Source: Convivina praedatoris
GTDB taxonomy: Bacteria; Bacillota; Bacilli; Lactobacillales; Lactobacillaceae
Assembly: GCF_933208495.1 (NCBI RefSeq)
Contig: NZ_CAKOET010000006.1
Location: 1 to 64,000, forward strand
DNA length: 64,000 nt
Reading direction: 5' to 3'
The position numbers and the translations under genes are program-made. A model generated the notes under the pieces. It saw only the letters and a list, made by a program, of their open reading frames with translations, did not search any database and was not told the DNA's origin. Shown here one piece after another: positions 1 to 64,000 of this stretch. Each line of letters opens with the position of its first letter. Positions within the stretch are counted from its first letter, which is position 1.

Positions 1-510
1 ATCGAACGCTTGTTCGTATATCTGTTCAATGCTGGAATAACGCTCTCCTTTTGCTAACTTGTATGTAGCAAATTCTTCACGGGTTAAGCTATCACCATGC
101 CAAACAATACCGTCAATATTTCTAATAGCTAGATTAAACAATAGGAAAGGAATGGCACGGTCTGAAAATTCTTCACAGTAATAATAAGCGGCTGGATTGT
201 CACACCAGCGCTTAATCGTTAGACCACCAGTACCAGCGCAAATATCTGCATTACTTGTAGTTGTACCTAATAGAGCATTAGCAACCGTTGCAACCCCATC
301 AGGTGTGTAGTCTTGCTTCTTGCCTTTACGGTCGGCCTGCTCCATCTGAAAGAACTCCGTAAACCAATCAAACGATAAGTCGGACTGCTCAGCTAAAAAA
401 GAATCAAATAGCTTAGTCCGCTGATCACTATCCAACATGATTTTTTCTAGCTTAATCGGAGCTTGATAGCTTTCTTTTACGTCAATCAATTTTAGAAAAT
501 CTAATGCCAT
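1..510 (-). CDS. N-6 DNA methylase, phage-borne, 3' part cut by window edge
   Basis: The first 170 residues are visible; the C-terminus lies left of the window. The start at 510 has a strong GAGGGGG ribosome site. Residues 67-101 carry YTPDGVA followed by DICAGTGGLTIKRW, which is the SAM-binding motif I of the HsdM-like N6_Mtase family (DxxxGxGG type). The family transfers methyl from SAM to adenine N6. Downstream motif IV (NPPY/DPPY) is not in the window, so catalytic competence cannot be judged. It is the most distal visible gene of the leftward early operon. Phage methylases of this kind usually protect phage DNA from host restriction; that role here is inferred. Confidence 0.8.
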   Translation of the reverse strand, partial: MALDFLKLIDVKESYQAPIKLEKIMLDSDQRTKLFDSFLAEQSDLSFDWFTEFFQMEQADRKGKKQDYTPDGVATVANALLGTTTSNADICAGTGGLTIKRWCDNPAAYYYCEEFSDRAIPFLLFNLAIRNIDGIVWHGDSLTREEFATYKLAKGERYSSIEQIYEQAFD

Positions 511-607
511 GTCGCCCCCTCTAATAAACTCCTTATGTACGCCCCGAAGGACGTCAACATTATTGATGATACATAGGCCTTTTAACGTGTTTCCCCAGCA
601 CGTATGT
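511..607 (-). ncRNA. Structured leader, bipartite copy of the prophage RNA element
   Basis: Read on the minus strand, this gap contains TGCTGGGGAAACACG then TTAAAAGGCC, and 50 nt later TTCGGGGCGTACATAAGG. Both blocks recur on the plus strand at 11,227-11,250 and 11,294-11,311. The first block folds as ACGTG-loop-CACGT. The second folds as ACGTCC-TTCG-GGGCGT with a possible outer CCTATGT/ACATAAGG stem. It ends 20 nt before the methylase start, so it would be in that gene's 5' untranslated RNA. No known RNA family is recognised. Confidence 0.55.
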
Positions 608-883
608 TTACACTTCTCTTAACGTATTTGGGTCGAGCTTAACCAAGTTACTAATCTTAACGTTAAATTTATCTTCTACTTTTGCTTGAATTAACTCATC
701 TTCTGTTAAGGCAACTAATAACCACGGCTCTTCATCTGTATAGTCTGTAAATCCGTCAACAAATCCTAATTTATTTAAGTCTTTAGCATCTTCATCACGC
801 TTCCACATCGTCAAATAAAGGTGCTTACTTGGCTCATACCAGCAATATTTATTTTTGTTTTTGTTTAAAAATTTATTAACCAT
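608..883 (-). CDS. Hypothetical phage protein, 91 aa
   Basis: Not recognised. The product is 91 aa, lysine-rich at the N-terminus and acidic in the middle (residues 30-70, with a DGFTDYTDEEPW stretch), with no membrane segment. The start at 883 is preceded by GGAG eight bases upstream. It lies between two noncoding stretches (511-607 and 884-1,023) that both contain the GGGGCGTACATA motif, so it may be a cargo gene inserted between copies of that element. Soluble and probably small-domain; function unknown. Confidence 0.6.
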   Translation of the reverse strand: MVNKFLNKNKNKYCWYEPSKHLYLTMWKRDEDAKDLNKLGFVDGFTDYTDEEPWLLVALTEDELIQAKVEDKFNVKISNLVKLDPNTLREV

Positions 884-1023
884 AATTTAGACTCCATATG
901 TACGCCCCTCCCGTCGTTAGAAGGGCGTGTAACTGATTAGTAAGCACACTTAGAAAAATTACCATTCCACCGGTCATTTCTAGTTAGCTTGATGGGTCTT
1001 ACATCTCTAGGAATGCCCGTGTA
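884..1023 (-). ncRNA. Noncoding copy of the prophage stem-loop element
   Basis: On the minus strand this 140-nt gap starts with GGGCATTCCTAGAGATGTAA followed by GACCC, a miniature version of the GGCATT-[stem-loop]-ATGTAAGTCC unit repeated four times at 10,913-11,216. It ends with a hairpin ACGCCC/GGGCGT running into GGGGCGTACATATGGAG, where the last bases supply the ribosome site of the gene starting at 883. Nothing here looks coding. Confidence 0.5.
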
Positions 1024-1431
1024 TTAATTTTCAAGTAACTCTGGATTCTCGTGAATGTTGCCAATGACTTCAAATTGCATTTGGTCATATTCTGAAAATG
1101 CTAATGTAGGATAATCAAATCCACTTTCATAAAATCCTTTAATATTGAAGCAATACTTTTCATATACAACAATTCCTAATTTTGGAACTCCAATAAGGAT
1201 GTCAAACTTAACAATATCTCCCTCATAAATTTCTTTACCATTCTTATCTACTAGTCCGATATATTGTTCCAATAGGCGTTTTTTACCTTTAAACGAGTTT
1301 TCTTCGTGAGCGAATCTGAATCCAACCATATCGTCATAATCCTCTCGAACGCCATAACTCATACCAGGAATTTCTCCACCATAAAATTCTGCACGGGTTT
1401 CGTCCCATTCCCTAAACTTAATTTCTCTCAT
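1024..1431 (-). CDS. YopX family phage protein
   Basis: 135 aa with the hallmarks of the YopX family: N-terminal MREIKFREWDE, central IGLVDKNGKEIYEGDIVKF (about residues 58-76) and C-terminal FEVIGNIHENPELL. YopX proteins are common in early regions of Firmicutes phages (named after SPbeta YopX) and have a small beta fold whose biochemical role is unknown. The start at 1,431 has TAGGAAA upstream. The gene is nine bases downstream of the preceding membrane-protein gene, consistent with one operon. Confidence 0.88.
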   Translation of the reverse strand: MREIKFREWDETRAEFYGGEIPGMSYGVREDYDDMVGFRFAHEENSFKGKKRLLEQYIGLVDKNGKEIYEGDIVKFDILIGVPKLGIVVYEKYCFNIKGFYESGFDYPTLAFSEYDQMQFEVIGNIHENPELLEN

Positions 1432-1439
1432 ATGATTTC

Positions 1440-1889
1440 CTACCTATCTGTGACAATAACTGAGTCATTATCACCAATGTAAATCGAAATCTTCTTACCT
1501 GTTTGATTGTCGACTAGGTTTAATCCGTGACCGCTACGATCGAAGCTAAACTTACCTGTATAGTTGTAAATTTCTTTACCCTGGTAATCTAATACTTTAA
1601 TATTTCGAACTTGCTTGTCGCTGTCATATTCAATCTTCATGGCCTTTATGTCCTTAACGTATGAAGATGAATGTGTGTAATTATGATAAGCCGACATTCC
1701 AGCTAGAATACCAATCACAACTAACATCACAATTCCGGATATAGTAGCATTAACAAGTGGCTTATCACTAAATACATCTTTAATTAGTAACTTTGAAATA
1801 GCGTAGAAAACCAATGCTGTAATAGGTACTAACGCCCACAATCCTAACCAAATCCAAAGTGATAGCGGTGTTGGGTTTATATAAAACAT
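1440..1889 (-). CDS. Phage membrane protein with extracytoplasmic C-terminal domain, 149 aa
   Basis: Not assigned to a family. Two hydrophobic helices (about residues 9-33 and 48-67) are followed by a polar 80-residue domain with repeated short beta-like stretches (YDSDKQVRNIKVLDYQGKEIY). Topology suggests both termini lie on the same side of the membrane, probably with the polar domain outside. The start at 1,889 has GAAGGAG. A membrane protein in an early phage operon could be an exclusion or host-takeover factor, but nothing in the sequence proves this. Confidence 0.65.
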   Translation of the reverse strand: MFYINPTPLSLWIWLGLWALVPITALVFYAISKLLIKDVFSDKPLVNATISGIVMLVVIGILAGMSAYHNYTHSSSYVKDIKAMKIEYDSDKQVRNIKVLDYQGKEIYNYTGKFSFDRSGHGLNLVDNQTGKKISIYIGDNDSVIVTDR

Positions 1890-1913
1890 ATTTATTTCTC
1901 CTTCTCAATTTGC

Positions 1914-2300
1914 TTATACTGCGATAACTTCTAACCTAGCCACACCATCAGTTTTATAAAAATCGTGATGTAGCCCTCTAACGTGTACCATGTTGTCATT
2001 CACCAGAAACTTACGACCTTGTACGCTTGCATTCTGCATTCCGTCTAATATAAATTTTTGCGTAAAAGCCCAATTATCTGAGTCAATCCGTTTGTCAGTC
2101 AGATACCAGTTAAACTGCACCACGCACGGCCAGTCGAATGCCACACCGTCCACCATCGCTTGCATGACAACCGCCCGACAATAATTAGTGGCCGTTTTCT
2201 TCGCTTTGGAAGCGATATAACGATTCGCACGCTCCATCGAGATGTATTTATTCAACGTGTAAGGTCGCAATATATCTGGATCAAACACCAACTTATTCAT
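1914..2300 (-). CDS. rusA: RusA-family Holliday junction resolvase
   Basis: The product resolves four-way DNA junctions during phage replication and recombination. With the start at 2,300 it is 128 aa, close to the family length (about 120). The acidic catalytic signature is visible as KRIDSDNWAFTQKFILDGMQ followed by VNDNMV, where RusA proteins place Mg-binding aspartates. The preceding basic helix (RYIASKAKK) also fits. I chose the ATG overlapping the stop of the upstream gene by 8 nt; a longer form from 2,405 would overlap that gene by 113 nt and is unlikely. Confidence 0.85.
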   Translation of the reverse strand: MNKLVFDPDILRPYTLNKYISMERANRYIASKAKKTATNYCRAVVMQAMVDGVAFDWPCVVQFNWYLTDKRIDSDNWAFTQKFILDGMQNASVQGRKFLVNDNMVHVRGLHHDFYKTDGVARLEVIAV

Positions 2301-2667
2301 ACCGTTGCTTAATTTCTCTTTTGACATATTCAATTGCGATGTCAATATAACTCCACATTCCGGTCTGTTTAGCTCTAACCATACACTCAATCGCCATTCG
2401 TGCATTCAATCCGATATCGAATTCATCTTGTAAATATTCAAAGTCAACTAGCCGGCGAAATCTTTGACCTAGTTCATTTTCAGTTAGGATGTGTCTTAAA
2501 TAAACTAGAGCCTTTTCTAAGTCTTGCTTCCCTCCTTTATTTCTATGACGAATCAAGTATTTAACAACATTTCCCTGGTAATAATTCAGTTCCCATTCAT
2601 CGATAATATCGAATACTTCTGTGCCATTCTTACCGACGTAACGCTGTGGGCGTACTAACTCTTCCAT
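2293..2667 (-). CDS. DUF3310 domain protein
   Basis: 124 aa. Residues 14-60 give the DUF3310 pattern: EVFDIIDEWELNYYQGN, then VVKYLIRHRNKGGKQDLEKA. This domain is frequent in phage early genes and is related to T7 gene 1.7, described as a nucleotide kinase; whether this protein has that activity is unknown. The start at 2,667 has GGGAGAG. The C-terminal 50 residues, ending EYVKREIKQRYE, are helical and unlike the domain core. The stop overlaps the start of rusA, indicating coupled translation. Confidence 0.82.
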   Translation of the reverse strand: MEELVRPQRYVGKNGTEVFDIIDEWELNYYQGNVVKYLIRHRNKGGKQDLEKALVYLRHILTENELGQRFRRLVDFEYLQDEFDIGLNARMAIECMVRAKQTGMWSYIDIAIEYVKREIKQRYE

Positions 2668-2670
2668 GCA

Positions 2671-2877
2671 CTACTCTCCCTCATCCAGCTCAATCATTTG
2701 TAGACGATTTGTTCCATGACTAATTCTTTTCTCGTAAGTTTTAGTTGCCATATATTGCAAATAATTAGGTTTCTTGCCTGTCTTCCTAGCAATTTCAGTA
2801 ATCGTGCCATCACAGATATACTCGTCACCCTTATACAGTGCGTATATCCTGTCCATCTTTCTAACAGCGACTGTCAT
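2671..2877 (-). CDS. Small phage protein with EIARKTGK helix, 68 aa
   Basis: A 68-aa protein resembling a family common in lactic phage early regions: an N-terminal YALYKGDEYICDGT strand region followed by TEIARKTGKKPNYLQYM. It looks like a single helix-turn-helix-like unit and may bind DNA, but the function is not established. The ATG overlaps the upstream stop (ATGA) and has TAGGAG nine bases before it, so I keep the full-length start rather than the internal Met8. Confidence 0.6.
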   Translation of the reverse strand: MTVAVRKMDRIYALYKGDEYICDGTITEIARKTGKKPNYLQYMATKTYEKRISHGTNRLQMIELDEGE

Positions 2878-3587
2878 ACATAACTCCTATCATCATTCCC
2901 ACCGACCGTGTTAAGTCGGTATAATTGCGCTATTTCAGCGTTTACTCTAATACCTGATAAATGGTACTTAGCCATTAAGTTTGCTTCGTCATAATGCCAA
3001 GCATCGTGATGGACACGACATAACGCCTCAACTCTGCGCCCCATGTGATTCACCTTGTTGCGGTTGTTACCCTGTCCGATACGTGAACCTTCCAAATGAT
3101 GGAGGTCGGCCTTCTTACCGCAGATAACACAAGATTTATTCATCAAGCAGGCGTATTCCCACTTGCTGACTTCTTCGGGTGCCAACTCTTGGATTGGCAG
3201 GAAACTTAAACCAACATTGTGGTCCAAGCAGAATTGCAACAGCATACTGATAAATTCGTTAGCCTGACTTTTCACACCCTTGCGGTCGCTTAGGCTGAAA
3301 TCTTCCACGCCATAATATCTGGCATACATCGCTTTGAAATTGTCGTAAATCAGGTTAGGATAACTCGCCCAATAACCACCAATTTCACTCTTGGCAATGT
3401 CACCGATAATCGCCCAAGCAAAGTTACGCTGTTGTGAATTCACATGGCGCTTGTCGTCAATGTATATCCCAACTTGATGTGTATGCTGTGGGTCGTATTT
3501 GTCCAGCTTGTACAGCTCGCTATCGTCGTTTAATTCAATCGTTAAAACTGAACCTCGACGGCTAAGCACCTTTCCGGTTAGTTCCAT
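2874..3587 (-). CDS. Putative HNH nuclease of phage replication region (HNHc_6 type)
   Basis: 237 aa. The C-terminal third contains a zinc-type HNH motif: CVICGKKADLHH, then N..NKVNHMGRR, then ALCRVHHDAWH. The N-terminal half (beta-rich, then RNFAWAIIGDIAKSEIGGYW) matches the phage-specific HNHc_6 family found beside replication genes in lactic phages. The likely role is nicking or cleaving DNA during replication or recombination; target unknown. The start at 3,587 (METGKV-like MELTGKVLS) is chosen because GGAG lies at proper distance; the longer form lacks a site. Confidence 0.78.
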   Translation of the reverse strand: MELTGKVLSRRGSVLTIELNDDSELYKLDKYDPQHTHQVGIYIDDKRHVNSQQRNFAWAIIGDIAKSEIGGYWASYPNLIYDNFKAMYARYYGVEDFSLSDRKGVKSQANEFISMLLQFCLDHNVGLSFLPIQELAPEEVSKWEYACLMNKSCVICGKKADLHHLEGSRIGQGNNRNKVNHMGRRVEALCRVHHDAWHYDEANLMAKYHLSGIRVNAEIAQLYRLNTVGGNDDRSYV

Positions 3588-4029
3588 ATCCAGACTCCAA
3601 AGCAACTAAGGCTTCGTACAATTTCCAAAAGTATTCCTTGCTTGGCACCTTCTTGTCATTCTCATAGCAATATATTGACGAATAAGAGATACCGGTCATC
3701 TTGGCAAGTTGCTTCAACGTCATGTGGTGGCACTTACGAATGGTCTTAAGCGTTATGCCAAATCCGTTGTTAATCATGTCATCGACTGACAAATCTTTGT
3801 TTTTCCTAAAATTACCGTTGATAACATCCACTTCTGGAATCTTCAAAAGCTCAATAAACTCATCTACGAAGTAAGTCTTAACCTCGCCTGTATCTTCAAA
3901 AATTTCATACGTCAGATACTTCAAATCATGACCATAGCGGCGATTAAACTCGCTAATTACTTGGTCACGTGTCCATCCAATGCGCTCACGATATTTTTTT
4001 AAATCAATGTTAGTGATTTCTTCCTGCAT
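3562..4029 (-). CDS. XRE-type helix-turn-helix protein
   Basis: 155 aa. Residues about 92-147 form a standard HTH_3 domain (GITLKTIRKCHHMTLKQLAK, then MTGISYSSIYCYENDKKVPS). The N-terminal 80 residues repeat a degenerate HTH-like pattern (LKKYRERIGWTRDQVISEF), so the protein may be a tandem HTH. Its end overlaps the HNH gene start by 26 nt. It is likely a DNA-binding regulator or replication accessory of the phage; no operator can be proposed from sequence alone. Confidence 0.75.
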   Translation of the reverse strand: MQEEITNIDLKKYRERIGWTRDQVISEFNRRYGHDLKYLTYEIFEDTGEVKTYFVDEFIELLKIPEVDVINGNFRKNKDLSVDDMINNGFGITLKTIRKCHHMTLKQLAKMTGISYSSIYCYENDKKVPSKEYFWKLYEALVALESGYGTNRKGA

Positions 4030-4040
4030 GTTATGGCCTC

Positions 4041-4904
4041 CTATCCCTTGGTTTTAATGCCTCTCAAATCATCCAATGCGGCTTGAAAGTCGTCACTAGG
4101 TTGCTGATTATCACCGCCGGTCACCATCTCAGGCTCTTGTACTTGTCGACGACCAAAGTTATTCGACTGTACCTTTGGCTTTTTCTTCGGTCGTTGACCA
4201 TTTACAAACCCAAGTTCGTTAGCCGTATCGGAATACTGGTCAAATTTCTTAACTAGTCCGCTAGACGTCAACATACTTGGATCGCTCCATGTATCAAACA
4301 CCCAATGCAACACGTCTGAAAACTCCTGGTACTTAACACCGTTCATGACTAACTTGCTGAAAGTCCCTTTATTTTTAACTTGTCGTCTAGTTGCTTTGTT
4401 AAATCCATCTAGCATTTTCTCCGCTAGGAATGGATCGAATAATTGCTCATCACTCTCATCCCCCTGTGAGGGGGTAGGGGGTGTATTATTAATTGATTTA
4501 TTAGATGATTTATTAAGTGATATATTATCTGCCCCGATTTCGGGGGTAGGTACTCCCGATTTTAGGGGTAGGGTACCCTCATTTTTGGGGGTAGGTACTC
4601 CCGTAGATTTCCCTTCATCAGGTTCAACAATGTACAGATAACGTTTACTAATTTCTTTGCTGTTTTCCTTGTATACCACTTTGCTTTTTAGTAACCCTTT
4701 TGTGTACAAATCACTCAAAGCATTTTGTACCGTTTTGATACTTTTATGATATTTTTCAGCAAGGCGTTTATTACTTGGAAAAGCCGTGCCTGTTGTATTT
4801 TCCAACGTATAGACAAATCCCAGTAACCTAACTTGAAAATCATTAATATTGTCTATCTCATCAACCCAAGCAGGTATTTGAGTGAAATATTTAAGATCTG
4901 ACAT
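4041..4904 (-). CDS. Phage replication initiator / replisome organizer with winged helix
   Basis: 287 aa. Residues 1-95 form a winged-helix DNA-binding domain (QVRLLGFVYTLENTTG, KRLAEKYHKSIKTVQNALS), typical of phage replication initiators in lactic phages. A low-complexity linker follows (residues 100-150, with GVPTP twice and Ser/Asn runs), then a C-terminal helical domain that may contact DnaC or DnaB. The linker is coded by the repeats at 4,469-4,603, suggesting the origin lies inside the gene as for lambda O and many Siphoviruses. The role is inferred from architecture and neighbours (recT, HNH, rusA). Confidence 0.78.
   Translation of the reverse strand: MSDLKYFTQIPAWVDEIDNINDFQVRLLGFVYTLENTTGTAFPSNKRLAEKYHKSIKTVQNALSDLYTKGLLKSKVVYKENSKEISKRYLYIVEPDEGKSTGVPTPKNEGTLPLKSGVPTPEIGADNISLNKSSNKSINNTPPTPSQGDESDEQLFDPFLAEKMLDGFNKATRRQVKNKGTFSKLVMNGVKYQEFSDVLHWVFDTWSDPSMLTSSGLVKKFDQYSDTANELGFVNGQRPKKKPKVQSNNFGRRQVQEPEMVTGGDNQQPSDDFQAALDDLRGIKTKG
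4469..4603. repeat. Probable phage replication origin: iterons plus AT-rich repeats
   Basis: Two exact 17-nt copies of GGGGGTAGGTACTCCCG lie at 4,542-4,558 and 4,587-4,603. Related GGGGTAGGGTACCCTC is at 4,565-4,580, and GGGGGTAGGGGG is near 4,470-4,481. Beside them are three 10-nt AT-rich repeats at exact 12-nt spacing: TGATTTATTA (4,494), TGATTTATTA (4,506) and TGATATATTA (4,518). Binding iterons next to an AT-rich tandem array inside an initiator gene is the classical origin layout. Confidence 0.75.
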
Positions 4905-4919
4905 TATTGCTCCAAACTA

Positions 4920-5582
4920 CTAATTATTCAGTGCTTCGGCAATTGGTTTTAACATCTCTTTGATGTCTTTTCCACCATATAAACCGTCGTCGTCAATGCT
5001 GTCCCATAGCTTACCGAACTTGTATTTAATTGCTTTCTCAAATACTTCTTTCTCAGTTAGCTTAGGTGGTTGATTCATGCGTAATCGTCGTAGCTCAGCC
5101 TCTTTTACGATTTCATTTTCAATCGCATGCTTAAGCTTTCCGGTTGCCGTAAATGATCCAATCTTACGCCATTTAGTAATAGTTAACTTGTGGTCATCAT
5201 CAAGCTTTCGAGTCTCATTTTGTTTTTGTACAAATCCCTCAAGAGTTGGCAGCCATTCAGATAACTTACTATTCTGAAATTCAGTAAGTTGTTCACCAGC
5301 ATCCTCAAAGATTGATTCCATTGTGTCGAGCGCTGCAAATGATTGGCTGTTTTCTTCTTTCCAACGCTTAACTAGTTCTTTTTCTTCTGCTTTAGCAACT
5401 GACTTACCTTGCTTAATAAATCTATTCAAATCAGCACGCTTACCGCGCATTTCGGCAGCACGTTTTTCATCAGTAACTGGGGTAGACCAATCGAAAGATT
5501 GAATACTTGCAAGTGCATCATAAGTTCCAGTTAATTCACCATCTCGAACTTCAATAATTGGTTTCACTTCTGTAACCGTCAT
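4920..5582 (-). CDS. DUF1351 domain protein of the recombination module
   Basis: 220 aa, predicted largely alpha-helical and highly charged. The pattern KRAAEMRGKRADLNRFIKQG (residues 40-60) and the later coiled-coil stretch match DUF1351, a family encoded next to recT/bet-like annealing proteins in Firmicutes phages. It is thought to act in phage recombination, possibly as a nuclease accessory, but no catalytic residues are known to me. Its start overlaps the recT stop as ATGA, so the two are translationally coupled. Confidence 0.8.
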   Translation of the reverse strand: MTVTEVKPIIEVRDGELTGTYDALASIQSFDWSTPVTDEKRAAEMRGKRADLNRFIKQGKSVAKAEEKELVKRWKEENSQSFAALDTMESIFEDAGEQLTEFQNSKLSEWLPTLEGFVQKQNETRKLDDDHKLTITKWRKIGSFTATGKLKHAIENEIVKEAELRRLRMNQPPKLTEKEVFEKAIKYKFGKLWDSIDDDGLYGGKDIKEMLKPIAEALNN

Positions 5583-6376
5583 TTACTTAAATCCCCCAAT
5601 TCATCAAATAATTGTCCGTCCGTCGGCTCTTTTTTATTGTTGTCAGTGAACGGATTGTCACTAGTTCCATTTGTAAACTGCTTATCGTTGCCTTGTTCAC
5701 TTGACCCAATAAAAACATCATTCGGTGTGACATCTAACGTTTGATTGATTTCGCTCTGGGTGTCTTCACTCATAGCGCGTTGCATTTCAGAAGACTTAGG
5801 TGCGTATTGAATCAATGATTTAAGCACGGTCTTTTTCGCCATGGAATCAAAATCAGTCTTCCAGGGACCGTTCTTTGATTTTGAAAACTTATTACGATGG
5901 GCCTCAATTTTTTCAATTGTCCAGTAGTCTGACTTTCTAAATCCATTGATTAATGTGAAGAAAGCATAGTATCCAACTACTTTCCCAGACTCTTCTCCAT
6001 CAGTTACCAGTTCTTGAGAATACTTATCCCACTTTGGGTTTTCACCTTCATAAACGGCTACTGATCCAAATGATTTCATTTGGCCACTGCGCATTGCTAA
6101 CTGCAGTAAACCTTTATAGCCGAGCTGAAACTGTGCATTTCCTTTAAAAGGAACTAGATAAGCCTCTCCAACTGTTGGTAACAGTGAAAGTCCCAGAGCG
6201 CTGGCTTTGGTAGCTTCTGTAATAACAGAATTCAAACTAGCATCTTCAAGAGCTGGATTATTAAGAATTGTAATTGCAACTTCACCAGCAAATGATTCAG
6301 CAGCTTTACCAGCCGTTGCTTTAAATTGTTCTATCACATCCGGAGTCTTGAGTTTCCTTACTAAGTTATTAGCCAT
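5579..6376 (-). CDS. recT: RecT-family single-strand annealing protein
   Basis: 265 aa. The conserved core is clear: EVAITILNNPAL, TKASALGLSLLPTVGEAYLV (about residues 55-80), then QFQLGYKGLLQLAMRSG and SMAKKTVLKSLIQYAPKS. RecT binds single-stranded DNA and anneals complementary strands for phage recombination and circularisation. The C-terminal tail after residue 215 is Asn/Asp-rich and disordered, as usual. The start at 6,376 has TGGGAGGA and overlaps the previous stop (TAATG). No exonuclease partner (RecE/YqaJ) is visible in the window. Confidence 0.92.
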   Translation of the reverse strand: MANNLVRKLKTPDVIEQFKATAGKAAESFAGEVAITILNNPALEDASLNSVITEATKASALGLSLLPTVGEAYLVPFKGNAQFQLGYKGLLQLAMRSGQMKSFGSVAVYEGENPKWDKYSQELVTDGEESGKVVGYYAFFTLINGFRKSDYWTIEKIEAHRNKFSKSKNGPWKTDFDSMAKKTVLKSLIQYAPKSSEMQRAMSEDTQSEINQTLDVTPNDVFIGSSEQGNDKQFTNGTSDNPFTDNNKKEPTDGQLFDELGDLSK

Positions 6377-6699
6377 TAGCGTTCCTCCCATTCCAAATCC
6401 GTTAAGATGTCATCTCCGTCAACATCGTGTGCAAAGATACCAACATTGATATAGCCGTCGTGAACTTGCTTGATATAGTCTCCTAGCGATGAACCAACCA
6501 CGATCGTTTGACCGTCTTCTTCTGTTAATTCGTAGACAGTGTCATAATCATTTTCTAGGTCTTCCATCGTCATGTAACAGAACCCACCCAGTTGATTAGG
6601 CTCTGAACGCCAAGCCCGCACAACTTTCTGTTTAGGAAGATTTAAAGGCATATACCCCTCGCCATACATCGGCTGTTCTAAAATGTTACTAATAGCCAT
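6376..6699 (-). CDS. Hypothetical phage protein, 107 aa
   Basis: Not recognised. Acidic (C-terminal DVDGDDILTDLEWEER), no membrane helix, about 107 aa from the ATG at 6,699, preceded by AAAGGGG. The longer reading from 6,714 is rejected because its ATG has no ribosome site. It is the gene immediately before recT and may form part of the recombination block. Its leader carries a perfect inverted repeat GGTATAAATT/AATTTATACC (6,729-6,761). Confidence 0.65.
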   Translation of the reverse strand: MAISNILEQPMYGEGYMPLNLPKQKVVRAWRSEPNQLGGFCYMTMEDLENDYDTVYELTEEDGQTIVVGSSLGDYIKQVHDGYINVGIFAHDVDGDDILTDLEWEER

Positions 6700-6728
6700 A
6701 TTTACCCCTTTCATGTGTTACAATTAGA

Positions 6729-6796
6729 GGTATAAATTTCTTTGCACGGACAATTTATACCCTGCGCTTAGCCGTTATTGGTTAGGCGCTTTTTTG
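6729..6796 (+). terminator. Two tandem hairpins, the second with a T-run
   Basis: The first hairpin pairs GGTATAAATT (6,729-6,738) with AATTTATACC (6,752-6,761). The second pairs GCGCTTAGCC (6,764-6,773) with GGTTAGGCGC (6,780-6,789) through two G-T pairs and is followed by TTTTTT on the plus strand. As a plus-strand terminator it would stop antisense transcription entering the early operon. On the minus strand it lies between the 53-aa and 107-aa genes. Confidence 0.45.
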
Positions 6797-6943
6797 TTGC
6801 TCTTCATTACGTTCCACGTCTCGCTTGATTTCATCATCAGTTGGGTTGTCATCGACCATAAATGCCATAATCATTAAACCGATCGCTGCGACAACAATCA
6901 CCGAGATAATGAAGTCATTCAGCCACAAATTTAAAGCTCCCAT
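6782..6943 (-). CDS. Small phage membrane protein, 53 aa
   Basis: A short gene with GGAAAGG upstream of the ATG at 6,943. The product has one hydrophobic helix (about residues 11-29, IISVIVVAAIGLMIMAFMV) followed by an acidic, then basic tail (DDNPTDDEIKRDVERNEEQ). It overlaps the preceding 43-aa gene by 13 nt, indicating coupled translation. Two consecutive one-helix proteins in an early operon is a pattern seen in phages, but the roles are unknown; a holin is unlikely here given the distance from lysis genes. Confidence 0.6.
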   Translation of the reverse strand: MGALNLWLNDFIISVIVVAAIGLMIMAFMVDDNPTDDEIKRDVERNEEQQKSA

Positions 6944-7062
6944 CGGTCTACCTTTCCATTAAGCAAATTAGTTAACTGTTCTACTCTATCGTTTAGGCTA
7001 ATTAACATTAAGAAGCTGACGAACAGCAATATTGTGCTAAAAACTAATAAAACCCATTCCAT
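6931..7062 (-). CDS. Small phage membrane protein, 43 aa
   Basis: Starts at 7,062 with a near-perfect GGAGGT seven bases upstream. The sequence begins MEWVLLVFSTILLFVSFLML, a single transmembrane helix, followed by a short polar tail DRVEQLTNLLNGKVDRW. It sits between the 68-aa putative DNA-binding gene and the 53-aa membrane gene. Good ribosome site and coupling to both neighbours support that it is real. Function unknown. Confidence 0.6.
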   Translation of the reverse strand: MEWVLLVFSTILLFVSFLMLISLNDRVEQLTNLLNGKVDRWEL

Positions 7063-7072
7063 GTTTTACCTC

Positions 7073-7279
7073 CTACATCGGCCTCTTATAGGTCGTCTTT
7101 GCTTTAATAAAGGCCAACATTTCCGACTCTGGATAAACTGGCCTTTTTTGATTGGGATAATAAAATTCAGGACATCCCGGCATGCTGACTAATGATTCAA
7201 CCTTTTCTCGAGATGTCTGCATTTCTTCCATCAAGCCTTGAATGTTAAACATACGGCTTCCATTTGGATCAAAAGCCAT
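7073..7279 (-). CDS. Putative small DNA-binding protein, excisionase-like, 68 aa
   Basis: 68 aa from the ATG at 7,279, which follows GGAGGGG. The sequence FNIQGLMEEMQTSREKVESL then PVYPESEMLAFIKAK has the layout of MerR/AlpA-like winged helix proteins (helix, turn, recognition helix, then a proline-containing wing and helix). Such proteins act as excisionases or early regulators in phages. The call is by fold resemblance only. A 109-aa reading from further upstream would cross the divergent promoter at about 7,300 and is rejected. Confidence 0.5.
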   Translation of the reverse strand: MAFDPNGSRMFNIQGLMEEMQTSREKVESLVSMPGCPEFYYPNQKRPVYPESEMLAFIKAKTTYKRPM

Positions 7280-7357
7280 ATTCCCCTCCTTTCTATATTT
7301 TGCTATCCTTTTGTTACTGGCATTGCCGTGCCTAGTAAATTGAAAGGAGAAAATACC

Positions 7358-7597
7358 ATGAAAAATAAAATTATATTTGAAAATGCAGAAACGAATGAGC
7401 ATTTAACAATCCTAGATGTTCAAAAAATTGATATTTCATTTTCAGATACTCAAGTTAAAGATTCATTCTCTGGTATCGACCTAGATCAGGCGTTCGTAAA
7501 CTTATATGATCGTCATTGGTCAAGTGTAAAAATAAACGATAATAAAACACTTTCTAGTAGATACTGGATTGCTGAATCTTATGAAGAATCAAATTAA
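7358..7597 (+). CDS. Divergently transcribed small phage protein, 79 aa
   Basis: A plus-strand gene inside an otherwise minus-strand operon. The ATG at 7,358 has AAAGGAG at ideal distance; upstream there is an extended -10-like TTTTGCTATCCT and a small GGCA/TGCC hairpin, and downstream a good terminator (7,608-7,637). The product (MKNKIIFENAETNEHLTILD...) is acidic, soluble and unlike anything I know. Own promoter and terminator, reversed orientation and small size are features of moron or anti-defence genes, but that is inference. Confidence 0.6.
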   Translation: MKNKIIFENAETNEHLTILDVQKIDISFSDTQVKDSFSGIDLDQAFVNLYDRHWSSVKINDNKTLSSRYWIAESYEESN

Positions 7598-7600
7598 TGG

Positions 7601-7750
7601 TTATTCGGAACTCTGACTTTTACGTCGAGTTCTTTTTAATTTAACAATGAGTGTAAGCCCATCTGGATATTCCTTTGTTCGTCCTATTCTAAAACCAGCA
7701 ATATCACCCAAATCTAATAATTTAATAACACGCTTTTTATCAATTAACAT
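7601..7750 (-). CDS. Small phage protein, 49 aa, basic
   Basis: ATG at 7,750 preceded by AAAGGAGG. The product (MLIDKKRVIKLLDLGDIAGF...) is basic, ending KLKRTRRKSQSSE, with no membrane helix; a nucleic-acid-binding role is possible. It converges with the plus-strand 79-aa gene: its 3' end overlaps that gene's terminator. Not recognised by family. Confidence 0.5.
   Translation of the reverse strand: MLIDKKRVIKLLDLGDIAGFRIGRTKEYPDGLTLIVKLKRTRRKSQSSE
7608..7637 (+). terminator. Rho-independent terminator of the 79-aa gene
   Basis: GAACTC (7,608-7,613) pairs with GAGTTC (7,627-7,632), with an inner GAC/GTC pair and loop TTTTAC, followed by TTTTT. It starts 10 nt after the 79-aa gene stop. Confidence 0.65.
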
Positions 7751-7790
7751 CACTCAATCGCCTCCTTTCTGTTTGGTTATTATTTAGATT

Positions 7791-7799
7791 TGCTATACT
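7791..7799 (+). promoter_or_regulatory. Extended -10 promoter for the 63-aa gene
   Basis: TGCTATACT provides an extended -10 (TG at 7,791, TATACT at 7,794-7,799). The ATG at 7,846 lies 46 nt downstream; between them is a short CAGC/GCTG hairpin. A related TTTGCTATCCT precedes the 79-aa gene at about 7,300. Confidence 0.5.
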
Positions 7800-7845
7800 T
7801 TCCTTATCAGCCCCACGCTGAAATTTAGGAAAGGAATAACTAGGT

Positions 7846-8037
7846 ATGAATAAAAATGAATTTCCTGTTTCTCGTGAAGCTTATGAATTGCAAATTATCA
7901 TGCTAGAAAAATCTAAAAAATTCATAACCGACAACGACATTGATGAGAACTCTAAACAAGGCCAAACACTGATGAAATTAACCTATGAATTAGTGAACGT
8001 TTCTTTTGATTTCGTGAAGGATAATTTTCCAAAATAG
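7846..8037 (+). CDS. Second divergent small phage protein, 63 aa
   Basis: ATG at 7,846 with AGGAAAGGA upstream and its own extended -10 promoter. The product (MNKNEFPVSREAYELQIIML...) is helical with a DNDIDENSKQGQTLMKL segment and ends FVKDNFPK; family unknown. Its 3' end overlaps an opposing reading frame (7,952-8,137) by 86 nt. Of the two I consider this one slightly better supported because it has both promoter and ribosome site. Like the 79-aa gene, it runs against the operon. Confidence 0.5.
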   Translation: MNKNEFPVSREAYELQIIMLEKSKKFITDNDIDENSKQGQTLMKLTYELVNVSFDFVKDNFPK

Positions 8038-8137
8038 CATTGGTGGCGTTAATCCTTGTCTGTAAGCTATACTCATCATTTCTTGAAATTTCATCAAGCT
8101 GTCTAATTTTTAATTTAGATAGTTTTTTATTTTGCAA
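7952..8137 (-). CDS. Possible small phage protein, 61 aa, TTG start
   Basis: Reading frame starting TTG at 8,137 with AAAGGAGAG nine bases upstream, directly following the cro-like gene in the leftward operon. The product (KKLSKLKIRQLDEISRNDEY...) is basic and helical. It overlaps the 63-aa plus-strand gene by 86 nt, so both may not be real, although convergent overlaps do occur in phages. Low confidence. Confidence 0.35.
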   Translation of the reverse strand: MQNKKLSKLKIRQLDEISRNDEYSLQTRINATNAILENYPSRNQKKRSLIHRLISSVFGLV

Positions 8138-8205
8138 TTATGTTCTCTCCTTTCTGTTTGGTTATTGGTTCTGTAGTTCTTGGTTTGTTTCTATTTTTCG
8201 AACAT

Positions 8206-8430
8206 TTAAACCAAAAAAATATCAGAAATATCAACATTCAACTTTTTGGCAATTGCTTTAGCTCTCATGGGTCTCATCTTACCGCCATTGACATATCTAG
8301 TCATTGCAGCAGAGTCTGTACCAATGTCAGCAGCTAGCTTTGAAAGATTATATCCATTTTTAATAATCAGTTTTTTAAACTGTTCAGGATGTTTCAAACC
8401 AACATTACTAGTCTTAATAGATGTTGCCAT
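8206..8430 (-). CDS. Cro-like XRE repressor, first gene of the early operon
   Basis: 74 aa, a single HTH domain: FKKLIIKNGYNLSKLAADIG, then TDSAAMTRYVNGGKMRP. It is transcribed divergently from the cI-like gene and has a consensus promoter just upstream, so it occupies the cro position of the lysogeny switch. Start ATG at 8,430 with GAGGGGG. Expected to bind operators in the 8,440-8,555 region and repress the repressor promoter during lytic growth. Confidence 0.82.
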   Translation of the reverse strand: MATSIKTSNVGLKHPEQFKKLIIKNGYNLSKLAADIGTDSAAMTRYVNGGKMRPMRAKAIAKKLNVDISDIFLV

Positions 8431-8459
8431 TTTACGCCCCCTCTCTATCTGATGTATTT

Positions 8460-8488
8460 ATCATAACACGTATGCTTTTATTTTTCAA
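8460..8488 (-). promoter_or_regulatory. Early lytic promoter (PR-like)
   Basis: On the minus strand, TTGAAA (8,483-8,488) and TATGAT (8,460-8,465) are separated by exactly 17 nt, 30 nt upstream of the cro-like ATG. The surrounding 100 bp holds several ATAACA/TGTTAT hexamers, including two TGTTAT copies (about 8,524 and 8,539), as candidate operator half sites for the two repressors. Confidence 0.75.
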
Positions 8489-8558
8489 ACACTTTTTATA
8501 TTATTTTGTTTATTTTTGTATTTGTTATGTTTATTCTTGTTATTAAAGGATTAATAAA

Positions 8559-9242
8559 ATGACTGATACTAATAATTTCGGAAACAAAATAAAACAAATA
8601 AGGGAAATGAAGGGATTTTCTCTAAGACAAACAGCCATGCAAGCTAAGATGTCATCATCATATTTATCACAAGTTGAAAATAGCAGAGTTGAAATTCCTA
8701 CTCCAAAGACTTTATATAAAATCGCAACCGGACTACGTATCGATAATGATGAGATATTGAAACTGGCTGGAATCGTTCCTGAAAAAATACCAAACGAGCT
8801 TACCATTTCATCTACACCGGCCACTGTATCAATTCCAATTTATGGTCGGATCGCTGCTGGGTACCCTGAAGGTGCCAAGGAAGATATAGAGGGTACTGTA
8901 AAAATAGATGATGATTTGATTCAGCGTTATGGAAAAGATAATTTACTAGCTCTTAGAGTCAACGGTGAGAGTATGAATAAATTCATACCTAACGGTGCCG
9001 TAGCTATTCTTGCCAAGTTAGATACTTGTGAAATAACCAACGGTGACATTTGTGGAGTGATTATTGATAGTGAAGCTGCGACGCTTAAACACGTTTACCA
9101 ATACCCTGACAAAATCAGGTTTGAGCCGGACAGTTGGTTATCTGAATTTAAACCATTCGAATACAAAAAAGAAGATGTCGAAAACGATAACCCTCCTATT
9201 CAAATTATAGGTAAGTTAGTACATCAACAATCGTCATTTTAA
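8559..9242 (+). CDS. CI-like phage repressor with S24 peptidase domain
   Basis: 227 aa. Residues 8-70 form an XRE helix-turn-helix (KIKQIREMKGFSLRQTAMQA). Residues 92-220 form a LexA/CI-type S24 autopeptidase: cleavage site Ala100-Gly101 within RIAAGYP, catalytic Ser138 in GESM and Lys177 in ATLKHVY. This predicts RecA-stimulated self-cleavage and SOS induction of the prophage. Start ATG at 8,559 with AAAGGA. It is the key lysogeny gene, facing the cro-like gene across a 128-bp operator region. Confidence 0.9.
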   Translation: MTDTNNFGNKIKQIREMKGFSLRQTAMQAKMSSSYLSQVENSRVEIPTPKTLYKIATGLRIDNDEILKLAGIVPEKIPNELTISSTPATVSIPIYGRIAAGYPEGAKEDIEGTVKIDDDLIQRYGKDNLLALRVNGESMNKFIPNGAVAILAKLDTCEITNGDICGVIIDSEAATLKHVYQYPDKIRFEPDSWLSEFKPFEYKKEDVENDNPPIQIIGKLVHQQSSF

Positions 9243-9315
9243 ATTTATGCACAGAACTACATTACATAAGAAGCCTATACTATGGTTTGTAATTGGAGTA
9301 AATAAAGGTTTAGAA

Positions 9316-10482
9316 ATGAAGTTATTTAAAAGAAAAGATGAAAAACTTGAAGAAAAAATAATAACCCTTAATAATTCTATTGATGAAAAAAATAATGAGC
9401 TAAATATCATTAGAAAAAAGATTGTTTTAGCAAATCAAGACCTTGAGAATATTAATAATGAAATTGAAATGGGTTTTTATGAACCTACATATCAATTAAC
9501 CGATAGTTTGACATTAAAAGAAAAATTAAAAGGTATTATTGAATCTGAAAAGCTACTTGTTAGAAACAAACAAGCATTTATAATTACCCAAAGCTATACT
9601 TTCAATCAATCAATAGCCAAAGGCAAAACAATGCAGAATAAAAGCGGCTCTGCACTTATCAGAGCGTTTAACGGAGAAGCAACTGGAATAATAAATAAAG
9701 TAACTGCAAATAATTACGAAAATAAATTAGAATCTCTCACAAAAAGCTATGAGAAATTAAACAGTCTTTTTGACAGCTTTTCATTTGTTGTAATATCGAA
9801 TGAATATTTAAAATTAAAAATTGAAGAACTTACTTTATCTGTTGAATACGCATTAAAAAAACAAGAAGAAAAAGACATTCTAAAAGAACAAAGAGAGCGT
9901 GAAATCGAGGAAAAAAAGCTTCAAAAAGAAGTAGAAATTCAACATAAGATAATTGAAAAAGAACGAAAGCAGTACCAAAATGCATTATCCAAACTAGAGA
10001 AACAAGAAAAAAATGACGAAATTCTCGAACAAATTGCTTCATTGAAGTTAGAATTGCAACGACTTGATGATGACGCAAAAGAACTTGATTATCGAATTTC
10101 AAATTCAAAAGCTGGTTATGTATACATCATTAGCAACATAGGTTCATTTGGACAGAATGTCTACAAAATTGGAGTAACTAGACGTCTTACACCGATGGAC
10201 AGAATCGATGAATTAGGAAGTGCGTCTGTCCCATTTAAATTTGATGTTCATGCACTTATTTTTTCAGAAAACGCATTCCAACTAGAAAGAGAACTCCATA
10301 AAGAGTTTACAAATAGTCGTGTTAATCATATTAACAATAGAAAAGAATATTTTAATGTATCTTTAGATGAAATCAAGAAATTTATTAAAGAACAAAAAAA
10401 TATAACAATCGAATGGCATGATCATCCAGAAAATTCTGAATTTGAGTTATCTCAGAAAAGCAATCAAAGAACCAATAGATAA
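9316..10482 (+). CDS. DUF4041-type coiled-coil protein with C-terminal GIY-YIG (T5orf172) nuclease, SNIPE-like
   Basis: 388 aa. Residues 1-75 and about 170-255 are coiled coil. The middle segment (about residues 90-180, QSYTFNQSIAKGKTMQNKSG, then IRAFNGEA) fits DUF4041. Residues 267-360 are a GIY-YIG/T5orf172 domain: GYVYIISN, VYKIGVTRR, DRIDEL, LERELHKEF and KEYFNV. DUF4041 plus GIY-YIG is the layout of SNIPE, a membrane-associated nuclease that cuts phage DNA at entry; this copy shows no clear N-terminal membrane helix. Start at 9,316 chosen by AAAGG; the upstream Met at 9,247 lacks one. Its place after cI suits a lysogen-expressed exclusion gene. Confidence 0.78.
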   Translation: MKLFKRKDEKLEEKIITLNNSIDEKNNELNIIRKKIVLANQDLENINNEIEMGFYEPTYQLTDSLTLKEKLKGIIESEKLLVRNKQAFIITQSYTFNQSIAKGKTMQNKSGSALIRAFNGEATGIINKVTANNYENKLESLTKSYEKLNSLFDSFSFVVISNEYLKLKIEELTLSVEYALKKQEEKDILKEQREREIEEKKLQKEVEIQHKIIEKERKQYQNALSKLEKQEKNDEILEQIASLKLELQRLDDDAKELDYRISNSKAGYVYIISNIGSFGQNVYKIGVTRRLTPMDRIDELGSASVPFKFDVHALIFSENAFQLERELHKEFTNSRVNHINNRKEYFNVSLDEIKKFIKEQKNITIEWHDHPENSEFELSQKSNQRTNR

Positions 10483-10486
10483 TCAA

Positions 10487-10513
10487 CGTGCAGGCAGGAA
10501 CCACGTTAAAAGC
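10487..10513 (+). promoter_or_regulatory. CACGTTAAAAGC hairpin element in leader of the membrane-protein gene
   Basis: AACGTG and CACGTT flank a purine-rich loop (CAGGCAGGAAC) to form a 6-bp hairpin, followed by AAAAGC. The same arrangement occurs at 11,226-11,250 and, on the minus strand, at 571-602. It ends 17 nt before the TTG start at 10,530, just ahead of the GGGAGAGG ribosome site. Confidence 0.45.
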
Positions 10514-10529
10514 TATAGGGAGAGGAAAT

Positions 10530-10889
10530 TTGAACAAAAAAGTATTAATTCCAATATTAGCAGTAATTGTTATCGCAATTATCGGAGTAATTGGTTTTAA
10601 AGTTTACAGTGATAATAATGTAAAGGCAGACTATACTACGACGGTTGCAGAGAAAAAATTAAATGCCGGTGAAAACTTGGACGGAAAAATAATAGATGTT
10701 GAAATTGCCAGTGTAGAAAATAATACTCCTCTTGGTCAGAATATATGGGCTGGAGAACACCTGAATTTCTATCCAGATAAACAGCAACACAACTTAAAAA
10801 AGGGACAACATATCAAGTTTAAAATATCAGAAACAAAATCATCACTTGGATCTTGGTTTATTAAAGGAACTGTTGTTAGTACTAAATAA
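10530..10889 (+). CDS. Membrane-anchored small protein, superinfection-exclusion candidate
   Basis: 119 aa with a TTG start at 10,530, selected because GGGAGAGG sits seven bases upstream; the frame is open earlier without a site. Residues 4-22 (VLIPILAVIVIAIIGVIGF) are an uncleaved signal anchor. The remainder is a beta-rich extracytoplasmic domain (GKIIDVEIASVENN, GQHIKFKI, GSWFIKGTVV) that could be an OB-like fold. In lactic phages the slot between repressor and integrase often encodes superinfection-exclusion proteins (for example Sie2009 or the TP-J34 lipoprotein). The role is inferred from topology and position only. Confidence 0.65.
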   Translation: MNKKVLIPILAVIVIAIIGVIGFKVYSDNNVKADYTTTVAEKKLNAGENLDGKIIDVEIASVENNTPLGQNIWAGEHLNFYPDKQQHNLKKGQHIKFKISETKSSLGSWFIKGTVVSTK

Positions 10890-10892
10890 AAA

Positions 10893-11320
10893 AGCCCCGC
10901 GGGGCGTACATAGGGCATTCGTCAACCAATTTCTCTCTTTAATACGCTCAATTCCTCTTGACGATGTAAGTCCCGATATATAGGCATTCACTAGAACTAA
11001 CTCACTTATTCTCCAGTAAGCAATAACACTATTATCCTTGTGTATGCTAGTGATGTAAGTCCTAATACATACCGGGCATTCATCATTCGTTCTAAAAATT
11101 ATCCCAATAACTCCGAATATGCTTCCTGGATGATGATATAAGTCCCAATTACATATAGGCATTTTTCAGTGACTCCTGATGAATATTTACATTTCCCATA
11201 CTGACAATGTAAGTCCTACTACATAGTGCTGGGGAACCACGTTAAAAGCCAACCTAACTTCTCTGTTATAGAGGAGTGCTAACCTACATGCTCTTCGGGG
11301 CGTACATAGGGCATAAGCCT
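10893..11320 (+). ncRNA. Array of four variable stem-loops with conserved linkers, possible prophage noncoding RNA
   Basis: Four units share GGCATT before and (A)TGTAAGTCC after a variable stem-loop: 10,920-10,963 (CGTCAA/TTGACG), 10,989-11,052 (CACTAG/CTAGTG), 11,081-11,135 (CATCAT/ATGATG) and 11,165-11,205 (TCAGT/ACTGA). Linkers read TGTAAGTCC..A.TACATA..GGCATT. The block opens with GCCCCGCGGGGC and GTACATAGGGCATT. It closes with TGCTGGGGAACCACG/TTAAAAGCC, a CTTCTCT/AGAGGAG hairpin and a TTCG-capped hairpin ending GGGGCGTACATAGGGCAT. No credible reading frame spans it. The stems differ in sequence but keep pairing and a shared bulged T, which argues for RNA structure. Confidence 0.65.
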
Positions 11321-11374
11321 TTTTATTTGTCCCAATTTGTTAAATTTTAAGGTTTATTACAACTATTTCTTCAT

Positions 11375-11410
11375 TGTAAATTGTCAAAATGGCGTTTTTG
11401 TCAATTTACA
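11375..11410. repeat. 36-bp inverted repeat upstream of the integrase
   Basis: TGTAAATTGTCAAAA (11,375-11,389) faces TTTTGTCAATTTACA (11,396-11,410) across a 6-nt centre, with a single T/T mismatch at arm position 10. It lies 65 bp before the integrase ATG and has no coding explanation. Candidates are an operator for int control or a recombinase/excisionase binding site. Confidence 0.7.
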
Positions 11411-11475
11411 TCACGTTGTATGCCATGCAAAAGTTTAAAAATTACAATTATTCAAAAGTTGGTTAGGAAATAAAT

Positions 11476-12546
11476 ATGGCGACATATACCAAAACACAAG
11501 GCGGAAAATACCGAGCTAGAGTATCTGTTAAAGAAAATGGTAAATATAAACAAATTAGTAAGCAAGGTTTTCGCACAAAAAAGGAAGCTATTTTGTGGGC
11601 ATCTGAAATCGAAGCAGGCTATGTTGATCGAGTAAAAAATAAATATGAAAATATGCTGTTATCAGAATATTTTGAAAAATGGGTCGACACCTATAAATCA
11701 AAGATGGAATCAGCTACTCAATATCAGTACCAAAACACGCTCGATAATATCGTTAAGTATCTGCCCGATGTGAAGCTACTGGATTTCACCCGCACCGACT
11801 TTCAAAATTTTATTAACGAGTTTGGCAAGGACCACTCAAAGGAAACCGTAGCTAAAAGAAAAAATCATATTAGCCAGGCTTTAGAAGACGCCTATGCTGA
11901 CGGAATCATTAAGAATAACCCCACTATCCGTATTCAGCTTGTAGGTACGCCTGGTAAGTCGGCTTATGACAAGTTCCTAGAAGATAAGGAACTAATAAAA
12001 TTGGATCGTTACGTTAAGGAAAAATTGATTCAATATCCACATTCAAAATCATACCTAGCTATTTATATTTCAATCCATACCGGAATGCGTATTTGTGAAA
12101 TTATGGCGCTACAATCTGATGATATTGATTTTAAAAATAAGACTATTTCTGTTAATAAAGCACTTGACCAGTACCGTCATGTTAAATCAACCAAAACAGA
12201 GTCAAGCAACCGGGTTATTTCTGTTGATGACGACTTACTAGAAGAACTTAAAGGAATCGATGGGCCAATAGCAGATGTTAGCAATTATGGAGCTGGTAAG
12301 ACATTAAAAAAGGCAATCAAGGAGCTTGGTATCAAGACCGTATCATTTCACGCTCTAAGACACTCTCACGGTTCTTTATTACTCAGCCAAGGTGTTGATA
12401 TTAAATACGTTTCTGCTCGCCTAGGTCACAAGAATATATCCACTACAATCGACGTGTATACCCACCTTCTTAATTCTCAAAAGGAAAGTGAGGAGGAAAA
12501 GACACAACAGATTATGACATCCGTTTTTAAGTCTAAATCCGTCTAA
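11476..12546 (+). CDS. int: Phage integrase, tyrosine recombinase
   Basis: 356 aa. The N-terminal AP2-like arm-binding domain (residues 1-50), core-binding domain (60-160) and catalytic domain (170-335) are all present. Catalytic residues: Arg205 (HTGMR), Lys240, His292/Arg295 (HALRH), His318 (LGH) and Tyr328 (DVYTHL). It catalyses integration at the tRNA-Thr 3' end, which begins 150 bp downstream. Start ATG at 11,476 with TTAGGAAA. The catalytic set is intact, so the prophage may still be able to excise. Confidence 0.95.
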   Translation: MATYTKTQGGKYRARVSVKENGKYKQISKQGFRTKKEAILWASEIEAGYVDRVKNKYENMLLSEYFEKWVDTYKSKMESATQYQYQNTLDNIVKYLPDVKLLDFTRTDFQNFINEFGKDHSKETVAKRKNHISQALEDAYADGIIKNNPTIRIQLVGTPGKSAYDKFLEDKELIKLDRYVKEKLIQYPHSKSYLAIYISIHTGMRICEIMALQSDDIDFKNKTISVNKALDQYRHVKSTKTESSNRVISVDDDLLEELKGIDGPIADVSNYGAGKTLKKAIKELGIKTVSFHALRHSHGSLLLSQGVDIKYVSARLGHKNISTTIDVYTHLLNSQKESEEEKTQQIMTSVFKSKSV

Positions 12547-12622
12547 AAAGTGTCTAAATATTTACAGAACTACACAGAATTAAACATAAAAATACCGAAA
12601 AACACAGTTAACTATAACAAAG

Positions 12623-12667
12623 AAAAACCCCGGTGTAATCACGTTAAAGGCGATTATACCGGGGTTT
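12623..12667 (+). terminator. Strong terminator after int, loop contains ACGTTAAAGGC
   Basis: AACCCCGGTGTAATC pairs with GATTATACCGGGGTT (one G-T pair, 15 bp) and is followed by a T-run. The loop (12,641-12,651) is ACGTTAAAGGC, close to the ACGTTAAAAGC motif of the prophage RNA elements. It probably marks the right end of the prophage transcript. Confidence 0.8.
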
Positions 12668-12687
12668 TAAGAGTTTTATTAAAACAT

Positions 12688-12740
12688 ATAAGAATGCCGA
12701 CTGCCGGACTCAAACCGGCGACCCCCTCATTACTAGTGAG
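12688..12740. other. Predicted attachment site (attR side) at the tRNA-Thr 3' end
   Basis: The integrase reads toward the 3' end of tRNA-Thr and nothing else intervenes after the terminator, the usual layout for tRNA-targeting phages. The core should be identical to a partial tRNA-Thr copy at the left prophage end, outside this window, so the exact boundaries cannot be fixed here. Confidence 0.6.
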
Positions 12741-12767
12741 GTGCTCTATCAACTGAGCTAAGTCGGC
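12695..12767 (-). tRNA. tRNA-Thr (anticodon AGT)
   Basis: 73 nt. Acceptor stem GCCGACT/AGTCGGC with discriminator A; D arm TAGCTCAGTTGATAGAGC; anticodon stem CCTCA/TGAGG with loop CTAGTAA; T arm GCCGGTTTGAGTCCGGC. CCA is not encoded. Its 3' half is the presumed prophage target, restored by the integrated element. Confidence 0.95.
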
Positions 12768-12837
12768 AAAAGAAGCACTCAGATATTATATCACATAGTA
12801 TCAGATACTTCAACAACATTTTCTTCAAATGTTGAGA

Positions 12838-12919
12838 TACGGGTGACAGGAATCGAACCTGCACGGATTACTCCACTGGAACCTAAATCCAGCGCGTCTG
12901 CCAGTTCCGCCACACCCGC
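12838..12919 (-). tRNA. tRNA-Leu (anticodon TAG)
   Basis: 82 nt with the long variable arm of class II tRNAs. Acceptor GCGGGTG/CACCCGT (first pair G-T), discriminator A, anticodon stem CTGGA/TCCAG with loop TTTAGGT. CCA is not encoded. Confidence 0.95.
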
Positions 12920-12977
12920 ATTGCTTTTAAACAACCATTTTATTTTACAAAAAATAAAAAAAATCGTCAAGCTTTTT

Positions 12978-14078
12978 TTATAATTTATCAATATTTCTCA
13001 TAGCAACTACATATAAAACAATCGTTCTACTGATAGCATATACTGGCACAACCAAAATCATACCAACAATTCCCCATAAATTACCAGCCCCTAATAGTAA
13101 TAACATAATCGTTAAGGGATGAATTTGCAGGCTCTTGCCCAATACAGCCGGATAGATAATACTTCCAGTAATCTGCTGAACAACAGCCATTGCTACTAGA
13201 ACAATAATAACTGCTTTCCAAGACAACGGAATAGCCAGAATAAGGGCTGGAATGACACCAATTCCCGGTCCCACATAAGGCACAATATTGGCAATCCCAG
13301 CAATCAAGCCCAATAACCAAATATAAGGCAGACCTGCAATCCAGTAACCTAAGCTCATGGATAATCCGACAAACACCATTTGAATTGCCTGTCCAGAAAT
13401 ATAGCGTTCAATCGTCTGATCCATTTGACCAGCTAACTCGGCTATTTGATCATTATGTCGATCAGAAAAAAACTTTTGAATAGCCGGAATTAATCGATCG
13501 CCATCACTAAGCATGTAAAATAAAATGATTGGCACTGTTAGAATGTTTAACGTTACCGTGGTTGTTGTAACGATGACGTTCTTTAACGTACCAGCTGTGA
13601 TAGACACGGCAGAACTAGCATATTGATTAATGCTATTTTTCAAATCATCTTCACTAACTGTAATGTTTAACCGCTTAAACCAATGACTGTGCATCAGCTG
13701 GTCGGTGATTTCACGTCCCTGACGTATAAAAGATGGAACAGAATTAATTAAATTAGTTATTTCATTAATAATAATTGGTACAAAAATTAAACAGGCACCA
13801 ATAACTACGAATAAAAACACCAGAAAAGTCAATATTACTGCTAAATTATGCGATATCATCCAAGACTTAATCCGAACTTTCTCAATTAATTTTAACAATG
13901 GTTTTAACAAATAATACAAAAAACCTGAAATCAACAAAGGCATGAAAACAGTAGAAATAAATACTGAAACTGGGTGCATGACAAAGTCAAACCGCAAAAC
14001 TACGTATAACAGAAGGGCTAAAGCTAATAATTCAATAGTCCAAAAGAAAAGTTTTTTACTTTTTTTATTCGGAAACAT
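12978..14078 (-). CDS. AI-2E family transporter (TqsA/PerM-like permease)
   Basis: 366 aa with about eight membrane helices: two near the N-terminus (residues 9-60), one at about 72-100, and a C-terminal cluster (225-350). The typical family signature is present: GLPYIWLLGLIAGIANIVPY, then VGPGIGVIPA. Members move small molecules or ions (TqsA exports AI-2; others are Na+/H+ antiporters), so the substrate is undetermined. Its ATG overlaps the mutY stop by 14 nt and has GAGGT, so it is cotranscribed with mutY. Confidence 0.88.
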   Translation of the reverse strand: MFPNKKSKKLFFWTIELLALALLLYVVLRFDFVMHPVSVFISTVFMPLLISGFLYYLLKPLLKLIEKVRIKSWMISHNLAVILTFLVFLFVVIGACLIFVPIIINEITNLINSVPSFIRQGREITDQLMHSHWFKRLNITVSEDDLKNSINQYASSAVSITAGTLKNVIVTTTTVTLNILTVPIILFYMLSDGDRLIPAIQKFFSDRHNDQIAELAGQMDQTIERYISGQAIQMVFVGLSMSLGYWIAGLPYIWLLGLIAGIANIVPYVGPGIGVIPALILAIPLSWKAVIIVLVAMAVVQQITGSIIYPAVLGKSLQIHPLTIMLLLLGAGNLWGIVGMILVVPVYAISRTIVLYVVAMRNIDKL

Positions 14079-15108
14079 CCGTGACCTCGTGTAATTTCGT
14101 TAATAGTTTATGTTGCACCTTAGGGAGCGAAAGAGCTTGCCACTCTTCACTACTTAGATAACGTTGATTGATTGCTAACTTAGTTGGGGCTTTAACTGCC
14201 ACCAACCATATTTCCCAACGTCGATGAGTAAAAATATGAACAACAGGTTTAATGGTTAGTTGTTGTCCATCAAGATCATCAATTTTATCAATTTTTCGTA
14301 ATGGAAAGGTCCAAAAATCTGATAGCAGACCTGTTGCCGGTCGTTTTTCAAATAGCAAGTCGCCTGCTTCATTATAAACTACCTGAGCCTGCCACAATTC
14401 TTTACGCGGTTTAACTCGTTTAGTCTTAACCGGATATTTATCTTCCACGCCATCTCGATAAGCCGCATTGTACTCCTTTACGGGAGAATTAAGCGTATCT
14501 GGGTTGCTAGCCTTCATATAGGTCGATCCCAAATCCATAATAGCCTGGTTAAAGTCTCCTGGCCGCTTAGGATCAACAATTGGAGCAATCGCATTATAAA
14601 ATATTTTTCGCGACTTGGGCTGACTGATATCAGCATCAATTTTTAATAAACGACCAAATACTCGGTACTGGTTACCATCCACAGCTGGTACTACCTCATC
14701 AAAACAAATTGATGCAACCGCTGCTGCCGTGTATGGCCCTACGCCAGGTAATTCCTGTAAATCATCGCTACTGTTTGGCCATTGTCCCTGCAAGTTGTTT
14801 ACGACATACTGAGCCGCTCGTTGTAAATTACGAGCACGGGAATAATAGCCGAGCCCTTCCCATAGCTTTAAGACCGTTGCTTCATCCGCCTGCGCTAAAG
14901 TCTCTACCGTAGGTAAAGCCGCCATAAAGCGATTAAAATACTCAATAACTGTCTCTACCCGCGTTTGCTGCAACATTATTTCTGATACCAAAACACGGTA
15001 GGGATCATGATTTAAACGCCATGGAAGTTGACCACGACCTTCTTGGTCATACCATGCTAATAAAGTAGCTCTAAAAGAATTAATTTGTTCCTGATTCCAA
15101 ATTTCCAT
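14065..15108 (-). CDS. mutY: A/G-specific adenine glycosylase MutY, lacking the iron-sulfur cysteines
   Basis: 347 aa. It removes adenine mispaired with 8-oxoguanine. Catalytic Glu43 (SEIMLQQTRVET), helix-hairpin-helix LPGVGPYTAAAVA (120-132) and Asp144 (PAVDGN) are present. The C-terminal NUDIX-like 8-oxoG recognition domain covers about 230-340. The four cluster cysteines (C-x6-C-x2-C-x5-C) are replaced at the same spacing by Met198, Thr205, Ser208 and Asn214, so this is a clusterless MutY. Start at 15,108; divergent from the 47-aa gene. Confidence 0.93.
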   Translation of the reverse strand: MEIWNQEQINSFRATLLAWYDQEGRGQLPWRLNHDPYRVLVSEIMLQQTRVETVIEYFNRFMAALPTVETLAQADEATVLKLWEGLGYYSRARNLQRAAQYVVNNLQGQWPNSSDDLQELPGVGPYTAAAVASICFDEVVPAVDGNQYRVFGRLLKIDADISQPKSRKIFYNAIAPIVDPKRPGDFNQAIMDLGSTYMKASNPDTLNSPVKEYNAAYRDGVEDKYPVKTKRVKPRKELWQAQVVYNEAGDLLFEKRPATGLLSDFWTFPLRKIDKIDDLDGQQLTIKPVVHIFTHRRWEIWLVAVKAPTKLAINQRYLSSEEWQALSLPKVQHKLLTKLHEVTDVSE

Positions 15109-15124
15109 AACTGATATTATACAC

Positions 15125-15153
15125 TTGAAATCGACTTCCTTTTAGAGTAAAAT
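15125..15153 (+). promoter_or_regulatory. Promoter of the 47-aa gene
   Basis: TTGAAA (15,125-15,130) and TAAAAT (15,148-15,153) with 17-nt spacing. The transcript would start about 40 nt before the AAGGAG ribosome site. Confidence 0.75.
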
Positions 15154-15201
15154 AAAATTTTGTATTATGTATATTTTAAATTTAGAAATAAGGAGTGTAT
15201 T

Positions 15202-15345
15202 ATGGCATTAAAGAAGCCTCTTAATTCATTTGCCCGTGCTCGTAAGGTCGGACATAACGCAGCAAAGAAAAAGCGCCAAAGTGCAATCGCCCAACTACAA
15301 CAATGGGCCAAGGGTAAAGTTGAAGAAATTCCTAATACTAAATAA
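15202..15345 (+). CDS. Small basic protein, 47 aa
   Basis: ATG at 15,202 with AAGGAG eight bases upstream; an in-frame ATG at 15,160 lacks a site and precedes it in the leader. The product is very basic (MALKKPLNSFARARKVGHNA then AKKKRQSAIAQLQQWAKGK) and has no membrane helix, resembling nucleic-acid-binding or ribosome-associated small proteins. It has its own promoter and terminator, so it is a genuine monocistronic gene. No function known to me. Confidence 0.72.
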   Translation: MALKKPLNSFARARKVGHNAAKKKRQSAIAQLQQWAKGKVEEIPNTK

Positions 15346-15347
15346 AA

Positions 15348-15373
15348 AACTAGCTTAGCAGCTAGTTTTTTAT
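15348..15373. terminator. Terminator after the 47-aa gene
   Basis: AACTAGCT (15,348-15,355), loop TAGC, AGCTAGTT (15,360-15,367), then T-rich; A-run on the other side, so it can act in both directions. Confidence 0.85.
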
Positions 15374-15454
15374 TTACCTATATACTTGTTTAGCACTAAA
15401 TTCATCGGTATACTAAATACTAGAAATTGATTACGGCCTTGGAGAAGTTTACAT

Positions 15455-16123
15455 ATGATTATCGCGGTCCAACCAAAACAAAAACGGCGGGCAGTCTTTG
15501 TAGCTTTATTAGCTATTATTTTAGGTGCCTTAATAGGAACAAACTTTCCATTTCCTGGTAATATCGACGAAGCTGTTCGAGCATTCATGACAACGATTCA
15601 AACTCCTTACGGAGATATCATGATGGCTATTTCAACTTTCCTTGGTTCTCCAGCAATGGATATCATTTATGTCATTATATTAGCAGTTATTTTGCTACTG
15701 GCTGATTTGAAAATACCAGCAATCTGGACCATTTCAACCATGCTATTGGGACAAGGATTAATGCGAATCATTAAGATTCTCGTTAACCGTGACCGTCCCG
15801 TGGGGCATTTGTTGACGGATAGTGGTTCTTCCTTTCCTAGTCAACACACTTTCGGAGCTTTTGTTGTTATCTTCATCATGTTCCTGTTAGTAATGCCTAA
15901 CATTTCTTCAGCTGTTACAAGAATCTTAGCTAAGTGGGCAATCATTACCATTGGCTTTATGGTGATGCTGTCACGTTTGTACCTTAGTGCTCATTTCCTT
16001 TCTGATGTAATAGCAGGTTTACTGTTTGCCTATGCTTGGGTAATTTTAGCTGCAGCCTGTTATCCTAAAATGGCTAACTACCTTAAAAATAATTTCCGAA
16101 TGTTCCAGCATGAAGAAATATAA
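15455..16123 (+). CDS. PAP2-family membrane phosphatase
   Basis: 222 aa with five or six membrane helices. The three phosphatase motifs are present: KILVNRDRP, SSFPSQHTFGAF (Ser-Gln-His in place of the usual Ser-Gly-His) and SRLYLSAHFLSDV. This family dephosphorylates undecaprenyl pyrophosphate or phosphatidyl-glycerophosphate at the outer membrane face; the substrate here is not determined. RBS GGAGAAG. It ends in a terminator shared with nrdF. Confidence 0.88.
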   Translation: MIIAVQPKQKRRAVFVALLAIILGALIGTNFPFPGNIDEAVRAFMTTIQTPYGDIMMAISTFLGSPAMDIIYVIILAVILLLADLKIPAIWTISTMLLGQGLMRIIKILVNRDRPVGHLLTDSGSSFPSQHTFGAFVVIFIMFLLVMPNISSAVTRILAKWAIITIGFMVMLSRLYLSAHFLSDVIAGLLFAYAWVILAAACYPKMANYLKNNFRMFQHEEI

Positions 16124-16157
16124 AAAGAACGAGGATTTAATTATCCTCGTTCTTTTT
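16122..16157. terminator. Bidirectional terminator between PAP2 gene and nrdF
   Basis: AAAAAGAACGAGGAT pairs perfectly with ATCCTCGTTCTTTTT (15 bp, 6-nt loop). It overlaps the last bases of both convergent genes. Confidence 0.92.
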
Positions 16158-17124
16158 ATATTTGATAATCTTCGTCATTCATGGATTCAACTTCACCCAA
16201 CAAGTAACCATTCCCAACTGCAGAGAAAAAATCATGATTAGCAGTCGACGTCGAAATACCATTCATAACTACCGGATTAACATCCTCTGCTCCATCCGGA
16301 AAGAGTGGTTCTTGTCCTAAATTCATTAAAGCCTTATTGGCATTATATCTCAAGAAAGTTAGCACATCTTCTGTCCAACCCAACCCATCATATAATTCAT
16401 GCGTATATTTTTCTTCATTTTCGTACAATTCATATAACAGATCATACATCCACTCTTGTAACTTTCCCTGCTGTTCTTCATCCAAACGATTAAAGCCAAT
16501 TTGGAATTTATAACCAATATAGGTTCCATGGACCGATTCATCACGCAAGATTAACTTAATCACTTCTGCCACATTATTCATCAAGTTATGGCCCAAGTAA
16601 TATAGGGGTGTATAAAAACCAGAATAGAATAGGAAAGTTTCTAAGAAAACAGAAGCTACCTTCTTTTGCAAAGATGTACCCTTTTGATAGATATCATTAA
16701 TCCGGTTGGCCTTAAATTGTAAAAATTTATCATGGTTGGCCCAATCAAAAATCTCTTCAATTTCAGCTTTATAGTTTAAAGTTTCAAAAATAGATGAGTA
16801 AGACTTAGCATGCACGGACTCCATAAATTGAATATTATTTAAGACAGCCTCTTCTTTTTGGTTAACAGCATCAGCCCGTAAAGCCGCCATACCGTCTTGT
16901 GACTGTAGAGTATCCAACGTTGTTAAACCACCAAAAACTCGATTAACAACATCGCGTTCTTGAGCAGAAAGCTCCCCATGCCAAGTTCTCAAATCATTAG
17001 AAATTGGAATTCGAGTATCTAACCAAAATTGCTGTGTTAATTTTTCCCAAGTTGCTTTATCTAGTTCATCTTCAATATGATTCCAATTTATTGCTACATA
17101 AGAACCATCTTGTATATGTCTCAT
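16156..17124 (-). CDS. nrdF: Class Ib ribonucleotide reductase, small subunit NrdF
   Basis: 322 aa. It carries the dimetal-tyrosyl radical cofactor. Visible ligand motifs: DTLQSQDGM, then EESVHAKSYS-type (MESVHAKSYSSIFETL) and ILRDESVHGTYIG, with the radical tyrosine in the helix preceding the second. The C-terminal EVESMNDEDYQI peptide docks into NrdE. The neighbouring nrdI indicates Mn(III)2-Tyr activation by flavodoxin. Start overlaps the nrdI stop by 4 nt. Confidence 0.97.
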   Translation of the reverse strand: MRHIQDGSYVAINWNHIEDELDKATWEKLTQQFWLDTRIPISNDLRTWHGELSAQERDVVNRVFGGLTTLDTLQSQDGMAALRADAVNQKEEAVLNNIQFMESVHAKSYSSIFETLNYKAEIEEIFDWANHDKFLQFKANRINDIYQKGTSLQKKVASVFLETFLFYSGFYTPLYYLGHNLMNNVAEVIKLILRDESVHGTYIGYKFQIGFNRLDEEQQGKLQEWMYDLLYELYENEEKYTHELYDGLGWTEDVLTFLRYNANKALMNLGQEPLFPDGAEDVNPVVMNGISTSTANHDFFSAVGNGYLLGEVESMNDEDYQI

Positions 17125-17567
17125 TTTAACTCCTCTACTGTCGTTTTAATTTTTTGATAAATTTTTTGAGCATCAAAACGACTTCCACGTAATTCATAGT
17201 CGGCTAAAAGCGGTACCTGATATTTTTGGGCATAACGTTTAGCAGTTAAGATATATTGAACGTTGAAATTTCGATTACCCGATCCAACAATACCGACCAA
17301 AAACTTACGATTATCCGAAAAATCAATATAATCGTCTAAGGCGTTAGTAAATATTTCAGTTACTTCTGGTCCAGTACCCGTCCCACCGGTTAAATAGGTT
17401 GGTACAATAGCTACAAACGGCTTCGTTACTTGTTCGAATTCAGTTTCATCACCAATCAGTTTACTATTTAAAATATCTCCGTTTGCCTCAGTTACTTCCC
17501 GCAATTTATTAATAAACGATTCAGTATTTCCTTCTATTGAAGCATATAAGACATTGATGGCAACCAT
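17121..17567 (-). CDS. nrdI: Flavodoxin-like NrdI
   Basis: 148 aa. It supplies oxidant to assemble the NrdF manganese cofactor. FMN-binding signatures are visible: YASIEGNTESFI near the N-terminus, TYLTGGTGTGPEV around residue 75 and VGIVGSGNRNFN around 98. I place the start at 17,567 (MVAINVLYAS) because GAAAGG lies upstream; the upstream extension to 17,612 has none. Unlike the common order nrdHIEF, it lies between nrdE and nrdF. Confidence 0.95.
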   Translation of the reverse strand: MVAINVLYASIEGNTESFINKLREVTEANGDILNSKLIGDETEFEQVTKPFVAIVPTYLTGGTGTGPEVTEIFTNALDDYIDFSDNRKFLVGIVGSGNRNFNVQYILTAKRYAQKYQVPLLADYELRGSRFDAQKIYQKIKTTVEELK

Positions 17568-17586
17568 GTAATTAAACCTTTCAAAA

Positions 17587-19758
17587 TTAAATCGAACAAC
17601 TCTCACACTCATTTACACCAGACTCTTCATTGTCATCAGTGAAAGTCCGTACATAGTATAACGACTTAATTCCCTTTCGGAAAGCATAGTTTCTGAGAAT
17701 AGAAAGATCACGAGTCGTCATTTTATTGGTGCGACCATCTTTCCATTCATATAGACCGGTTGGAATAGTAGAGCGCATGAATAACGTCAAAGACATTCCC
17801 TGATCGACGTGCTCTTGAGCCGCTGCATAAATATCAATGACCTTACGCATATCAGTATCATAGGCCGAAATAAAGTATGGCATGGTTTCATTATTCAAAC
17901 CTGGAGCTGGATAATAAATTTTACCAATCATTGCTTCTTGCCGCTCTTCGACACGATTAACAATTGGGAGCAATGAAGCTGTCGTATTATTAACATACGA
18001 AATTGATCCAGTTGGTGCGATGGCATGCCGGTAAGCATTGTACAACCCATACTTTTGGACCTCATTACTCAAAGCCAACCAATCATCTTGATTTGGTACT
18101 GGTAAATCATGTAAAAGCTGAGCAACCTTAGCAGTTTTAGGCTGATAACTGTTATTGATATAACGCTCAAAATATGAGCCATCGGCATAAGATGATTTAT
18201 CAAAGTCCTTAAAAGTTTGTTGACGCTCACGGGCAATACGCATTGACGCTTTTAATGAATAAAAATTAAGCATCATAAAGAAGACATTAGTGAAGTCTAA
18301 CGATTCCTGATCACCATATAACATCTTATTTTGAGCAAAGAACGCTGCCAATCCCATGGCGCCCAAACCAATCGCATGATTAGATTGATTACCATATTCA
18401 ACGGATGGTACAACATTCAAATTAGAAGTATCCGACACATAAGTTAACGCCCGAACCATTGCTTCAACTGATGCCCCAAAATCAGGACTTTGCATCATGT
18501 TAACAATATTAATTGATCCTAGATTACAACTAATGTCTTCCCCCAATTGCGTATACCGTTGCTCATCATTAATTTTAGAAGGAGACTGAATTTGTAGGAT
18601 TTCAGAACAAAGATTAGATGACACTACCTTACCAGCAATTGGGTTAGCCCGATTAACTGTATCTAAATTAATCACATAAGGATAGCCAGATTCCTGTTGT
18701 AGTTTAGATATTTCTTCCTCGACCATTCGAGCAGAAAGCATACGCTTATTGATTTTAGGATTAGCCACCATGTTGTCATATTCCACAGTCAAATCAACAT
18801 AATTAAAAGGTACACCATATTCTGCTTCAACATCAGCCGGGCTAAACAAAGCCATCATCTGATTATTTTTTACTAACTCATAGAATTTATCAGGTATTGT
18901 AAGACCCAAAGAAAGGGTCTTAACCCGGACTTTTTCATCAGCATTTTCTTTTTTTGTGGCCAAAAAAGTTAGCAAATCGGGATGGAAAATAGAAAGATAA
19001 ACAACACCAGCACCTTGTCTAGCACCTACCTGCGATGAAAAGGTAAAAGAATCTTCCAATAACTTCATGATAGGTACAATCCCACCAGCAGCGTTGTCAA
19101 TTTCCATGACCGGTGCACCGGCTTCACGAACATTAGAAAGGTTAATACCAACACCTCCACCCATTTTAGAGAGTTGCAAAGCTGAGTTAACCACTCGGCC
19201 GATTGAATTCATATCATCAGACGATTGTAAAACAAAACACGAAACCAACTCTCCACGACGGGCACGCCCCGCATTTAAAAAGGACGGTGTAGCCGGTTGA
19301 TAACGTTGGTGCACCATTTCATTGGCAATATTAAGAGCCAACTGCTCATCCCCATCAGCATAAAACAATGAATTAGCAACAATCCGATCCAAATATCGTT
19401 CAACATAATAGGCGCCATCATTGGTTTTAAGAGCATACTGATTATAAAATTTAAAGGCGGACATAAAGGAACCAAATTGAAAATTTTGTTTTTCAAGGAA
19501 GTCGTATAGCTTTTCGATGAAATCCATATCATACTTCTCAATAAAATTTCGCTCCAAAAACTGATTATCAATCATCCATTCGAAACGTTCTGCCACTGAG
19601 TCGAAGTGCTTTAAATTAGGATTTACATTTTCGCTTAAAAAAGCCTCAAGAGCTTCTTGATCCTTATCCAACTGAATACGACCATCTTGAGGAATGTTTA
19701 ATTGATTATTTAAATCAAAGTAAGTAACTTCGTCGATATTAATATTTTTTAAAGACAT
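17587..19758 (-). CDS. nrdE: Class Ib ribonucleotide reductase, large subunit NrdE
   Basis: 723 aa. It reduces ribonucleoside diphosphates to deoxy forms. Recognisable landmarks: PATPSFLNAGRARRGELVSCF (first active-site Cys), SNLCSEI (thiyl radical Cys in NLCSEI), EDISCNLGSINI, a Tyr pair for radical transfer near APTGSISYVNN, and a C-terminal redox CESC that accepts electrons from NrdH. Start at 19,758; 36 nt separate it from nrdH. Confidence 0.97.
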   Translation of the reverse strand: MSLKNINIDEVTYFDLNNQLNIPQDGRIQLDKDQEALEAFLSENVNPNLKHFDSVAERFEWMIDNQFLERNFIEKYDMDFIEKLYDFLEKQNFQFGSFMSAFKFYNQYALKTNDGAYYVERYLDRIVANSLFYADGDEQLALNIANEMVHQRYQPATPSFLNAGRARRGELVSCFVLQSSDDMNSIGRVVNSALQLSKMGGGVGINLSNVREAGAPVMEIDNAAGGIVPIMKLLEDSFTFSSQVGARQGAGVVYLSIFHPDLLTFLATKKENADEKVRVKTLSLGLTIPDKFYELVKNNQMMALFSPADVEAEYGVPFNYVDLTVEYDNMVANPKINKRMLSARMVEEEISKLQQESGYPYVINLDTVNRANPIAGKVVSSNLCSEILQIQSPSKINDEQRYTQLGEDISCNLGSINIVNMMQSPDFGASVEAMVRALTYVSDTSNLNVVPSVEYGNQSNHAIGLGAMGLAAFFAQNKMLYGDQESLDFTNVFFMMLNFYSLKASMRIARERQQTFKDFDKSSYADGSYFERYINNSYQPKTAKVAQLLHDLPVPNQDDWLALSNEVQKYGLYNAYRHAIAPTGSISYVNNTTASLLPIVNRVEERQEAMIGKIYYPAPGLNNETMPYFISAYDTDMRKVIDIYAAAQEHVDQGMSLTLFMRSTIPTGLYEWKDGRTNKMTTRDLSILRNYAFRKGIKSLYYVRTFTDDNEESGVNECESCSI

Positions 19759-19794
19759 ACATGCTCCACTCTAGTTATATGGCAATAAAATCCG

Positions 19795-20022
19795 TTAAGC
19801 TTGAATTTTCTCTAACTCACTTGGACGGAAGCCGCTGAAATTCAATTCTCCACTCATGACCACTGGAGTCTGACGGAAACCTTTTTCACGCAATTGATCT
19901 ATGTATTGGGTCTCTTGGGAAATGTTAATTTCTTGATACTCAATACCCTTCTGATCTAAAAATTTCTTTGTCATCTTACATTGCACACAATTATTTTTAG
20001 TATAAACAGTCACGGCTAACAT
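19795..20022 (-). CDS. nrdH: Glutaredoxin-like electron donor NrdH
   Basis: 75 aa. It contains CVQC (residues 11-14), the redox motif of NrdH-redoxins reduced by thioredoxin reductase, plus the FSGFRPSEL C-terminal motif typical of NrdH. ATG at 20,022 is chosen because AGGAGG sits directly upstream; the longer frame starts without one. First gene of the nrdHEIF operon. Confidence 0.95.
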   Translation of the reverse strand: MLAVTVYTKNNCVQCKMTKKFLDQKGIEYQEINISQETQYIDQLREKGFRQTPVVMSGELNFSGFRPSELEKIQA

Positions 20023-20301
20023 AGTAACGACCTCCTTTAATTTTTTTGATTTGCATTTTTCCATTGGAAAAGCTATCTACTAGTTTACCTATTTACCTTG
20101 ATACTTCAAGGTCAAAATTTAGCCTCTCAAACATTTGTTCCCATTAAAGCCCGACAGCAATAGCTTTCATAAATTAATATTAATAAAACAAAATTTTACT
20201 CATTTTTCAGTAGGCTAATTTTTACCAATTTTGGTGAAATTTGTTATAATATGCCCTAGTGTAACATTTATTTTTACTATTTAAAGAAAGAGGTATTTCT
20301 T
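20023..20301. promoter_or_regulatory. Divergent control region of nrdH and the CorC-like gene
   Basis: 279 bp without a gene. A rightward extended -10 promoter (TG at 20,242, TATAAT at 20,245-20,250) drives the CorC-like gene and is overlapped upstream by ACCAATTTTGGT (20,224-20,235), a possible operator. Near nrdH lie two perfect inverted repeats: ACCTTGA/TCAAGGT (20,095-20,112) and TTTTCC/GGAAAA (about 20,056-20,070). I see no convincing NrdR box pair. Confidence 0.55.
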
Positions 20302-21720
20302 TTGGACTCTGGCCCCTCGATGATGACTAATTTTATTATCATCTTATTTGTCTTATTACTGGCTATTTTGTTTACCCTAACTGAGTATTCGTTAGTCAAA
20401 GTACGATTGAGCGCTTTACAAGCTATGCAAGAAGATCGTACAACCCCATCAAAAAAAATCAGCCAAGCGATTCATATGGTGGAGCATCTAACAGAATATC
20501 TTTCGACCGCCCAGGTTGGTATTACTTTAACTAGTCTGATTTTAGGTTGGATTGGAGAAGAAACCGTTGCCAATTTAATCTTATCGTCACATATTATCCC
20601 TAGTGAATACGCTCACGCAGTTGCTTCTGTAGCTGCTATTGTCATCTTTACAGTCATTCACGCCGTATTTACTGACTTAGTACCTAAAAACATCGCTATT
20701 GAAGAACCTATAAAAGTCCTTTTGTTAATTGTTCGTCCGGTACGCTTCTTCCATATCGCTCTTTTTCCGCTGATTTGGATATTAGACCATCTGTCAAACG
20801 CTGTTACTCGTTTACTTGGCTTCCAAGTAGATAACGATCATGATATCTACTCTCAAACTGAAATTTTATCTCTATCAAGAAATGCTGCTGAAGCCGGTGA
20901 GTTAGATGATGAAGATTTAACTTTCATGCAACGTGCCTTTGAAATGAACGATAAGGTCGCCGTTGATATTATGATTGATCGAACATCAATGGACGTTATT
21001 GACGTCAAGGATACGATTAACCAGGGGGTTGATCTCTATCTTCAAAAACGTCATTCACGTTTTCCGGTTGTGGCTGATAATGATAAAGATAAGGTTTTGG
21101 GCTATGTTTTTAATTATGATTTAGTTCGCCAAGGCCGAATTAGTGGCAACGAACCAATCGCTAAAATTATGCGTGACATCCCCGCCGTACCAGAAAATAT
21201 GGATTTACATGATGTAATGGATGAAATGATTATGAAGCGCTCACCCATTGCCGTTGTAGTTGATGAGTATGGTGGAACGGCCGGAATCATTACCGACAAA
21301 GATATTTATGAAGAGTTATTTGGCAGTGTTCGAGACGAAATGGATGATCAATCCGATGAATACATCGAAAAACTTGGTGATCATCGCTATAAGGTATCTG
21401 GTAAGACAACCTTATATGATTTCCAGCGCTACTTTAATACAAACGTTAAAGAATTAGATGACGATGAAGCGGTTACTTTAACCGGCTATGTTTTGAAAAA
21501 AGATCCGGACTTTAGAACCGGCGACACCATGCAAATTGCTAATTTCCAAATTATGGCCTTGGACTATGATAACGCCTTTATTCCTGAATTTGCCGTTAAG
21601 GAACTTCCTAAACCTTTCCAGGATGTTAATAGTAATGGTATTTATGATCATGATGAGGATTTGTCAGAAAGTGCTACCAGTTCTCCTAATACATCTAGTT
21701 CAAATTCTCAAAAAGATTAA
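20302..21720 (+). CDS. CNNM/CorC-like membrane protein with CBS domains
   Basis: 472 aa. Four membrane helices of a DUF21/CNNM transport domain occupy residues 1-180. Then comes the linker DEDLTFMQRAFEMNDKVA, two CBS repeats (about 215-345, including HSRFPVV and GTAGIITDKDI) and a C-terminal CorC_HlyC domain with a disordered Ser/Asn tail. Homologues affect Mg2+ or Co2+ efflux. The TTG start at 20,302 has AGAGG; an ATG at 20,320 is an alternative. It is not a true haemolysin, despite that older family name. Confidence 0.88.
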   Translation: MDSGPSMMTNFIIILFVLLLAILFTLTEYSLVKVRLSALQAMQEDRTTPSKKISQAIHMVEHLTEYLSTAQVGITLTSLILGWIGEETVANLILSSHIIPSEYAHAVASVAAIVIFTVIHAVFTDLVPKNIAIEEPIKVLLLIVRPVRFFHIALFPLIWILDHLSNAVTRLLGFQVDNDHDIYSQTEILSLSRNAAEAGELDDEDLTFMQRAFEMNDKVAVDIMIDRTSMDVIDVKDTINQGVDLYLQKRHSRFPVVADNDKDKVLGYVFNYDLVRQGRISGNEPIAKIMRDIPAVPENMDLHDVMDEMIMKRSPIAVVVDEYGGTAGIITDKDIYEELFGSVRDEMDDQSDEYIEKLGDHRYKVSGKTTLYDFQRYFNTNVKELDDDEAVTLTGYVLKKDPDFRTGDTMQIANFQIMALDYDNAFIPEFAVKELPKPFQDVNSNGIYDHDEDLSESATSSPNTSSSNSQKD

Positions 21721-21727
21721 TCAATCT

Positions 21728-21754
21728 AGCTCACCAATAATTAGTGAGCTTTTT
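21728..21754 (+). terminator. Terminator after the CorC-like gene
   Basis: AGCTCAC (21,728-21,734), 9-nt loop, GTGAGCT (21,744-21,750), then TTTT. Confidence 0.85.
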
Positions 21755-21818
21755 ATGTACTCTCAAATAATGATAAACTGGAGGAAAAGACTCATACGAT
21801 GAAAGGAAACTATACTTT

Positions 21819-22484
21819 ATGGCAATTACTATTTACATGGTCCGCCACGGTGAAACCTATTTTAATTTAACACGTCGCTTTCAGGGACATTCGGATGCTC
21901 CTCTAACAACCAAAGGTATCCAAGATGCTCATCAAGCTGGGCAACGCTTAGCTAAAATAGCTTTTAATGGCGCCTACTCATCCGATTTAACGCGAGCTAT
22001 CCACACGGCCCGCTTTATTTTAGCTGAAAACCAAGCCCAATCACCCAAAGAGCCCGTCCAATTACCCGATTTTCGTGAAGAGAATTTTGGCTCTTTTGAA
22101 GGAGTCGACTCTCAGGTCACTGTTACCTATCTAAATGGTTTTGTTCAGCCTATTTATAATGACTATAGCGCCATGGTGAGGGACATTGGTATGAAGGCTG
22201 TCATGAACTTGTTTCACGATCATGACCCCTATCAATTGGCTGAAAACTATGAACACTTCTATGAGCGTATTCAGCACGGATTTGAATTACTTCGTCAAGC
22301 ACATCATGATGGTGATCAAGTCTTAGTAGTCGCTCATGGTACGACAATCCGTGCAATTGCTGATATGTTTGGTCACAGTGACCTAGCCTTGGACTCAGTC
22401 AAAAATGGAGCCGTGATGCAACTATCACTAACCGATACCGCAGCTGAAGTAATTTCCTTCAACGATACTGAAACTTATTTTTAA
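21819..22484 (+). CDS. Histidine phosphatase family protein (phosphoglycerate mutase-like)
   Basis: 221 aa. The phosphohistidine motif RHGET is at residues 9-13; the partner motifs SSDLTRAIHTA, DFREENFGSFEG and VVAHGTTIRAI are all present. This family dephosphorylates metabolites; the low-specificity bacterial members include phosphatases such as PhoE and CobC relatives, and nothing specifies the substrate here. Start ATG at 21,819 with AAAGGA 11 nt upstream. Followed 16 nt later by hflX. Confidence 0.9.
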   Translation: MAITIYMVRHGETYFNLTRRFQGHSDAPLTTKGIQDAHQAGQRLAKIAFNGAYSSDLTRAIHTARFILAENQAQSPKEPVQLPDFREENFGSFEGVDSQVTVTYLNGFVQPIYNDYSAMVRDIGMKAVMNLFHDHDPYQLAENYEHFYERIQHGFELLRQAHHDGDQVLVVAHGTTIRAIADMFGHSDLALDSVKNGAVMQLSLTDTAAEVISFNDTETYF

Positions 22485-22500
22485 GAAAAAGGCAGTCTAA

Positions 22501-23787
22501 ATGACAGATGATACACTCCGTCCGGTTTTACTAGCCGGGCTTCAAGGTCAACAAAATCAAAATATTGATTATGAATTGGCCGAATTAGCTAACTTAGCTG
22601 AAGCAAACAATCTCCAGCCAGTTGAAACATTCTTACAAAAACTAGACCGGCCCAACCCAGCGACTTATTTTGGCAAAGGTAAAGTCGAAGAACTAGGACA
22701 AGCAGTTCAAAGCTATGAAGTAGATTTAATCGTTGTAAACGATGAGCTTTCCCCTTCACAAATTCGTAACTTAGAAAAATTAACCGATGCTACAGTTGTT
22801 GATCGAACTGGTTTAATTCTAGATATTTTTGCCCAACGAGCTCAAACTAAAGTTGCTAAACTCCAAGTCCAACTTGCTCGTTTGCAATACCAACTACCAC
22901 GTTTACGTACTAGCATGTCGGTCAGTCTTGACCAGCAGACTGGTGCTGGTGGCGCAGGATTTACCAGCCGTGGATCCGGTGAAACTAAGCTAGAACAATC
23001 CCGTCGTCGTATCACCAGTGAAATGGTTCATATTAGACAGGAACTTGCTGAACTAATTAAAGACGAAGATACTCGTACCACTCAACGTCAAGCTAGCCAA
23101 CTTCCGACCGTCGCTTTAGTTGGATATACTAATGCCGGTAAATCAACCCTGATGAACCGGCTATTAGAACGCTTTGGTGTGGGTGCAGTTAACGCCACCA
23201 CAAAACAAGTCTTTGAAAAGAACATGCTCTTTGCCACTTTAAATACTACGGTTCGTAAGTTAACCTTGACCGATAAACGTCAGTTGCTATTAAGTGATAC
23301 GGTTGGTTTTGTTTCTAAACTCCCCCACAACCTAGTTGCTGCCTTTCGCTCGACTTTAGAGGCTGCTGGTCAAGCTGACTTGTTATTACAAGTTGTTGAT
23401 GTTTCTGATTCAAATTATCAGCAAATGATGAAAACGACTGAAGAAACTCTTCAGTCGATTGGTGTAATTGGTCGACCAATGATTACCGTTTTCAATAAGG
23501 CCGATCAAACCAACTTACCCTATCCCACAGTTGATGGCGAAAATGCAATTACTATCTCAGCACTGGACTTAAAATCGCAAGATGAATTAATTCAGCTGAT
23601 TGAGCAAAATATTTTTGCTGATAGTCAACCAGTTAAATTAAAAATTCCTTTTAGTGAAAATAAACTAGTCGCTACTTTGAGTAGCCAACATGTCTTCTTA
23701 CAGGAAGACTACACCGAAGAAGGCACAATTATTGAATTAATACTTTCACCGCAAGAATTGGCTAAATATCAAGCGTACCAAATTTAA
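22501..23787 (+). CDS. hflX: GTPase HflX
   Basis: 428 aa. It splits stalled ribosomes under stress. The N-terminal subdomain and the glycine-rich linker (GGAGFTSRGSGETKLE) precede the G domain: G1 GYTNAGKST, G3 DTVGF, G4 NKAD. The C-terminal 60 residues match HflX. RBS is weak (AAAAGGCA). Terminator follows at 23,793. Confidence 0.95.
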   Translation: MTDDTLRPVLLAGLQGQQNQNIDYELAELANLAEANNLQPVETFLQKLDRPNPATYFGKGKVEELGQAVQSYEVDLIVVNDELSPSQIRNLEKLTDATVVDRTGLILDIFAQRAQTKVAKLQVQLARLQYQLPRLRTSMSVSLDQQTGAGGAGFTSRGSGETKLEQSRRRITSEMVHIRQELAELIKDEDTRTTQRQASQLPTVALVGYTNAGKSTLMNRLLERFGVGAVNATTKQVFEKNMLFATLNTTVRKLTLTDKRQLLLSDTVGFVSKLPHNLVAAFRSTLEAAGQADLLLQVVDVSDSNYQQMMKTTEETLQSIGVIGRPMITVFNKADQTNLPYPTVDGENAITISALDLKSQDELIQLIEQNIFADSQPVKLKIPFSENKLVATLSSQHVFLQEDYTEEGTIIELILSPQELAKYQAYQI

Positions 23788-23792
23788 AAAGA

Positions 23793-23817
23793 ACCGATTC
23801 TTAGTGAATCGGTTTTT
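23793..23817 (+). terminator. Terminator after hflX
   Basis: ACCGATTC, loop TTAGT, GAATCGGT, followed by TTTT; a perfect 8-bp stem. Confidence 0.9.
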
Positions 23818-23856
23818 ATGTACAAAAAAACAGCCATCTCTGACTGTTTGATTTAA

Positions 23857-23928
23857 TTGCCCCTGCTGGGATCGAACCAGCGCATGGAGGTACCAAAAAC
23901 CTCTGCCTTACCACTTGGCCAAGGGGCA
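23857..23928 (-). tRNA. tRNA-Gln (anticodon TTG)
   Basis: 72 nt. Acceptor TGCCCCT/AGGGGCA, discriminator A; D arm GCCAAGTGGTAAGGC; anticodon stem GAGGT/ACCTC with loop TTTTGGT; T arm CTGGTTCGATCCCAG. CCA is not encoded. Confidence 0.95.
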
Positions 23929-23966
23929 ATAGCTATTTATTTATAACCGTTAGCTATGATACGGTA

Positions 23967-24049
23967 TGGGAGCGGTAGGATTCGAACCTACGAACCCGAA
24001 GGAACGGAGTTACAGTCCGTCGCGTTTAGCCAGACTTCGCTACACTCCC
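23967..24049 (-). tRNA. tRNA-Tyr (anticodon GTA)
   Basis: 83 nt with a long variable arm. Acceptor GGGAGTG/CGCTCCC (one T-G pair), discriminator A, anticodon stem ACGGA/TCCGT with loop CTGTAAC. CCA is not encoded. Confidence 0.95.
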
Positions 24050-24113
24050 GCTGTCTCAAACAACCTTTATATTATAACAATTTACAAATTAATAATCAAT
24101 CATTTTGCCCAAA

Positions 24114-25466
24114 CTATTTTAATCGCCGTGAGAGACCTAAGGCTATAATAATCATCCCTAAAGAAATGGCAAATCCAACTCGAATACCTGCCACTTCGCC
24201 GGCTTCAGTACCAACCAGTGAGGCAGCAATCGACATAATTCCTACGATAATTGCTGTTCCAACTGAACTAGCGATTTGGCGAAACATACTGTAAGCTGGG
24301 ATAGCATCTGGAATTAAGTCGGGTGATAACGATTTAACCGCCTGCGTTTGAATCGGAATTAAGACCATTACTAAACCTAACTGACGAATAAGCTGAGCCC
24401 CCAATAAAATCCAAAAGGCAAACTTCAGCTTTACATTAAGTTGTAAAATCGTACCCAAAATATCTAAACTTAATCCAATTAAAGTTAACTTCTTGATGGA
24501 ATAACGGTCAAACCAACGGCCAGAAAGTGGTGACAATATCCCTGTTAATACGGCTCCTGGTAAGATTACCCAGGCTGAAACAAGTGGATTCTGTTTCATA
24601 ACACCTTGAATCAAGAGTGTCAAAATAATCGTATTACTAAACATAGTTGAAGTTAACAAAAAATTAATGCTGTTAGCTAAATTAAATTGCCGATCTTTAA
24701 AAATTTGTAAATCGATTACCGGATTGGAGACGTGTTCTTGATAGTGTAAAAATAAAAAGCCACATACAATCCCAACCAGTATGTTACCTAGCACTGGCCA
24801 AGAAATAAAGCTCATCGTGCCAATATTAGAAAGGCCAATCAAAATTGCAGTTAAGCTAAACGACAGCAATCCCAGTCCCTGATAATTTAAATGTTCATCG
24901 CCTTGCTTTTGTTCCTTGGGCAAGCATAGCCCCGCAGCTATAATTGTTATTGCCATAACAGGAATCAACACAATAAAAAGATAACGCCAAGAAGCCACGT
25001 TTAGAATAATGCCAGCAATACTAGGGCCAATAATTGGTGCAAAATTAAACACCATCCCCACTATCCCCATGACCATGCCCCGATGTTCTTTAGGGGCGTA
25101 TTTTAAGCCAGCAACCATCACCAACGGGAACAATACTCCGGCTCCTAGAGCTTGAATCATACGACCTACAACAACTAACCAAAAAGTTAGCGCTAGGGCC
25201 CCTAAAATTGATCCCAATAAAAATATCGTCGCAAAACTCAAATATAAATTTCGCATTGAATATTTTTTAATTAAATAAGAACTGGCTGGAATTACCAAGG
25301 CCGATATCAGCATATAACCGGTCGTTACCCATTGAACCTGGGAAACCGATATATGAAAAGCAGCCATTAAATTTGGCAAGGCAATGTTCATTAAAGTGGA
25401 ACTAAAAGCTCCCAAAAACGAACCCACAACCATAATTGCTAATCTTAATTTATAGCTTAATTTCAT
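24114..25466 (-). CDS. MFS drug efflux transporter, DHA2-like
   Basis: 450 aa with about 12-14 membrane helices. Motifs of the drug:H+ antiporter branch are visible: GYMLISALVIPASSYL in helix 2, GRMIQALGAGVLFPL (motif B-like) and GPSIAGIILNV (motif C, antiporter signature). It resembles EmrB/LmrB multidrug exporters. The substrate is not predictable. RBS AGGTGAG. Upstream hairpin at 25,494-25,520 separates it from the phosphodiesterase gene. Confidence 0.88.
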   Translation of the reverse strand: MKLSYKLRLAIMVVGSFLGAFSSTLMNIALPNLMAAFHISVSQVQWVTTGYMLISALVIPASSYLIKKYSMRNLYLSFATIFLLGSILGALALTFWLVVVGRMIQALGAGVLFPLVMVAGLKYAPKEHRGMVMGIVGMVFNFAPIIGPSIAGIILNVASWRYLFIVLIPVMAITIIAAGLCLPKEQKQGDEHLNYQGLGLLSFSLTAILIGLSNIGTMSFISWPVLGNILVGIVCGFLFLHYQEHVSNPVIDLQIFKDRQFNLANSINFLLTSTMFSNTIILTLLIQGVMKQNPLVSAWVILPGAVLTGILSPLSGRWFDRYSIKKLTLIGLSLDILGTILQLNVKLKFAFWILLGAQLIRQLGLVMVLIPIQTQAVKSLSPDLIPDAIPAYSMFRQIASSVGTAIIVGIMSIAASLVGTEAGEVAGIRVGFAISLGMIIIALGLSRRLK

Positions 25467-25493
25467 AACTTATATCTCACCTATTTTTTATAA

Positions 25494-25520
25494 AAAAACA
25501 CTAGTTTCTACACTAGTGTT
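25494..25520 (-). terminator. Terminator downstream of the glycerophosphodiesterase gene
   Basis: AACACTAGT/ACTAGTGTT (9-bp perfect stem) with a T-run on the minus strand, 8 nt after the stop at 25,528. Confidence 0.85.
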
Positions 25521-25527
25521 AATAAAT

Positions 25528-27318
25528 CTAAAAGGCTGATTGCCAATTAACGTCTAATAACTGCGACATTCGTTTAGCATACGATGGATTATCATTTTGA
25601 TCTTTTAGAACTTCCTTTAAAGTGGTTAGATTATCAGTAATAATACCATCTGTGTTCAAGAACACCATTTGTTGCATGTCACTTTCATCATTAATTGTCC
25701 AAGCCAGCACCCGTTGATTATGACTATGAGCCTCATCCACAATTTTTTGATTCAAAGTGGTTTCTTCTAACGTGTACAAATTAGCATTAGTATTGGGCAA
25801 GATTAAAGTATACGGCAAAATAAAACTAGCCGGTATTTTCGGCATCAGTTCTTCTGATTTAGAAATAACACGATAATCTAAAGAATGAATCATGTCATGA
25901 TCTTGCATCAACCGTTTACTGTATTTCTTTTTAAAGTTATCCATTAACTGTGGACTATCATATTTAGTTGTCTTAATTTCAACCAAAAGTTTTTGATTCA
26001 ATCTTTCTGCTGTCGCTAAGTAATCATCAAAACTAACTATCCGAGCCGTTTGGCCATTTTCATGGGCTGTCAGCTTGGTAATCTCAGCCAAAGTCATATC
26101 ATGAGGAATCCGATCAACCCCCGTTAGGGCCTTTAAATTCTCATCATGCATGACAACGAACTGATGATCTTTAGTTTCGTGCAGGTCCATCTCGACATAA
26201 TCCGGCTTAACCTTAGCTGTTCTTTCTAAAGCCGGTAAAGTATTTTGAACACCATTACCAGCGTCAACCCCACGATGTGAGATTGTCAACATATCCTTAG
26301 CACTACCGAACGAACCAACTAAGTAGGAAATATTAAATAGTACTAGAACCGCTGCAAAGATAGTAATACTAATACCAAAAATTGTTTTAGCCCGTTTTTG
26401 ACGTCGGAAAGTCGCCCAAATAGTAGGACTCTTTTTAAGTGGAATTTCATTTGGGAAAATAATAATAAAGGCTAATAAAGTCGTTTCAAATATTTTTAAT
26501 AACACTTCAATAATTTCAACTGAAAAAGTTAAGAAAATACCCGAAGTAAAGGCCAAATGCTTCCAATGAACATCAAACATTTCCTGCAAGGTAACCCCGG
26601 CCAATTTGGCCATAGTGATGCTAGTCACAGTTAATGCCGCAATAATTCCTACCCGAATAACATAGCGGATAAAGTGCCCTTTCGTTTCGGCCCAACTAGT
26701 ATGAACTGCTTCCTTAAAACCATAATTATTATCTAGCATCAATGGTAAAACGCGTACTAATCGAATCGAAAAGTAAGTTAAAACTAAGAAACCAGCAAAA
26801 ATACATACCTCATAATATATATTTTGAGATAAAAATTCTAAAATAAAATCTGGAATAACTAATTTTTTAAGTAAACTTGATGTGAAAAAAGACGAAGAAG
26901 TTGGTAATACCAAAGCTACATATAGTAAGAAAACAAAAATACCTAGAAGTGAAGATGATCGTAAGCTATTCCAGGCGGCCCGCCCAGCGGCCGATAATTC
27001 CAACCCTTTACCACTAGAAATTCGATAGATACTAGTCAACATAAAGGCAAATTGAAGATAGGTTGTTAATAACATCAATACCGCTAAGATAATTATTAAT
27101 ATCAAGGGTAATCCGCCATATTTCAGTAACACACCTAAATTATTATAAGAAATATAATTAATTCGAAAAACAGCTAAAATAGCTTCCAAAGCTAAAGTAT
27201 AAAGTGGAATAAATAGATGCTTGATGACAGCTTGCACAACCACCACTAAAATCGCATATTGCCACCAGTTTTTGTAAAAGGCGCTATTGCCACGCCATAA
27301 ATATCGTAATGTTTTCAT
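25528..27318 (-). CDS. Membrane glycerophosphodiester phosphodiesterase
   Basis: 596 aa. The N-terminal 330 residues form a membrane domain (GPDPase_memb) of about seven or eight helices. The C-terminal 240 residues are the GDPD barrel, starting LTISHRGVDAGNGVQNTLPA and carrying VEMDLHETKD and VMHDENLKAL with the HRG, E.D and H acid/base residues. It hydrolyses glycerophosphodiesters, probably lipoteichoic acid or phospholipid head groups, at the membrane. Weak ribosome site (GGTAGAG). Confidence 0.92.
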   Translation of the reverse strand: MKTLRYLWRGNSAFYKNWWQYAILVVVVQAVIKHLFIPLYTLALEAILAVFRINYISYNNLGVLLKYGGLPLILIIILAVLMLLTTYLQFAFMLTSIYRISSGKGLELSAAGRAAWNSLRSSSLLGIFVFLLYVALVLPTSSSFFTSSLLKKLVIPDFILEFLSQNIYYEVCIFAGFLVLTYFSIRLVRVLPLMLDNNYGFKEAVHTSWAETKGHFIRYVIRVGIIAALTVTSITMAKLAGVTLQEMFDVHWKHLAFTSGIFLTFSVEIIEVLLKIFETTLLAFIIIFPNEIPLKKSPTIWATFRRQKRAKTIFGISITIFAAVLVLFNISYLVGSFGSAKDMLTISHRGVDAGNGVQNTLPALERTAKVKPDYVEMDLHETKDHQFVVMHDENLKALTGVDRIPHDMTLAEITKLTAHENGQTARIVSFDDYLATAERLNQKLLVEIKTTKYDSPQLMDNFKKKYSKRLMQDHDMIHSLDYRVISKSEELMPKIPASFILPYTLILPNTNANLYTLEETTLNQKIVDEAHSHNQRVLAWTINDESDMQQMVFLNTDGIITDNLTTLKEVLKDQNDNPSYAKRMSQLLDVNWQSAF

Positions 27319-27388
27319 AATAAAGCTCTACCCCATCGCAATTTAATTTTCTTAAGAATAGCATAAGCTAGGCATTTTAAAAACACCT

Positions 27389-27440
27389 CATCATAACAAA
27401 AAGCACAACATCAATCGATGCTGTGCTTTTTGTTATGATG
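27389..27440. terminator. Very long bidirectional terminator after the MMPL gene
   Basis: CATCATAACAAAAAGCACA pairs with TGTGCTTTTTGTTATGATG (19 bp); after an A/C mismatch the inner CATC/GATG adds 4 bp around an AATC loop. It is unusually long for a terminator and lies just past the MMPL stop. Confidence 0.85.
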
Positions 27441-27444
27441 CTAT

Positions 27445-29724
27445 TTATTTTTCAGAAATCCAATTCCGCTTATTGCCAGGGAAAGCCCAATTCCACTTAC
27501 CAAAAATTTGGATCATAGATGGCACAATCATCAACCGAACAATGAAGGCGTCGAATAGAACACCAAAGGACAATGCTAGTCCCATTGACTTAATAGTTGG
27601 ATCAGGATTCAAGGCAAAACTACCAAAGACCGCAATCATAATCAAAGCTGCTGTAATAACGATTGGACCACTATCCTGTAAAGCCACAATCACAGCACGG
27701 CTATTATCACCTGTCTTCAAGTATTCTTCACGAGCACGAGAAACCATAAAGACTTCATAGTCCATCGCCAAACCGAACAAAATACCAATTACGACCACCG
27801 GTAAGAAGGAAATCAATGGTGCACCCTTACTAATACCAAAGAAACCTTTCATGAAGCCGTCTTGCATTACCAAGGTAGTGAAGCCAAATGAAGCTAAGAG
27901 GGAAATACCAAAACCAGCCATTGCAATCAAAGGAATGACAAATGATCGGAATACTAACATCAATAAGATGAATGCCAAACCAATGATAATACCGGCAAAT
28001 ACTGGGGTGGCCCGGTTAAGTTTATCGGTAATATCTAGGTTCACGGCACTAACACCAGTCAAAGTGATTTTAGCATGATAGCTGCTTTCAGTGGTCTTAG
28101 AATAATTCTTAATCTGATTAGCTAACTTTTCAGTTTGCTCAGATTCTGATCCCTTCTTAGGAATCACAACCATCATGGCATACTTACCATCAGCACTTAC
28201 TTTATAAGGCTTTGATGCTTGCTGCAGAATAGTTGCCTTAATTTTAGCAGCAGCCTCGGCCTTTTGCTGATCAGTAGGCATCTGCCCGGTTGCCTGAGCT
28301 TGAGCCATAGCTTGTTGCTGCATCTGTTGAGTTAACTGGGCCTTTAAGGCTTGGGCCTTAGCCTGATCAACCATTGGTAGCATTGTTTTAGTGCCATCAA
28401 GCCCATTCAGATGATCAGCAATTTTAGCCAAATTCTCTTCATCATCAGCAGTTTTATCTAATTCCACCACTGCAATCAAAGGTGAATTGACCCCTTCACC
28501 AAATTTATCTGAAATAATATCATAAGCTTGACGTTCAGTACGATTTTCGGGTAAAGAGCCATTATATGGCATACCCATACGCATATGTTCAGCAGGTACA
28601 GCCAATCCAAGCAAGACTGCAACACCAACGATTACAATTGTCCAAGGGTGCTTAACCAAAAATGAAGTTGCCTTACTTGGATTAGCAGCCATTTCATCAA
28701 CTGTCTTTGTATTAGGCTTGATAAACTTCTGAGCCCAACTAATCATAGCTGGTAGGAAGGTCAAGGCCGAAATGAGGGCAAAGAATACACCTACAGCTGC
28801 GGCAAATCCCATAGCTGAGACAAAGTCAATGCCCAAAAGGCTCAAACCGCATACTGCGATAATAACTGTCACACCGGCAAAGATAACTGACTTACCAGCC
28901 TCTTGTAAAGCCCGACCCAAGGCTTCGGCTTGATCACCATCGGTATCAGCTAAATCAGTCTTATAGCGGTTCAAAATGAATAAGGCATAGTCAATACCAA
29001 CTGCCAAACTCAACATAACTGCCAAAGTTTCACCAACGTTAGCTAGATCAAAGAAGTTTGTCCCAATCGTAATCAGTAAGACACCACTACCCAAACCAAC
29101 CAATGCACTAACAATTGGCATACCAGCAGTCACAAAGGATCTAAAGAGAATTAACAGTAAGATAAAGGCAATGGTTACACCAATAATTTCTGATGTACCA
29201 CCCAAATCCATTGGCGTTACTCGGGCTGAACCAGTATAAGCCAAGGTAGTGCCTTTGTCCTTAACTTTATCATCAAAAATCTTACGAACATTATTAACTA
29301 ATGTGTAAGGAACGTTTTGACCACTTTGTTTAAAGGTCACGTCCACATAAGTAGTCGTTTTATCTTCACTAATAATACCAGAATCATAAGGATTAGAAAT
29401 TGACTTAATATCTGAGCCATATTTATCCTGAGCCTTTTGGATAGCTTGAGCAACTTGGCTTTTGATTTCATCACTATTAACGCCATCGCCATCCTTATGC
29501 TGAATAACTACTTTCAAGGTTCCACTATTCGGATTTAAATCAAATTCCTTTTCCAAGGTTGATTGAATTTCAGTGGAGGGAATCCCAGAAATCGACAGAT
29601 TAGTGACGAAATGTGACCCCATACCAACTGCACCCCAGACAAATGCAACTAGTAGCACTAGCCATGCCAATAGGGTTTTGAATTTATTATGATAAATCCA
29701 TTTTCCTAACCGTTTGAGCATCAT
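27445..29724 (-). CDS. MMPL-family RND exporter
   Basis: 759 aa with two repeats, each one helix, a large outside loop and five helices. Motifs: AVGIDYALFILNRYK in the first half (about residue 240) and GLAMDYEVFMVSRAREEYL in the second. The second loop contains a Gln/Ala-rich coiled insertion (QLTQQMQQQAMAQAQATGQM region). Members export lipids or peptides using the proton gradient. Start ATG at 29,724 behind AGGAGGAG. Divergent TetR at 29,852 is the probable regulator. Confidence 0.9.
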   Translation of the reverse strand: MMLKRLGKWIYHNKFKTLLAWLVLLVAFVWGAVGMGSHFVTNLSISGIPSTEIQSTLEKEFDLNPNSGTLKVVIQHKDGDGVNSDEIKSQVAQAIQKAQDKYGSDIKSISNPYDSGIISEDKTTTYVDVTFKQSGQNVPYTLVNNVRKIFDDKVKDKGTTLAYTGSARVTPMDLGGTSEIIGVTIAFILLLILFRSFVTAGMPIVSALVGLGSGVLLITIGTNFFDLANVGETLAVMLSLAVGIDYALFILNRYKTDLADTDGDQAEALGRALQEAGKSVIFAGVTVIIAVCGLSLLGIDFVSAMGFAAAVGVFFALISALTFLPAMISWAQKFIKPNTKTVDEMAANPSKATSFLVKHPWTIVIVGVAVLLGLAVPAEHMRMGMPYNGSLPENRTERQAYDIISDKFGEGVNSPLIAVVELDKTADDEENLAKIADHLNGLDGTKTMLPMVDQAKAQALKAQLTQQMQQQAMAQAQATGQMPTDQQKAEAAAKIKATILQQASKPYKVSADGKYAMMVVIPKKGSESEQTEKLANQIKNYSKTTESSYHAKITLTGVSAVNLDITDKLNRATPVFAGIIIGLAFILLMLVFRSFVIPLIAMAGFGISLLASFGFTTLVMQDGFMKGFFGISKGAPLISFLPVVVIGILFGLAMDYEVFMVSRAREEYLKTGDNSRAVIVALQDSGPIVITAALIMIAVFGSFALNPDPTIKSMGLALSFGVLFDAFIVRLMIVPSMIQIFGKWNWAFPGNKRNWISEK

Positions 29725-29807
29725 TTGCTCCTCCTATATATAAAAAAGTAACTGTGGGTTATTCTACTAGGGTGTTTTAGCTGGGTAAAGAGATAAAAAT
29801 GGTATAC

Positions 29808-29824
29808 TGTCTATAAAGTAGACA
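29808..29824. promoter_or_regulatory. Candidate TetR operator between MMPL and tetR genes
   Basis: TGTCTA-TAAAG-TAGACA, a perfect 6-bp inverted repeat, overlapping TATACT at 29,803-29,808. It lies between two divergent genes, the usual position of a TetR autorepression site. Confidence 0.6.
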
Positions 29825-29851
29825 AATTTTAAAAAATGTATAGGTGAACAA

Positions 29852-30358
29852 ATGTCAACCAAACGATCCCAATTAATGAACCAACATATCACCAGTGTTA
29901 CCATGCAAACTTTACAAACGGTACCCTTTTCTAAATTAAGTATCAAACAAATTTGTGATATTGCCGACATCAATCGCAATACCTTTTATCGCCATTTCCA
30001 TGATAAATATGACCTTATGAATGCCATCCTATCAGTTACCTTTAAACAATTTTTTGAACACGTTGATTTAGATACATTTAAAGCTTCACCGTTTTCAATT
30101 CTACAAGACTTGCAGATGAATCAATATATTGATATTTTAGATTTTCAACTCCAGGATACCGAATTCAAAAAAATTTTTGATGCAGCAGTGTTCAAACACC
30201 TGTTCAAATTATCCGATGATCCTGAATTTATTTGGACTCTCGGCGAAATCTATGTAGTCAGCATTTGGAATCAGCAACGTAAACATCCCTATGACAAAGC
30301 CGATGGCTACCGCATTTTAGATGAAATTATTCGCACTAAACGTTTCCCAACTGATTAA
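29852..30358 (+). CDS. TetR family transcriptional regulator
   Basis: 168 aa. The N-terminal HTH is clear (FSKLSIKQICDIADINRNTF then YRHFHDKYDLMNAIL, about residues 25-60). The ligand domain is short and unassigned. It probably represses itself and the divergent MMPL exporter gene via the repeat at 29,808. RBS AGGTGAA. Its stop abuts the convergent hydrolase gene with no gap. Confidence 0.9.
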   Translation: MSTKRSQLMNQHITSVTMQTLQTVPFSKLSIKQICDIADINRNTFYRHFHDKYDLMNAILSVTFKQFFEHVDLDTFKASPFSILQDLQMNQYIDILDFQLQDTEFKKIFDAAVFKHLFKLSDDPEFIWTLGEIYVVSIWNQQRKHPYDKADGYRILDEIIRTKRFPTD

Positions 30359-30895
30359 TCAATCTGACAGTTCACCGATAAAATGTAGTTGAGGACTTTT
30401 CACTAAAGAATTAGGGCTGCTACCATATACTCCTTGTGGCAAATCCATTCCCAACTTGGCATAATATTTCGTCCAATAATCCTGTTCTTTGGGGCCACCA
30501 AATTCCAGAGGATTTAATTTAAAAATATTCTGTCCCTTAAAGGCTTCAGTAATCAACTCTGAGCAGTATAGGCCTTCATCATTTGGCAAAAAGCTATAAT
30601 TATAGGGGCGATTTAAATTATCTTGCGCCCTGACAACCGCCCGAGAAATATTATTTCCCCGAGCATTAATCCGATACAAATCAACTAATCCTTTCCGTTT
30701 CACCAGGAAATCAGTTAATGTTTCTGTTAAACATCCGTCTGGCATACTAGCATGGATGACCCATATTTCTGGTTCAATCTGAGTCACAAGTGCAACATGG
30801 ATATAACTATTTTGACCTGTACTTTGCGCAATCATTTGGTCTAATTTTTTATGACCACTTCGCACAAAGAGTAAATCACCTTCACGAATTTCCAT
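30359..30895 (-). CDS. YiiX-like permuted papain-type cysteine hydrolase
   Basis: 178 aa. IREGDLLFVRSG at the N-terminus, SYIHVALV (His) at about residue 38 and GLYCSELITEAF (Cys at about 123) are the permuted NlpC/P60 signature of YiiX/YebB-like proteins. They act on lipids, peptides or amide bonds; the substrate is unknown. The ATG at 30,895 is chosen because GGAGAG lies seven bases upstream; in-frame TTG and ATG before it have none. No signal peptide, so cytosolic. Confidence 0.8.
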   Translation of the reverse strand: MEIREGDLLFVRSGHKKLDQMIAQSTGQNSYIHVALVTQIEPEIWVIHASMPDGCLTETLTDFLVKRKGLVDLYRINARGNNISRAVVRAQDNLNRPYNYSFLPNDEGLYCSELITEAFKGQNIFKLNPLEFGGPKEQDYWTKYYAKLGMDLPQGVYGSSPNSLVKSPQLHFIGELSD

Positions 30896-30928
30896 CTGCA
30901 TACTCTCCAATATAAAATTTAACTAAAG

Positions 30929-30962
30929 AAAAATCAGCTCATTTTGTATGAACTGATTTTTT
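30929..30962 (-). terminator. Terminator of the serine-rich protein gene
   Basis: AAAATCAG...CTGATTTT with inner TCA/TGA pairs, followed by a T-run on the minus strand. Confidence 0.8.
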
Positions 30963-30973
30963 CATCTTATACA

Positions 30974-32275
30974 TTAATCTTGGTCAACACCGAAATATTC
31001 CATTAGCTTAGCGCCACGACGGGGACGCTTTTTCTTGTCGTCCGCTTCGGCATTATCTTTACTTGACTCTTTATTGGTACTTTCCGAATTTTGGGCTTCA
31101 CTTTCAGAACGCTGTTCATTCGTTGACCCAGCATGTGACTGTGATTCCTCTAAGGAAATACTGTGATAGCTGCTGTTGAAAGTAGAAAGAGATTCTGAGG
31201 CTGACTGTTCTTCATCCATAGAAGCCACTGATTCACTATTAGCCTGTGACGTACTCATTGAAGCAGTACTATCTGATGATGATAGCGAAACGCTTTCAGA
31301 TTCTGAGGCTGAATTAGAAACTGAGCGCGATGTCCGAATCGAAGTTAAGTTTTCAGAAATCAACATTGATAAACTATCAGAATTTGAAAGCTTTAATGAT
31401 TCTGATTCTTGCGTCTTAGTTGACTGAGCAATCGATTCACTTTCCGATGTTGAAGTATGTGCTAACTGGCTCTCATTTACTCTAAAAATCGTACTTTCTG
31501 AACGGGGTTCAAAGCGAGCTCCGGCGGTAGCATAAAAATTACGCATCTCCATCTCAGAATGGAGTACTGATTCAGAGTTAAGCTGTGACAAGGACTCAGA
31601 AGTACTACGTACACTAGCATTCGAGTTACTAATGGAGTTATACGCACTGGTTGAACCAGAATCAGAGCTACTTGTTGACAATGAATAAATTAATGAATCT
31701 GAAGTTGAAGTACTTTGTACACTTGAATTCAACTGGCTAGTCCAAAGAGAAGCCTCATTAGAATGCGACTGAGAGAAGAAGGTCGAACGAACAACACTGT
31801 CAGAACGTGACTCCAAACTTTGTTCAGACTCAACCATACTCTGTAAGTTAGATTCAGAAATTGCAACAGAAGTTGACCGTAATTCTGACCAATGCGCTTC
31901 AGTACTAAGAGATTGCGATTCCATGTCAGATTGCAAACGTGATAAGTATTCCTTGTTAGACGTCGAATAATTATGTGAAACCGATTCACTAGCTACACTT
32001 GAATTAGAAACACTAACCGAATCCTCCACCAATTGACTATTTAACGTTGAAACACTATCAGAAACTGATGTTTCAACACTACGCATTTGACTTTCTTCTT
32101 CTGCTCGTGAAATTGAAGAAGACAAAGACAAGGATGAAATCATACTAACTGCATTTGATTGGCTAATTACACTAACTGTTGATTCTTTTTCAGATGTCGA
32201 TTGACTCATGAATGTTGATTCTTGTGCACTAGTTGAGTCTGCAACAAAAGGTGAAAAGTCTGAATTATTACTCAT
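30974..32275 (-). CDS. Serine-rich low-complexity protein, 433 aa
   Basis: About a third or more of the residues are Ser, mixed with Glu, Gln, Val and Asn, in irregular Ser-x-Ser patterns. There is no signal peptide, no membrane helix and no LPXTG. The C-terminus switches to a basic segment (DDKKKRPRRGAKLMEYFG) ending VDQD, which looks like a separate conserved tail. It resembles the repeat zone of serine-rich adhesins but lacks their export signal. Start at 32,275 (MSNNSDF) with GGAG. The upstream gene encodes a membrane protein with an LPATG end, perhaps a partner. Function unknown. Confidence 0.6.
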   Translation of the reverse strand: MSNNSDFSPFVADSTSAQESTFMSQSTSEKESTVSVISQSNAVSMISSLSLSSSISRAEEESQMRSVETSVSDSVSTLNSQLVEDSVSVSNSSVASESVSHNYSTSNKEYLSRLQSDMESQSLSTEAHWSELRSTSVAISESNLQSMVESEQSLESRSDSVVRSTFFSQSHSNEASLWTSQLNSSVQSTSTSDSLIYSLSTSSSDSGSTSAYNSISNSNASVRSTSESLSQLNSESVLHSEMEMRNFYATAGARFEPRSESTIFRVNESQLAHTSTSESESIAQSTKTQESESLKLSNSDSLSMLISENLTSIRTSRSVSNSASESESVSLSSSDSTASMSTSQANSESVASMDEEQSASESLSTFNSSYHSISLEESQSHAGSTNEQRSESEAQNSESTNKESSKDNAEADDKKKRPRRGAKLMEYFGVDQD

Positions 32276-32331
32276 GTTTACCATCTCCAAATAAATTTTA
32301 TTCTAAATACCGAACTTTACTAGGCGTTTAA

Positions 32332-33054
32332 TTAATTGTTATTAGTGGTTACACCAGTAGCGGGTAAATCATTAGCTTTATCACCATTACCCATGGTGCC
32401 ATTAATATGATTTTGCTTAGCTGCTGGACCGCCGTAGTAACTTGGAATCTGACTACTATTACCACCTAATGAACCATTTCCAGAAGCATTAGCGACTCCT
32501 TGCCCTGCTCCAGTGACACCAGTATTCGTACCGGTTTGATTGCTATCAGAGTTCTGAGACTGTCCCTTTTTATCCGGATTAGCTGTTTTAGAACTAGCGT
32601 TGCTGCTATTTTTTTTAGCAGTCGATTTTTTAGAACTCGTTCTTGAATCAGATTGCTCTTCTTTTGAATTTTGACTAGTAGTCATGGCCTTTATATTATC
32701 TGACAACAATAGAATTGGTGTCATAAAAATCATCCCCACTGAGGCAATCCGTAAAAATTTTTGAAAATTAGAAGGCTTAAGACCCCGCTTGCCCAGAAAA
32801 GCTGTTGCAATCTGAACCAAAGAAATAAACAAACTAAAATAACCCAACCATAAAATACTTTGGCTCATACTCTGAACAAATTGATTTAAAATCAATAATA
32901 TAGTAGTCAAAACAATGGCAATCAATAGTCCATAGCGGTAACGAACTCGCGCTGGTTTTGCCGATGCTTGTCTACGAAAGAAAGCATAAATAACTTCTAA
33001 CGCAATTAAAGCTAAGCTAATATATAAAATCCAGTGAACTAATAAATCAGCCAC
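32332..33054 (-). CDS. Four-helix membrane protein with disordered C-terminus ending in LPATG
   Basis: 240 aa with GTG start at 33,054, selected for GGGAG seven bases upstream. Helices at about residues 4-24, 38-58, 64-84 and 104-120. Residues 125-240 are low-complexity Ser/Lys/Asn/Gly. LPATG at 230-234 is followed only by VTTNNN, with no hydrophobic anchor or basic tail, so it is not a standard sortase substrate. Together with the Ser-rich gene 56 nt downstream it forms a likely operon. Not recognised. Confidence 0.62.
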   Translation of the reverse strand: MADLLVHWILYISLALIALEVIYAFFRRQASAKPARVRYRYGLLIAIVLTTILLILNQFVQSMSQSILWLGYFSLFISLVQIATAFLGKRGLKPSNFQKFLRIASVGMIFMTPILLLSDNIKAMTTSQNSKEEQSDSRTSSKKSTAKKNSSNASSKTANPDKKGQSQNSDSNQTGTNTGVTGAGQGVANASGNGSLGGNSSQIPSYYGGPAAKQNHINGTMGNGDKANDLPATGVTTNNN

Positions 33055-33124
33055 ATCTAAACTCCCTCTCAAATGATAATAGATAACAGTGTTGAATATT
33101 AATTACATACATTCTTCCCAATCT

Positions 33125-33145
33125 GATATACCTTTCAAGTATATC
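33125..33145. promoter_or_regulatory. Operator-like palindrome overlapping an extended -10 promoter
   Basis: GATATAC-N7-GTATATC is a perfect 7-bp inverted repeat. It covers TATACT (minus strand, 33,138-33,143) preceded by TGA, an extended -10 for the membrane and serine-rich gene pair. A repressor bound here would block that promoter. Confidence 0.6.
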
Positions 33146-33224
33146 ATAATTCATTTAAAATTGGCTGGGGGAACTACTCACCCCTAATTTAGTTCACTAA
33201 GGTAGTAAAAAATGAAAATAAAAA

Positions 33225-33250
33225 AAATCAACCGTAGTTGATTTTATTTT
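33225..33250 (-). terminator. Terminator of the PASTA gene
   Basis: AAAATCAAC CGTA GTTGATTTT with T-run, overlapping the stop codon region at 33,244. Confidence 0.75.
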
Positions 33251-33708
33251 TTAAATGGTAATTTTTTTAATATTTTTTTCGAAAAACCGTTAACTTCTTT
33301 AGCAACTGCTTCCCGTTGTTGATGCTTGCGTTGCTTGGCTTCCTCTTCTTCTAATGCAATTTCCTTGCTGCGTTCAATAATCTGTTCATCGGCATAGTAC
33401 AGCTTAATGTGGGTGTCAGGACTAACAACTAGACCTGAATGAGGACGAACAGTAATAATTTTATCAGCTTTTTTATTTGCCAAACGTGAACCAGGAACAG
33501 TTAAAGAGCTAGAATACTCGAAACCATAACTTTCTAACAATTTACCAGCTTCTTGTGGTGATAATCCCTTTACATTGGGAATTTTAATATAGTTTTTACG
33601 CTTAGCAACTTCTGAATTAACAGTCAACGCGACTTTTTCTAACACAGCTGGGCTCATAATTCCAACCGTCATTTTTTCTAAAGACTCCACAAATCTATTC
33701 TTGGCCAA
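33244..33708 (-). CDS. Orphan PASTA-domain protein, cytosolic
   Basis: 154 aa with TTG start at 33,708 (GGAGG seven bases upstream; the ATG in the site itself is in another frame). Residues 41-105 are one PASTA domain (IPNVKGLSPQEAGKLLESYG, then DKIITVRPHSG). Residues 110-138 are Glu/Arg/Gln-rich, predicted coiled coil, and the C-terminus is basic (KKILKKLPFKK). PASTA domains usually sense muropeptides outside the cell as part of kinases or PBPs; here no membrane helix or signal exists. Function unclear. Confidence 0.72.
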   Translation of the reverse strand: MAKNRFVESLEKMTVGIMSPAVLEKVALTVNSEVAKRKNYIKIPNVKGLSPQEAGKLLESYGFEYSSSLTVPGSRLANKKADKIITVRPHSGLVVSPDTHIKLYYADEQIIERSKEIALEEEEAKQRKHQQREAVAKEVNGFSKKILKKLPFKK

Positions 33709-33807
33709 GCCATTACCTCCTCGATAATATGAATTTAAACATGCCATCAATTGTAACAAATTCTTTAGCCAATATGATAGAAGTTTTCATAGATTAAGGC
33801 AATAAAA

Positions 33808-33831
33808 AAGAGCCAAATTAAATTGGCTCTT
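33808..33831 (-). terminator. Terminator of the sugar transporter gene
   Basis: AAGAGCCAA/TTGGCTCTT (9-bp perfect stem, 6-nt loop) with T-run on the minus strand. Confidence 0.85.
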
Positions 33832-33835
33832 AAAT

Positions 33836-35191
33836 TTAAGAATTCTTTTCGCGTAATTCCATTTCAATTTCTTCTAATGACTTACCGCGTGTTTCAGGGA
33901 CTAAGTACTTAACAAAGAAGAGTGAAATAAAGGCAAAGACGGCAAAGACCCCAAAAGGCCCACCAACATTATTATGGAAAGCAGCTAGTAGAACCAAGAA
34001 GAATTGGGAAACCAAAAAGTTTCCAATCCAATTGGCTGCAGAACCAATTGATGATCCAATCCCTCGAACAGAGACTGGGAAAATCTCACCGATTAGCAAC
34101 CACGCAATTGGCCCCCATGAAATTGCAAAACCAAAGATATATGTTGCAATCAAAAGCATCGTTGGGATGGCTGCAATCTTCACACTAACTGTATAGTTAA
34201 GAATGGTCAAAAGGCCTAAGGAAACAGTCATAACTACTGAACCAAACATCAACAGCGCCTTGCGGTCAAAGCTATCCATAATCATCGTAGCCAAAATCGT
34301 TACGGCAAAGTTAACAACACCAATCCCAACTGAAATCCAAATAGCCTGTCCAGCATCAAAGCCAAAGCCCTTGATAAAGACTTGTGGTAGGAAGTAAATT
34401 ACTGAATTAATACCTACCAACTGCTGAAGAAACATAATCCCCACCGCTACAATTACGGCTGGACGGGCAATGGTAAAGAGATCTTTTAAACCACCCTTAG
34501 GCTGCTTTTGAATCTCAGCCATTTCCTTTAATTCCACGTCAACTTCTTGGGGCTTATCCTGACGCAAACGAAGCAAAACCTTACGAGCATCCTCTGACTT
34601 ACCTTGTGCAAATAGGAAACGAGGAGACTCAGGCAACAATAAGCCACCAATGAATAGCAAAACGGCTGGAATCAAAGCCGACGCTAACATCCAGCGCCAA
34701 TCACGAACATCCAAAAGGTTGTGTCCCAGGAAGGCCAAGTTAGAAACATAGGCCAGAAGAATTCCTGCAGTAATCATCAGTTGGAACATAGTTCCTAGAG
34801 AACCACGATGCTCGGCCGGTGCTAATTCGGCTAGATAAGCTGGTGTCAAGGCTGAGGCTGCTCCCACGGCCAAACCTAAAATAATTCGAGCAATTACCAT
34901 TGTGACAAAGCCTACAGCAAAAGCAGTTAACAGTGAGCCGGCAATGAAGAAACATGCCGCCACAATCAATAATTTCTTACGCCCAAAACGATCTGACAAA
35001 GGTCCAACCGCAAAGGCGCCAATTGTTGAACCAATCAACACAGATGATGTAATAAATCCAGTTTGTTCAACAGACAAGTGGAAGTCTCCTTCGATTAATG
35101 GAGACGCTCCGGAAATGATACCTGTGTCAAAGCCAAACAAAAGACCGCCCAAGGCACCAAAAATAAAGATAAAAATAACATTTGCTCGCAT
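33836..35191 (-). CDS. MFS sugar:proton symporter (XylE/AraE-like)
   Basis: 451 aa with 12 membrane helices. Sugar porter signatures: GALGGLLFGFDTGIISGA, DRFGRKK, PAYLAELAPAEHRG, PESPRFL and the C-terminal PETRGKSLEEIE. It imports a pentose or hexose; the exact sugar is not deducible. RBS TAGGAG. Catabolite control is indicated by a perfect cre box upstream (35,320). No sugar-metabolic gene adjoins it. Confidence 0.93.
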   Translation of the reverse strand: MRANVIFIFIFGALGGLLFGFDTGIISGASPLIEGDFHLSVEQTGFITSSVLIGSTIGAFAVGPLSDRFGRKKLLIVAACFFIAGSLLTAFAVGFVTMVIARIILGLAVGAASALTPAYLAELAPAEHRGSLGTMFQLMITAGILLAYVSNLAFLGHNLLDVRDWRWMLASALIPAVLLFIGGLLLPESPRFLFAQGKSEDARKVLLRLRQDKPQEVDVELKEMAEIQKQPKGGLKDLFTIARPAVIVAVGIMFLQQLVGINSVIYFLPQVFIKGFGFDAGQAIWISVGIGVVNFAVTILATMIMDSFDRKALLMFGSVVMTVSLGLLTILNYTVSVKIAAIPTMLLIATYIFGFAISWGPIAWLLIGEIFPVSVRGIGSSIGSAANWIGNFLVSQFFLVLLAAFHNNVGGPFGVFAVFAFISLFFVKYLVPETRGKSLEEIEMELREKNS

Positions 35192-35281
35192 AGCAAACTC
35201 CTATTGAAATATTAGCCGTTCATGGCTGCTGCCATCTCCCTCCCCGCATCAATTTATGATAACGGTTTACTGGCCTTTTTA

Positions 35282-35310
35282 AATATACATGAACACTATT
35301 TGGATTGCAA
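35282..35310 (-). promoter_or_regulatory. Promoter of the sugar transporter
   Basis: TTGCAA (35,305-35,310) and TATATT (35,282-35,287) on the minus strand, 17-nt spacing; about 90 nt upstream of the ATG. Confidence 0.78.
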
Positions 35311-35319
35311 TAAGTAAAA

Positions 35320-35333
35320 TGAAATCGCTTACA
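35320..35333. promoter_or_regulatory. cre site (CcpA operator)
   Basis: TGAAATCGCTTACA matches the consensus TGWAANCGNTNWCA at every fixed position. It lies about 10 nt upstream of the -35, centred near -51 from the predicted start, a position from which CcpA may either repress or activate. Confidence 0.8.
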
Positions 35334-35381
35334 TTTAATATTCTGTTCACTTTTAAAAATCTTAACTGCAGGCCATAAAAA

Positions 35382-35412
35382 AACATGTAATCAAAAAATC
35401 GTTACATGTTTC
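35382..35412 (-). terminator. Terminator of the CPBP gene
   Basis: AAACATGTAA/TTACATGTTT (10-bp perfect stem) followed by T-run on the minus strand. Confidence 0.85.
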
Positions 35413-35424
35413 ATAAATGCAATT

Positions 35425-36132
35425 TTAACGCAGCGTCATCATGATAAAAGGTAATGTTGAAAAAAGATTTTGCATAAGGTGGACAGCCATACTGTTACTA
35501 ATTCGACCGGTTCTCTTATAAACAAAGGCTAATACCAAACCTAAAGTAGTATAGGTTAGTAGGTCCAACAAAGTGGATACTTGCCATTTAGTTAAGATGA
35601 CATGAGCTAGACCAAAAAGAAAGGCCGAGAGTATGGGACCATACCACCAGTTTTTCTGGCTATCAAAGTAATCAAATACCAAGCCTCGAAAGAGTAATTC
35701 TTCCATAATGGGTGCCAAAATAATAATACAAAAAAGCATTGCCAGTAAAGAATAAGTTCCGGAAGAAGTTATCAATTCAGTGATGCCTTCTTGGTTAGCC
35801 GAAACAGCGCCCTTAGTTCCTAACAAGGTGACTCGAATCATACCACAGACGACCAAACCTAATAAGCAGACTAACCACATTCGAATTAGCCACCAAGCTT
35901 TTTGAAAGTTTTTAAAATTGATTGGTAAGATTGAAAAATCAGGCTGACGAACTTTAATAACCCGAATTATCACCAAAACATAGAGTAACGATCCAATCAA
36001 GCCAGCCGTTAACAGTCCCAATCGTTGCAGCACTGAGAATCGTGGTAAGACGGAAACCTGAATCAGGCCGGAGACAAGAATATCCCAGACAAAAAAGCTA
36101 ATAAAAATTAATATTTGTTTTAAACGTGTCAT
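35425..36132 (-). CDS. CPBP family intramembrane metallo/glutamic protease
   Basis: 235 aa with about seven membrane helices. Motifs: EELLFRGLVFDYF (EExxxR), FLFGLAHVI (FxxxH) and SMAVHLMQNLF (HxxxN-like). Family members (abortive infection/CAAX-like) process membrane proteins or protect against bacteriocins. It is monocistronic with a terminator. The specific substrate is unknown. Confidence 0.9.
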   Translation of the reverse strand: MTRLKQILIFISFFVWDILVSGLIQVSVLPRFSVLQRLGLLTAGLIGSLLYVLVIIRVIKVRQPDFSILPINFKNFQKAWWLIRMWLVCLLGLVVCGMIRVTLLGTKGAVSANQEGITELITSSGTYSLLAMLFCIIILAPIMEELLFRGLVFDYFDSQKNWWYGPILSAFLFGLAHVILTKWQVSTLLDLLTYTTLGLVLAFVYKRTGRISNSMAVHLMQNLFSTLPFIMMTLR

Positions 36133-36202
36133 ATTATTTACTTAAACTATCCTTTTATTCGTCTTTTATAAATGTATCATAAAAAGTATATTAATTTGTT
36201 CG

Positions 36203-36231
36203 TTGTTAACCCCAACTTTTCCTGCTACACT
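36203..36231 (+). promoter_or_regulatory. Promoter of pbuX-xpt
   Basis: TTGTTA (36,203-36,208) and TACACT (36,226-36,231), spacer 17 nt, with TGC extended -10 preceding TACACT. Transcription would begin just before the riboswitch. Confidence 0.8.
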
Positions 36232-36240
36232 GAAATTATA

Positions 36241-36362
36241 GTTTGCAGATATAATCGGTTAAAAATGGTAACCAAGTTTCTACCGCACACCTAAATGTGC
36301 GACTATCGCAACGGACACTGGTGATTTAGTGCTGGCCCCGCGATGGACAGCACTATTTTTTT
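36241..36362 (+). promoter_or_regulatory. Guanine-class purine riboswitch with terminator platform
   Basis: P2 stem GGTTA/TAACC, junction TTTCTACC, P3 stem GCACA/TGTGC with loop CCTAAA, kissing GG (L2) and CC (L3), then GACTAT: the C at 36,303 is the base that selects guanine/xanthine over adenine. Expression platform: TAGTGCTG (36,327) and CAGCACTA (36,348-36,355) plus seven T. Guanine binding should favour termination and shut off pbuX-xpt. Confidence 0.95.
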
Positions 36363-36373
36363 GGAGGAAAATC

Positions 36374-38238
<1,865 letters not shown>

Positions 38239-38267
38239 GAAATAGTCAAAAAAATTTATTGTGAACT

Positions 38268-39188
38268 TTAATTACTTGATTGAATTAGATGTTCCAAATA
38301 TCCCGCTTGTATCATGGAGAAATTAAAAACATATTTTATCGATTTAATAATATTTTTTAAATGGCTTAAGTCTGAATCCCACCCCTGCCCATCAGTAATA
38401 TAAATAAAATCATGAATAGAATCATCAAATATTTGCTGTCGCAAACTAAATTCTCCACCACTTGCCTTAAGTTTTGATCCTTGTGATGAAAAATTATTAA
38501 TTTCAAACAGATATAATTTATTTTTCTTTACATCATATAAACTACCATCAAATCTTACATTAAATAGTCTTTGATCAAGTACAACCTTATAATTATCTTT
38601 TATATATTGATACGTCGACTGTCCATGCCACTGAAAATTATATTTATCTGCCAAATTTCGTAAAACAGATTCAATATATAATTCGCCACGCTGTCCGCTC
38701 CTATTTTTACGGCCATTACTATCCATTCCAGCCTCTACCCCGGTGGAATAATCCTTTAATGATTTAGTAATACCTTTCAACAATAACTCTTCTAGCCCAG
38801 AATCATGAATGAATTGTAAATATAAATCAATATCATTCAATTGTATTTCCTTAAAATCTAACAGGTAATCTCCAGTTAAACCTTCAACTTTTAATTTTTT
38901 ATCTGATTTTGGTTTTTCAAACTTATCATTTCGAATTCCGAGTAATGGAGGAATTAATTTTAATAAGTTTGGTTGATCTAAAAACAATTTTTTTAAGGCA
39001 GCTTTATCCTTTCCAATTAAATAATCTAGTGTAAATATACCCGGACCATATTTCGCAGCATTTCTTTTTACATTCTCAAAATTTATCCAATAATTTGCCG
39101 GTAAAGCCAACGTCTGACGGCTATTCACAAAATCACAAAATTTTTGTTCAGCCGTCCTTTGCATATATTTATCATAACTTTCCATCAT
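38268..39188 (-). CDS. DpnII/MboI-type restriction endonuclease (GATC)
   Basis: 306 aa. The characteristic segment STGVEAGMDSNGRKNRSGQR (about residues 150-170) and a PD-(D/E)xK-like core FDGSLYD...YLFEINNFSSQGSKLKA (about 220-250) match DpnII/MboI. It cuts unmethylated GATC. Last gene of a methylase-methylase-nuclease operon; its ATGATG start overlaps the preceding stop. AT-rich composition against neighbours suggests acquisition. Confidence 0.9.
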   Translation of the reverse strand: MMESYDKYMQRTAEQKFCDFVNSRQTLALPANYWINFENVKRNAAKYGPGIFTLDYLIGKDKAALKKLFLDQPNLLKLIPPLLGIRNDKFEKPKSDKKLKVEGLTGDYLLDFKEIQLNDIDLYLQFIHDSGLEELLLKGITKSLKDYSTGVEAGMDSNGRKNRSGQRGELYIESVLRNLADKYNFQWHGQSTYQYIKDNYKVVLDQRLFNVRFDGSLYDVKKNKLYLFEINNFSSQGSKLKASGGEFSLRQQIFDDSIHDFIYITDGQGWDSDLSHLKNIIKSIKYVFNFSMIQAGYLEHLIQSSN

Positions 39189-39985
39189 ATAATTTTCCCC
39201 ACATATACCTTATCAAGGTTTGTAATTCTCTTTTTTGCTATCTCAATATATTGACTTTCAATATCTATACCAATACTTTGCCGTTTTAATAATTTTGAAG
39301 CTACCATTGTGGTTCCACTTCCCACGAAAGGATCAAGAATTAAATCCCCCTGCTGAGAACTAGCTACTATAATCCGTTGTATTAATGCAATGGGTTTTTG
39401 AGTAGGATGTTTTCCAAACATTTTTTCACTCCTTGACGTATTACTTGTTATCCAAACATCTTTCATTTGTTTATTATTATTGATTGATCGCATTAGGTCG
39501 TAATTAAACGTTTGATATCCGTGCTTTTTTTTGGCCCAAATAGCGGTTTCAGTTGAGTGAGTAAACATTCTTCTACTTAAATTCGGGGCTGGATTAGATT
39601 TTTGCCAAGTAATATTGTTTAAAATCTTCCAATTTCCTTTATTAAGAAGATAACCAAGTGTATAAATATTATGCATTGTGCCAAAAACCCATATTGTTCC
39701 GTCCTTTTTTAGTATTCTATAGGCTTCTTCAAGAAAAGTAGAATAAAACTTTTCTGGATCATCCGTTTTATCCCAATTCCCCTTATTAACTGATACAACT
39801 TTGCCACCACTATTACTAAAGCCTCCATTACTTAAAAAATAGGGTAAGTCAGCAATAATAACATCTATCTTATTATCGGGAATAAGACTCAATATTTTCA
39901 ATGAATCGCCTAATACCAACTGGGAATCAGCATCTTCATAAACTAGTGAATAATTTTTATTTTTTTCCAATTTATACTCCAACAT
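39185..39985 (-). CDS. DpnA-type adenine-N6 methyltransferase (beta class)
   Basis: 266 aa. Motif IV DLPYFLSNGGFSNSGG (about residues 45-60) precedes motif I DPFVGSGTT (about 218-226), the beta-class order. The IADLPY variant and NSGGKVVSVNKG are typical of DpnA. In DpnII systems DpnA methylates GATC also on single-stranded DNA, protecting DNA taken up by transformation. Overlaps the dam-like gene by 14 nt. Confidence 0.9.
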   Translation of the reverse strand: MLEYKLEKNKNYSLVYEDADSQLVLGDSLKILSLIPDNKIDVIIADLPYFLSNGGFSNSGGKVVSVNKGNWDKTDDPEKFYSTFLEEAYRILKKDGTIWVFGTMHNIYTLGYLLNKGNWKILNNITWQKSNPAPNLSRRMFTHSTETAIWAKKKHGYQTFNYDLMRSINNNKQMKDVWITSNTSRSEKMFGKHPTQKPIALIQRIIVASSQQGDLILDPFVGSGTTMVASKLLKRQSIGIDIESQYIEIAKKRITNLDKVYVGKII

Positions 39986-40829
39986 TAGTTATTAGAACTT
40001 CACCTACTTTCCCCCTACTAGTACCATTAGCACTAATACTACGATTAGCTAAAATCCTATTTACTCTAATTCCTGGTATTTGACCATACAAATCATCTAT
40101 TAATGGTACATCCGAATTGGATAGCAACACAAACACACCCTTTTCATGTAATTCTAGAAATGTATCTCTTAATAAAAGTTGTTGTTCGTATCCAAATTCT
40201 CCAGAATACGATGTAAATGAACTAGTCTTACTAACAGGTATATACGGAGGATCAAAGTAGACAAAATCACCTGATCTTGCTTCTAAAACAGATTTACTAA
40301 AATCACCCCTCATAAATTTGATTTCTGCATCATTTAAATAACTTGATACTGATAAAATCCGCTTACTATCCGCTATTAGGGGGTTTTTGTACTTTCCATA
40401 AGGTATGTTATTCTGTCCTTTTTTATTCACACGCCACATCCCATTAAACCCTGTTTTAACCATATATATAAAGCGTGCTGCTCTTTCAATATCTGTCATC
40501 TCTAAAAGACGTCCATCACGATCTGCAGATCTTAAATTTAGGTAGTAATCTTTAGAATTATATTTTTCATGTAATTTAAGAATATCCAATAGTTCATAGG
40601 GATTATCCCTAACTACTTTCCATGTAATAACTAATTCAACATTAAAATCATTTACAACCGCTTTTTTAGGATGGAGATCCAACAAAAACGCTCCCCCTCC
40701 AACAAATGGCTCGAAATAAGTACCATATTTTTTTGGAATAAATCTTGATAATTCCGGAAGTAATTGCCTTTTCCCTCCAACCCATTTGATAAATGGGCTT
40801 AATTCAAAGCTATTATTTTTATCTATCAT
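39972..40829 (-). CDS. Dam-like DpnM adenine methyltransferase (alpha class)
   Basis: 285 aa. FIKWVGGKRQLL then EPFVGGGAFLLDL (motif I, about residues 37-49), and VYFDPPYIP (motif IV, about 186-194) give the alpha-class order of Dam/DpnM. It methylates adenine in GATC on duplex DNA, protecting the host from the nuclease. Weak ribosome site (GTGGG) at the ATG at 40,829; its low translation is inferred, not seen. Confidence 0.92.
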   Translation of the reverse strand: MIDKNNSFELSPFIKWVGGKRQLLPELSRFIPKKYGTYFEPFVGGGAFLLDLHPKKAVVNDFNVELVITWKVVRDNPYELLDILKLHEKYNSKDYYLNLRSADRDGRLLEMTDIERAARFIYMVKTGFNGMWRVNKKGQNNIPYGKYKNPLIADSKRILSVSSYLNDAEIKFMRGDFSKSVLEARSGDFVYFDPPYIPVSKTSSFTSYSGEFGYEQQLLLRDTFLELHEKGVFVLLSNSDVPLIDDLYGQIPGIRVNRILANRSISANGTSRGKVGEVLITNVGV

Positions 40830-40889
40830 CTAATATTAAACCCACTATTCTATATACGTGATTCAGCTACTTTTTTTATTAATTCTAAC

Positions 40890-40918
40890 ATTATATGAAT
40901 TAGAGTAGCACTAAACAA
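40890..40918 (-). promoter_or_regulatory. Promoter of the DpnII-type operon
   Basis: TATAAT (40,890-40,895) with TTGTTT (40,913-40,918) 17 nt upstream, on the minus strand, about 60 nt before the first methylase ATG. Confidence 0.65.
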
Positions 40919-40935
40919 ACTATTATTATTTAAAC

Positions 40936-40966
40936 AAAAACCACCAACCTCTCGGCTGGTGGTTTT
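40936..40966 (-). terminator. Terminator of rplM-rpsI
   Basis: AACCACCA-GCCGAGAGG-TTGGTGGTT with T-run on the minus strand, 20 nt after the rpsI stop. Confidence 0.88.
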
Positions 40967-40985
40967 AAAAACGAAAATATTGATA

Positions 40986-41381
40986 TTAACGCTTTGAGAA
41001 TTGTGATGCCTTACGGGCTTTCTTAAGACCTGGCTTCTTACGTTCCTTCATACGTGAGTCACGTGTCAAAAGACCAGCAGCCTTCAAAGCTGAGCGGAAG
41101 TCAGGATCAACAACCAACAAGGCACGGGCGATACCGTGACGAGTTGCACCTGCTTGACCTGAGAAACCACCACCATTAACGTTAACGAATACATCGTAGT
41201 TACCCAATGTTTCCGTAGCGTTGAATGGTTGCAAAACAACTTCACGCAAGTTAGGGAAAGGGATGTAATCTTCGATGGACTTACCGTTCATAGTAATTGC
41301 ACCAGTTCCTGGTACCAAACGTACCCGGGCAACTGAGTTCTTACGACGACCTGTTCCGGCATATTGTACTGTTGCAGTCAT
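40986..41381 (-). CDS. rpsI: 30S ribosomal protein S9
   Basis: 131 aa. The [19 protein letters not shown]-terminus and the basic C-terminal tail ([17 protein letters not shown]) that reaches the P-site tRNA are typical. It follows rplM at 17 nt in the usual rplM-rpsI pair. The GATC restriction operon begins just beyond its terminator. Confidence 0.98.
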
Positions 41382-41398
41382 ATTTAGATTCTCCTTTC

Positions 41399-41842
41399 TT
41401 AGATTAACTTGTCGATGTCAAGTACTTCAGGCTTTTGTGCAGCATGCTTGTGATCAGCACCGGCATACACGTGCAAGTTCAAGCCTTGTGCGCGTCCCAA
41501 AGTGTTCTTAGGCAACATACCCTTGATTGAAAGTTCCAAGAGCTTTTCAGGATCTTTCTGACGGTAGTCACCGGCAGTCCGTTCCTTCAAACCACCTGGG
41601 TGGTTTGAGTGATGGTAATAAATCTTGTCAGTAGCTTTCTTACCAGTCAACTTTACTTCACTAGCATTGATGATGATAACATTGTCACCCATATCAACGT
41701 TTGGTGTGAAAGTTGGCTTGTTCTTACCACGTAAGATTGAGGCAACAACCGTTGACAAACGTCCCATTACGACGTCTTTGGCATCAATGATGTACCACTT
41801 TTTTTCGATTTCGCCTGGCTTGGCTAAAAATGTTGTACGCAT
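41399..41842 (-). CDS. rplM: 50S ribosomal protein L13
   Basis: 147 aa, standard length. [20 protein letters not shown], then [15 protein letters not shown] are conserved L13 blocks. RBS AAAGGAG. It is preceded by a structured leader (41,862-41,934) and a strong promoter, so rplM-rpsI is transcribed separately from the truA/ecf operon. Confidence 0.98.
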
Positions 41843-41861
41843 AGTGCGCTCCTTTAATTTC

Positions 41862-41934
41862 TTGTTTACAGACTTGGTCGTTCCTTACCAAGATAATTAC
41901 AATAAGTTTCCGGGGCTTATCGTGAGGTAAACAA
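41862..41934 (-). promoter_or_regulatory. L13 leader-like RNA
   Basis: On the minus strand a three-way junction is visible: outer TTGTTTAC/GTAAACAA, one hairpin GATAAG/CTTAT and one hairpin CTTGG/CCAAG. Position and fold match the L13 autoregulatory leader known from Firmicutes; binding of L13 to it is inferred. Confidence 0.7.
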
Positions 41935-41946
41935 TACCGTTTCTCA

Positions 41947-41975
41947 TTCTACCCAAACCAGGTAGTTATGTCAAT
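41947..41975 (-). promoter_or_regulatory. rplM promoter
   Basis: Perfect TTGACA (41,970-41,975), 17-nt spacer, TAGAAT (41,947-41,952) on the minus strand. Confidence 0.88.
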
Positions 41976-41994
41976 GTTTTACACTGAAATTCTA

Positions 41995-42402
41995 CTAATC
42001 AAAGGTTACATTTTCATTACCGGCATAGGAAGCCAACCGAGCCGAATGAATCGTTAATTGGTACAATATCTCTTCTTCTGGATGAGGGTGCATCTTAGAA
42101 AAGATTGGCGCCTTAAAGTAACTAGCCACCTCGGACCACTGCTTCTCAGAAGGTGCCATGGTTGCTTGATTAGACTCAATCCGAGCACCATTTTCATTTA
42201 ATAAAGTTAAAATCGCAACTCGTTCATTTTGGGCCAATTCCTTAACCTTAGTAGCATCCGGCTGACTTACCAGATACCAAACATTCGGTTGCTGAGGATC
42301 TGGGGCAAAGCCCATTAAGCGAGAACTTGGTTGATTATCAGCAGCAGTTGAAATCACAACCAAACCTTTAGCTGCTTGCATATACTCTTCAAATAATGTC
42401 AT
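41995..42402 (-). CDS. Pyridoxamine 5'-phosphate oxidase family protein
   Basis: 135 aa, a single split-barrel flavin-binding domain (STAADNQPSSRLMGF, VWYLVSQPDATKVKELAQN). Such short members are general stress or flavin-linked proteins (like GS26), not PdxH. It starts 22 nt after the truA end of the ecf operon and lies next to rplM. Confidence 0.82.
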   Translation of the reverse strand: MTLFEEYMQAAKGLVVISTAADNQPSSRLMGFAPDPQQPNVWYLVSQPDATKVKELAQNERVAILTLLNENGARIESNQATMAPSEKQWSEVASYFKAPIFSKMHPHPEEEILYQLTIHSARLASYAGNENVTFD

Positions 42403-42424
42403 CAGTAATAACCTCCATTTGATA

Positions 42425-43192
42425 TTAATTATACGCTATTTCGTCCAGATATAAGCCAGCGGCTGGGGCAGTATAACGGGCTTGTTCACGATCTTTAACC
42501 TCAATCAAGCGCACAATATCATGTATTGGTCGACGGCCAGTACCAATCTCTAAGAGCACACCCACCATGATTCTGATTTGATTATATAAAAAAGCATTTC
42601 CTTCAAAAATAAAAACCAATTCCTGCTCATCAGCTTTAACGATTACATCTGCTCGAGTAATTGTCCGCACGGTCGTGGCCGTTTCATTACCTGAAGCAGC
42701 AAAGGAGGCAAAATCGTGCTCGCCTATTAAATCGGGTAAAGCTTCTTCAATCCGTTTGGCATCTAAATGCCAATGGAAATGGCCTGTGTAAACTCGTTTA
42801 AAGGGATCAACGTAATCCTGAGTTGACACGCGGTAAAAATAGCGCTTAGAGTGGCTGCTAAAGCGAGCGTGAAAGTTGTCTGAAACTACCAAAACTTCTT
42901 TAATCAAAATATCACGGGGCAAAATAGTATTGAGGCCCTTGCGAACCCCTTCGGCTGGAATGTTAAAGGGTAAGTCAAAGTGGATGACCTGGCCATATGC
43001 ATGCACCCCCGTGTCAGTCCTTGATGCGCCTACCACCTTAATAGCCGGCTGAGGATTTTTCCCCATTTGATTAACTGCTTTAATTAGTTCGCCTTGAACC
43101 GTACGTTCACGCTCTACTCCGCGTTTACTTTGCACTTGGAAGCCGGCAAAACCGGAGCCATCATAGGCAACAACTGCTCGATAACGTGGCAT
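42425..43192 (-). CDS. truA: tRNA pseudouridine synthase A
   Basis: 255 aa. Catalytic Asp in GASRTDTGVHA (Asp60), conserved RYFYRV and FLYNQIRIMVG. It modifies U38-U40 in the anticodon stem-loop of many tRNAs. Follows ecfT at 10 nt; ecfA1-ecfA2-ecfT-truA is the order conserved in Firmicutes. Confidence 0.96.
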   Translation of the reverse strand: MPRYRAVVAYDGSGFAGFQVQSKRGVERERTVQGELIKAVNQMGKNPQPAIKVVGASRTDTGVHAYGQVIHFDLPFNIPAEGVRKGLNTILPRDILIKEVLVVSDNFHARFSSHSKRYFYRVSTQDYVDPFKRVYTGHFHWHLDAKRIEEALPDLIGEHDFASFAASGNETATTVRTITRADVIVKADEQELVFIFEGNAFLYNQIRIMVGVLLEIGTGRRPIHDIVRLIEVKDREQARYTAPAAGLYLDEIAYN

Positions 43193-43202
43193 TTCTCACT
43201 CC

Positions 43203-44006
43203 TTACCAACCCTTTAAATTAATTAAACTAAAAACAATAATAAACAGCACCATCATTAAGCCACTGATATAGTCAGCTCGATGATAGGCCAAAATTCGGT
43301 ACCGAGTTCGATGATCAGCATCTTTAAAGCCACGCACTTCCATGGCATTGGCCAAATCTAAGGCCCGTTGTAGAGCTCCGACAAAAAGTGGTACTAATAA
43401 CGGTACAACTGCCTTAGCCCGCTTAATCGGTCCTCCGGTAGAAAAACTCATCCCCCGTGATTTTTGCGCATTCATAATTTTTTGCGTCTCATCCATTAGC
43501 AAGGGCACAAATCGTAAGGCAATTGACAACATTAAGGCCAATTCAGCAACGGGTACTTTCAGTTTTTTTAAAGGACCAAGTAATGACTCCAGCGCTGATG
43601 CAATACTAGTTGGTGGTGTTGTTAAGGTCATAATCGTCGACATTAAAATAATTAAAACAAAGCGAATCACCACATAAATAGCGTTAATCAAACCAGGTAG
43701 TGTAACTTTGATAAATCGCCACTGCCATAGAACTGGCTGCCCATCTGTGAAAAAAATTTGTAAAATAACAGTAAAAAGAATCAACCATAGAATCGGTTTA
43801 ATCCCTTGCCAATACAGATTTAATGGCTGTTTGGTCAGATAAATCACACCGGCTAAAAAAATCGTCGCCACTAAATAGGTTCCCCAACTGTTAGCAAACA
43901 GTAAAATCATAATATAGACAAAGGTTAAGATAATTTTCGTCCGTGGATCCAACCGATGAATCCAACTGTTGCCAGGAATATAACGGCCAATCACAATACT
44001 ATTCAT
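43203..44006 (-). CDS. ecfT: ECF transporter transmembrane subunit EcfT
   Basis: 267 aa. Five to six helices; the paired coupling motifs with ARG are visible ([12 protein letters not shown] and [11 protein letters not shown] region: NAMEVRGF). It joins S components for vitamins and metals to the EcfA ATPases. Start at 44,006 is chosen for GGAGG; overlaps ecfA2's 3' end. Confidence 0.94.
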
Positions 44007-44856
44007 GGATTGTAACCTCCTGATTAATGGCTTGAGCCAGCTGTTCAAGCGTCAATGGCCGCTCTTTAAATTGCCATCCTTGCGCCATTAATTGCTGAGC
44101 AAACTGTCCGGCCGTAGGTAAATCCAAATGTACCTTTTTAAACCAAGATAAGGGCCGATTAAACAATGTTGTCGGAGTTTCAGCAGCAATAACTTGCCCT
44201 TGGTGCATGACTAAGGTCCAATCAGCAACAGTCATCACTTGATCCATTTGATGTGAAATCAATACTACCGTCTTATCCTGCTTTTTTAGATTAAGCATCA
44301 GCTTAACTAATTCAGCTTGTCCCAATGGATCTAAACCAGCTGCCGGCTCATCTAAAACGATAATTGGCGGATTCAAGGCTAAGGTCCCGGCAATCGCTAC
44401 TCGACGCATCTGTCCTCCAGAGAGAGCAAACGGGGACTTATCCCAATGTTGACTGGGCAAACCCACCATCGTTAAAGCAGCTTGAGCAGCTTCTTTGGCG
44501 GCCAAGTGGTCTTGCCCAAAGTTTAAAGAACCATACATCACATCTTCTAGCACCGTGTTAGCAAAAAGCTGACTTTCAGGAAATTGAAAAACCATCCCTA
44601 CTTGCGCCCGCAAGGCTACTAATTGCTTTTCTTTTGTTTGTGAGGTTAACTCAAAGTCATTGATTATTACTTTTCCGTTGGTGGGTTTCAATAAACCATT
44701 AATATGCTGAACTAGGGTCGATTTACCCGAACCAGTTTGTCCAATAATAGCGGTTATTTTTCCAGATGGAATTGTCGTTGAAATGTCTTTTAAAATTGGC
44801 TGAGATAAACTACCCTGGCCATAACTAAAATTTACTTGTTCAAAGGTGATAGCCAT
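43999..44856 (-). CDS. ecfA2: ECF transporter ATPase EcfA2
   Basis: 285 aa. Walker [11 protein letters not shown]-loop FPESQL, signature LSGGQMRR, Walker [15 protein letters not shown]-loop LISHQMD. It powers vitamin uptake with EcfA1. Overlaps ecfA1 by 25 nt and ecfT by 8 nt, so the three are translationally coupled. Confidence 0.96.
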
Positions 44857-45653
44857 GCTAACAACTCCTGCTGGTTCATATAATTTTGTGGCCGTGGGTC
44901 TAATCGTTGAATCAACTGCATACTAAAGGGTAGCTCCAAACCAATTTTTGCTAGAGTAGCTCCTTGGGCAAAGACTTGATTAGGTTGCCCGTCCATAACT
45001 AACTGACCATCATTAACAACCACCACTCGATCGGCTAAACTGGCTTCATCCATATCATGGGTAATCGTAATTAAGGTCAACTCTGATCCATATAACTGCT
45101 TTAATTTTTTTAAAGTAGCTTGAACCATTTGTCGCCCATCAGGATCTAACATGGCCGTCGCCTCATCCAAAATAATAATCTTAGGTTCCAGGGCCAAGAC
45201 GCTGGCCAAGGCCACCCGTTGTTTTTGTCCACCAGAAAGATGATGCGGTTCACGATCAGTAAATTCTTCCATGCCGACCACTTCTAAAGCAGCCTGAATT
45301 TTAGCCGACATTGCTTCACTAGGAACCTCTAAGTTTTCTAAACCAAAGGCAACATCATCAGCAACCGTTGCACCGACAAATTGGTTATCAGGATTTTGAA
45401 AAACCATACCAATTTGACCCCGAATTTCATCCACGGAATCTTCTGATAAAGTCTGACCCAGAACTGCAATCTCGCCTTCATCGGCTACTAATAAGCCTAA
45501 AATCAACTTAGCTAAGGTCGACTTTCCGGAGCCATTGTGACCGACTAAAGCTACCCATTGTCCCTGCTCAATATTCAGGTTCAATCCATCGAATAGAGGT
45601 TGATTTTGATCATATTGATATTTTAAATTTTTAATTGTAATTGCTTTTTCCAT
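44832..45653 (-). CDS. ecfA1: ECF transporter ATPase EcfA1
   Basis: 273 aa. Walker A GHNGSGKST, Q-loop FQNPDNQ, signature LSGGQKQR, Walker B IIILDEATAMLDP, H-loop TITHDMD. First gene of ecfA1-ecfA2-ecfT-truA. The ATG at 45,653 has no ribosome site and lies only 8 nt after an extended -10, so the mRNA may be leaderless. Confidence 0.96.
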   Translation of the reverse strand: MEKAITIKNLKYQYDQNQPLFDGLNLNIEQGQWVALVGHNGSGKSTLAKLILGLLVADEGEIAVLGQTLSEDSVDEIRGQIGMVFQNPDNQFVGATVADDVAFGLENLEVPSEAMSAKIQAALEVVGMEEFTDREPHHLSGGQKQRVALASVLALEPKIIILDEATAMLDPDGRQMVQATLKKLKQLYGSELTLITITHDMDEASLADRVVVVNDGQLVMDGQPNQVFAQGATLAKIGLELPFSMQLIQRLDPRPQNYMNQQELLAWLSPLNK

Positions 45654-45661
45654 TAAAGGCT

Positions 45662-45670
45662 ATTTTATCA
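45662..45670 (-). promoter_or_regulatory. Extended -10 promoter directly before ecfA1
   Basis: TGATAAAAT on the minus strand (TAAAAT at 45,662-45,667), followed by eight bases and the ATG. No clear -35 is seen, as expected for extended -10 promoters. Confidence 0.55.
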
Positions 45671-45747
45671 TAATTAAAATAACAATGACTTTCTCACTAA
45701 CTATCAGTCCAGTTTTCATTTTTCACAAACTTATCACCTAATAACGG

Positions 45748-45776
45748 TTCAAAAAATGCTCTATAGGGATTATAAT
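45748..45776 (+). promoter_or_regulatory. Promoter of the NADH dehydrogenase gene
   Basis: TATAAT (45,771-45,776) with TTCAAA (45,748-45,753), 17 nt apart, 48 nt before the ATG. Confidence 0.65.
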
Positions 45777-45824
45777 TATAAATTGAGTTATGTATTAAAA
45801 AATAATATTTCACAAGGAAAAAAT

Positions 45825-47501
45825 ATGACTAAAAAAAATATCATAGTCGTCGGAGCCGGTTTCGGTGGTGTTTTTGCTACCAAAAAACTAGCTAAGAAAC
45901 TCCGCGCTAAAAAAGATTACAACATTATCTTAATTGATAAGCACTCCTACATGACTTATATGACGGAGTTGCACGAAGTAGCCGCTCAACGAGTTAAACC
46001 AGGCCACGTCCAAGAAGATTTAGAACATCTTTTTGCCCACGATACTAATGTTGAATTAGTAACTGCTGAAGTTGAGTCTATCGACAAAGACAATAAAACC
46101 ATTACAACAACGCGCGGTACCCTCCCTTATGAAAAGTTAATCATTTCAGTCGGAGGACAATCCAATGACTTTGGTACACCCGGTGTTAAAGAGTTTGGTT
46201 TTGAACTCTGGTCAATGGAAGAATCATTACGTATTCGCCAACAAATTGAAAATATTGTTGCTCAAGGGGCGGCCGAATCAGATCCTAAGCGCCGTGAACA
46301 ACTACTAACCATCGCAGTCGTTGGTTCTGGATTTACCGGTGCTGAATTAATGGGTGAATTTATTGATCAACGTAAAGTTCTTGCTCAAACCTACAAACTT
46401 GATGAAAGTGAAATCAAGTTAGTTTTGTTAGAAGCTGGTGATGCCATTTTGCGGATGCTTAGTGACCGCCGTTTAGCCGATAAAGCCTACCAATACATGG
46501 TTAACAACGGTGTGGACCTGCGCATGAACTCAAAAGTGACTGGTGTCGATGAAAACGGCGTTATCTTTGATGATGGTAGCACCCTACCAACCAAGTCTTT
46601 GATTTGGACTGCTGGAGTTAAAGCTAAGTCAGCAGTTGCTGGCTGGGGCTTTAAAACCGGTCGTGGCGGTCGAATTGAAGTCGATGACTACATGCATGCC
46701 ATCAATGATGACGAACAGGTCAACAAGGACATTTACGCAGCTGGTGATACCATTTCCTATGTTGATGAAAAAACTGGACCCGTACCACAAACAGTTGAAG
46801 GTGCTGAAAATGCCGCTAAGACTGCCAGCAATAATATTTTAAATGACCTTGGTTTAGTCGTTGATGCTAAGACTTTTGGTGACTTGGTTAAGTACCATGG
46901 TTATGCCGTTTCCATCGGTTCGCACTATACGGTAGCCTCTCTAATAAAAAACTGGAACTTCTCTGGCTTCTTTGCTAGCTTGGCTAAGCACGGCATCAAT
47001 CTTTACTTCTATTCTCAAATTCGTTCTGGTTATTCAATCTTCCACTACATGCTCGATGAATTCTTTCGCACAGCCGACGGGCGTAATCCTTTCCGTGGTA
47101 CAGTTTCACGTCAGGGAAATGTACTCTGGGCGACGCCACTTCGAATTTTCTTAGGTATATTTTGGATTTTGGCTGCGGTGGAAAGTCTAGGCCATTTGGG
47201 CAACTTCTACTGGCAAGGTGGCCTAGCTAGCTTCCTTGAAATCATTGCTGGTGCTGGTTTGTTAATTGGTCTCTTTACTTGGTCGGCCGGTTTTCTTTCA
47301 ATTCTTTTGGCTCTAGCTGCCTGGATCTTTAATGGATTTGATATTTCTCAACTCTTTATCATCTTTGGTAGTTTAGCCGTAATGAACGGTTCTGGTCGCG
47401 GATTTGGTGTTGATTTCTTTGCCGTACCACTACTTCAAAAGATTTTCGGAAAAGCTTGGTATGGTCAAAGTAAATCACAATACGATGATCTTGATAAATA
47501 G
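45825..47501 (+). CDS. Type II NADH dehydrogenase fused to a DoxX-like membrane domain
   Basis: 558 aa. Residues 1-400 are NDH-2: FAD motif VVGAGFGGVFATKKL at the start, NAD motif VVGSGFTGAELMGEF (about 165-180) and DIYAAGDTISY near 305. After an amphipathic membrane patch the C-terminal 110 residues are four hydrophobic helices (LRIFLGIFWILAAVESLGHL region) like DoxX. It oxidises NADH into the quinone pool. Start at 45,825 with AAGGAA. The adjacent polyprenyl synthase fits a respiratory role. Confidence 0.9.
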   Translation: MTKKNIIVVGAGFGGVFATKKLAKKLRAKKDYNIILIDKHSYMTYMTELHEVAAQRVKPGHVQEDLEHLFAHDTNVELVTAEVESIDKDNKTITTTRGTLPYEKLIISVGGQSNDFGTPGVKEFGFELWSMEESLRIRQQIENIVAQGAAESDPKRREQLLTIAVVGSGFTGAELMGEFIDQRKVLAQTYKLDESEIKLVLLEAGDAILRMLSDRRLADKAYQYMVNNGVDLRMNSKVTGVDENGVIFDDGSTLPTKSLIWTAGVKAKSAVAGWGFKTGRGGRIEVDDYMHAINDDEQVNKDIYAAGDTISYVDEKTGPVPQTVEGAENAAKTASNNILNDLGLVVDAKTFGDLVKYHGYAVSIGSHYTVASLIKNWNFSGFFASLAKHGINLYFYSQIRSGYSIFHYMLDEFFRTADGRNPFRGTVSRQGNVLWATPLRIFLGIFWILAAVESLGHLGNFYWQGGLASFLEIIAGAGLLIGLFTWSAGFLSILLALAAWIFNGFDISQLFIIFGSLAVMNGSGRGFGVDFFAVPLLQKIFGKAWYGQSKSQYDDLDK

Positions 47502-47511
47502 CGTATAATAG

Positions 47512-47544
47512 AGGGGTGTGGATTTTTATCCAGACCCTTTTGTA
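47512..47544 (+). terminator. Weak hairpin between ndh and the polyprenyl synthase
   Basis: GGGTGTGGAT and ATCCAGACCC pair except for one G/G mismatch, loop TTTT, followed by TTTTG. It may partly terminate ndh transcripts; TATAAT just before it (in gcgTATAATag) could also start a new one. Confidence 0.5.
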
Positions 47545-47572
47545 CATAATAAATTAAGTAAGAAAGTATGAT

Positions 47573-48592
47573 ATGGCAATGCCCAACGACTTTACCCTAT
47601 CCTCAATTTGGGATGATTTTCCCAGATTAAAAACTGAATTAAAAGAAGTAATCGCTGTAATTAACGACAGCTGGGAAATCAATTTTTCAGAAATTGACCA
47701 AGCTATTCGCAGCCAGCTAGCTGCGGGTAAACTACTACGACCAGCTCTAACTCTGTTATTTACTGAATTAAGTGTTGAACCAGACCGGAATAGCCACGAA
47801 CAAGCGATTAAGATGGCTGCCAGTGTAGAACTCTTACATTTAGCTACTCTTATCCACGATGATATTATCGACGAATCCAAGCTTCGCCGAGGTAGTCCTA
47901 GTATCCAGAGTGCTTTTGGCAAAGACACTGCCGTCTACGCTGGTGATTATCTATTAACTGGTATGTTTTCTTTAATTAGTCAAGTTAATAAACCCAATTT
48001 AAACAACCAAGTCATCCACAGTATTCAACGTATTCTTTTTGGCGAATTATATCAAAAACAAAATCGCTATAATACAGAAAACACTTTTGAAAACTATGTC
48101 CAACAAATGGATGGTAAAACCGGTGCACTCTTTGAACTTGCTATGTTTTACGGTATTCATTCCGGGACTAGGAATGCTTCAAGTACAATCAACGAATTGG
48201 TCAACGAGTTTGGTCGTAAATTAGGAATTTCTTTTCAGCTGTTTGATGACTATCTAGACTTCAGTAATAATGGTAACTTAAGTACCCTTGGTAAGCCCAA
48301 AAATCAAGATATTCGAAATGGCATATATACTGCTCCTGTACTGTTTAGCCTAGAGGACGAACAATATCGTGAAGCCATTTTAGATTTGTTGAACTTACGA
48401 GATAATATCAGTGATCAACAACTAGATGAATTACAGGAATTGATTCTGGCAACATCGGCCATGGAACGTTTGGAAGACTTATTATATAAGTACCAGCAAG
48501 ATTTAAACGACCTCATCGAGAAATTACCTTCACCAGACTTACAACAAAACCTACAGCGATTAGTTAATAAACTAATTAAACGCCAAAGCTAA
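47573..48592 (+). CDS. Trans-polyprenyl diphosphate synthase
   Basis: 339 aa. Both aspartate motifs are present: DDIID (residues 96-100) and DDYLD (225-229). The small residues just before the first motif fit a long-chain product, such as the heptaprenyl or longer side chain of menaquinone. No small subunit (hepS) is seen. It follows ndh and may serve the same respiratory chain. Confidence 0.92.
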   Translation: MAMPNDFTLSSIWDDFPRLKTELKEVIAVINDSWEINFSEIDQAIRSQLAAGKLLRPALTLLFTELSVEPDRNSHEQAIKMAASVELLHLATLIHDDIIDESKLRRGSPSIQSAFGKDTAVYAGDYLLTGMFSLISQVNKPNLNNQVIHSIQRILFGELYQKQNRYNTENTFENYVQQMDGKTGALFELAMFYGIHSGTRNASSTINELVNEFGRKLGISFQLFDDYLDFSNNGNLSTLGKPKNQDIRNGIYTAPVLFSLEDEQYREAILDLLNLRDNISDQQLDELQELILATSAMERLEDLLYKYQQDLNDLIEKLPSPDLQQNLQRLVNKLIKRQS

Positions 48593-48594
48593 TA

Positions 48595-48628
48595 AAAAAC
48601 CCTGTTACTTATAAGTAACAGGGTTTTT
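48595..48628. terminator. Bidirectional terminator between the polyprenyl synthase and rplQ
   Basis: CCCTGTTACTTATAAGTAACAGGG, a perfect palindrome, flanked by A-run and T-run. It ends the long ribosomal operon on the minus strand. Confidence 0.95.
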
Positions 48629-48636
48629 CATATAAA

Positions 48637-49020
48637 TCAATCAACAAGCTCCAAAATAACCATTTGAGCCGCATCACCACGGCGTTGAACAGTCTTTAGA
48701 ATGCGAGTGTAACCACCATTTCGTTCAGAGAAACGAGGAGCAACATCATCAAACAACTTTTGCAAGACAGTTTGAACCTTAATGTCACCATCATTTTCCT
48801 TGACGTCAGCGATTTCGTTACGAACAAAGGCAGCTGCCTTACGACGTGAAGACAAATCTCCATGCTTACCTAGGGTAATCATCTTATCAGCAGTCTTACG
48901 TACTTCCTTAGCGCGCGCTTCAGTTGTAGTAATACGACCATTGATTAGCAAATCAGTAGTCAAATCACGCAACATTGCCTTACGCTGAGAAGATGTACGG
49001 CCTAACTTACGGTATCCCAT
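48637..49020 (-). CDS. rplQ: 50S ribosomal protein L17
   Basis: 127 aa. [20 protein letters not shown] is the family signature. Start set at 49,020 because AAAGGAGG precedes it; a longer form would add seven residues without a site. Last gene of the translation operon; normal Firmicute synteny would continue directly with ecfA1, but ndh and the polyprenyl synthase intervene. Confidence 0.98.
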
Positions 49021-49058
49021 CAGTGAATCCTCCTTTTCCAAATATTTTAAAAGATCAA

Positions 49059-50003
49059 TTAATCTTCTTTACGGAAACCCAATCCCATGTCAGTTAACTT
49101 TTCTTGAATTTCGTCTAATGACTTACGACCCAAGTTACGAACTTTCATCATATCATCTTCAGTTCGATCAGTTAATTCAACAATGGTATTGATACCAGCT
49201 CTTTTCAGACAATTGTATGAACGAACTGATAAATCCAAATCTTCAATTGGTGCTGAATCGGTTGAACTAGCAACAACAGGTTCTGATTCCACCATTACAC
49301 TAGCTTCAGAAGCTACAGGTGAAATGTCCATAAACAAATTTAAGTGTTCAGTCAAAACCTTTGAACCTAAACTTAAAGCGTCACTAGGTGTGATTGAACC
49401 GTTTGTCCAAACTTCCATCGTCAACTTATCATAATCATCACGAGAACCCACACGAGTGTTTTCTACATGATAATTAACACGATCAATTGGCGTATAAATA
49501 GAATCAACTGTCAAAACACCAATTGGCATTTCTTCACGCAAATTCTTATTTTCATCGGCAGAAGAGTATCCACGACCCTTTACAGCAGTAACTGTCATGT
49601 GCAGTGACTTACCAGAAGCTAATGTAGCAATGTGCAAATCAGGGTTAAGCACCTCAATATCTGCACTTCCTTGCAAATCAGCAGCTGTGACATCCAATGG
49701 ACCTTGAACATCAATCTCTAAGCTGTGTTCTTCTTCTGAATCAGTTGCCAAAACAACTTTTTTAAGGTTCAAAATTAATTGTGTCACATCTTCAACAACA
49801 CCATCTACAGTTGAAAATTCATGCACGACACCATCAATTTGAACAGTGTTGATTGCCACACCAGGAAGCGATGATAGCATTACTCGACGCAAGGAATTTC
49901 CTAGTGTCGTACCATAACCACGTTCAAGGGGTTCTATGACAAAACGGCCATAGCTGGCATCCTCTTCAATGGGATGAATTTTTGGCTTTTCAAATTCAAT
50001 CAT
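49059..50003 (-). CDS. rpoA: RNA polymerase alpha subunit
   Basis: 314 aa. N-terminal dimerisation domain ([20 protein letters not shown]) and C-terminal domain with helix-hairpin-helix ([19 protein letters not shown]) that contacts UP elements and regulators. The linker (about residues 225-245) is acidic and Ser/Thr-rich. RBS AAAGAGGGGG. Confidence 0.98.
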
Positions 50004-50050
50004 CAGTAAATTCGTACCCCCTCTTTCAAAGCAGAAGCAATGAAATTCAA

Positions 50051-50437
50051 TTAAACACGACGACGCTTTGGTGGACGTGATCCGTTATGGGGAACTGGCG
50101 TAACATCCTTAATAGATGTAACTTCCAGACCAGCTGCTGCCAAAGCACGAATTGCTGATTCACGACCAGAGCCAGGGCCCTTAACAGTAACTGCAACTGA
50201 GCGCATGTTCATTTCCATAGCGCCCTTGGCTGCAGCTTCAGCTGCCATTTGAGCAGCAAAGGGAGTTGATTTACGACTTCCCTTAAAGCCTAATGCACCG
50301 GCTGATGACCATGCAACAGCATTACCTTGAGCATCAGTAATCATGACGATGGTATTGTTGAAAGTAGCATGGATATGAGCCACGCCAGTTTCAATATTCT
50401 TTTTCACTCGACGCTTACGCGTTGTGCGACCTGCCAT
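50051..50437 (-). CDS. rpsK: 30S ribosomal protein S11
   Basis: 128 aa. Ends with the conserved [18 protein letters not shown]. Lies in the platform of the small subunit. Separated from rpsM by an unusually long 182-nt gap with its own hairpins. Confidence 0.98.
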
Positions 50438-50619
50438 AATATTTGCCTCCTTTTCAATACTTTTTATAATTTCTCGGGTTAATTAAATAACCAACATTAC
50501 ACAACTAAGGTTGTGATAATCATGTGCGGCATCGATTAGGATACAACGCTTATAACGAAAGTTAGACCTTCCCTACAAATGCTATTCTCCAAAAACGAGT
50601 ACTGCTAAAGAAGTAATCT
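50438..50619 (-). promoter_or_regulatory. Long structured gap between rpsM and rpsK
   Basis: 182 nt without a gene, where about 20-30 nt is normal. Contains CACAAC/GTTGTG and GGTTA/TAACC hairpins on the minus strand and TATAA-like stretches near rpsK (GAAATTATAAAAAG). It may be an internal promoter or processing site; neither is proven. Confidence 0.45.
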
Positions 50620-50991
50620 TTACTTCTTCTTACCAGCAATTGCTGTAGCTGGGCCTTTACGAGTACGGGCGTTGTTCTTCGTGTGTTGTCCACGAACGGG
50701 CAATCCCTTACGGTGACGAATACCACGGTAAGCAGCGATTTCTTGCAATCCCTTGATGTCAAGTGACACCTTACGACGCAAATCACCTTCCAACTGCAAG
50801 TTCATTTCACCGATAGCATTACGGATAGCATCTTCTTGATCAATGCTTAAATCACGTACGCGCACGTCTTCTGAAACCTTAGCTTCTGCTAAAATCTTTT
50901 GTGCAGTTGAATTACCGATTCCGTAGATGTATGTTAAGCCAATGACAATACGCTTGTCACGTGGCAAATCAATACCTTCAATACGAGCCAT
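50620..50991 (-). CDS. rpsM: 30S ribosomal protein S13
   Basis: 123 aa. [20 protein letters not shown], helix-two-turn-helix and C-terminal [21 protein letters not shown] are standard. The basic tail touches P-site tRNA. Good ribosome site (AGGAGG). Confidence 0.98.
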
Positions 50992-51068
50992 AACAATTTA
51001 CCTCCTTGTTGTATTTTGAAAATAACATTTATGTTTAATTTCAATCAATATTAATGAAGCTGGTAAGT

Positions 51069-51188
51069 TTACTTACCAGCACGTTGCTTATGCTTGGCGT
51101 TTGCAGGGCAAATAATCATTGTCCGACCATTACGCTTGATAACACGGCAAGCATCACACATTTTTTTAACTGATGGACGTACCTTCAT
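51069..51188 (-). CDS. rpmJ: 50S ribosomal protein L36
   Basis: 39 aa (the family is 37-38). Zinc ribbon intact: Cys11, Cys14, Cys27 and His33, so it is the zinc-binding (C+) form. Start at 51,188 with AGGAGG upstream. Confidence 0.97.
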
Positions 51189-51238
51189 AATCTATTCCTC
51201 CTATTCGGTTAACTGATTATTAGACCGTCCCGTTTAAA

Positions 51239-51454
51239 TTAACGGAAACGGTAAGTAATACGACCCTTAGTTAGATCGTAAGGCGACATTTCCACTGTAA
51301 CACGGTCTCCAGGTAAAATACGAATAAAATTCTTACGAATCTTACCAGAAACATGAGCTAAAATTACCGCCCCATTTTCAAGTTCAACTTGAAACATTGC
51401 ATTGGGCATCGTCTCTTTGATTTTACCCTCAATTTCAATGACATCATTAGCCAC
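51239..51454 (-). CDS. infA: Translation initiation factor IF-1
   Basis: 71 aa with a GTG start at 51,454 (GGAGG eight bases upstream). [20 protein letters not shown] and [20 protein letters not shown] mark the OB-fold. An ATG-initiated longer frame would put the ribosome site inside the gene, so GTG is preferred. Confidence 0.96.
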
Positions 51455-51544
51455 GCACGTTACCTCCAAGTAAACGACACAATTGATAAGTGCATAACCT
51501 ATCGAATTATATCAGAATTATTAATCTTTATCAAGAAACTTAGT

Positions 51545-52111
51545 CTATGCTAAAGCATCTAGGATTTCTTTAACTGACTTATAGATACCATCTAAATCAC
51601 CATTACCATTGATAGTGTGTAAAACACCTTCAGCTTGGTAATAATCAACCAATGGTAAATTAGCAGCCTTATTAACAGCCAAACGATTATCGATAATCTC
51701 AGGAGTATCATCAGCACGACCACGCCCTAACAAGCGTTGACGCAAAATGTCATCTGAAACTTCAAAATAAAGAGTAGCTGACACACTGGTGCCATGCTCT
51801 TGTAAGTACTGATCTAAGAAACGCGCTTGGTCCTCATTACGAGGATATCCATCAAGCATGAAGCCATGCTCTTGAACATCTGCTTGACCTAGTCGATCAG
51901 CAACCATAGCATTTGTTATTTCATCAGGAACCAAATTTCCAGCATCCATATACGAACGCGCTTGCTCACCTAATTCAGTATTCTGGGCTAAGTTAGCACG
52001 GAAAATATCGCCTGTACTGATATGAACAACGGGATAATCTTTGACAATTAAATCACCTTGAGTTCCTTTACCTGCACCAGGCAAACCCAAGAGAATTAAA
52101 TTAATAGCCAT
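51545..52111 (-). CDS. adk: Adenylate kinase, short-LID form
   Basis: 188 aa. P-loop GLPGAGKGT (8-16), DGYPRN and [17 protein letters not shown]. The LID insertion is missing, so no zinc-binding cysteines, unlike the about 217-aa zinc forms of Bacillus; short forms are usual in the Leuconostoc group. It equilibrates ATP, ADP and AMP. Between secY and infA, as normal. Confidence 0.96.
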
Positions 52112-52137
52112 TAATAGCCTCCTATTAAGCTAAAAAG

Positions 52138-53439
52138 TTATTGAATAAATCCTACATAATTCTTCTTTTGAATCAGACCTTCAATTTGTCGAATTAAATC
52201 AAGTGTAACCCCGATTGTAATTAGCAAACTGGTACCACCCAATCCAATTTTTTCGTTTAAGCCCCAAACATCTGAGGCAATTAAAGGAACCAATGCCACA
52301 AAACCAAGGAACAACGCTCCCACAAAACTTAGGTGCAAAAGCATCTGCGTGATGAACTTTTGTGTCTCTAAGCCGGGTCGCACATTGACAATGTAAGCCC
52401 CTTGCTTTTGAAGATTTTCTGCCAATTTTTCAGGATTAACTTGAACAAAGGCGTAAAAATAAGTAAAGATAATAATCAATACTGTATAGAAAATGGCACC
52501 TGAAACAGTAGTCATGCTAAAGACTTGCTGAAGCACCTTATACCACTGCGCAGTTCCAAACTTATCTTGAAAGGCAAACAAAATTGTCTGTGGTGTACTA
52601 ATAAATGAAGAAGCAAAGATAACTGGAATAACTCCAGAAACATTTAATTTAAGTGGTAGATAGGCTTCGCTTCCATAAGAAGCAGCCGACCTAGTGTATT
52701 GTATTTGCAACCGACGAGTTGCTTCATAGAACCAAGTCGTTATACCAACAACCAAAATAATGGCAGCGATAATCACTGCGGTAAATACCCAACCAGTAAT
52801 CAAATCACTTTGACTCCCAGCCTGTAGGACATTCTCTTTATAAATTTCATAAAGGCCATCTGGAATTTGGGAAATAATACCAGCAAAGATAATCATGGAA
52901 ACCCCATTACCTAAACCTTTTTCAGTAATCATTTCACCCAGCCAAACAGCAAAAAATGTACCTATGGTCATAACTGCCCCAATAATAACAAAGGACATAA
53001 CATTATTCGTCTGCTTAACTAATCCATAAGCGGAAAGGGAATTAAATCCGGCTGTAATACCGATTGACTGTAGAAAAGCAAACACAATGGTTAACCAACG
53101 CGTTGCATTATTCAACTTTCGTCGACCAACTTCCCCTTGCTTACTCCATTCAACAAAGCGAGGCACGATATCTAATTGCAAAAGTTGCACAACAATCTGT
53201 GCAGTAACATACGGCGAAACTCCCATTGCAAATAACGAGAAGTTCAGTAGTCCACCACCAGAAAAAATATTTAGAATATTCAAAAGCCCATTGCTAGCCA
53301 TCGAATTCATAGCGGCCGGATTAACACCAGGCACTGTGATATGAATTCCAATTCGATAAACAAAAAGAATTAGAATAGTCCAGCCCAATTTCTTCCGAAT
53401 GTCTTTCTCACGTACTGCATTAAATAACGTGCTAAGCAT
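52138..53439 (-). CDS. secY: Protein translocase subunit SecY
   Basis: 433 aa with ten membrane helices. Visible: PGVNPAAMNSM after helix 1 and GEMITEKGLGNGVSMIIF (helix 4-5 signature). Central pore of the Sec system. Start overlaps the rplO stop by 1 nt (TAATG), so coupled. Confidence 0.97.
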   Translation of the reverse strand: MLSTLFNAVREKDIRKKLGWTILILFVYRIGIHITVPGVNPAAMNSMASNGLLNILNIFSGGGLLNFSLFAMGVSPYVTAQIVVQLLQLDIVPRFVEWSKQGEVGRRKLNNATRWLTIVFAFLQSIGITAGFNSLSAYGLVKQTNNVMSFVIIGAVMTIGTFFAVWLGEMITEKGLGNGVSMIIFAGIISQIPDGLYEIYKENVLQAGSQSDLITGWVFTAVIIAAIILVVGITTWFYEATRRLQIQYTRSAASYGSEAYLPLKLNVSGVIPVIFASSFISTPQTILFAFQDKFGTAQWYKVLQQVFSMTTVSGAIFYTVLIIIFTYFYAFVQVNPEKLAENLQKQGAYIVNVRPGLETQKFITQMLLHLSFVGALFLGFVALVPLIASDVWGLNEKIGLGGTSLLITIGVTLDLIRQIEGLIQKKNYVGFIQ

Positions 53440-53873
53440 TAAATCACCTCGGTTGAGCCACCAGCTTGTTGGATTGCTTCAACTGCCGCTTTAGAGAACT
53501 TATTAGCCTTGACAGTCAACTTCTTTTCAATCTTACCTTCGCCAAGAATCTTAACTCCAAATTTTGCGTTCTTTACCAAACCTGATTCAATTAGCAAAGT
53601 TGGAGTAACTTCAGTACCATCGGCAAAAGTATTCAACTTTTCCAAGTTCACGATAGCAAATTCTTTACGAGAAATGTTTGTGAATCCACGCTTTGGAATA
53701 CGGCGGTACAATGGCATCTGTCCACCTTCAAACCCCAAACGTGTCTTTCCACGGGCCTTTTGACCCTTTTGACCACGTCCAGCGGTTTTACCGTTTCCGG
53801 ATGAAGTACCACGACCTACGCGGTTACGTACTTGACGTGAACCAGCTGCTGGCTGTAATTCATTCAAATTCAT
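53439..53873 (-). CDS. rplO: 50S ribosomal protein L15
   Basis: 144 aa. [20 protein letters not shown] then KGQKARGK glycine/basic N-terminal arm and C-terminal globular domain are typical. RBS AAAGGAGGGA. Confidence 0.98.
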
Positions 53874-53898
53874 CTTTTGGTCCCTCCTTTTTATTTTT

Positions 53899-54081
53899 TT
53901 ACTTTACTTCTTCAACACTCACAAGGTGAGCAATGTGGAAAATAGCGCCACGGATCGCTTCGTTATTAGGCTTCACCACTGAACTAGACACACGATTAAG
54001 TCCAAGAGACTTAACAATGGCACGTTGCTTGGGTAAGCGATGAGCCGCACTCTTAATCAAAGTGATTTTTAAATCAGCCAT
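53899..54081 (-). CDS. rpmD: 50S ribosomal protein L30
   Basis: 60 aa, the short bacterial form. [20 protein letters not shown] is the signature. Between rpsE and rplO. Confidence 0.97.
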
Positions 54082-54092
54082 ATTATCGCTCC

Positions 54093-54599
54093 TTATTCAG
54101 CTAAGTGTTCTAGTGAAACTCCACGCATCTTAGAAACTTCGTCAGCACTCTTAAGCTTTGACAAAGCGTCAAATGTTGCGCGCACAACGTTAACTGGAGT
54201 AGAAGATCCAAGAGACTTAGCAGTCACATCGTTAATTCCAGCCAATTCCATAACAGAACGAGTAGAACCACCGGCAGCAACACCAGCACCTTCCTTGGCA
54301 GGCTTAACAAGAATCTTACCACCACTCCATTCACCGATAATATCGTGAGGAATAGTTGTACCAACCATTGGCACAGTTATAAGATTACGCTTAGCATCTT
54401 CAACACCCTTACGGATTGCTTCAGGAACTTCTTGAGCTTTACCAGTTCCAAAACCAACGTGTCCTTGCTTATCACCAACAACAACTAAGGCAGCAAAACG
54501 CAAACGACGTCCACCCTTAACAACCTTGGTAACACGGTTAATAGCAACAACGTTTTCTTCTAATTCACCAACTGAATTAGGACTAACGAATTCAACCAT
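54093..54599 (-). CDS. rpsE: 30S ribosomal protein S5
   Basis: 168 aa. Double-stranded RNA-binding fold with [21 protein letters not shown]. Helps fidelity and mRNA unwinding at the entry channel. Start at 54,599 with AAAGGAGG. Confidence 0.98.
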
Positions 54600-54617
54600 T
54601 TTATATTCCTCCTTTCC

Positions 54618-54971
54618 TTAGAACTTCAATCCGTTTTCACGGGCTGCATCGGCCAAAGCCTTTACACGACCATGATAAACGTAACCACCACGATCAAAAA
54701 CAACTTCTTCAATGTTAGCTGCTTGAGCGTGTTTAGCAATTAATTCACCGACTTTAACGGCTTGTTCAGTTTTTGTACCGGTAACATCGGCACTTTGTGA
54801 TGAGGCACTTGCTAGCGTTACACCCGCTACGTCATCAATCAATTGAGCGTAGATGTTAACATTAGAACGGAAAACGTTCAAACGTGGGCGAGCAGCAGTA
54901 CCAGAAATTTTACCGCGGACACGCTTGTGGCGCTTTAAGCGGAGCTTATTTTTATCTGGTTTTGAAATCAT
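54618..54971 (-). CDS. rplR: 50S ribosomal protein L18
   Basis: 117 aa. Basic N-terminus ([15 protein letters not shown]) and the [19 protein letters not shown]-terminus; binds 5S rRNA with L5 and L25. Confidence 0.98.
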
Positions 54972-55042
54972 AGCTGTGCTTTCCTTTTCTTTTCAATAAA
55001 AGTATTAAAATTGTTAAAAATATAACTGCTGATAAGAATAGA

Positions 55043-55579
55043 TTACTTACCAGTTTTACCTTCCTTACGACGAACAACTTCGTTCTCGTAACGAATTCCC
55101 TTACCCTTATAGGGTTCTGGAGGACGAACAGCGCGAACTTCAGCAGCAAAATCACCAACGCGTTGCTTTGAAATACCAGAAATCTTGATAGTCAAGGCAT
55201 CAGGCACTTCAACAGTTAACTCTTCACGATCTTCAAAATCAACAGGGTGTGAATAACCAACACTCAAAGTCAACTTTGAACCTGACTTAGAAGCACGGTA
55301 ACCAACACCGACCATCTTCAAAGTCTTAGAAAATCCTTCAGTTACACCAGTAACCATGTTTGCAAAGTTAGCAGTAGTAGTACCGTGCAAAGCGCGGTGC
55401 TTGCTGTCATCACTTTCACGAGTGAAAGATACTTTGTCGCCATCAACATGCATAGTAATGGAAGGAACGATTTCGCGTGACAATTCACCCTTCGGTCCCT
55501 TAACTGTTACTAATTGTCCTTCCTGTGAAACAGTTACATCAGCAGGAAGTGTAATTACTTTATTTCCAATACGGCTCAT
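55043..55579 (-). CDS. rplF: 50S ribosomal protein L6
   Basis: 178 aa. C-terminal [20 protein letters not shown] is strictly conserved. Lies near the sarcin-ricin loop. A 71-nt gap with TATTAAAA-like sequence follows before rplR, longer than the other gaps here. Confidence 0.98.
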
Positions 55580-55603
55580 GGTAAGTCTCCTTTCTTAGAT
55601 ATA

Positions 55604-56002
55604 TTACCAAACGTAAGCCAGCACTTCGCCACCGACTTGCTTAGCACGGGCGTCTTTATCAGTAATCACACCATTTGATGTAGATAAGATAGCGATTCCC
55701 AAACCGTTCAAGACCTTTGGCAATTCCTCAGCCTTGGCATACTTACGCAAACCTGGCTTTGAAACACGCTGAATTCCTGTAATAACACGTTCTTGGTTTT
55801 CACCGTACTTTAAGAATACACGGATAACACCTTGCTTGCTGTCATCAATGTATTCTACGTCGCGGATGAAACCTTCGTTTTTCAAGATTTCGGCGATACT
55901 CTTTTTAATGTTAGATGCTGGAATTTCAACTGAAGCGTGACGCGCTAAGTTGGCGTTACGAATACGAGTCAAAAAATCAGCAATTGGATCAGTCATAGAC
56001 AT
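55604..56002 (-). CDS. rpsH: 30S ribosomal protein S8
   Basis: 132 aa. [14 protein letters not shown] start and [20 protein letters not shown] end are standard. S8 binds 16S helix 21 and in some bacteria represses the spc operon at an rplE-linked hairpin; an unusual hairpin sits just upstream here. rpsN, normally the preceding gene, is absent. Confidence 0.98.
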
Positions 56003-56044
56003 CTATCGATATCCTCCTATTATTTTTGAACGTGGTCAACAATT

Positions 56045-56098
56045 GACACGCTCTTAACTATTTAAGACCCTATAGTCCTAAATAGTTAAAAACGCGTC
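56045..56098 (-). promoter_or_regulatory. 20-bp hairpin in the place of rpsN
   Basis: On the plus strand GACACGCTCTTAACTATTTA (56,045-56,064) faces TAAATAGTTAAAAACGCGTC (56,079-56,098). All 20 positions pair on the minus-strand RNA when three G-U pairs are counted, with an inner GAC/GTC. It lacks a T-run, so it is not a usual terminator. Confidence 0.7.
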
Positions 56099-56127
56099 AC
56101 TCGATGAGCGACTGCATTTTTAAATAC

Positions 56128-56670
56128 TTACTTTGCAAAAGGCATTCCCATTTGTGCCAACAACTCATGACCTTGTTCGTCATTTTCAGCTGTTGTAACA
56201 ATAACGATGTCCAAACCGCGAACACGGTTAACTTGGTCAAAGTCAATTTCAGGGAAAATCAATTGTTCCCGAATACCCAATGTGTAGTTTCCACGCCCAT
56301 CAAAAGCTTTTGATGAAACACCGTGAAAATCACGAACACGTGGTAGGGAAATGTTAATCAACTTATCTAAAAAGTCATACATACGCTGTCCACGCAAAGT
56401 AACCTTAGTTCCAATTGCCATACCTTCACGCAAACGGAATCCAGCGATTGACTTTTTTGCTCGTGTAATTACTGGTTGTTGACCAGCGATTAACTTCAAT
56501 TCTTCAACCGCTTCATCTAAGTTCTTTGAGTTAGAAACAGCATCACCAACACCCATGTTTAAGACAATCTTCTCAACCTTGGGAGCTTGCATTGGTGAAG
56601 TAAACTCAAACTTTTTGATTAGAGCAGGTTGAACTTCATTAACATATTTTTCTTTTAAAGTAGTTGCCAT
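56128..56670 (-). CDS. rplE: 50S ribosomal protein L5
   Basis: 180 aa. [20 protein letters not shown] and the C-terminal [20 protein letters not shown] are diagnostic. Binds 5S rRNA and contacts P-site tRNA. Its downstream gap holds the hairpin instead of rpsN. Confidence 0.98.
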
Positions 56671-56694
56671 GAAAATGATTTCACCTTTCGACTA

Positions 56695-57003
56695 TTAGCC
56701 TAGTACGTTACCAGACTTCTTTGAAACACGTACCTTCTTGCCATCTTCAATCTTAAATGCCACCCGAGTAGGCTCATTAGTTGATGGATCAAGCAATTGC
56801 ACGTTAGATACATGGATAGGCGCTTCGATATCGATAACACCACCCTGTGGATACTCGTTAGAAGGCTTTTGATGCTTTTTAACGATGTTCACGCCTTCGA
56901 CAACAACACGGTCCTTGGCAGCAACAGTCTTAGTAACTGTTCCTTCCTTTCCCTTGTCCTTGCCGGCAATGACGCGAACCTTATCACCTGTTTTAACAAA
57001 CAT
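56695..57003 (-). CDS. rplX: 50S ribosomal protein L24
   Basis: 102 aa. KOW motif in [20 protein letters not shown] at the N-terminus. Early assembly protein of the large subunit. Confidence 0.98.
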
Positions 57004-57027
57004 GATAGGCTCTCCTCCTTGTCAATA

Positions 57028-57396
57028 TTAGAGCACTTCTGGTGCCAATGAAACAATACGCATGTAGTTGTTGTCACGCAATTCACGTGCAACAGGACCA
57101 AAGATACGCGTACCTACTGGTGACTTATCATCCTTAACGATGACAGCAGCGTTTTCATCAAAGTTGATGTATGAACCGTCTGCACGACGAACATCAGAAA
57201 CAGTCCGCACGATAACAGCCTTAACAACATCACCCTTCTTAACGTTACCACCAGGCATAGCTTGCTTAACAGTCGCAACAATCATGTCACCAATGCCAGC
57301 AAACTTACGACCAGAACCACCGAGCACTTTAATCGTCAAGATTTCACGTGCGCCAGAGTTATCGGCCACTTTTAAACGACTCTCTTGTTGAATCAT
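57028..57396 (-). CDS. rplN: 50S ribosomal protein L14
   Basis: 122 aa. [20 protein letters not shown] is the family N-terminus. Part of the subunit interface and target of silencing factor RsfS. Confidence 0.98.
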
Positions 57397-57444
57397 GGTT
57401 CATCCTCCTTGTTAGCAATTAATTACGACGATTGGTAGTTACTA

Positions 57445-57711
57445 TTAAAGAATAACAGATTCTTCAATAACCTTAACCAAACGGAAGTGCTTAGTTGCAG
57501 ACAAAGGACGAGTTTCCATAATTTGAACAATATCGCCTTGCTTGGCAACGTTGTTTTCATCATGGGCCTTGAACTTCTTTGTATAGCGAACACGTTTACC
57601 GTAAACTGGGTGGTTGACATAAGTGTCAACAGCTACAGTAATAGTCTTGTCCATCTTGTCAGAGACAACACGGCCACGGTAAACCTTACGAGCATTACGT
57701 TCTTCACTCAT
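57445..57711 (-). CDS. rpsQ: 30S ribosomal protein S17
   Basis: 88 aa. [20 protein letters not shown] and [12 protein letters not shown] are standard for this OB-fold protein. 48 nt separate it from rplN. Confidence 0.98.
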
Positions 57712-57732
57712 TTTCAGCTTCTTCCTTTCGTC

Positions 57733-57939
57733 TTACTTGTTAGCTTCTGCTAACTGTTGCGCACGAATTACAGTCTTAACTCGTGCAATGTCCTTACGAA
57801 CCTTTGAAATACGGGCCGTGTTTTCTAATTGACCAGTAGCCAATTGGAAACGAAGGTTGAACAATTCTTCCTTGAATTCGGCTTCGCGCTTTTGCAAATC
57901 CGCAAGTGACAAAGCTTTTAATTCATTTGCTTTAGCCAT
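57733..57939 (-). CDS. rpmC: 50S ribosomal protein L29
   Basis: 68 aa, two-helix protein at the exit tunnel. Start overlaps the rplP stop by one base (TAATG) with GGGAGG inside rplP. Confidence 0.98.
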
Positions 57940-58352
57940 TATTCAGCCTCCCGAGCAATAATCTTTGTACGTACAGGCAACTTGTATTGTGCTAAACGCA
58001 ATGCCTCAATGGCAACTGGCTTTGAAACGCCACCAACCTCAAACATTACCTTACCACGCTTAACTGGGGCAACCCATCCTTCAGGTGCACCCTTACCATT
58101 ACCCATTCGAACTCCAACACCTTTTGATGTATATGACTTATGAGGGAAGATCTTAATCCAAACCTTACCACCACGCTTCATATAACGGGTCATTGCAATA
58201 CGGGCAGCTTCAATTTGACGATTCGTAATCCAACTTGAAGTAGTTGCTTGCAAGCCGTATTCGCCAAAAGCAACCGTCTTACCACCCTTAGCCTCACCAC
58301 GCATGTGGCCACGGTGTACACGACGGAACTTAACACGCTTTGGTACTAACAT
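57939..58352 (-). CDS. rplP: 50S ribosomal protein L16
   Basis: 137 aa. [20 protein letters not shown] and [20 protein letters not shown] are typical. It orders the A-site region of 23S rRNA. Confidence 0.98.
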
Positions 58353-58366
58353 GTTTGCTTCCCTCC

Positions 58367-59038
58367 TTACTTGTTATTTTTCTTCTTAGGCAATATATCA
58401 CCACGGTAAATCCAAGTCTTAATACCCAAATTACCGTAAGCGGTTTTTGCTTCGTCCCATGAATAGTCGATGTCGGCACGTAAAGTATGCAAAGGAACAG
58501 TTCCTTCAGTGTATTGTTCGATACGAGCAATATCAGCTCCATTCAAACGTCCTGAAACAACAATCTTAATTCCCTTAGCCCCAGCACGAGTAGCACGTTG
58601 CATTGCACCACGCATAGCGCGACGGAAAGCAATACGGCGTTCCAAATCACCGACAACTTGTTGCCCAACCAAGTGAGCGCTCAAATCAGGCTTCTTGATT
58701 TCAATAATGTTAATGAAAACACGCTTTGAACGACCGCGGTCGTCCTTATCGGTCAACTTTGACAATTGTGTCCGAAGCTTTTCAACTTCAGAACCACCCT
58801 TACCAATAACCATTCCTGGCTTAGCAGTGTGAATCACAATATCAATACGTGACTTTGTACTACGTTCAATTTCAACACGATCAACTGACGCATCAGCCAA
58901 GTTCTTTTCGATATACTTACGAATACGCAAATCTTCAAGAAGTTGCTTAGAGAAATCAGCCTTGTCAGCAAACCATTTAGCATCCCAGTCGCGAATGACA
59001 CCGACACGGAATCCAGTTGGGTTAATCTTTTGACCCAT
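58367..59038 (-). CDS. rpsC: 30S ribosomal protein S3
   Basis: 223 aa. N-terminal KH domain with [14 protein letters not shown] and C-terminal domain [20 protein letters not shown]-like ([16 protein letters not shown]). Start overlaps the rplV stop by one base. Confidence 0.98.
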
Positions 59039-59394
59039 TACTTTTCCTCCTTCTCAGCAACCACAATCGTGATGTGACTTGTGCGCTTGTTAATAGGTGA
59101 AGCAGAACCCTTTGCACGAGGACGGAAACGCTTCAACGTAGGCCCTTCATTTGCAAAGGCTTCTTTAATGATTAAGTCTTCACGGTCAAGTGAAAAATTA
59201 TTTTCAGCGTTAGCAACAGCTGAGTTCAAAACCTTATAAACATCTTCAGAAGAATGATTAGGTAGGAACTTCAAAATTGCAAATGCTTCATTCACATTCT
59301 TGCGGCGGATAGTGTCAAGGACGAGGCGAGCCTTACGAGGGGCTACACGAACAATCTTGGCAGTCGAGCGCGCTGATGTAACTTGTTCAGCCAT
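59038..59394 (-). CDS. rplV: 50S ribosomal protein L22
   Basis: 118 aa. [20 protein letters not shown] and the tunnel loop [20 protein letters not shown]; the loop is intact, so no macrolide-resistance deletion is visible. Confidence 0.98.
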
Positions 59395-59408
59395 TTTTCA
59401 TTTCCTCC

Positions 59409-59684
59409 TTACTTAGTCTTTTTATCGTCGTTCTTGTGTCCCTTGAACGTACGAGTTGGTACAAACTCACCAAGCTTATGTCCAACCATATCATCTTGTA
59501 CATAAACTGGAACGTGCTTGCGACCATCATAAACAGCAATGGTAAATCCGATAAAACTTGGGAAAATCGTTGAACGGCGTGACCAAGTTTTGATCACTGA
59601 CTTCTTTTCGTTGTCAGCCTGCGCTTCGATTTTCTTAAGCAAGTGCGGGTCCGCAAATGGTCCCTTTTTTAAACTACGAGCCAT
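59409..59684 (-). CDS. rpsS: 30S ribosomal protein S19
   Basis: 91 aa. [20 protein letters not shown] and [15 protein letters not shown] are standard. Head of the small subunit with S13. Confidence 0.98.
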
Positions 59685-59701
59685 TATTTGTCTCCTTTCC
59701 C

Positions 59702-60538
59702 TTACTTACTCTTCTTACGACCACGAATAATGAACTTAGTTGAGTTCTTCTTCTTGTCGCGAGTCTTCTTACCAACAGTCTTCTTACCCCATGGAGAAAG
59801 TGGACTTGGCAAACCAACTGGAGCCTTTCCTTCACCACCACCGTGTGGGTGATCATTAGGGTTCATAACTGATCCACGAACGTGTGGACGCTTACCACGC
59901 CAACGGTTACGGCCAGCCTTACCCCAGTTAATCAATGAATGTTCAGCATTTCCAACTTCACCAATAGTTGCACGGTTAGTTGACAAAACTAAACGCACTT
60001 CACCAGAAGTCAAACGAACGATAGTATATTTACCATCACGTCCCAAAATCTGTGCTGAAGCACCAGCAGAACGTGCCAATTGGCCGCCTTTACCATTCTT
60101 CAATTCAATATTGTGAATCAAAGTTCCTTCAGGAATAGCGTTCAATGGCAATGCGTTACCAATCTTAATATCGGCATCTGATCCAGAATGAACCTTATCG
60201 CCCACCTTAAGACCCTTAGGGGCCAAAATGTAAGTTTTAACACCATCTTCATAACCAAGTAAAGCAATGTTAGCAGTACGGTTTGGATCGTACTCGATAG
60301 CCTTTACTGTTGCTGCCTTATCATCCTTGATACGCTTAAAGTCGATGATACGATAAGCCTTCTTGTGTCCACCAGCATGATGACGAACAGTCATACGGCC
60401 GGATGAGTTACGGGCACCAGTTTTTGACTTTTTAACCAACAAACTCTTTTCGGGGGTCGTTTTTGTGATTTCAGAAAAATCTGAAGAAGTCATATTACGA
60501 CGACCGTTAGAGGTTGGCTTATACTTCTTGATAGCCAA
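59702..60538 (-). CDS. rplB: 50S ribosomal protein L2
   Basis: 278 aa. C-terminal [19 protein letters not shown] with the His near the peptidyl transferase centre is conserved. Complete. Confidence 0.98.
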
Positions 60539-60561
60539 TGTCTTATCCTCCTATTTTAAAA

Positions 60562-60849
60562 TTAACCTTCGTTAAAGATTTCAATATCTTTGGAATCAGC
60601 AGCCAGCGTAACAGTAGCCTTCTTAAGCTTACGAGTGTAGCCAACATAACGTCCCTGACGCTTTTTCTTACCACGTACATTTGCGGTATTTAAACCAGAA
60701 ACCTGTACATCAAAGATTTGCTCAATTGCCTTTTTAATCTCAGGCTTTGTGGCTCGAGTGTCAACTTCAAACACATAACGCTTGTTTTCAGTTTGAGCCA
60801 TAGAAGCCTCTGTAATGATTGGGCGGCGAATAATATCACGTGCATCCAT
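60562..60849 (-). CDS. rplW: 50S ribosomal protein L23
   Basis: 95 aa. [20 protein letters not shown] and [19 protein letters not shown]. Docking site for trigger factor and SRP at the tunnel exit. Start overlaps the rplD stop by one base. Confidence 0.98.
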
Positions 60850-61472
60850 TAGGCAAGACCTCCTTGGATTTCTTCGAGAGCTGATTGAACAACCACCAGC
60901 TTATCCGCATTCACAACATCAAGAACGTTAATTCCATCAGCATGCATGATTTGCACATTAGCAAGGTTACGACCAGACAAGATAGCATTTTCGTTATCGT
61001 TATCTACAAGAACCAATGCCTTGGAATCAACAGATAGGTTGTCCATAACCTTTTTAAAGTCTTGTGTCTTAGGTTGGTTGAAAGCCAATGAATCAACAAC
61101 CACTAACTTACCTTCAGCAACCTTTTGTGATAATACTGAACGTAAAGCTAATTGATAAGCCTTACGGTTAATACGGTAAGCGTATGAACGAGGAGTAGGT
61201 CCGAAAACAATTCCTCCACCACGCCACTGAGGTGAACGGATAGATCCTTGACGAGCGCGACCTGTTCCTTTTTGCTTCCACGGCTTCTTACCACCACCGG
61301 AAACAGCTGAACGGTTCTTAACGGCATGAGTACCCTGGCGCATTGAAGCGCGTTGCATCAAAACCGCATCAGTAATAACCGCGTTGTTTGGTTCGATGGA
61401 GAAGACAGCATCATTTAATTCCAATTCTGCCGCTTGACTACCATCTTGCTTTAATACAGCAACTTTAGTCAT
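60849..61472 (-). CDS. rplD: 50S ribosomal protein L4
   Basis: 207 aa. The tunnel loop [20 protein letters not shown] then [11 protein letters not shown] is intact. In E. coli L4 regulates the S10 operon; here a structured leader exists but L4 control is unproven. Confidence 0.98.
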
Positions 61473-61500
61473 GATTGATTGTTCTCCTTTCTATATATTT

Positions 61501-62184
61501 TTAAGCTTCTTCTGAAACAGTAGCAGGCTTTGCGCCAGCCATCTTGATTTCAGGATGTTTTGCATTAACTTTAACAGTTGACTTAATTGTCAAAAGTGAC
61601 TTATTAGCCCCAGGTACATTACCCTTAAGTAGCAACAGGTTGTTTTCCACATCAACATGAACAATTGCAACATTTTGCATTGTACGTTTGTGGTTACCCA
61701 TGCGACCAGGCAACAACTTACCCTTAAATACGCGGTTAATAATAGCACCCATTGAACCAGGACGACGGTGATAACGAGAACCGTGGCTCATTGGTCCACG
61801 AGACTGTCCCAAACGCTTAATTGCGCCCTGGAAGCCATGTCCCTTTGTGATGCCAGTGACGTCGACGTAATCACCCGCTTGGAATGTGTCGACTGCGACT
61901 TGATCCCCAACGTTATATTCGCCTTCCGCATCACGGACTTCACGAATGTAGCGCTTAGGGGCTGTGTTTGCTTTTGCAACATGGCCTTGTTCAGGTTTGT
62001 TTGACAGAACCTCGCGCTTATCTTGATAACCCAACTGAACTGCGTTATACCCATCGGTTTCAGCAGTCTTAACCTGCAAAACAACGTTTGGCGTTGCTTC
62101 AACAGCAGTCACGGCAATCAATTCGCCAGATTCAGTAAAAACCTGAGTCATACCGACTTTGCGGCCTAAGATACCTTTAGTCAT
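61501..62184 (-). CDS. rplC: 50S ribosomal protein L3
   Basis: 227 aa from ATG at 62,184 ([16 protein letters not shown]) with AAGGAG. The upstream seven-residue extension is rejected because the site would be inside it. [20 protein letters not shown] then [12 protein letters not shown] is the conserved W-finger region. Confidence 0.98.
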
Positions 62185-62227
62185 GACTATTCTCCTTAAC
62201 TTCATTGCTCAGAAGCAATGTATTTAA

Positions 62228-62536
62228 TTACAACTTAATTTCAATTGCAACACCTGATGGCAATTCAAGCTTACGCAATGCGTCAACTGTCTTGTCAGTA
62301 GGGTTCACAATATCGATCAACCGCTTGTGAGTCCGCATTTCGAACTGTTCACGGGCATCCTTATACTTGTGCGGTGAACTTAACACCGTGTACAAAGTGC
62401 GTTCCGTTGGCAATGGAATTGGGCCAGCGATTTTTGCACCTGTGCGCTTAGCCGTCTCAACAATCTTATCTGCTGATTGGTCTAAAATGCGGTGTTCGTA
62501 TGCCTTCAAGCGGATACGGATCTTCTTTTGTGCCAT
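62228..62536 (-). CDS. rpsJ: 30S ribosomal protein S10
   Basis: 102 aa. [20 protein letters not shown] and [20 protein letters not shown]. First gene of the S10-spc-alpha cluster, RBS GAGGAGG. In other bacteria S10 also joins NusB in antitermination. Confidence 0.98.
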
Positions 62537-62722
62537 TTTATGCCTCCTCGTTGATTTCGTAAATCAGCTAACTCCGATCAAAAACCGACAACACTTGCTT
62601 GTGTTTGCGCGCCCATGGCAACGCGGCCGCGCGTGTCGCAACCTTAATCATCATCGCTAAACGTTGATACACCAGCCTTTTCAGGTGGCTATTAGCTATA
62701 CACCTGAAAGGCGTACCTAACT
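62537..62722 (-). promoter_or_regulatory. Structured 5' leader of the ribosomal operon
   Basis: About 185 nt of untranslated leader. A strong hairpin (GCCTTTCAGGTG/CACCTGAAAAGGC, 62,675-62,712, one bulge) is followed by a GC-rich segment containing GCGCGGCCGCG and GGCGCGC, and an AACAC/GTGTT hairpin near rpsJ. GC content is far above the genome average. A regulatory role (L4 or otherwise) is inferred. Confidence 0.6.
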
Positions 62723-62751
62723 ATAGTATCAGAAAAACCCTTGCTATACAA
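62723..62751 (-). promoter_or_regulatory. S10 operon promoter
   Basis: TTGTAT (62,746-62,751), 17 nt, TACTAT (62,723-62,728) with TGA extended -10. The -35 lies inside the terminator hairpin of the pot operon. Confidence 0.78.
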
Positions 62752-62757
62752 GGGTTT
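62733..62757 (-). terminator. Terminator of the pot operon
   Basis: AAACCCTTG TATA GCAAGGGTTT followed by TTT on the minus strand, 21 nt after the potD stop. Confidence 0.82.
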
Positions 62758-62777
62758 CCTACTACAAATATTTATTT

Positions 62778-63857
62778 TTAACGTTTAGTCATTTTGAATT
62801 CTAAGAAAGCATCATTATATTTTTCAGTCCATTTTTGGCCCAAATTTTGATACACTTCCAATTTATCTAAAGTAACCTGACTCGGATAAAATTGACGATT
62901 GTTCTGAACTGATTTCGGTAGCAATTCATATGCCTTTTGATTAGGCGTCGCATAGCCAATATATTTTGCATTCTGCGCAGCATTTTGAGGTTGATTCATA
63001 AAGTTAATAAAGGCATAGGCTGCATCCTTGTGCCGTGCATTACGGGGAATCACAAAATTATCAAACCACTCATTTGAACCTTCACTAGGTACTTGATAAG
63101 CTAAATCCGGATTTTTAGCCATGGCCTGAGCTGCTTCTCCAGAGTAGGTAATTCCTATATTAGCTTCACCCTGAGCCATGTACATTTTTAATTCATCAGC
63201 CACAATAGCTTTTACATTCGGCATCAAAGAAGTTAACTTACCCTGAGCTGCTGCTAAATCGGCTGTAGATTGATCATTCATCGACTTAGCTTGAGAAACC
63301 AAAGTCATCCCCAAAATATCACGAGCAGAATCAACCAATAAAATCTGGTCTTTAAACTTTGAATCCCACAAATTATTCCAATGAGCTACAGAACTGGCCG
63401 AAATAACTTTTTTATTATATAAAATTCCTAATGTTCCCCAAAAATAAGGTATCGAATAACGATTTTGTGGATCAAAAGTTTGATTCAACAAACGCGGGTA
63501 GTAATTATTCATCCCCACTAGCCGATTGTAATCCAATGGCTCCAACAGATTAGCTTGTATCATCTTATTAACTGTATAGTCAGAAGGCACGGTTAAATCG
63601 TAAGAGGTCCCACCCTGTTTAATTTTTGTAAACATCGCTTCATTGGAGTCAAAGGTATTGTAGTTAACTTGGTACCCAGTTTCTTTGGTGAATTTCACTA
63701 ACAAATCAGGATCAATGTAGTCACCCCAATTATAAAAGTCTAACACTTTGTCAGAATGTTGTTGATTGTCTTGGGCCTGAACTAGATAGGTCTTTAAACC
63801 AAGTAAAACTAAAATCACCGCAATGATGATTGCCCCTCCAGTTAATAGTTTTCGCAT
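62778..63857 (-). CDS. potD: Spermidine/putrescine ABC transporter substrate-binding protein PotD
   Basis: 359 aa. FYNWGDYIDPDLLVKFTKET near the N-terminus and NEWFDNFVIPRNARHKDAAY are typical of PotD. There is no lipobox cysteine; the N-terminal helix (residues 8-25) has no clear cleavage site, so it may act as an anchor. Start at 63,857 with GAGAGGG; one base separates it from the potC stop. Confidence 0.93.
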   Translation of the reverse strand: MRKLLTGGAIIIAVILVLLGLKTYLVQAQDNQQHSDKVLDFYNWGDYIDPDLLVKFTKETGYQVNYNTFDSNEAMFTKIKQGGTSYDLTVPSDYTVNKMIQANLLEPLDYNRLVGMNNYYPRLLNQTFDPQNRYSIPYFWGTLGILYNKKVISASSVAHWNNLWDSKFKDQILLVDSARDILGMTLVSQAKSMNDQSTADLAAAQGKLTSLMPNVKAIVADELKMYMAQGEANIGITYSGEAAQAMAKNPDLAYQVPSEGSNEWFDNFVIPRNARHKDAAYAFINFMNQPQNAAQNAKYIGYATPNQKAYELLPKSVQNNRQFYPSQVTLDKLEVYQNLGQKWTEKYNDAFLEFKMTKR

Positions 63858-63858
63858 C

Positions 63859-64000
63859 TTATTCCCTCTCTCCCGGTAAGACAATCTTAGTTAGTTTATT
63901 TTTACGTTGACGATTAGCTCGTTGATTAATTAGGTAGTAAAAAAGGACTAAAATTATTGAAACTAAAAACATAATCGTGGATAAAGCATTAATTTCTAAA
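63859..64000 (-). CDS. potC: Spermidine/putrescine ABC transporter permease PotC, C-terminal fragment
   Basis: Only the last 46 residues are in the window. They contain one membrane helix (LSTIMFLVSIILVLFYYLIN) and a basic cytosolic tail (RANRQRKNKLTKIVLPGERE), as expected for the end of a PotC-type permease. Identity rests mainly on the following potD. Confidence 0.7.
   Translation of the reverse strand, partial: LEINALSTIMFLVSIILVLFYYLINQRANRQRKNKLTKIVLPGERE

Follow-up and report, generated by a model that had tools for sequence, protein, structure and literature searches.

An array of covarying hairpins, most likely RNA, beside the integrase gene of a Convivina praedatoris prophage

Introduction

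What does the gene-less DNA between the last moron gene and the integrase gene of a Convivina praedatoris prophage encode, where a stem-loop recurs with its pairing kept and its letters changed? We addressed this question in a 64,000-nt stretch of the genome (the window; contig C6 of genome G000) and in the other species of the genus searched (G001). The array belongs to a lysogenic operon with the order cI, morons, array, integrase, and follows a TACATA joint. A preliminary description made from the sequence had read it as four RNA stem-loop units of no known family, and had pointed to phages of other Lactobacillaceae as the place to look for relatives.

Results

Layout of the array and its neighbours

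The four units, here called A units, occupy positions 10913-11225 of the window. Their start-to-start spacings of 89, 83 and 71 nt, the GGCATT present in all four and the four variable stems are as the preliminary description gave them. Units 1, 2 and 4 carry the 3′ tail TGTAAGTCC, and unit 3 carries TATAAGTCC. Unit 1 (10913-10982, plus strand, as are the other parts of the array) starts with G10913, the R0 base, followed by GGC at 10914-10916, the stem TCGTCAA/TTGACGA around a 32-nt loop, AAGTCC at 10968-10973 and a TATATA linker. Unit 2 (10982-11071) starts with A10982 and has the stem TCACTAG/CTAGTGA, a 52-nt loop, AAGTCC at 11057-11062 and TACATA at 11066-11071. In unit 3 (11074-11155; R0 G11074) the stem TCATCATTCG/TGGATGATGA closes a 37-nt loop, with AAGTCC at 11140-11145 and TACATA at 11150-11155, and in unit 4 (11157-11225; R0 A11157) the stem TTTTCAGTG/TACTGACAA is followed by AAGTCC at 11211-11216 and TACATA at 11220-11225. 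The stem of unit 4 contains one T·C mismatch, which its relatives at loci L254 and L248 lack. The units score 61.2, 63.0, 60.8 and 59.8 bits, respectively, with our covariance model of the A unit (R1); unit 1, for which pair counts also speak, was used in building the model, units 2 and 3 are in its alignment and unit 4 is not.

The preliminary description was right about the four units and wrong to end the array at unit 4, since it continues as element B, a small hairpin and a hairpin C with TACATA. Element B (GTGC..CACGTTAAAAGC, 11226-11249), assigned from copies and variants elsewhere, is a start-associated leader that elsewhere stands before moron genes and here is gene-less. The small hairpin ACTTCTCT-GTTAT-AGAGGAGT (11257-11277), read directly, lies between B and C and recurs in similar form across the three homologous arrays. 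Hairpin C (GCTCTTCGGGGC) with G-TACATA (11290-11308) forms the right joint of the block, where homology to the other two arrays stops and three different flanks begin. The left joint (10894-10912), also read directly, belongs to the preceding small gene and comprises its hairpin C (GCCCCG/CGGGGC) and then G-TACATA. In the window array B and C stand together with no gene attached, as if a cassette might have lost its gene. A 19-nt direct repeat, CGGGGCGTACATAGGGCAT (family D3), bounds the block at 10900-10918 and 11296-11314.

Upstream, a small moron gene (10530-10889, plus strand; TTG start proposed) encodes a protein with a profile match to phrog_9078 (E 2.5e-22), no Pfam match and, by eye, a hydrophobic N-terminus. 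This gene has its own element B (GTGCAGGCAGGAACCACGTTAAAAGC, 10488-10513, plus strand), read directly and supported by copies. Between cI and the small moron lies a gene (9247-10482, plus strand) with T5orf172 and DUF4041 domains, which matches the PADLOC PD-Lambda-1 defence model (E 1.5e-117), so that the array adjoins a probable defence gene. Downstream of the block is a weak terminator-like stem (AGGGC-ATAA-GCCTT with a T-rich tail, 11308-11329, plus strand), not significant alone, as the scan gave 2 on both strands of the region against 1.4 in shuffles. The tyrosine integrase gene of the prophage follows at 11476-12546 (plus strand; PF00589, E 6.9e-22). Promoter-like matches around the array of the window were at shuffle level.

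The window holds several further features. A near-perfect inverted repeat, TGTAAATTGTCAAAA/TTTTGTCAATTTACA, at 11375-11410 lies just upstream of the integrase gene and is possibly an operator or arm-type site. Between the integrase and a tRNA gene, the hairpin ACCCCGGTGTAATCACGTTAAAGGCGATTATACCGGGGT (12625-12665) contains a B-like core and may mark the prophage end. On the minus strand, two genes are separated by a B-C pair at 500-610, whose C (TTCGGGGCGTACATA) adjoins a Shine-Dalgarno (SD)-like sequence. The Rfam scan also found an ordinary purine riboswitch (36227-36324, plus strand) and an ordinary L13 leader (41859-41938, minus strand).

Structure and covariation of the A unit

The A unit follows the plan R-GGC-NN-P1-loop-P1′-URU-AAG-u-CC-Y, in which P1 is a variable stem of 7-10 bp, and UACAUA usually comes after it. 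It is a bulged hairpin in which a conserved basal part (R-GGC / G-u-CC-Y) and a 2×5 internal loop (NN / URUAA) are joined to a stem unconstrained in sequence and a loop that is poor in G and unconstrained in length. At the base, R0 and Y7 covary and are followed by G-C, G-C and C-G pairs, with a bulged U in the 3′ strand; these three pairs are invariant, so covariation neither proves nor disproves them. The CATT/ATG stem base with a bulged T that had been proposed does not hold, as the relatives carry A, G, T or C after GGC.

The register of the stem was examined at 29 distinct sites in G000 and G001 picked solely by the 3′ core TAAG[CT]CC[CT]..ACATA, with pairing not asked. An exact-register stem of at least 6 contiguous pairs occurred at 18 of the 29 sites and in 21 of 5800 dinucleotide-shuffled controls; the stems are beyond chance. 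A search by pairing gave 25 units that share one register, namely GGC, two bases and a stem ending exactly three bases before AAGYCC. One further hit (L248:13137-13273) was judged spurious and dropped before alignment and covariation counts.

In an alignment of 17 units (A2), all 7 stem pairs change on both sides and the covariation score is 0.685 against 0.254 in the control. All cells (100%) pair, a percentage that is partly circular because the units were selected by pairing; the both-side changes, the slid controls and the 3′-core test are less so. A2 excludes four short-loop units whose arms MAFFT had misplaced in alignment A1. The R0-Y7 pair (the base before GGC and the base after AAGYCC) was not used in unit finding; of 33 distinct units from all 39 model matches, 18 have G-C here, 13 have A-U and one has G-U, and in one the two bases do not pair (Fisher 4e-8 for the G/A by C/T table, with related units not independent). 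A larger alignment that includes R0-Y7 (A3; 25 of the 39 model matches, near duplicates, short-loop and poor-stem units being excluded without a formal rule) has 98.2% of cells paired, both-side changes at 7 of 7 stem pairs and at R0-Y7, and a covariation score of 0.553, against 0.234 ± 0.021 in shuffled and at most 0.211 in slid controls. RNAalifold returned the same 11 pairs as the covariation model. Between homologous units, changes at paired positions can be followed individually (TCGCCATC/GATGGTGA and TCGCTATC/GATAGCGA; TTGTTAGT/ACTAACAA and TTGTCAGT/ACTGACAA).

The covariation in homologues by whose absence the preliminary description had proposed to be judged was therefore present, as both-side changes in A2 and A3, and it was right to see a structured element in which stems covary and linkers stay constant. 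As a whole, the array folds only a little better than its shuffles (z -1.78; 5 of 100 did as well) and its minimum-energy structure lacks some of the four units, so the argument is comparative and does not depend on folding energy. We also considered a URU-UACAUA pseudoknot and set it aside, as the letters do not covary in the rows read by eye. These comparisons point to the A unit as a real structured element, most likely of RNA.

A units occur in arrays in one genus

At E ≤ 1, R1 matched 20 places in G000 and 19 in G001, a few of them weakly. The 39 matches form arrays of two to five, plus one single weak match (G000:C3:9887). The 3′ pattern TAAGYCCYN{1,10}ACATA occurs 15 times in each genome, and its reversed form 0 and 1 times. 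A regex hit at L250:5446, on the strand opposite both neighbours and without an R1 match, was not counted as a unit. As DNA, the window array is nearly duplicated in G001:C15 (96%) and occurs a second time in G000 itself, on C5 (87%); elsewhere the matches are short and partial.

Three arrays lie in prophage lysogenic operons (the window, L248 at 7.8-8.1 kb and L254), each on the sense strand of the cI-moron-integrase operon. The other arrays with model matches have at least one same-strand neighbouring ORF each, which about three in four would have by chance per locus. An array kept in both species (L246/L252) comes after a cI-like HTH/S24 gene and before a convergent mscL gene; in L246 (6235-7468, minus strand) and L252 the cI-like S24 repressor gene stands directly before the array and an integrase gene (PF00589) about 3 kb further. 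Other arrays have as neighbours a lectin-domain adhesin gene (L253) or small genes beside a Ser-rich ORF identified by eye (L249/L251), or they lie before an NAD(P)H-binding protein gene (L247/L255) or around a small gene near what we read as a phosphoribosyltransferase gene (L248/L255). Four arrays sit at orthologous sites in the two species.

Beyond these genomes, the strict 3′ pattern hit 25 of 301 family genomes including the two genus members, the other 23 with one hit each, and its reversed control hit family genomes at least as often. R1 at E ≤ 0.01 hit 3 of 251 family genomes, the third (G028) with one hit in protein-coding DNA at a folate-gene locus, and at E ≤ 0.001 it hit 2 of 295 order genomes, the second (G537) antisense inside an ORF read as an HTH protein; these many-genome searches used stricter filters, at which weak matches are lost. 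Over 97 B loci plus the window, 38 pattern loci and 25 more loci, R1 gave no convincing new copy, with a best score of 25.1 bits in L053, L057 and L043, apparently one sequence. A phage collection search and one exact IMG/VR pattern found no relatives. The A-unit family thus appears, on present evidence, to be limited to one genus, where it also occurs outside prophage lysogeny operons; the relatives expected in other Lactobacillaceae phages did not appear.

The absence of a known family was upheld. Rfam 15 gave no family inside the array in a whole-window scan at gathering score; at E ≤ 5 the sole match in 10300-11600 was a sub-threshold CRISPR-DR50 at 11373-11412, outside the array, and at E ≤ 0.5 ten related loci yielded only a tRNA. 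In the literature covered, mostly outside subscription journals, we met no description of the A unit or relatives, and the available parts of PMC3952083 and PMC7693887 mention no such element. The family is apparently undescribed.

The array is bounded as a block, and element B marks cassette joints

Homology among the window, L254 and L248 arrays extends to GCGTACATA, beyond which the three 3′ flanks differ: the window continues with AGGCATAAGCC-like DNA and the integrase gene, L254 with a gene of 303 aa that includes a PemK-like stretch, and L248 with DUF6978 and DUF1828/1829 genes, the latter a PADLOC candidate-defence match. On the 5′ side, homology with L248 begins at CATAGGGCATT, directly after the hairpin C of the preceding gene; in L254 the similarity to the window reaches further back, over a related gene end and hairpin C. 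At L073 (G001:C7) the small gene and the following DNA are present and near-identical to the window site and the array is absent, with a single copy of the 19-nt repeat carrying one difference. The block would have been gained rather than lost at L073, as far as one empty site, which does not separate the two, can suggest, and homologous recombination at the shared linkers would move it. From these sequence comparisons, the array is carried as a mobile cassette in the prophage.

Two flanking genes deserve mention. The 303-aa gene (L254:5998-6909), directly 3′ of the homologous array, has a partial PemK/MazF-like stretch at residues 56-112 (E 2e-8). In L248 (6395-7768, minus strand) the DUF6978 and then the DUF1828/DUF1829 gene (PADLOC PDC-M24B) lie directly 3′ of the array, and translation of the DUF6978 gene from an in-frame ATG at the C hairpin would add a leader, MPFGAYI.

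The L254 gene, together with the tandem structured repeats, bears on whether the array is a type III toxin-antitoxin RNA, whose repeats would inhibit a MazF-fold RNase. Such an RNA stands directly upstream of its toxin gene, and in the window no plus-strand ORF of at least 50 aa intervenes between the array and the integrase, which is itself the next such ORF. DUF6978 and DUF1828/1829 genes occupy the corresponding place in L248, and of four PF02452 matches in the two genomes only that of L254 is beside an array. This explanation is most improbable and, for the window, largely refuted.

Element B (CGTGCA..ACCACGTTAAAAGC) is widespread among phages of Lactobacillales, with 51 IMG/VR and 46 GTDB stretches; the GTDB hosts are Leuconostoc, Fructobacillus, Weissella, Lactococcus, Streptococcus and Enterococcus, and one was binned as an Alphaproteobacterium. 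Among 88 non-redundant sites, 67 have an SD and start codon within 60 nt after B, and 42 have an integrase match in the locus, the nearest one lying on the strand of B in 42 of 42. A hairpin with TACATA (C) precedes B at 17 of 82 sites of other phages and genomes; as a control, 59 permuted hexamers average 0.44, and two that overlap TACATA reach 10. Over 100 B sites, 133 of 192 pairs related at B (0.69) are related on one side only, with the pairs not independent because many B loci are near-duplicate phage contigs. The same fraction is 0.00-0.17 at 7 of 8 control offsets and 0.32 at -100. As one-sided relatedness peaks at B, the element marks cassette joints. In several contigs among a set of IMG/VR and Lactococcus loci (L152-L160, L179, L183, L210) cargo swaps at B, which is followed by a moron or directly by a shared non-coding stretch of some 300-400 nt before a putative integrase.

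The sharp block boundaries at CATA and TACATA, the empty site, the direct repeat at both ends and B as a breakpoint could also be explained by recombination sites in DNA, with A units or the TACATA/B/C linkers recognised by a recombinase as single-stranded hairpins, much as the paired GTTRRRY/RYYYAAC boxes of integron attC are recognised by IntI. The A-unit stems could indeed also act as single-stranded DNA hairpins. However, the breakpoint evidence concerns the B and C linkers rather than the A units, the breakpoints are accounted for by ordinary homologous recombination between repeated linkers, and four arrays have stayed at orthologous sites in two species. We regard recombinase recognition as highly doubtful.

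UACAU linkers and a host EndoA-type RNase

Bacillus subtilis NdoA/EndoA cuts at UACAU (PMC6562991, in the part available), and the host has a clear EndoA homologue beside its alanine racemase gene (4mdx, E 5.8e-37). The 425 nt of the array contain 7 TACAT against 0.43 expected at the rate of 25 genes. Among 25 distinct units found without requiring TACATA, 17 have it within 18 nt 3′ of the unit. With the A stems forced, the predicted mean unpaired probability of the five UACAUA is 0.69-0.82 (0.09-0.90 unforced), and that of UACAUU at 11188 and UACAUG at 11285 is 0.32 and 0.51, respectively.

The excess of TACAT, its position at most units and the hairpin with TACATA before B would suit punctuation or a decoy, in which host EndoA-type RNase cuts the array into single hairpins or is soaked up by it. 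Against this, 8 of the 25 units lack TACATA, and the B-led genes of EndoA-positive hosts do not avoid TACAT (21 observed against 14.4 expected in 31 genes), nor do the morons of the genus itself (10 against 9.8 in 12 genes). TACAT is rarer in B-led genes of IMG/VR contigs whose host is unstated (4 against 10.3 in 22 genes) and in two Streptococcaceae B-led genes (0 against 1.2). An EndoA homologue is present in all 18 genomes searched from Leuconostoc, Fructobacillus, Weissella, Enterococcus and related bacteria and in none of the 6 from Streptococcus and Lactococcus. TACATA stands upstream of B at 0 of 7 Streptococcaceae sites and 14 of 40 in other named genera, a contrast that is not significant (p 0.086) and is confounded by kinship. 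Because B-led genes of EndoA-positive hosts do not avoid UACAU, we keep punctuation by EndoA as a rival and consider it improbable. An extended form would make the array a new RNA family of free-sequence hairpins with one constant recognition motif, strung on UACAU cut sites, in which the host MazF-type RNase chops the prophage transcript into hairpin-capped cistrons and free hairpins and the same linkers serve as joints for swapping defence and other moron cassettes; this we hold to be a decidedly remote prospect.

The loops evolve like intergenic DNA

Loops range from 8 to 53 nt among A units and are G-poor, with 58 G in 652 nt of 19 non-redundant loops. Loops as conserved guides were considered and rejected: between G000 and G001 they differ by 7.5%, which looked strong beside the 31.5% at fourfold sites, and the proper control, other intergenic DNA at 9.9%, removed the signal (the stretch down of the C3 array, with 175 of 500 columns aligned, is left out of the intergenic sum). 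Arms and core differ by 3.9% and 4.8%, respectively.

These figures weigh on a multi-headed antisense RNA, each large loop of which would pair with a different target mRNA. Loops that are unrelated between units and poor in G fit such a role, as does a mild enrichment of SD-complementary 4-mers in the loops (22 against 13.6 in dinucleotide shuffles, p 0.026, and 16.3 in mononucleotide shuffles, p 0.12). A second anti-SD set (TCCC, TCCT, CTCC) gave 18 against 8.9 (p 0.002) and 11.4 (p 0.044), so the enrichment is weak and varies with set and shuffle. The loops, however, change about as fast as other intergenic DNA and faster than arms and core, and between the window and L248 arrays same-position loops have drifted while stems were kept. 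An antisense role is accordingly quite improbable.

Discussion

The covarying structure, the copy number, the block boundaries, the empty site and B as a mosaic joint are established at the level of sequence. The roles named in the preliminary description, as a regulator, a decoy or a phage-competition RNA, gained no support from these results. As to function, we tentatively read the A array as a cis-acting punctuation element of moron transcripts, intercistronic or in the 3′-UTR, and put this at somewhat short of an even chance. The array would be transcribed and its RNA would be the active form, as suggested by pairing that is kept while sequence changes, by the rarity of G in loops and by prophage arrays that are sense to the operon. 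The A hairpins would shield or delimit cistrons, with the constant internal loop recognised by a host RNA-binding protein or ribonuclease, and the array would stabilise or process its message in cis, an action suggested by loops that evolve like other intergenic DNA. We assume recognition of some kind because a hairpin that only protects could do without a constant internal loop. A single 3′-UTR role fits some arrays poorly, as some are before genes and in L251 a terminator-like hairpin separates the array from the next gene. A classical terminator after the C1/C9 array, readable by eye as a long-loop hairpin and T run, was discarded when the scanner found none there.

The same constant internal-loop letters, set on a free-sequence stem and often in tandem, would also suit a binding array, in which each A unit is one copy of a recognition site for an RNA-binding protein or small ligand and stems and loops are presenters, so that the whole is a sponge or tandem aptamer. 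Arrays in leader-like as well as trailer-like locations agree with this. Yet we saw no class of neighbouring gene common to the arrays, no cognate protein came to light, and neither a terminator nor a start follows the arrays consistently. A binding array is in our estimate rather unlikely, and cis-acting punctuation is the reading we prefer.

Compact and cleanly covarying (8 of 11 pairs changed on both sides), the A unit is a ready test object: it exists in many copies, the two species carry arrays at orthologous positions, and one site is empty. Element B ties it to accessory-gene exchange beside the integrase in temperate phages of Leuconostoc, Weissella, Fructobacillus, Lactococcus and Streptococcus, and here the cassette joint itself can be named and assayed.

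Among known systems, CRISPR arrays combine near-identical repeats with unique spacers; the best direct-repeat family here is 19 nt long, 74-84% identical to its reference and spaced at 89, 83 and 71. T4-type phages carry mobile regulatory cassettes, which are small intergenic modules of an early promoter and a stem-loop linked to accessory-gene shuffling. The array resembles them as a set of small intergenic stem-loop modules tied to the shuffling of accessory phage genes and differs in that they carry early promoters, whereas its own promoter-like matches are at shuffle level. ROOL and GOLLD, the latter named for lakes and Lactobacillales, are large ornate non-coding RNAs (PMC12286853, in the part available); the array is likewise a large, putatively non-coding structured RNA, but has no Rfam 15 match and varies in unit number between arrays. 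Type III toxin-antitoxin RNAs such as ToxI consist of multiple RNA repeats (PMC8860590, in the part available). The array shares the multiple repeats, and one related array precedes a MazF-like gene, but the window has no toxin gene, and its units are 71-89 nt apart, each with its own stem sequence.

The closest parallel to element B and its hairpins is the SAS/ESAS system of Cluster K mycobacteriophages. There a short conserved motif marks the translation start of some phage genes, mostly in one orientation, and about half of the SAS are accompanied by imperfect 17-bp inverted repeats with a variable spacer, the ESAS (PMC3203893, in the part available). The 13-bp SAS sequence GGGATAGGAGCCC has no exact copy in the window. 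A one-mismatch copy at 4035-4047 (minus strand), far from the array and just upstream of ORF 3562-4029, is probably chance, as matches with up to 2 mismatches arise in 30 of 100 shuffles (mean 0.31). SAS/ESAS and element B with its hairpins are alike in being start-associated and of one orientation, and differ in sequence and hosts and in the B of the window array, which has no gene of its own. The available part of PMC3203893 describes no tandem arrays of covarying hairpins; the half-sites of ESAS conserve their sequence, whereas the stems of the A units conserve their pairing.
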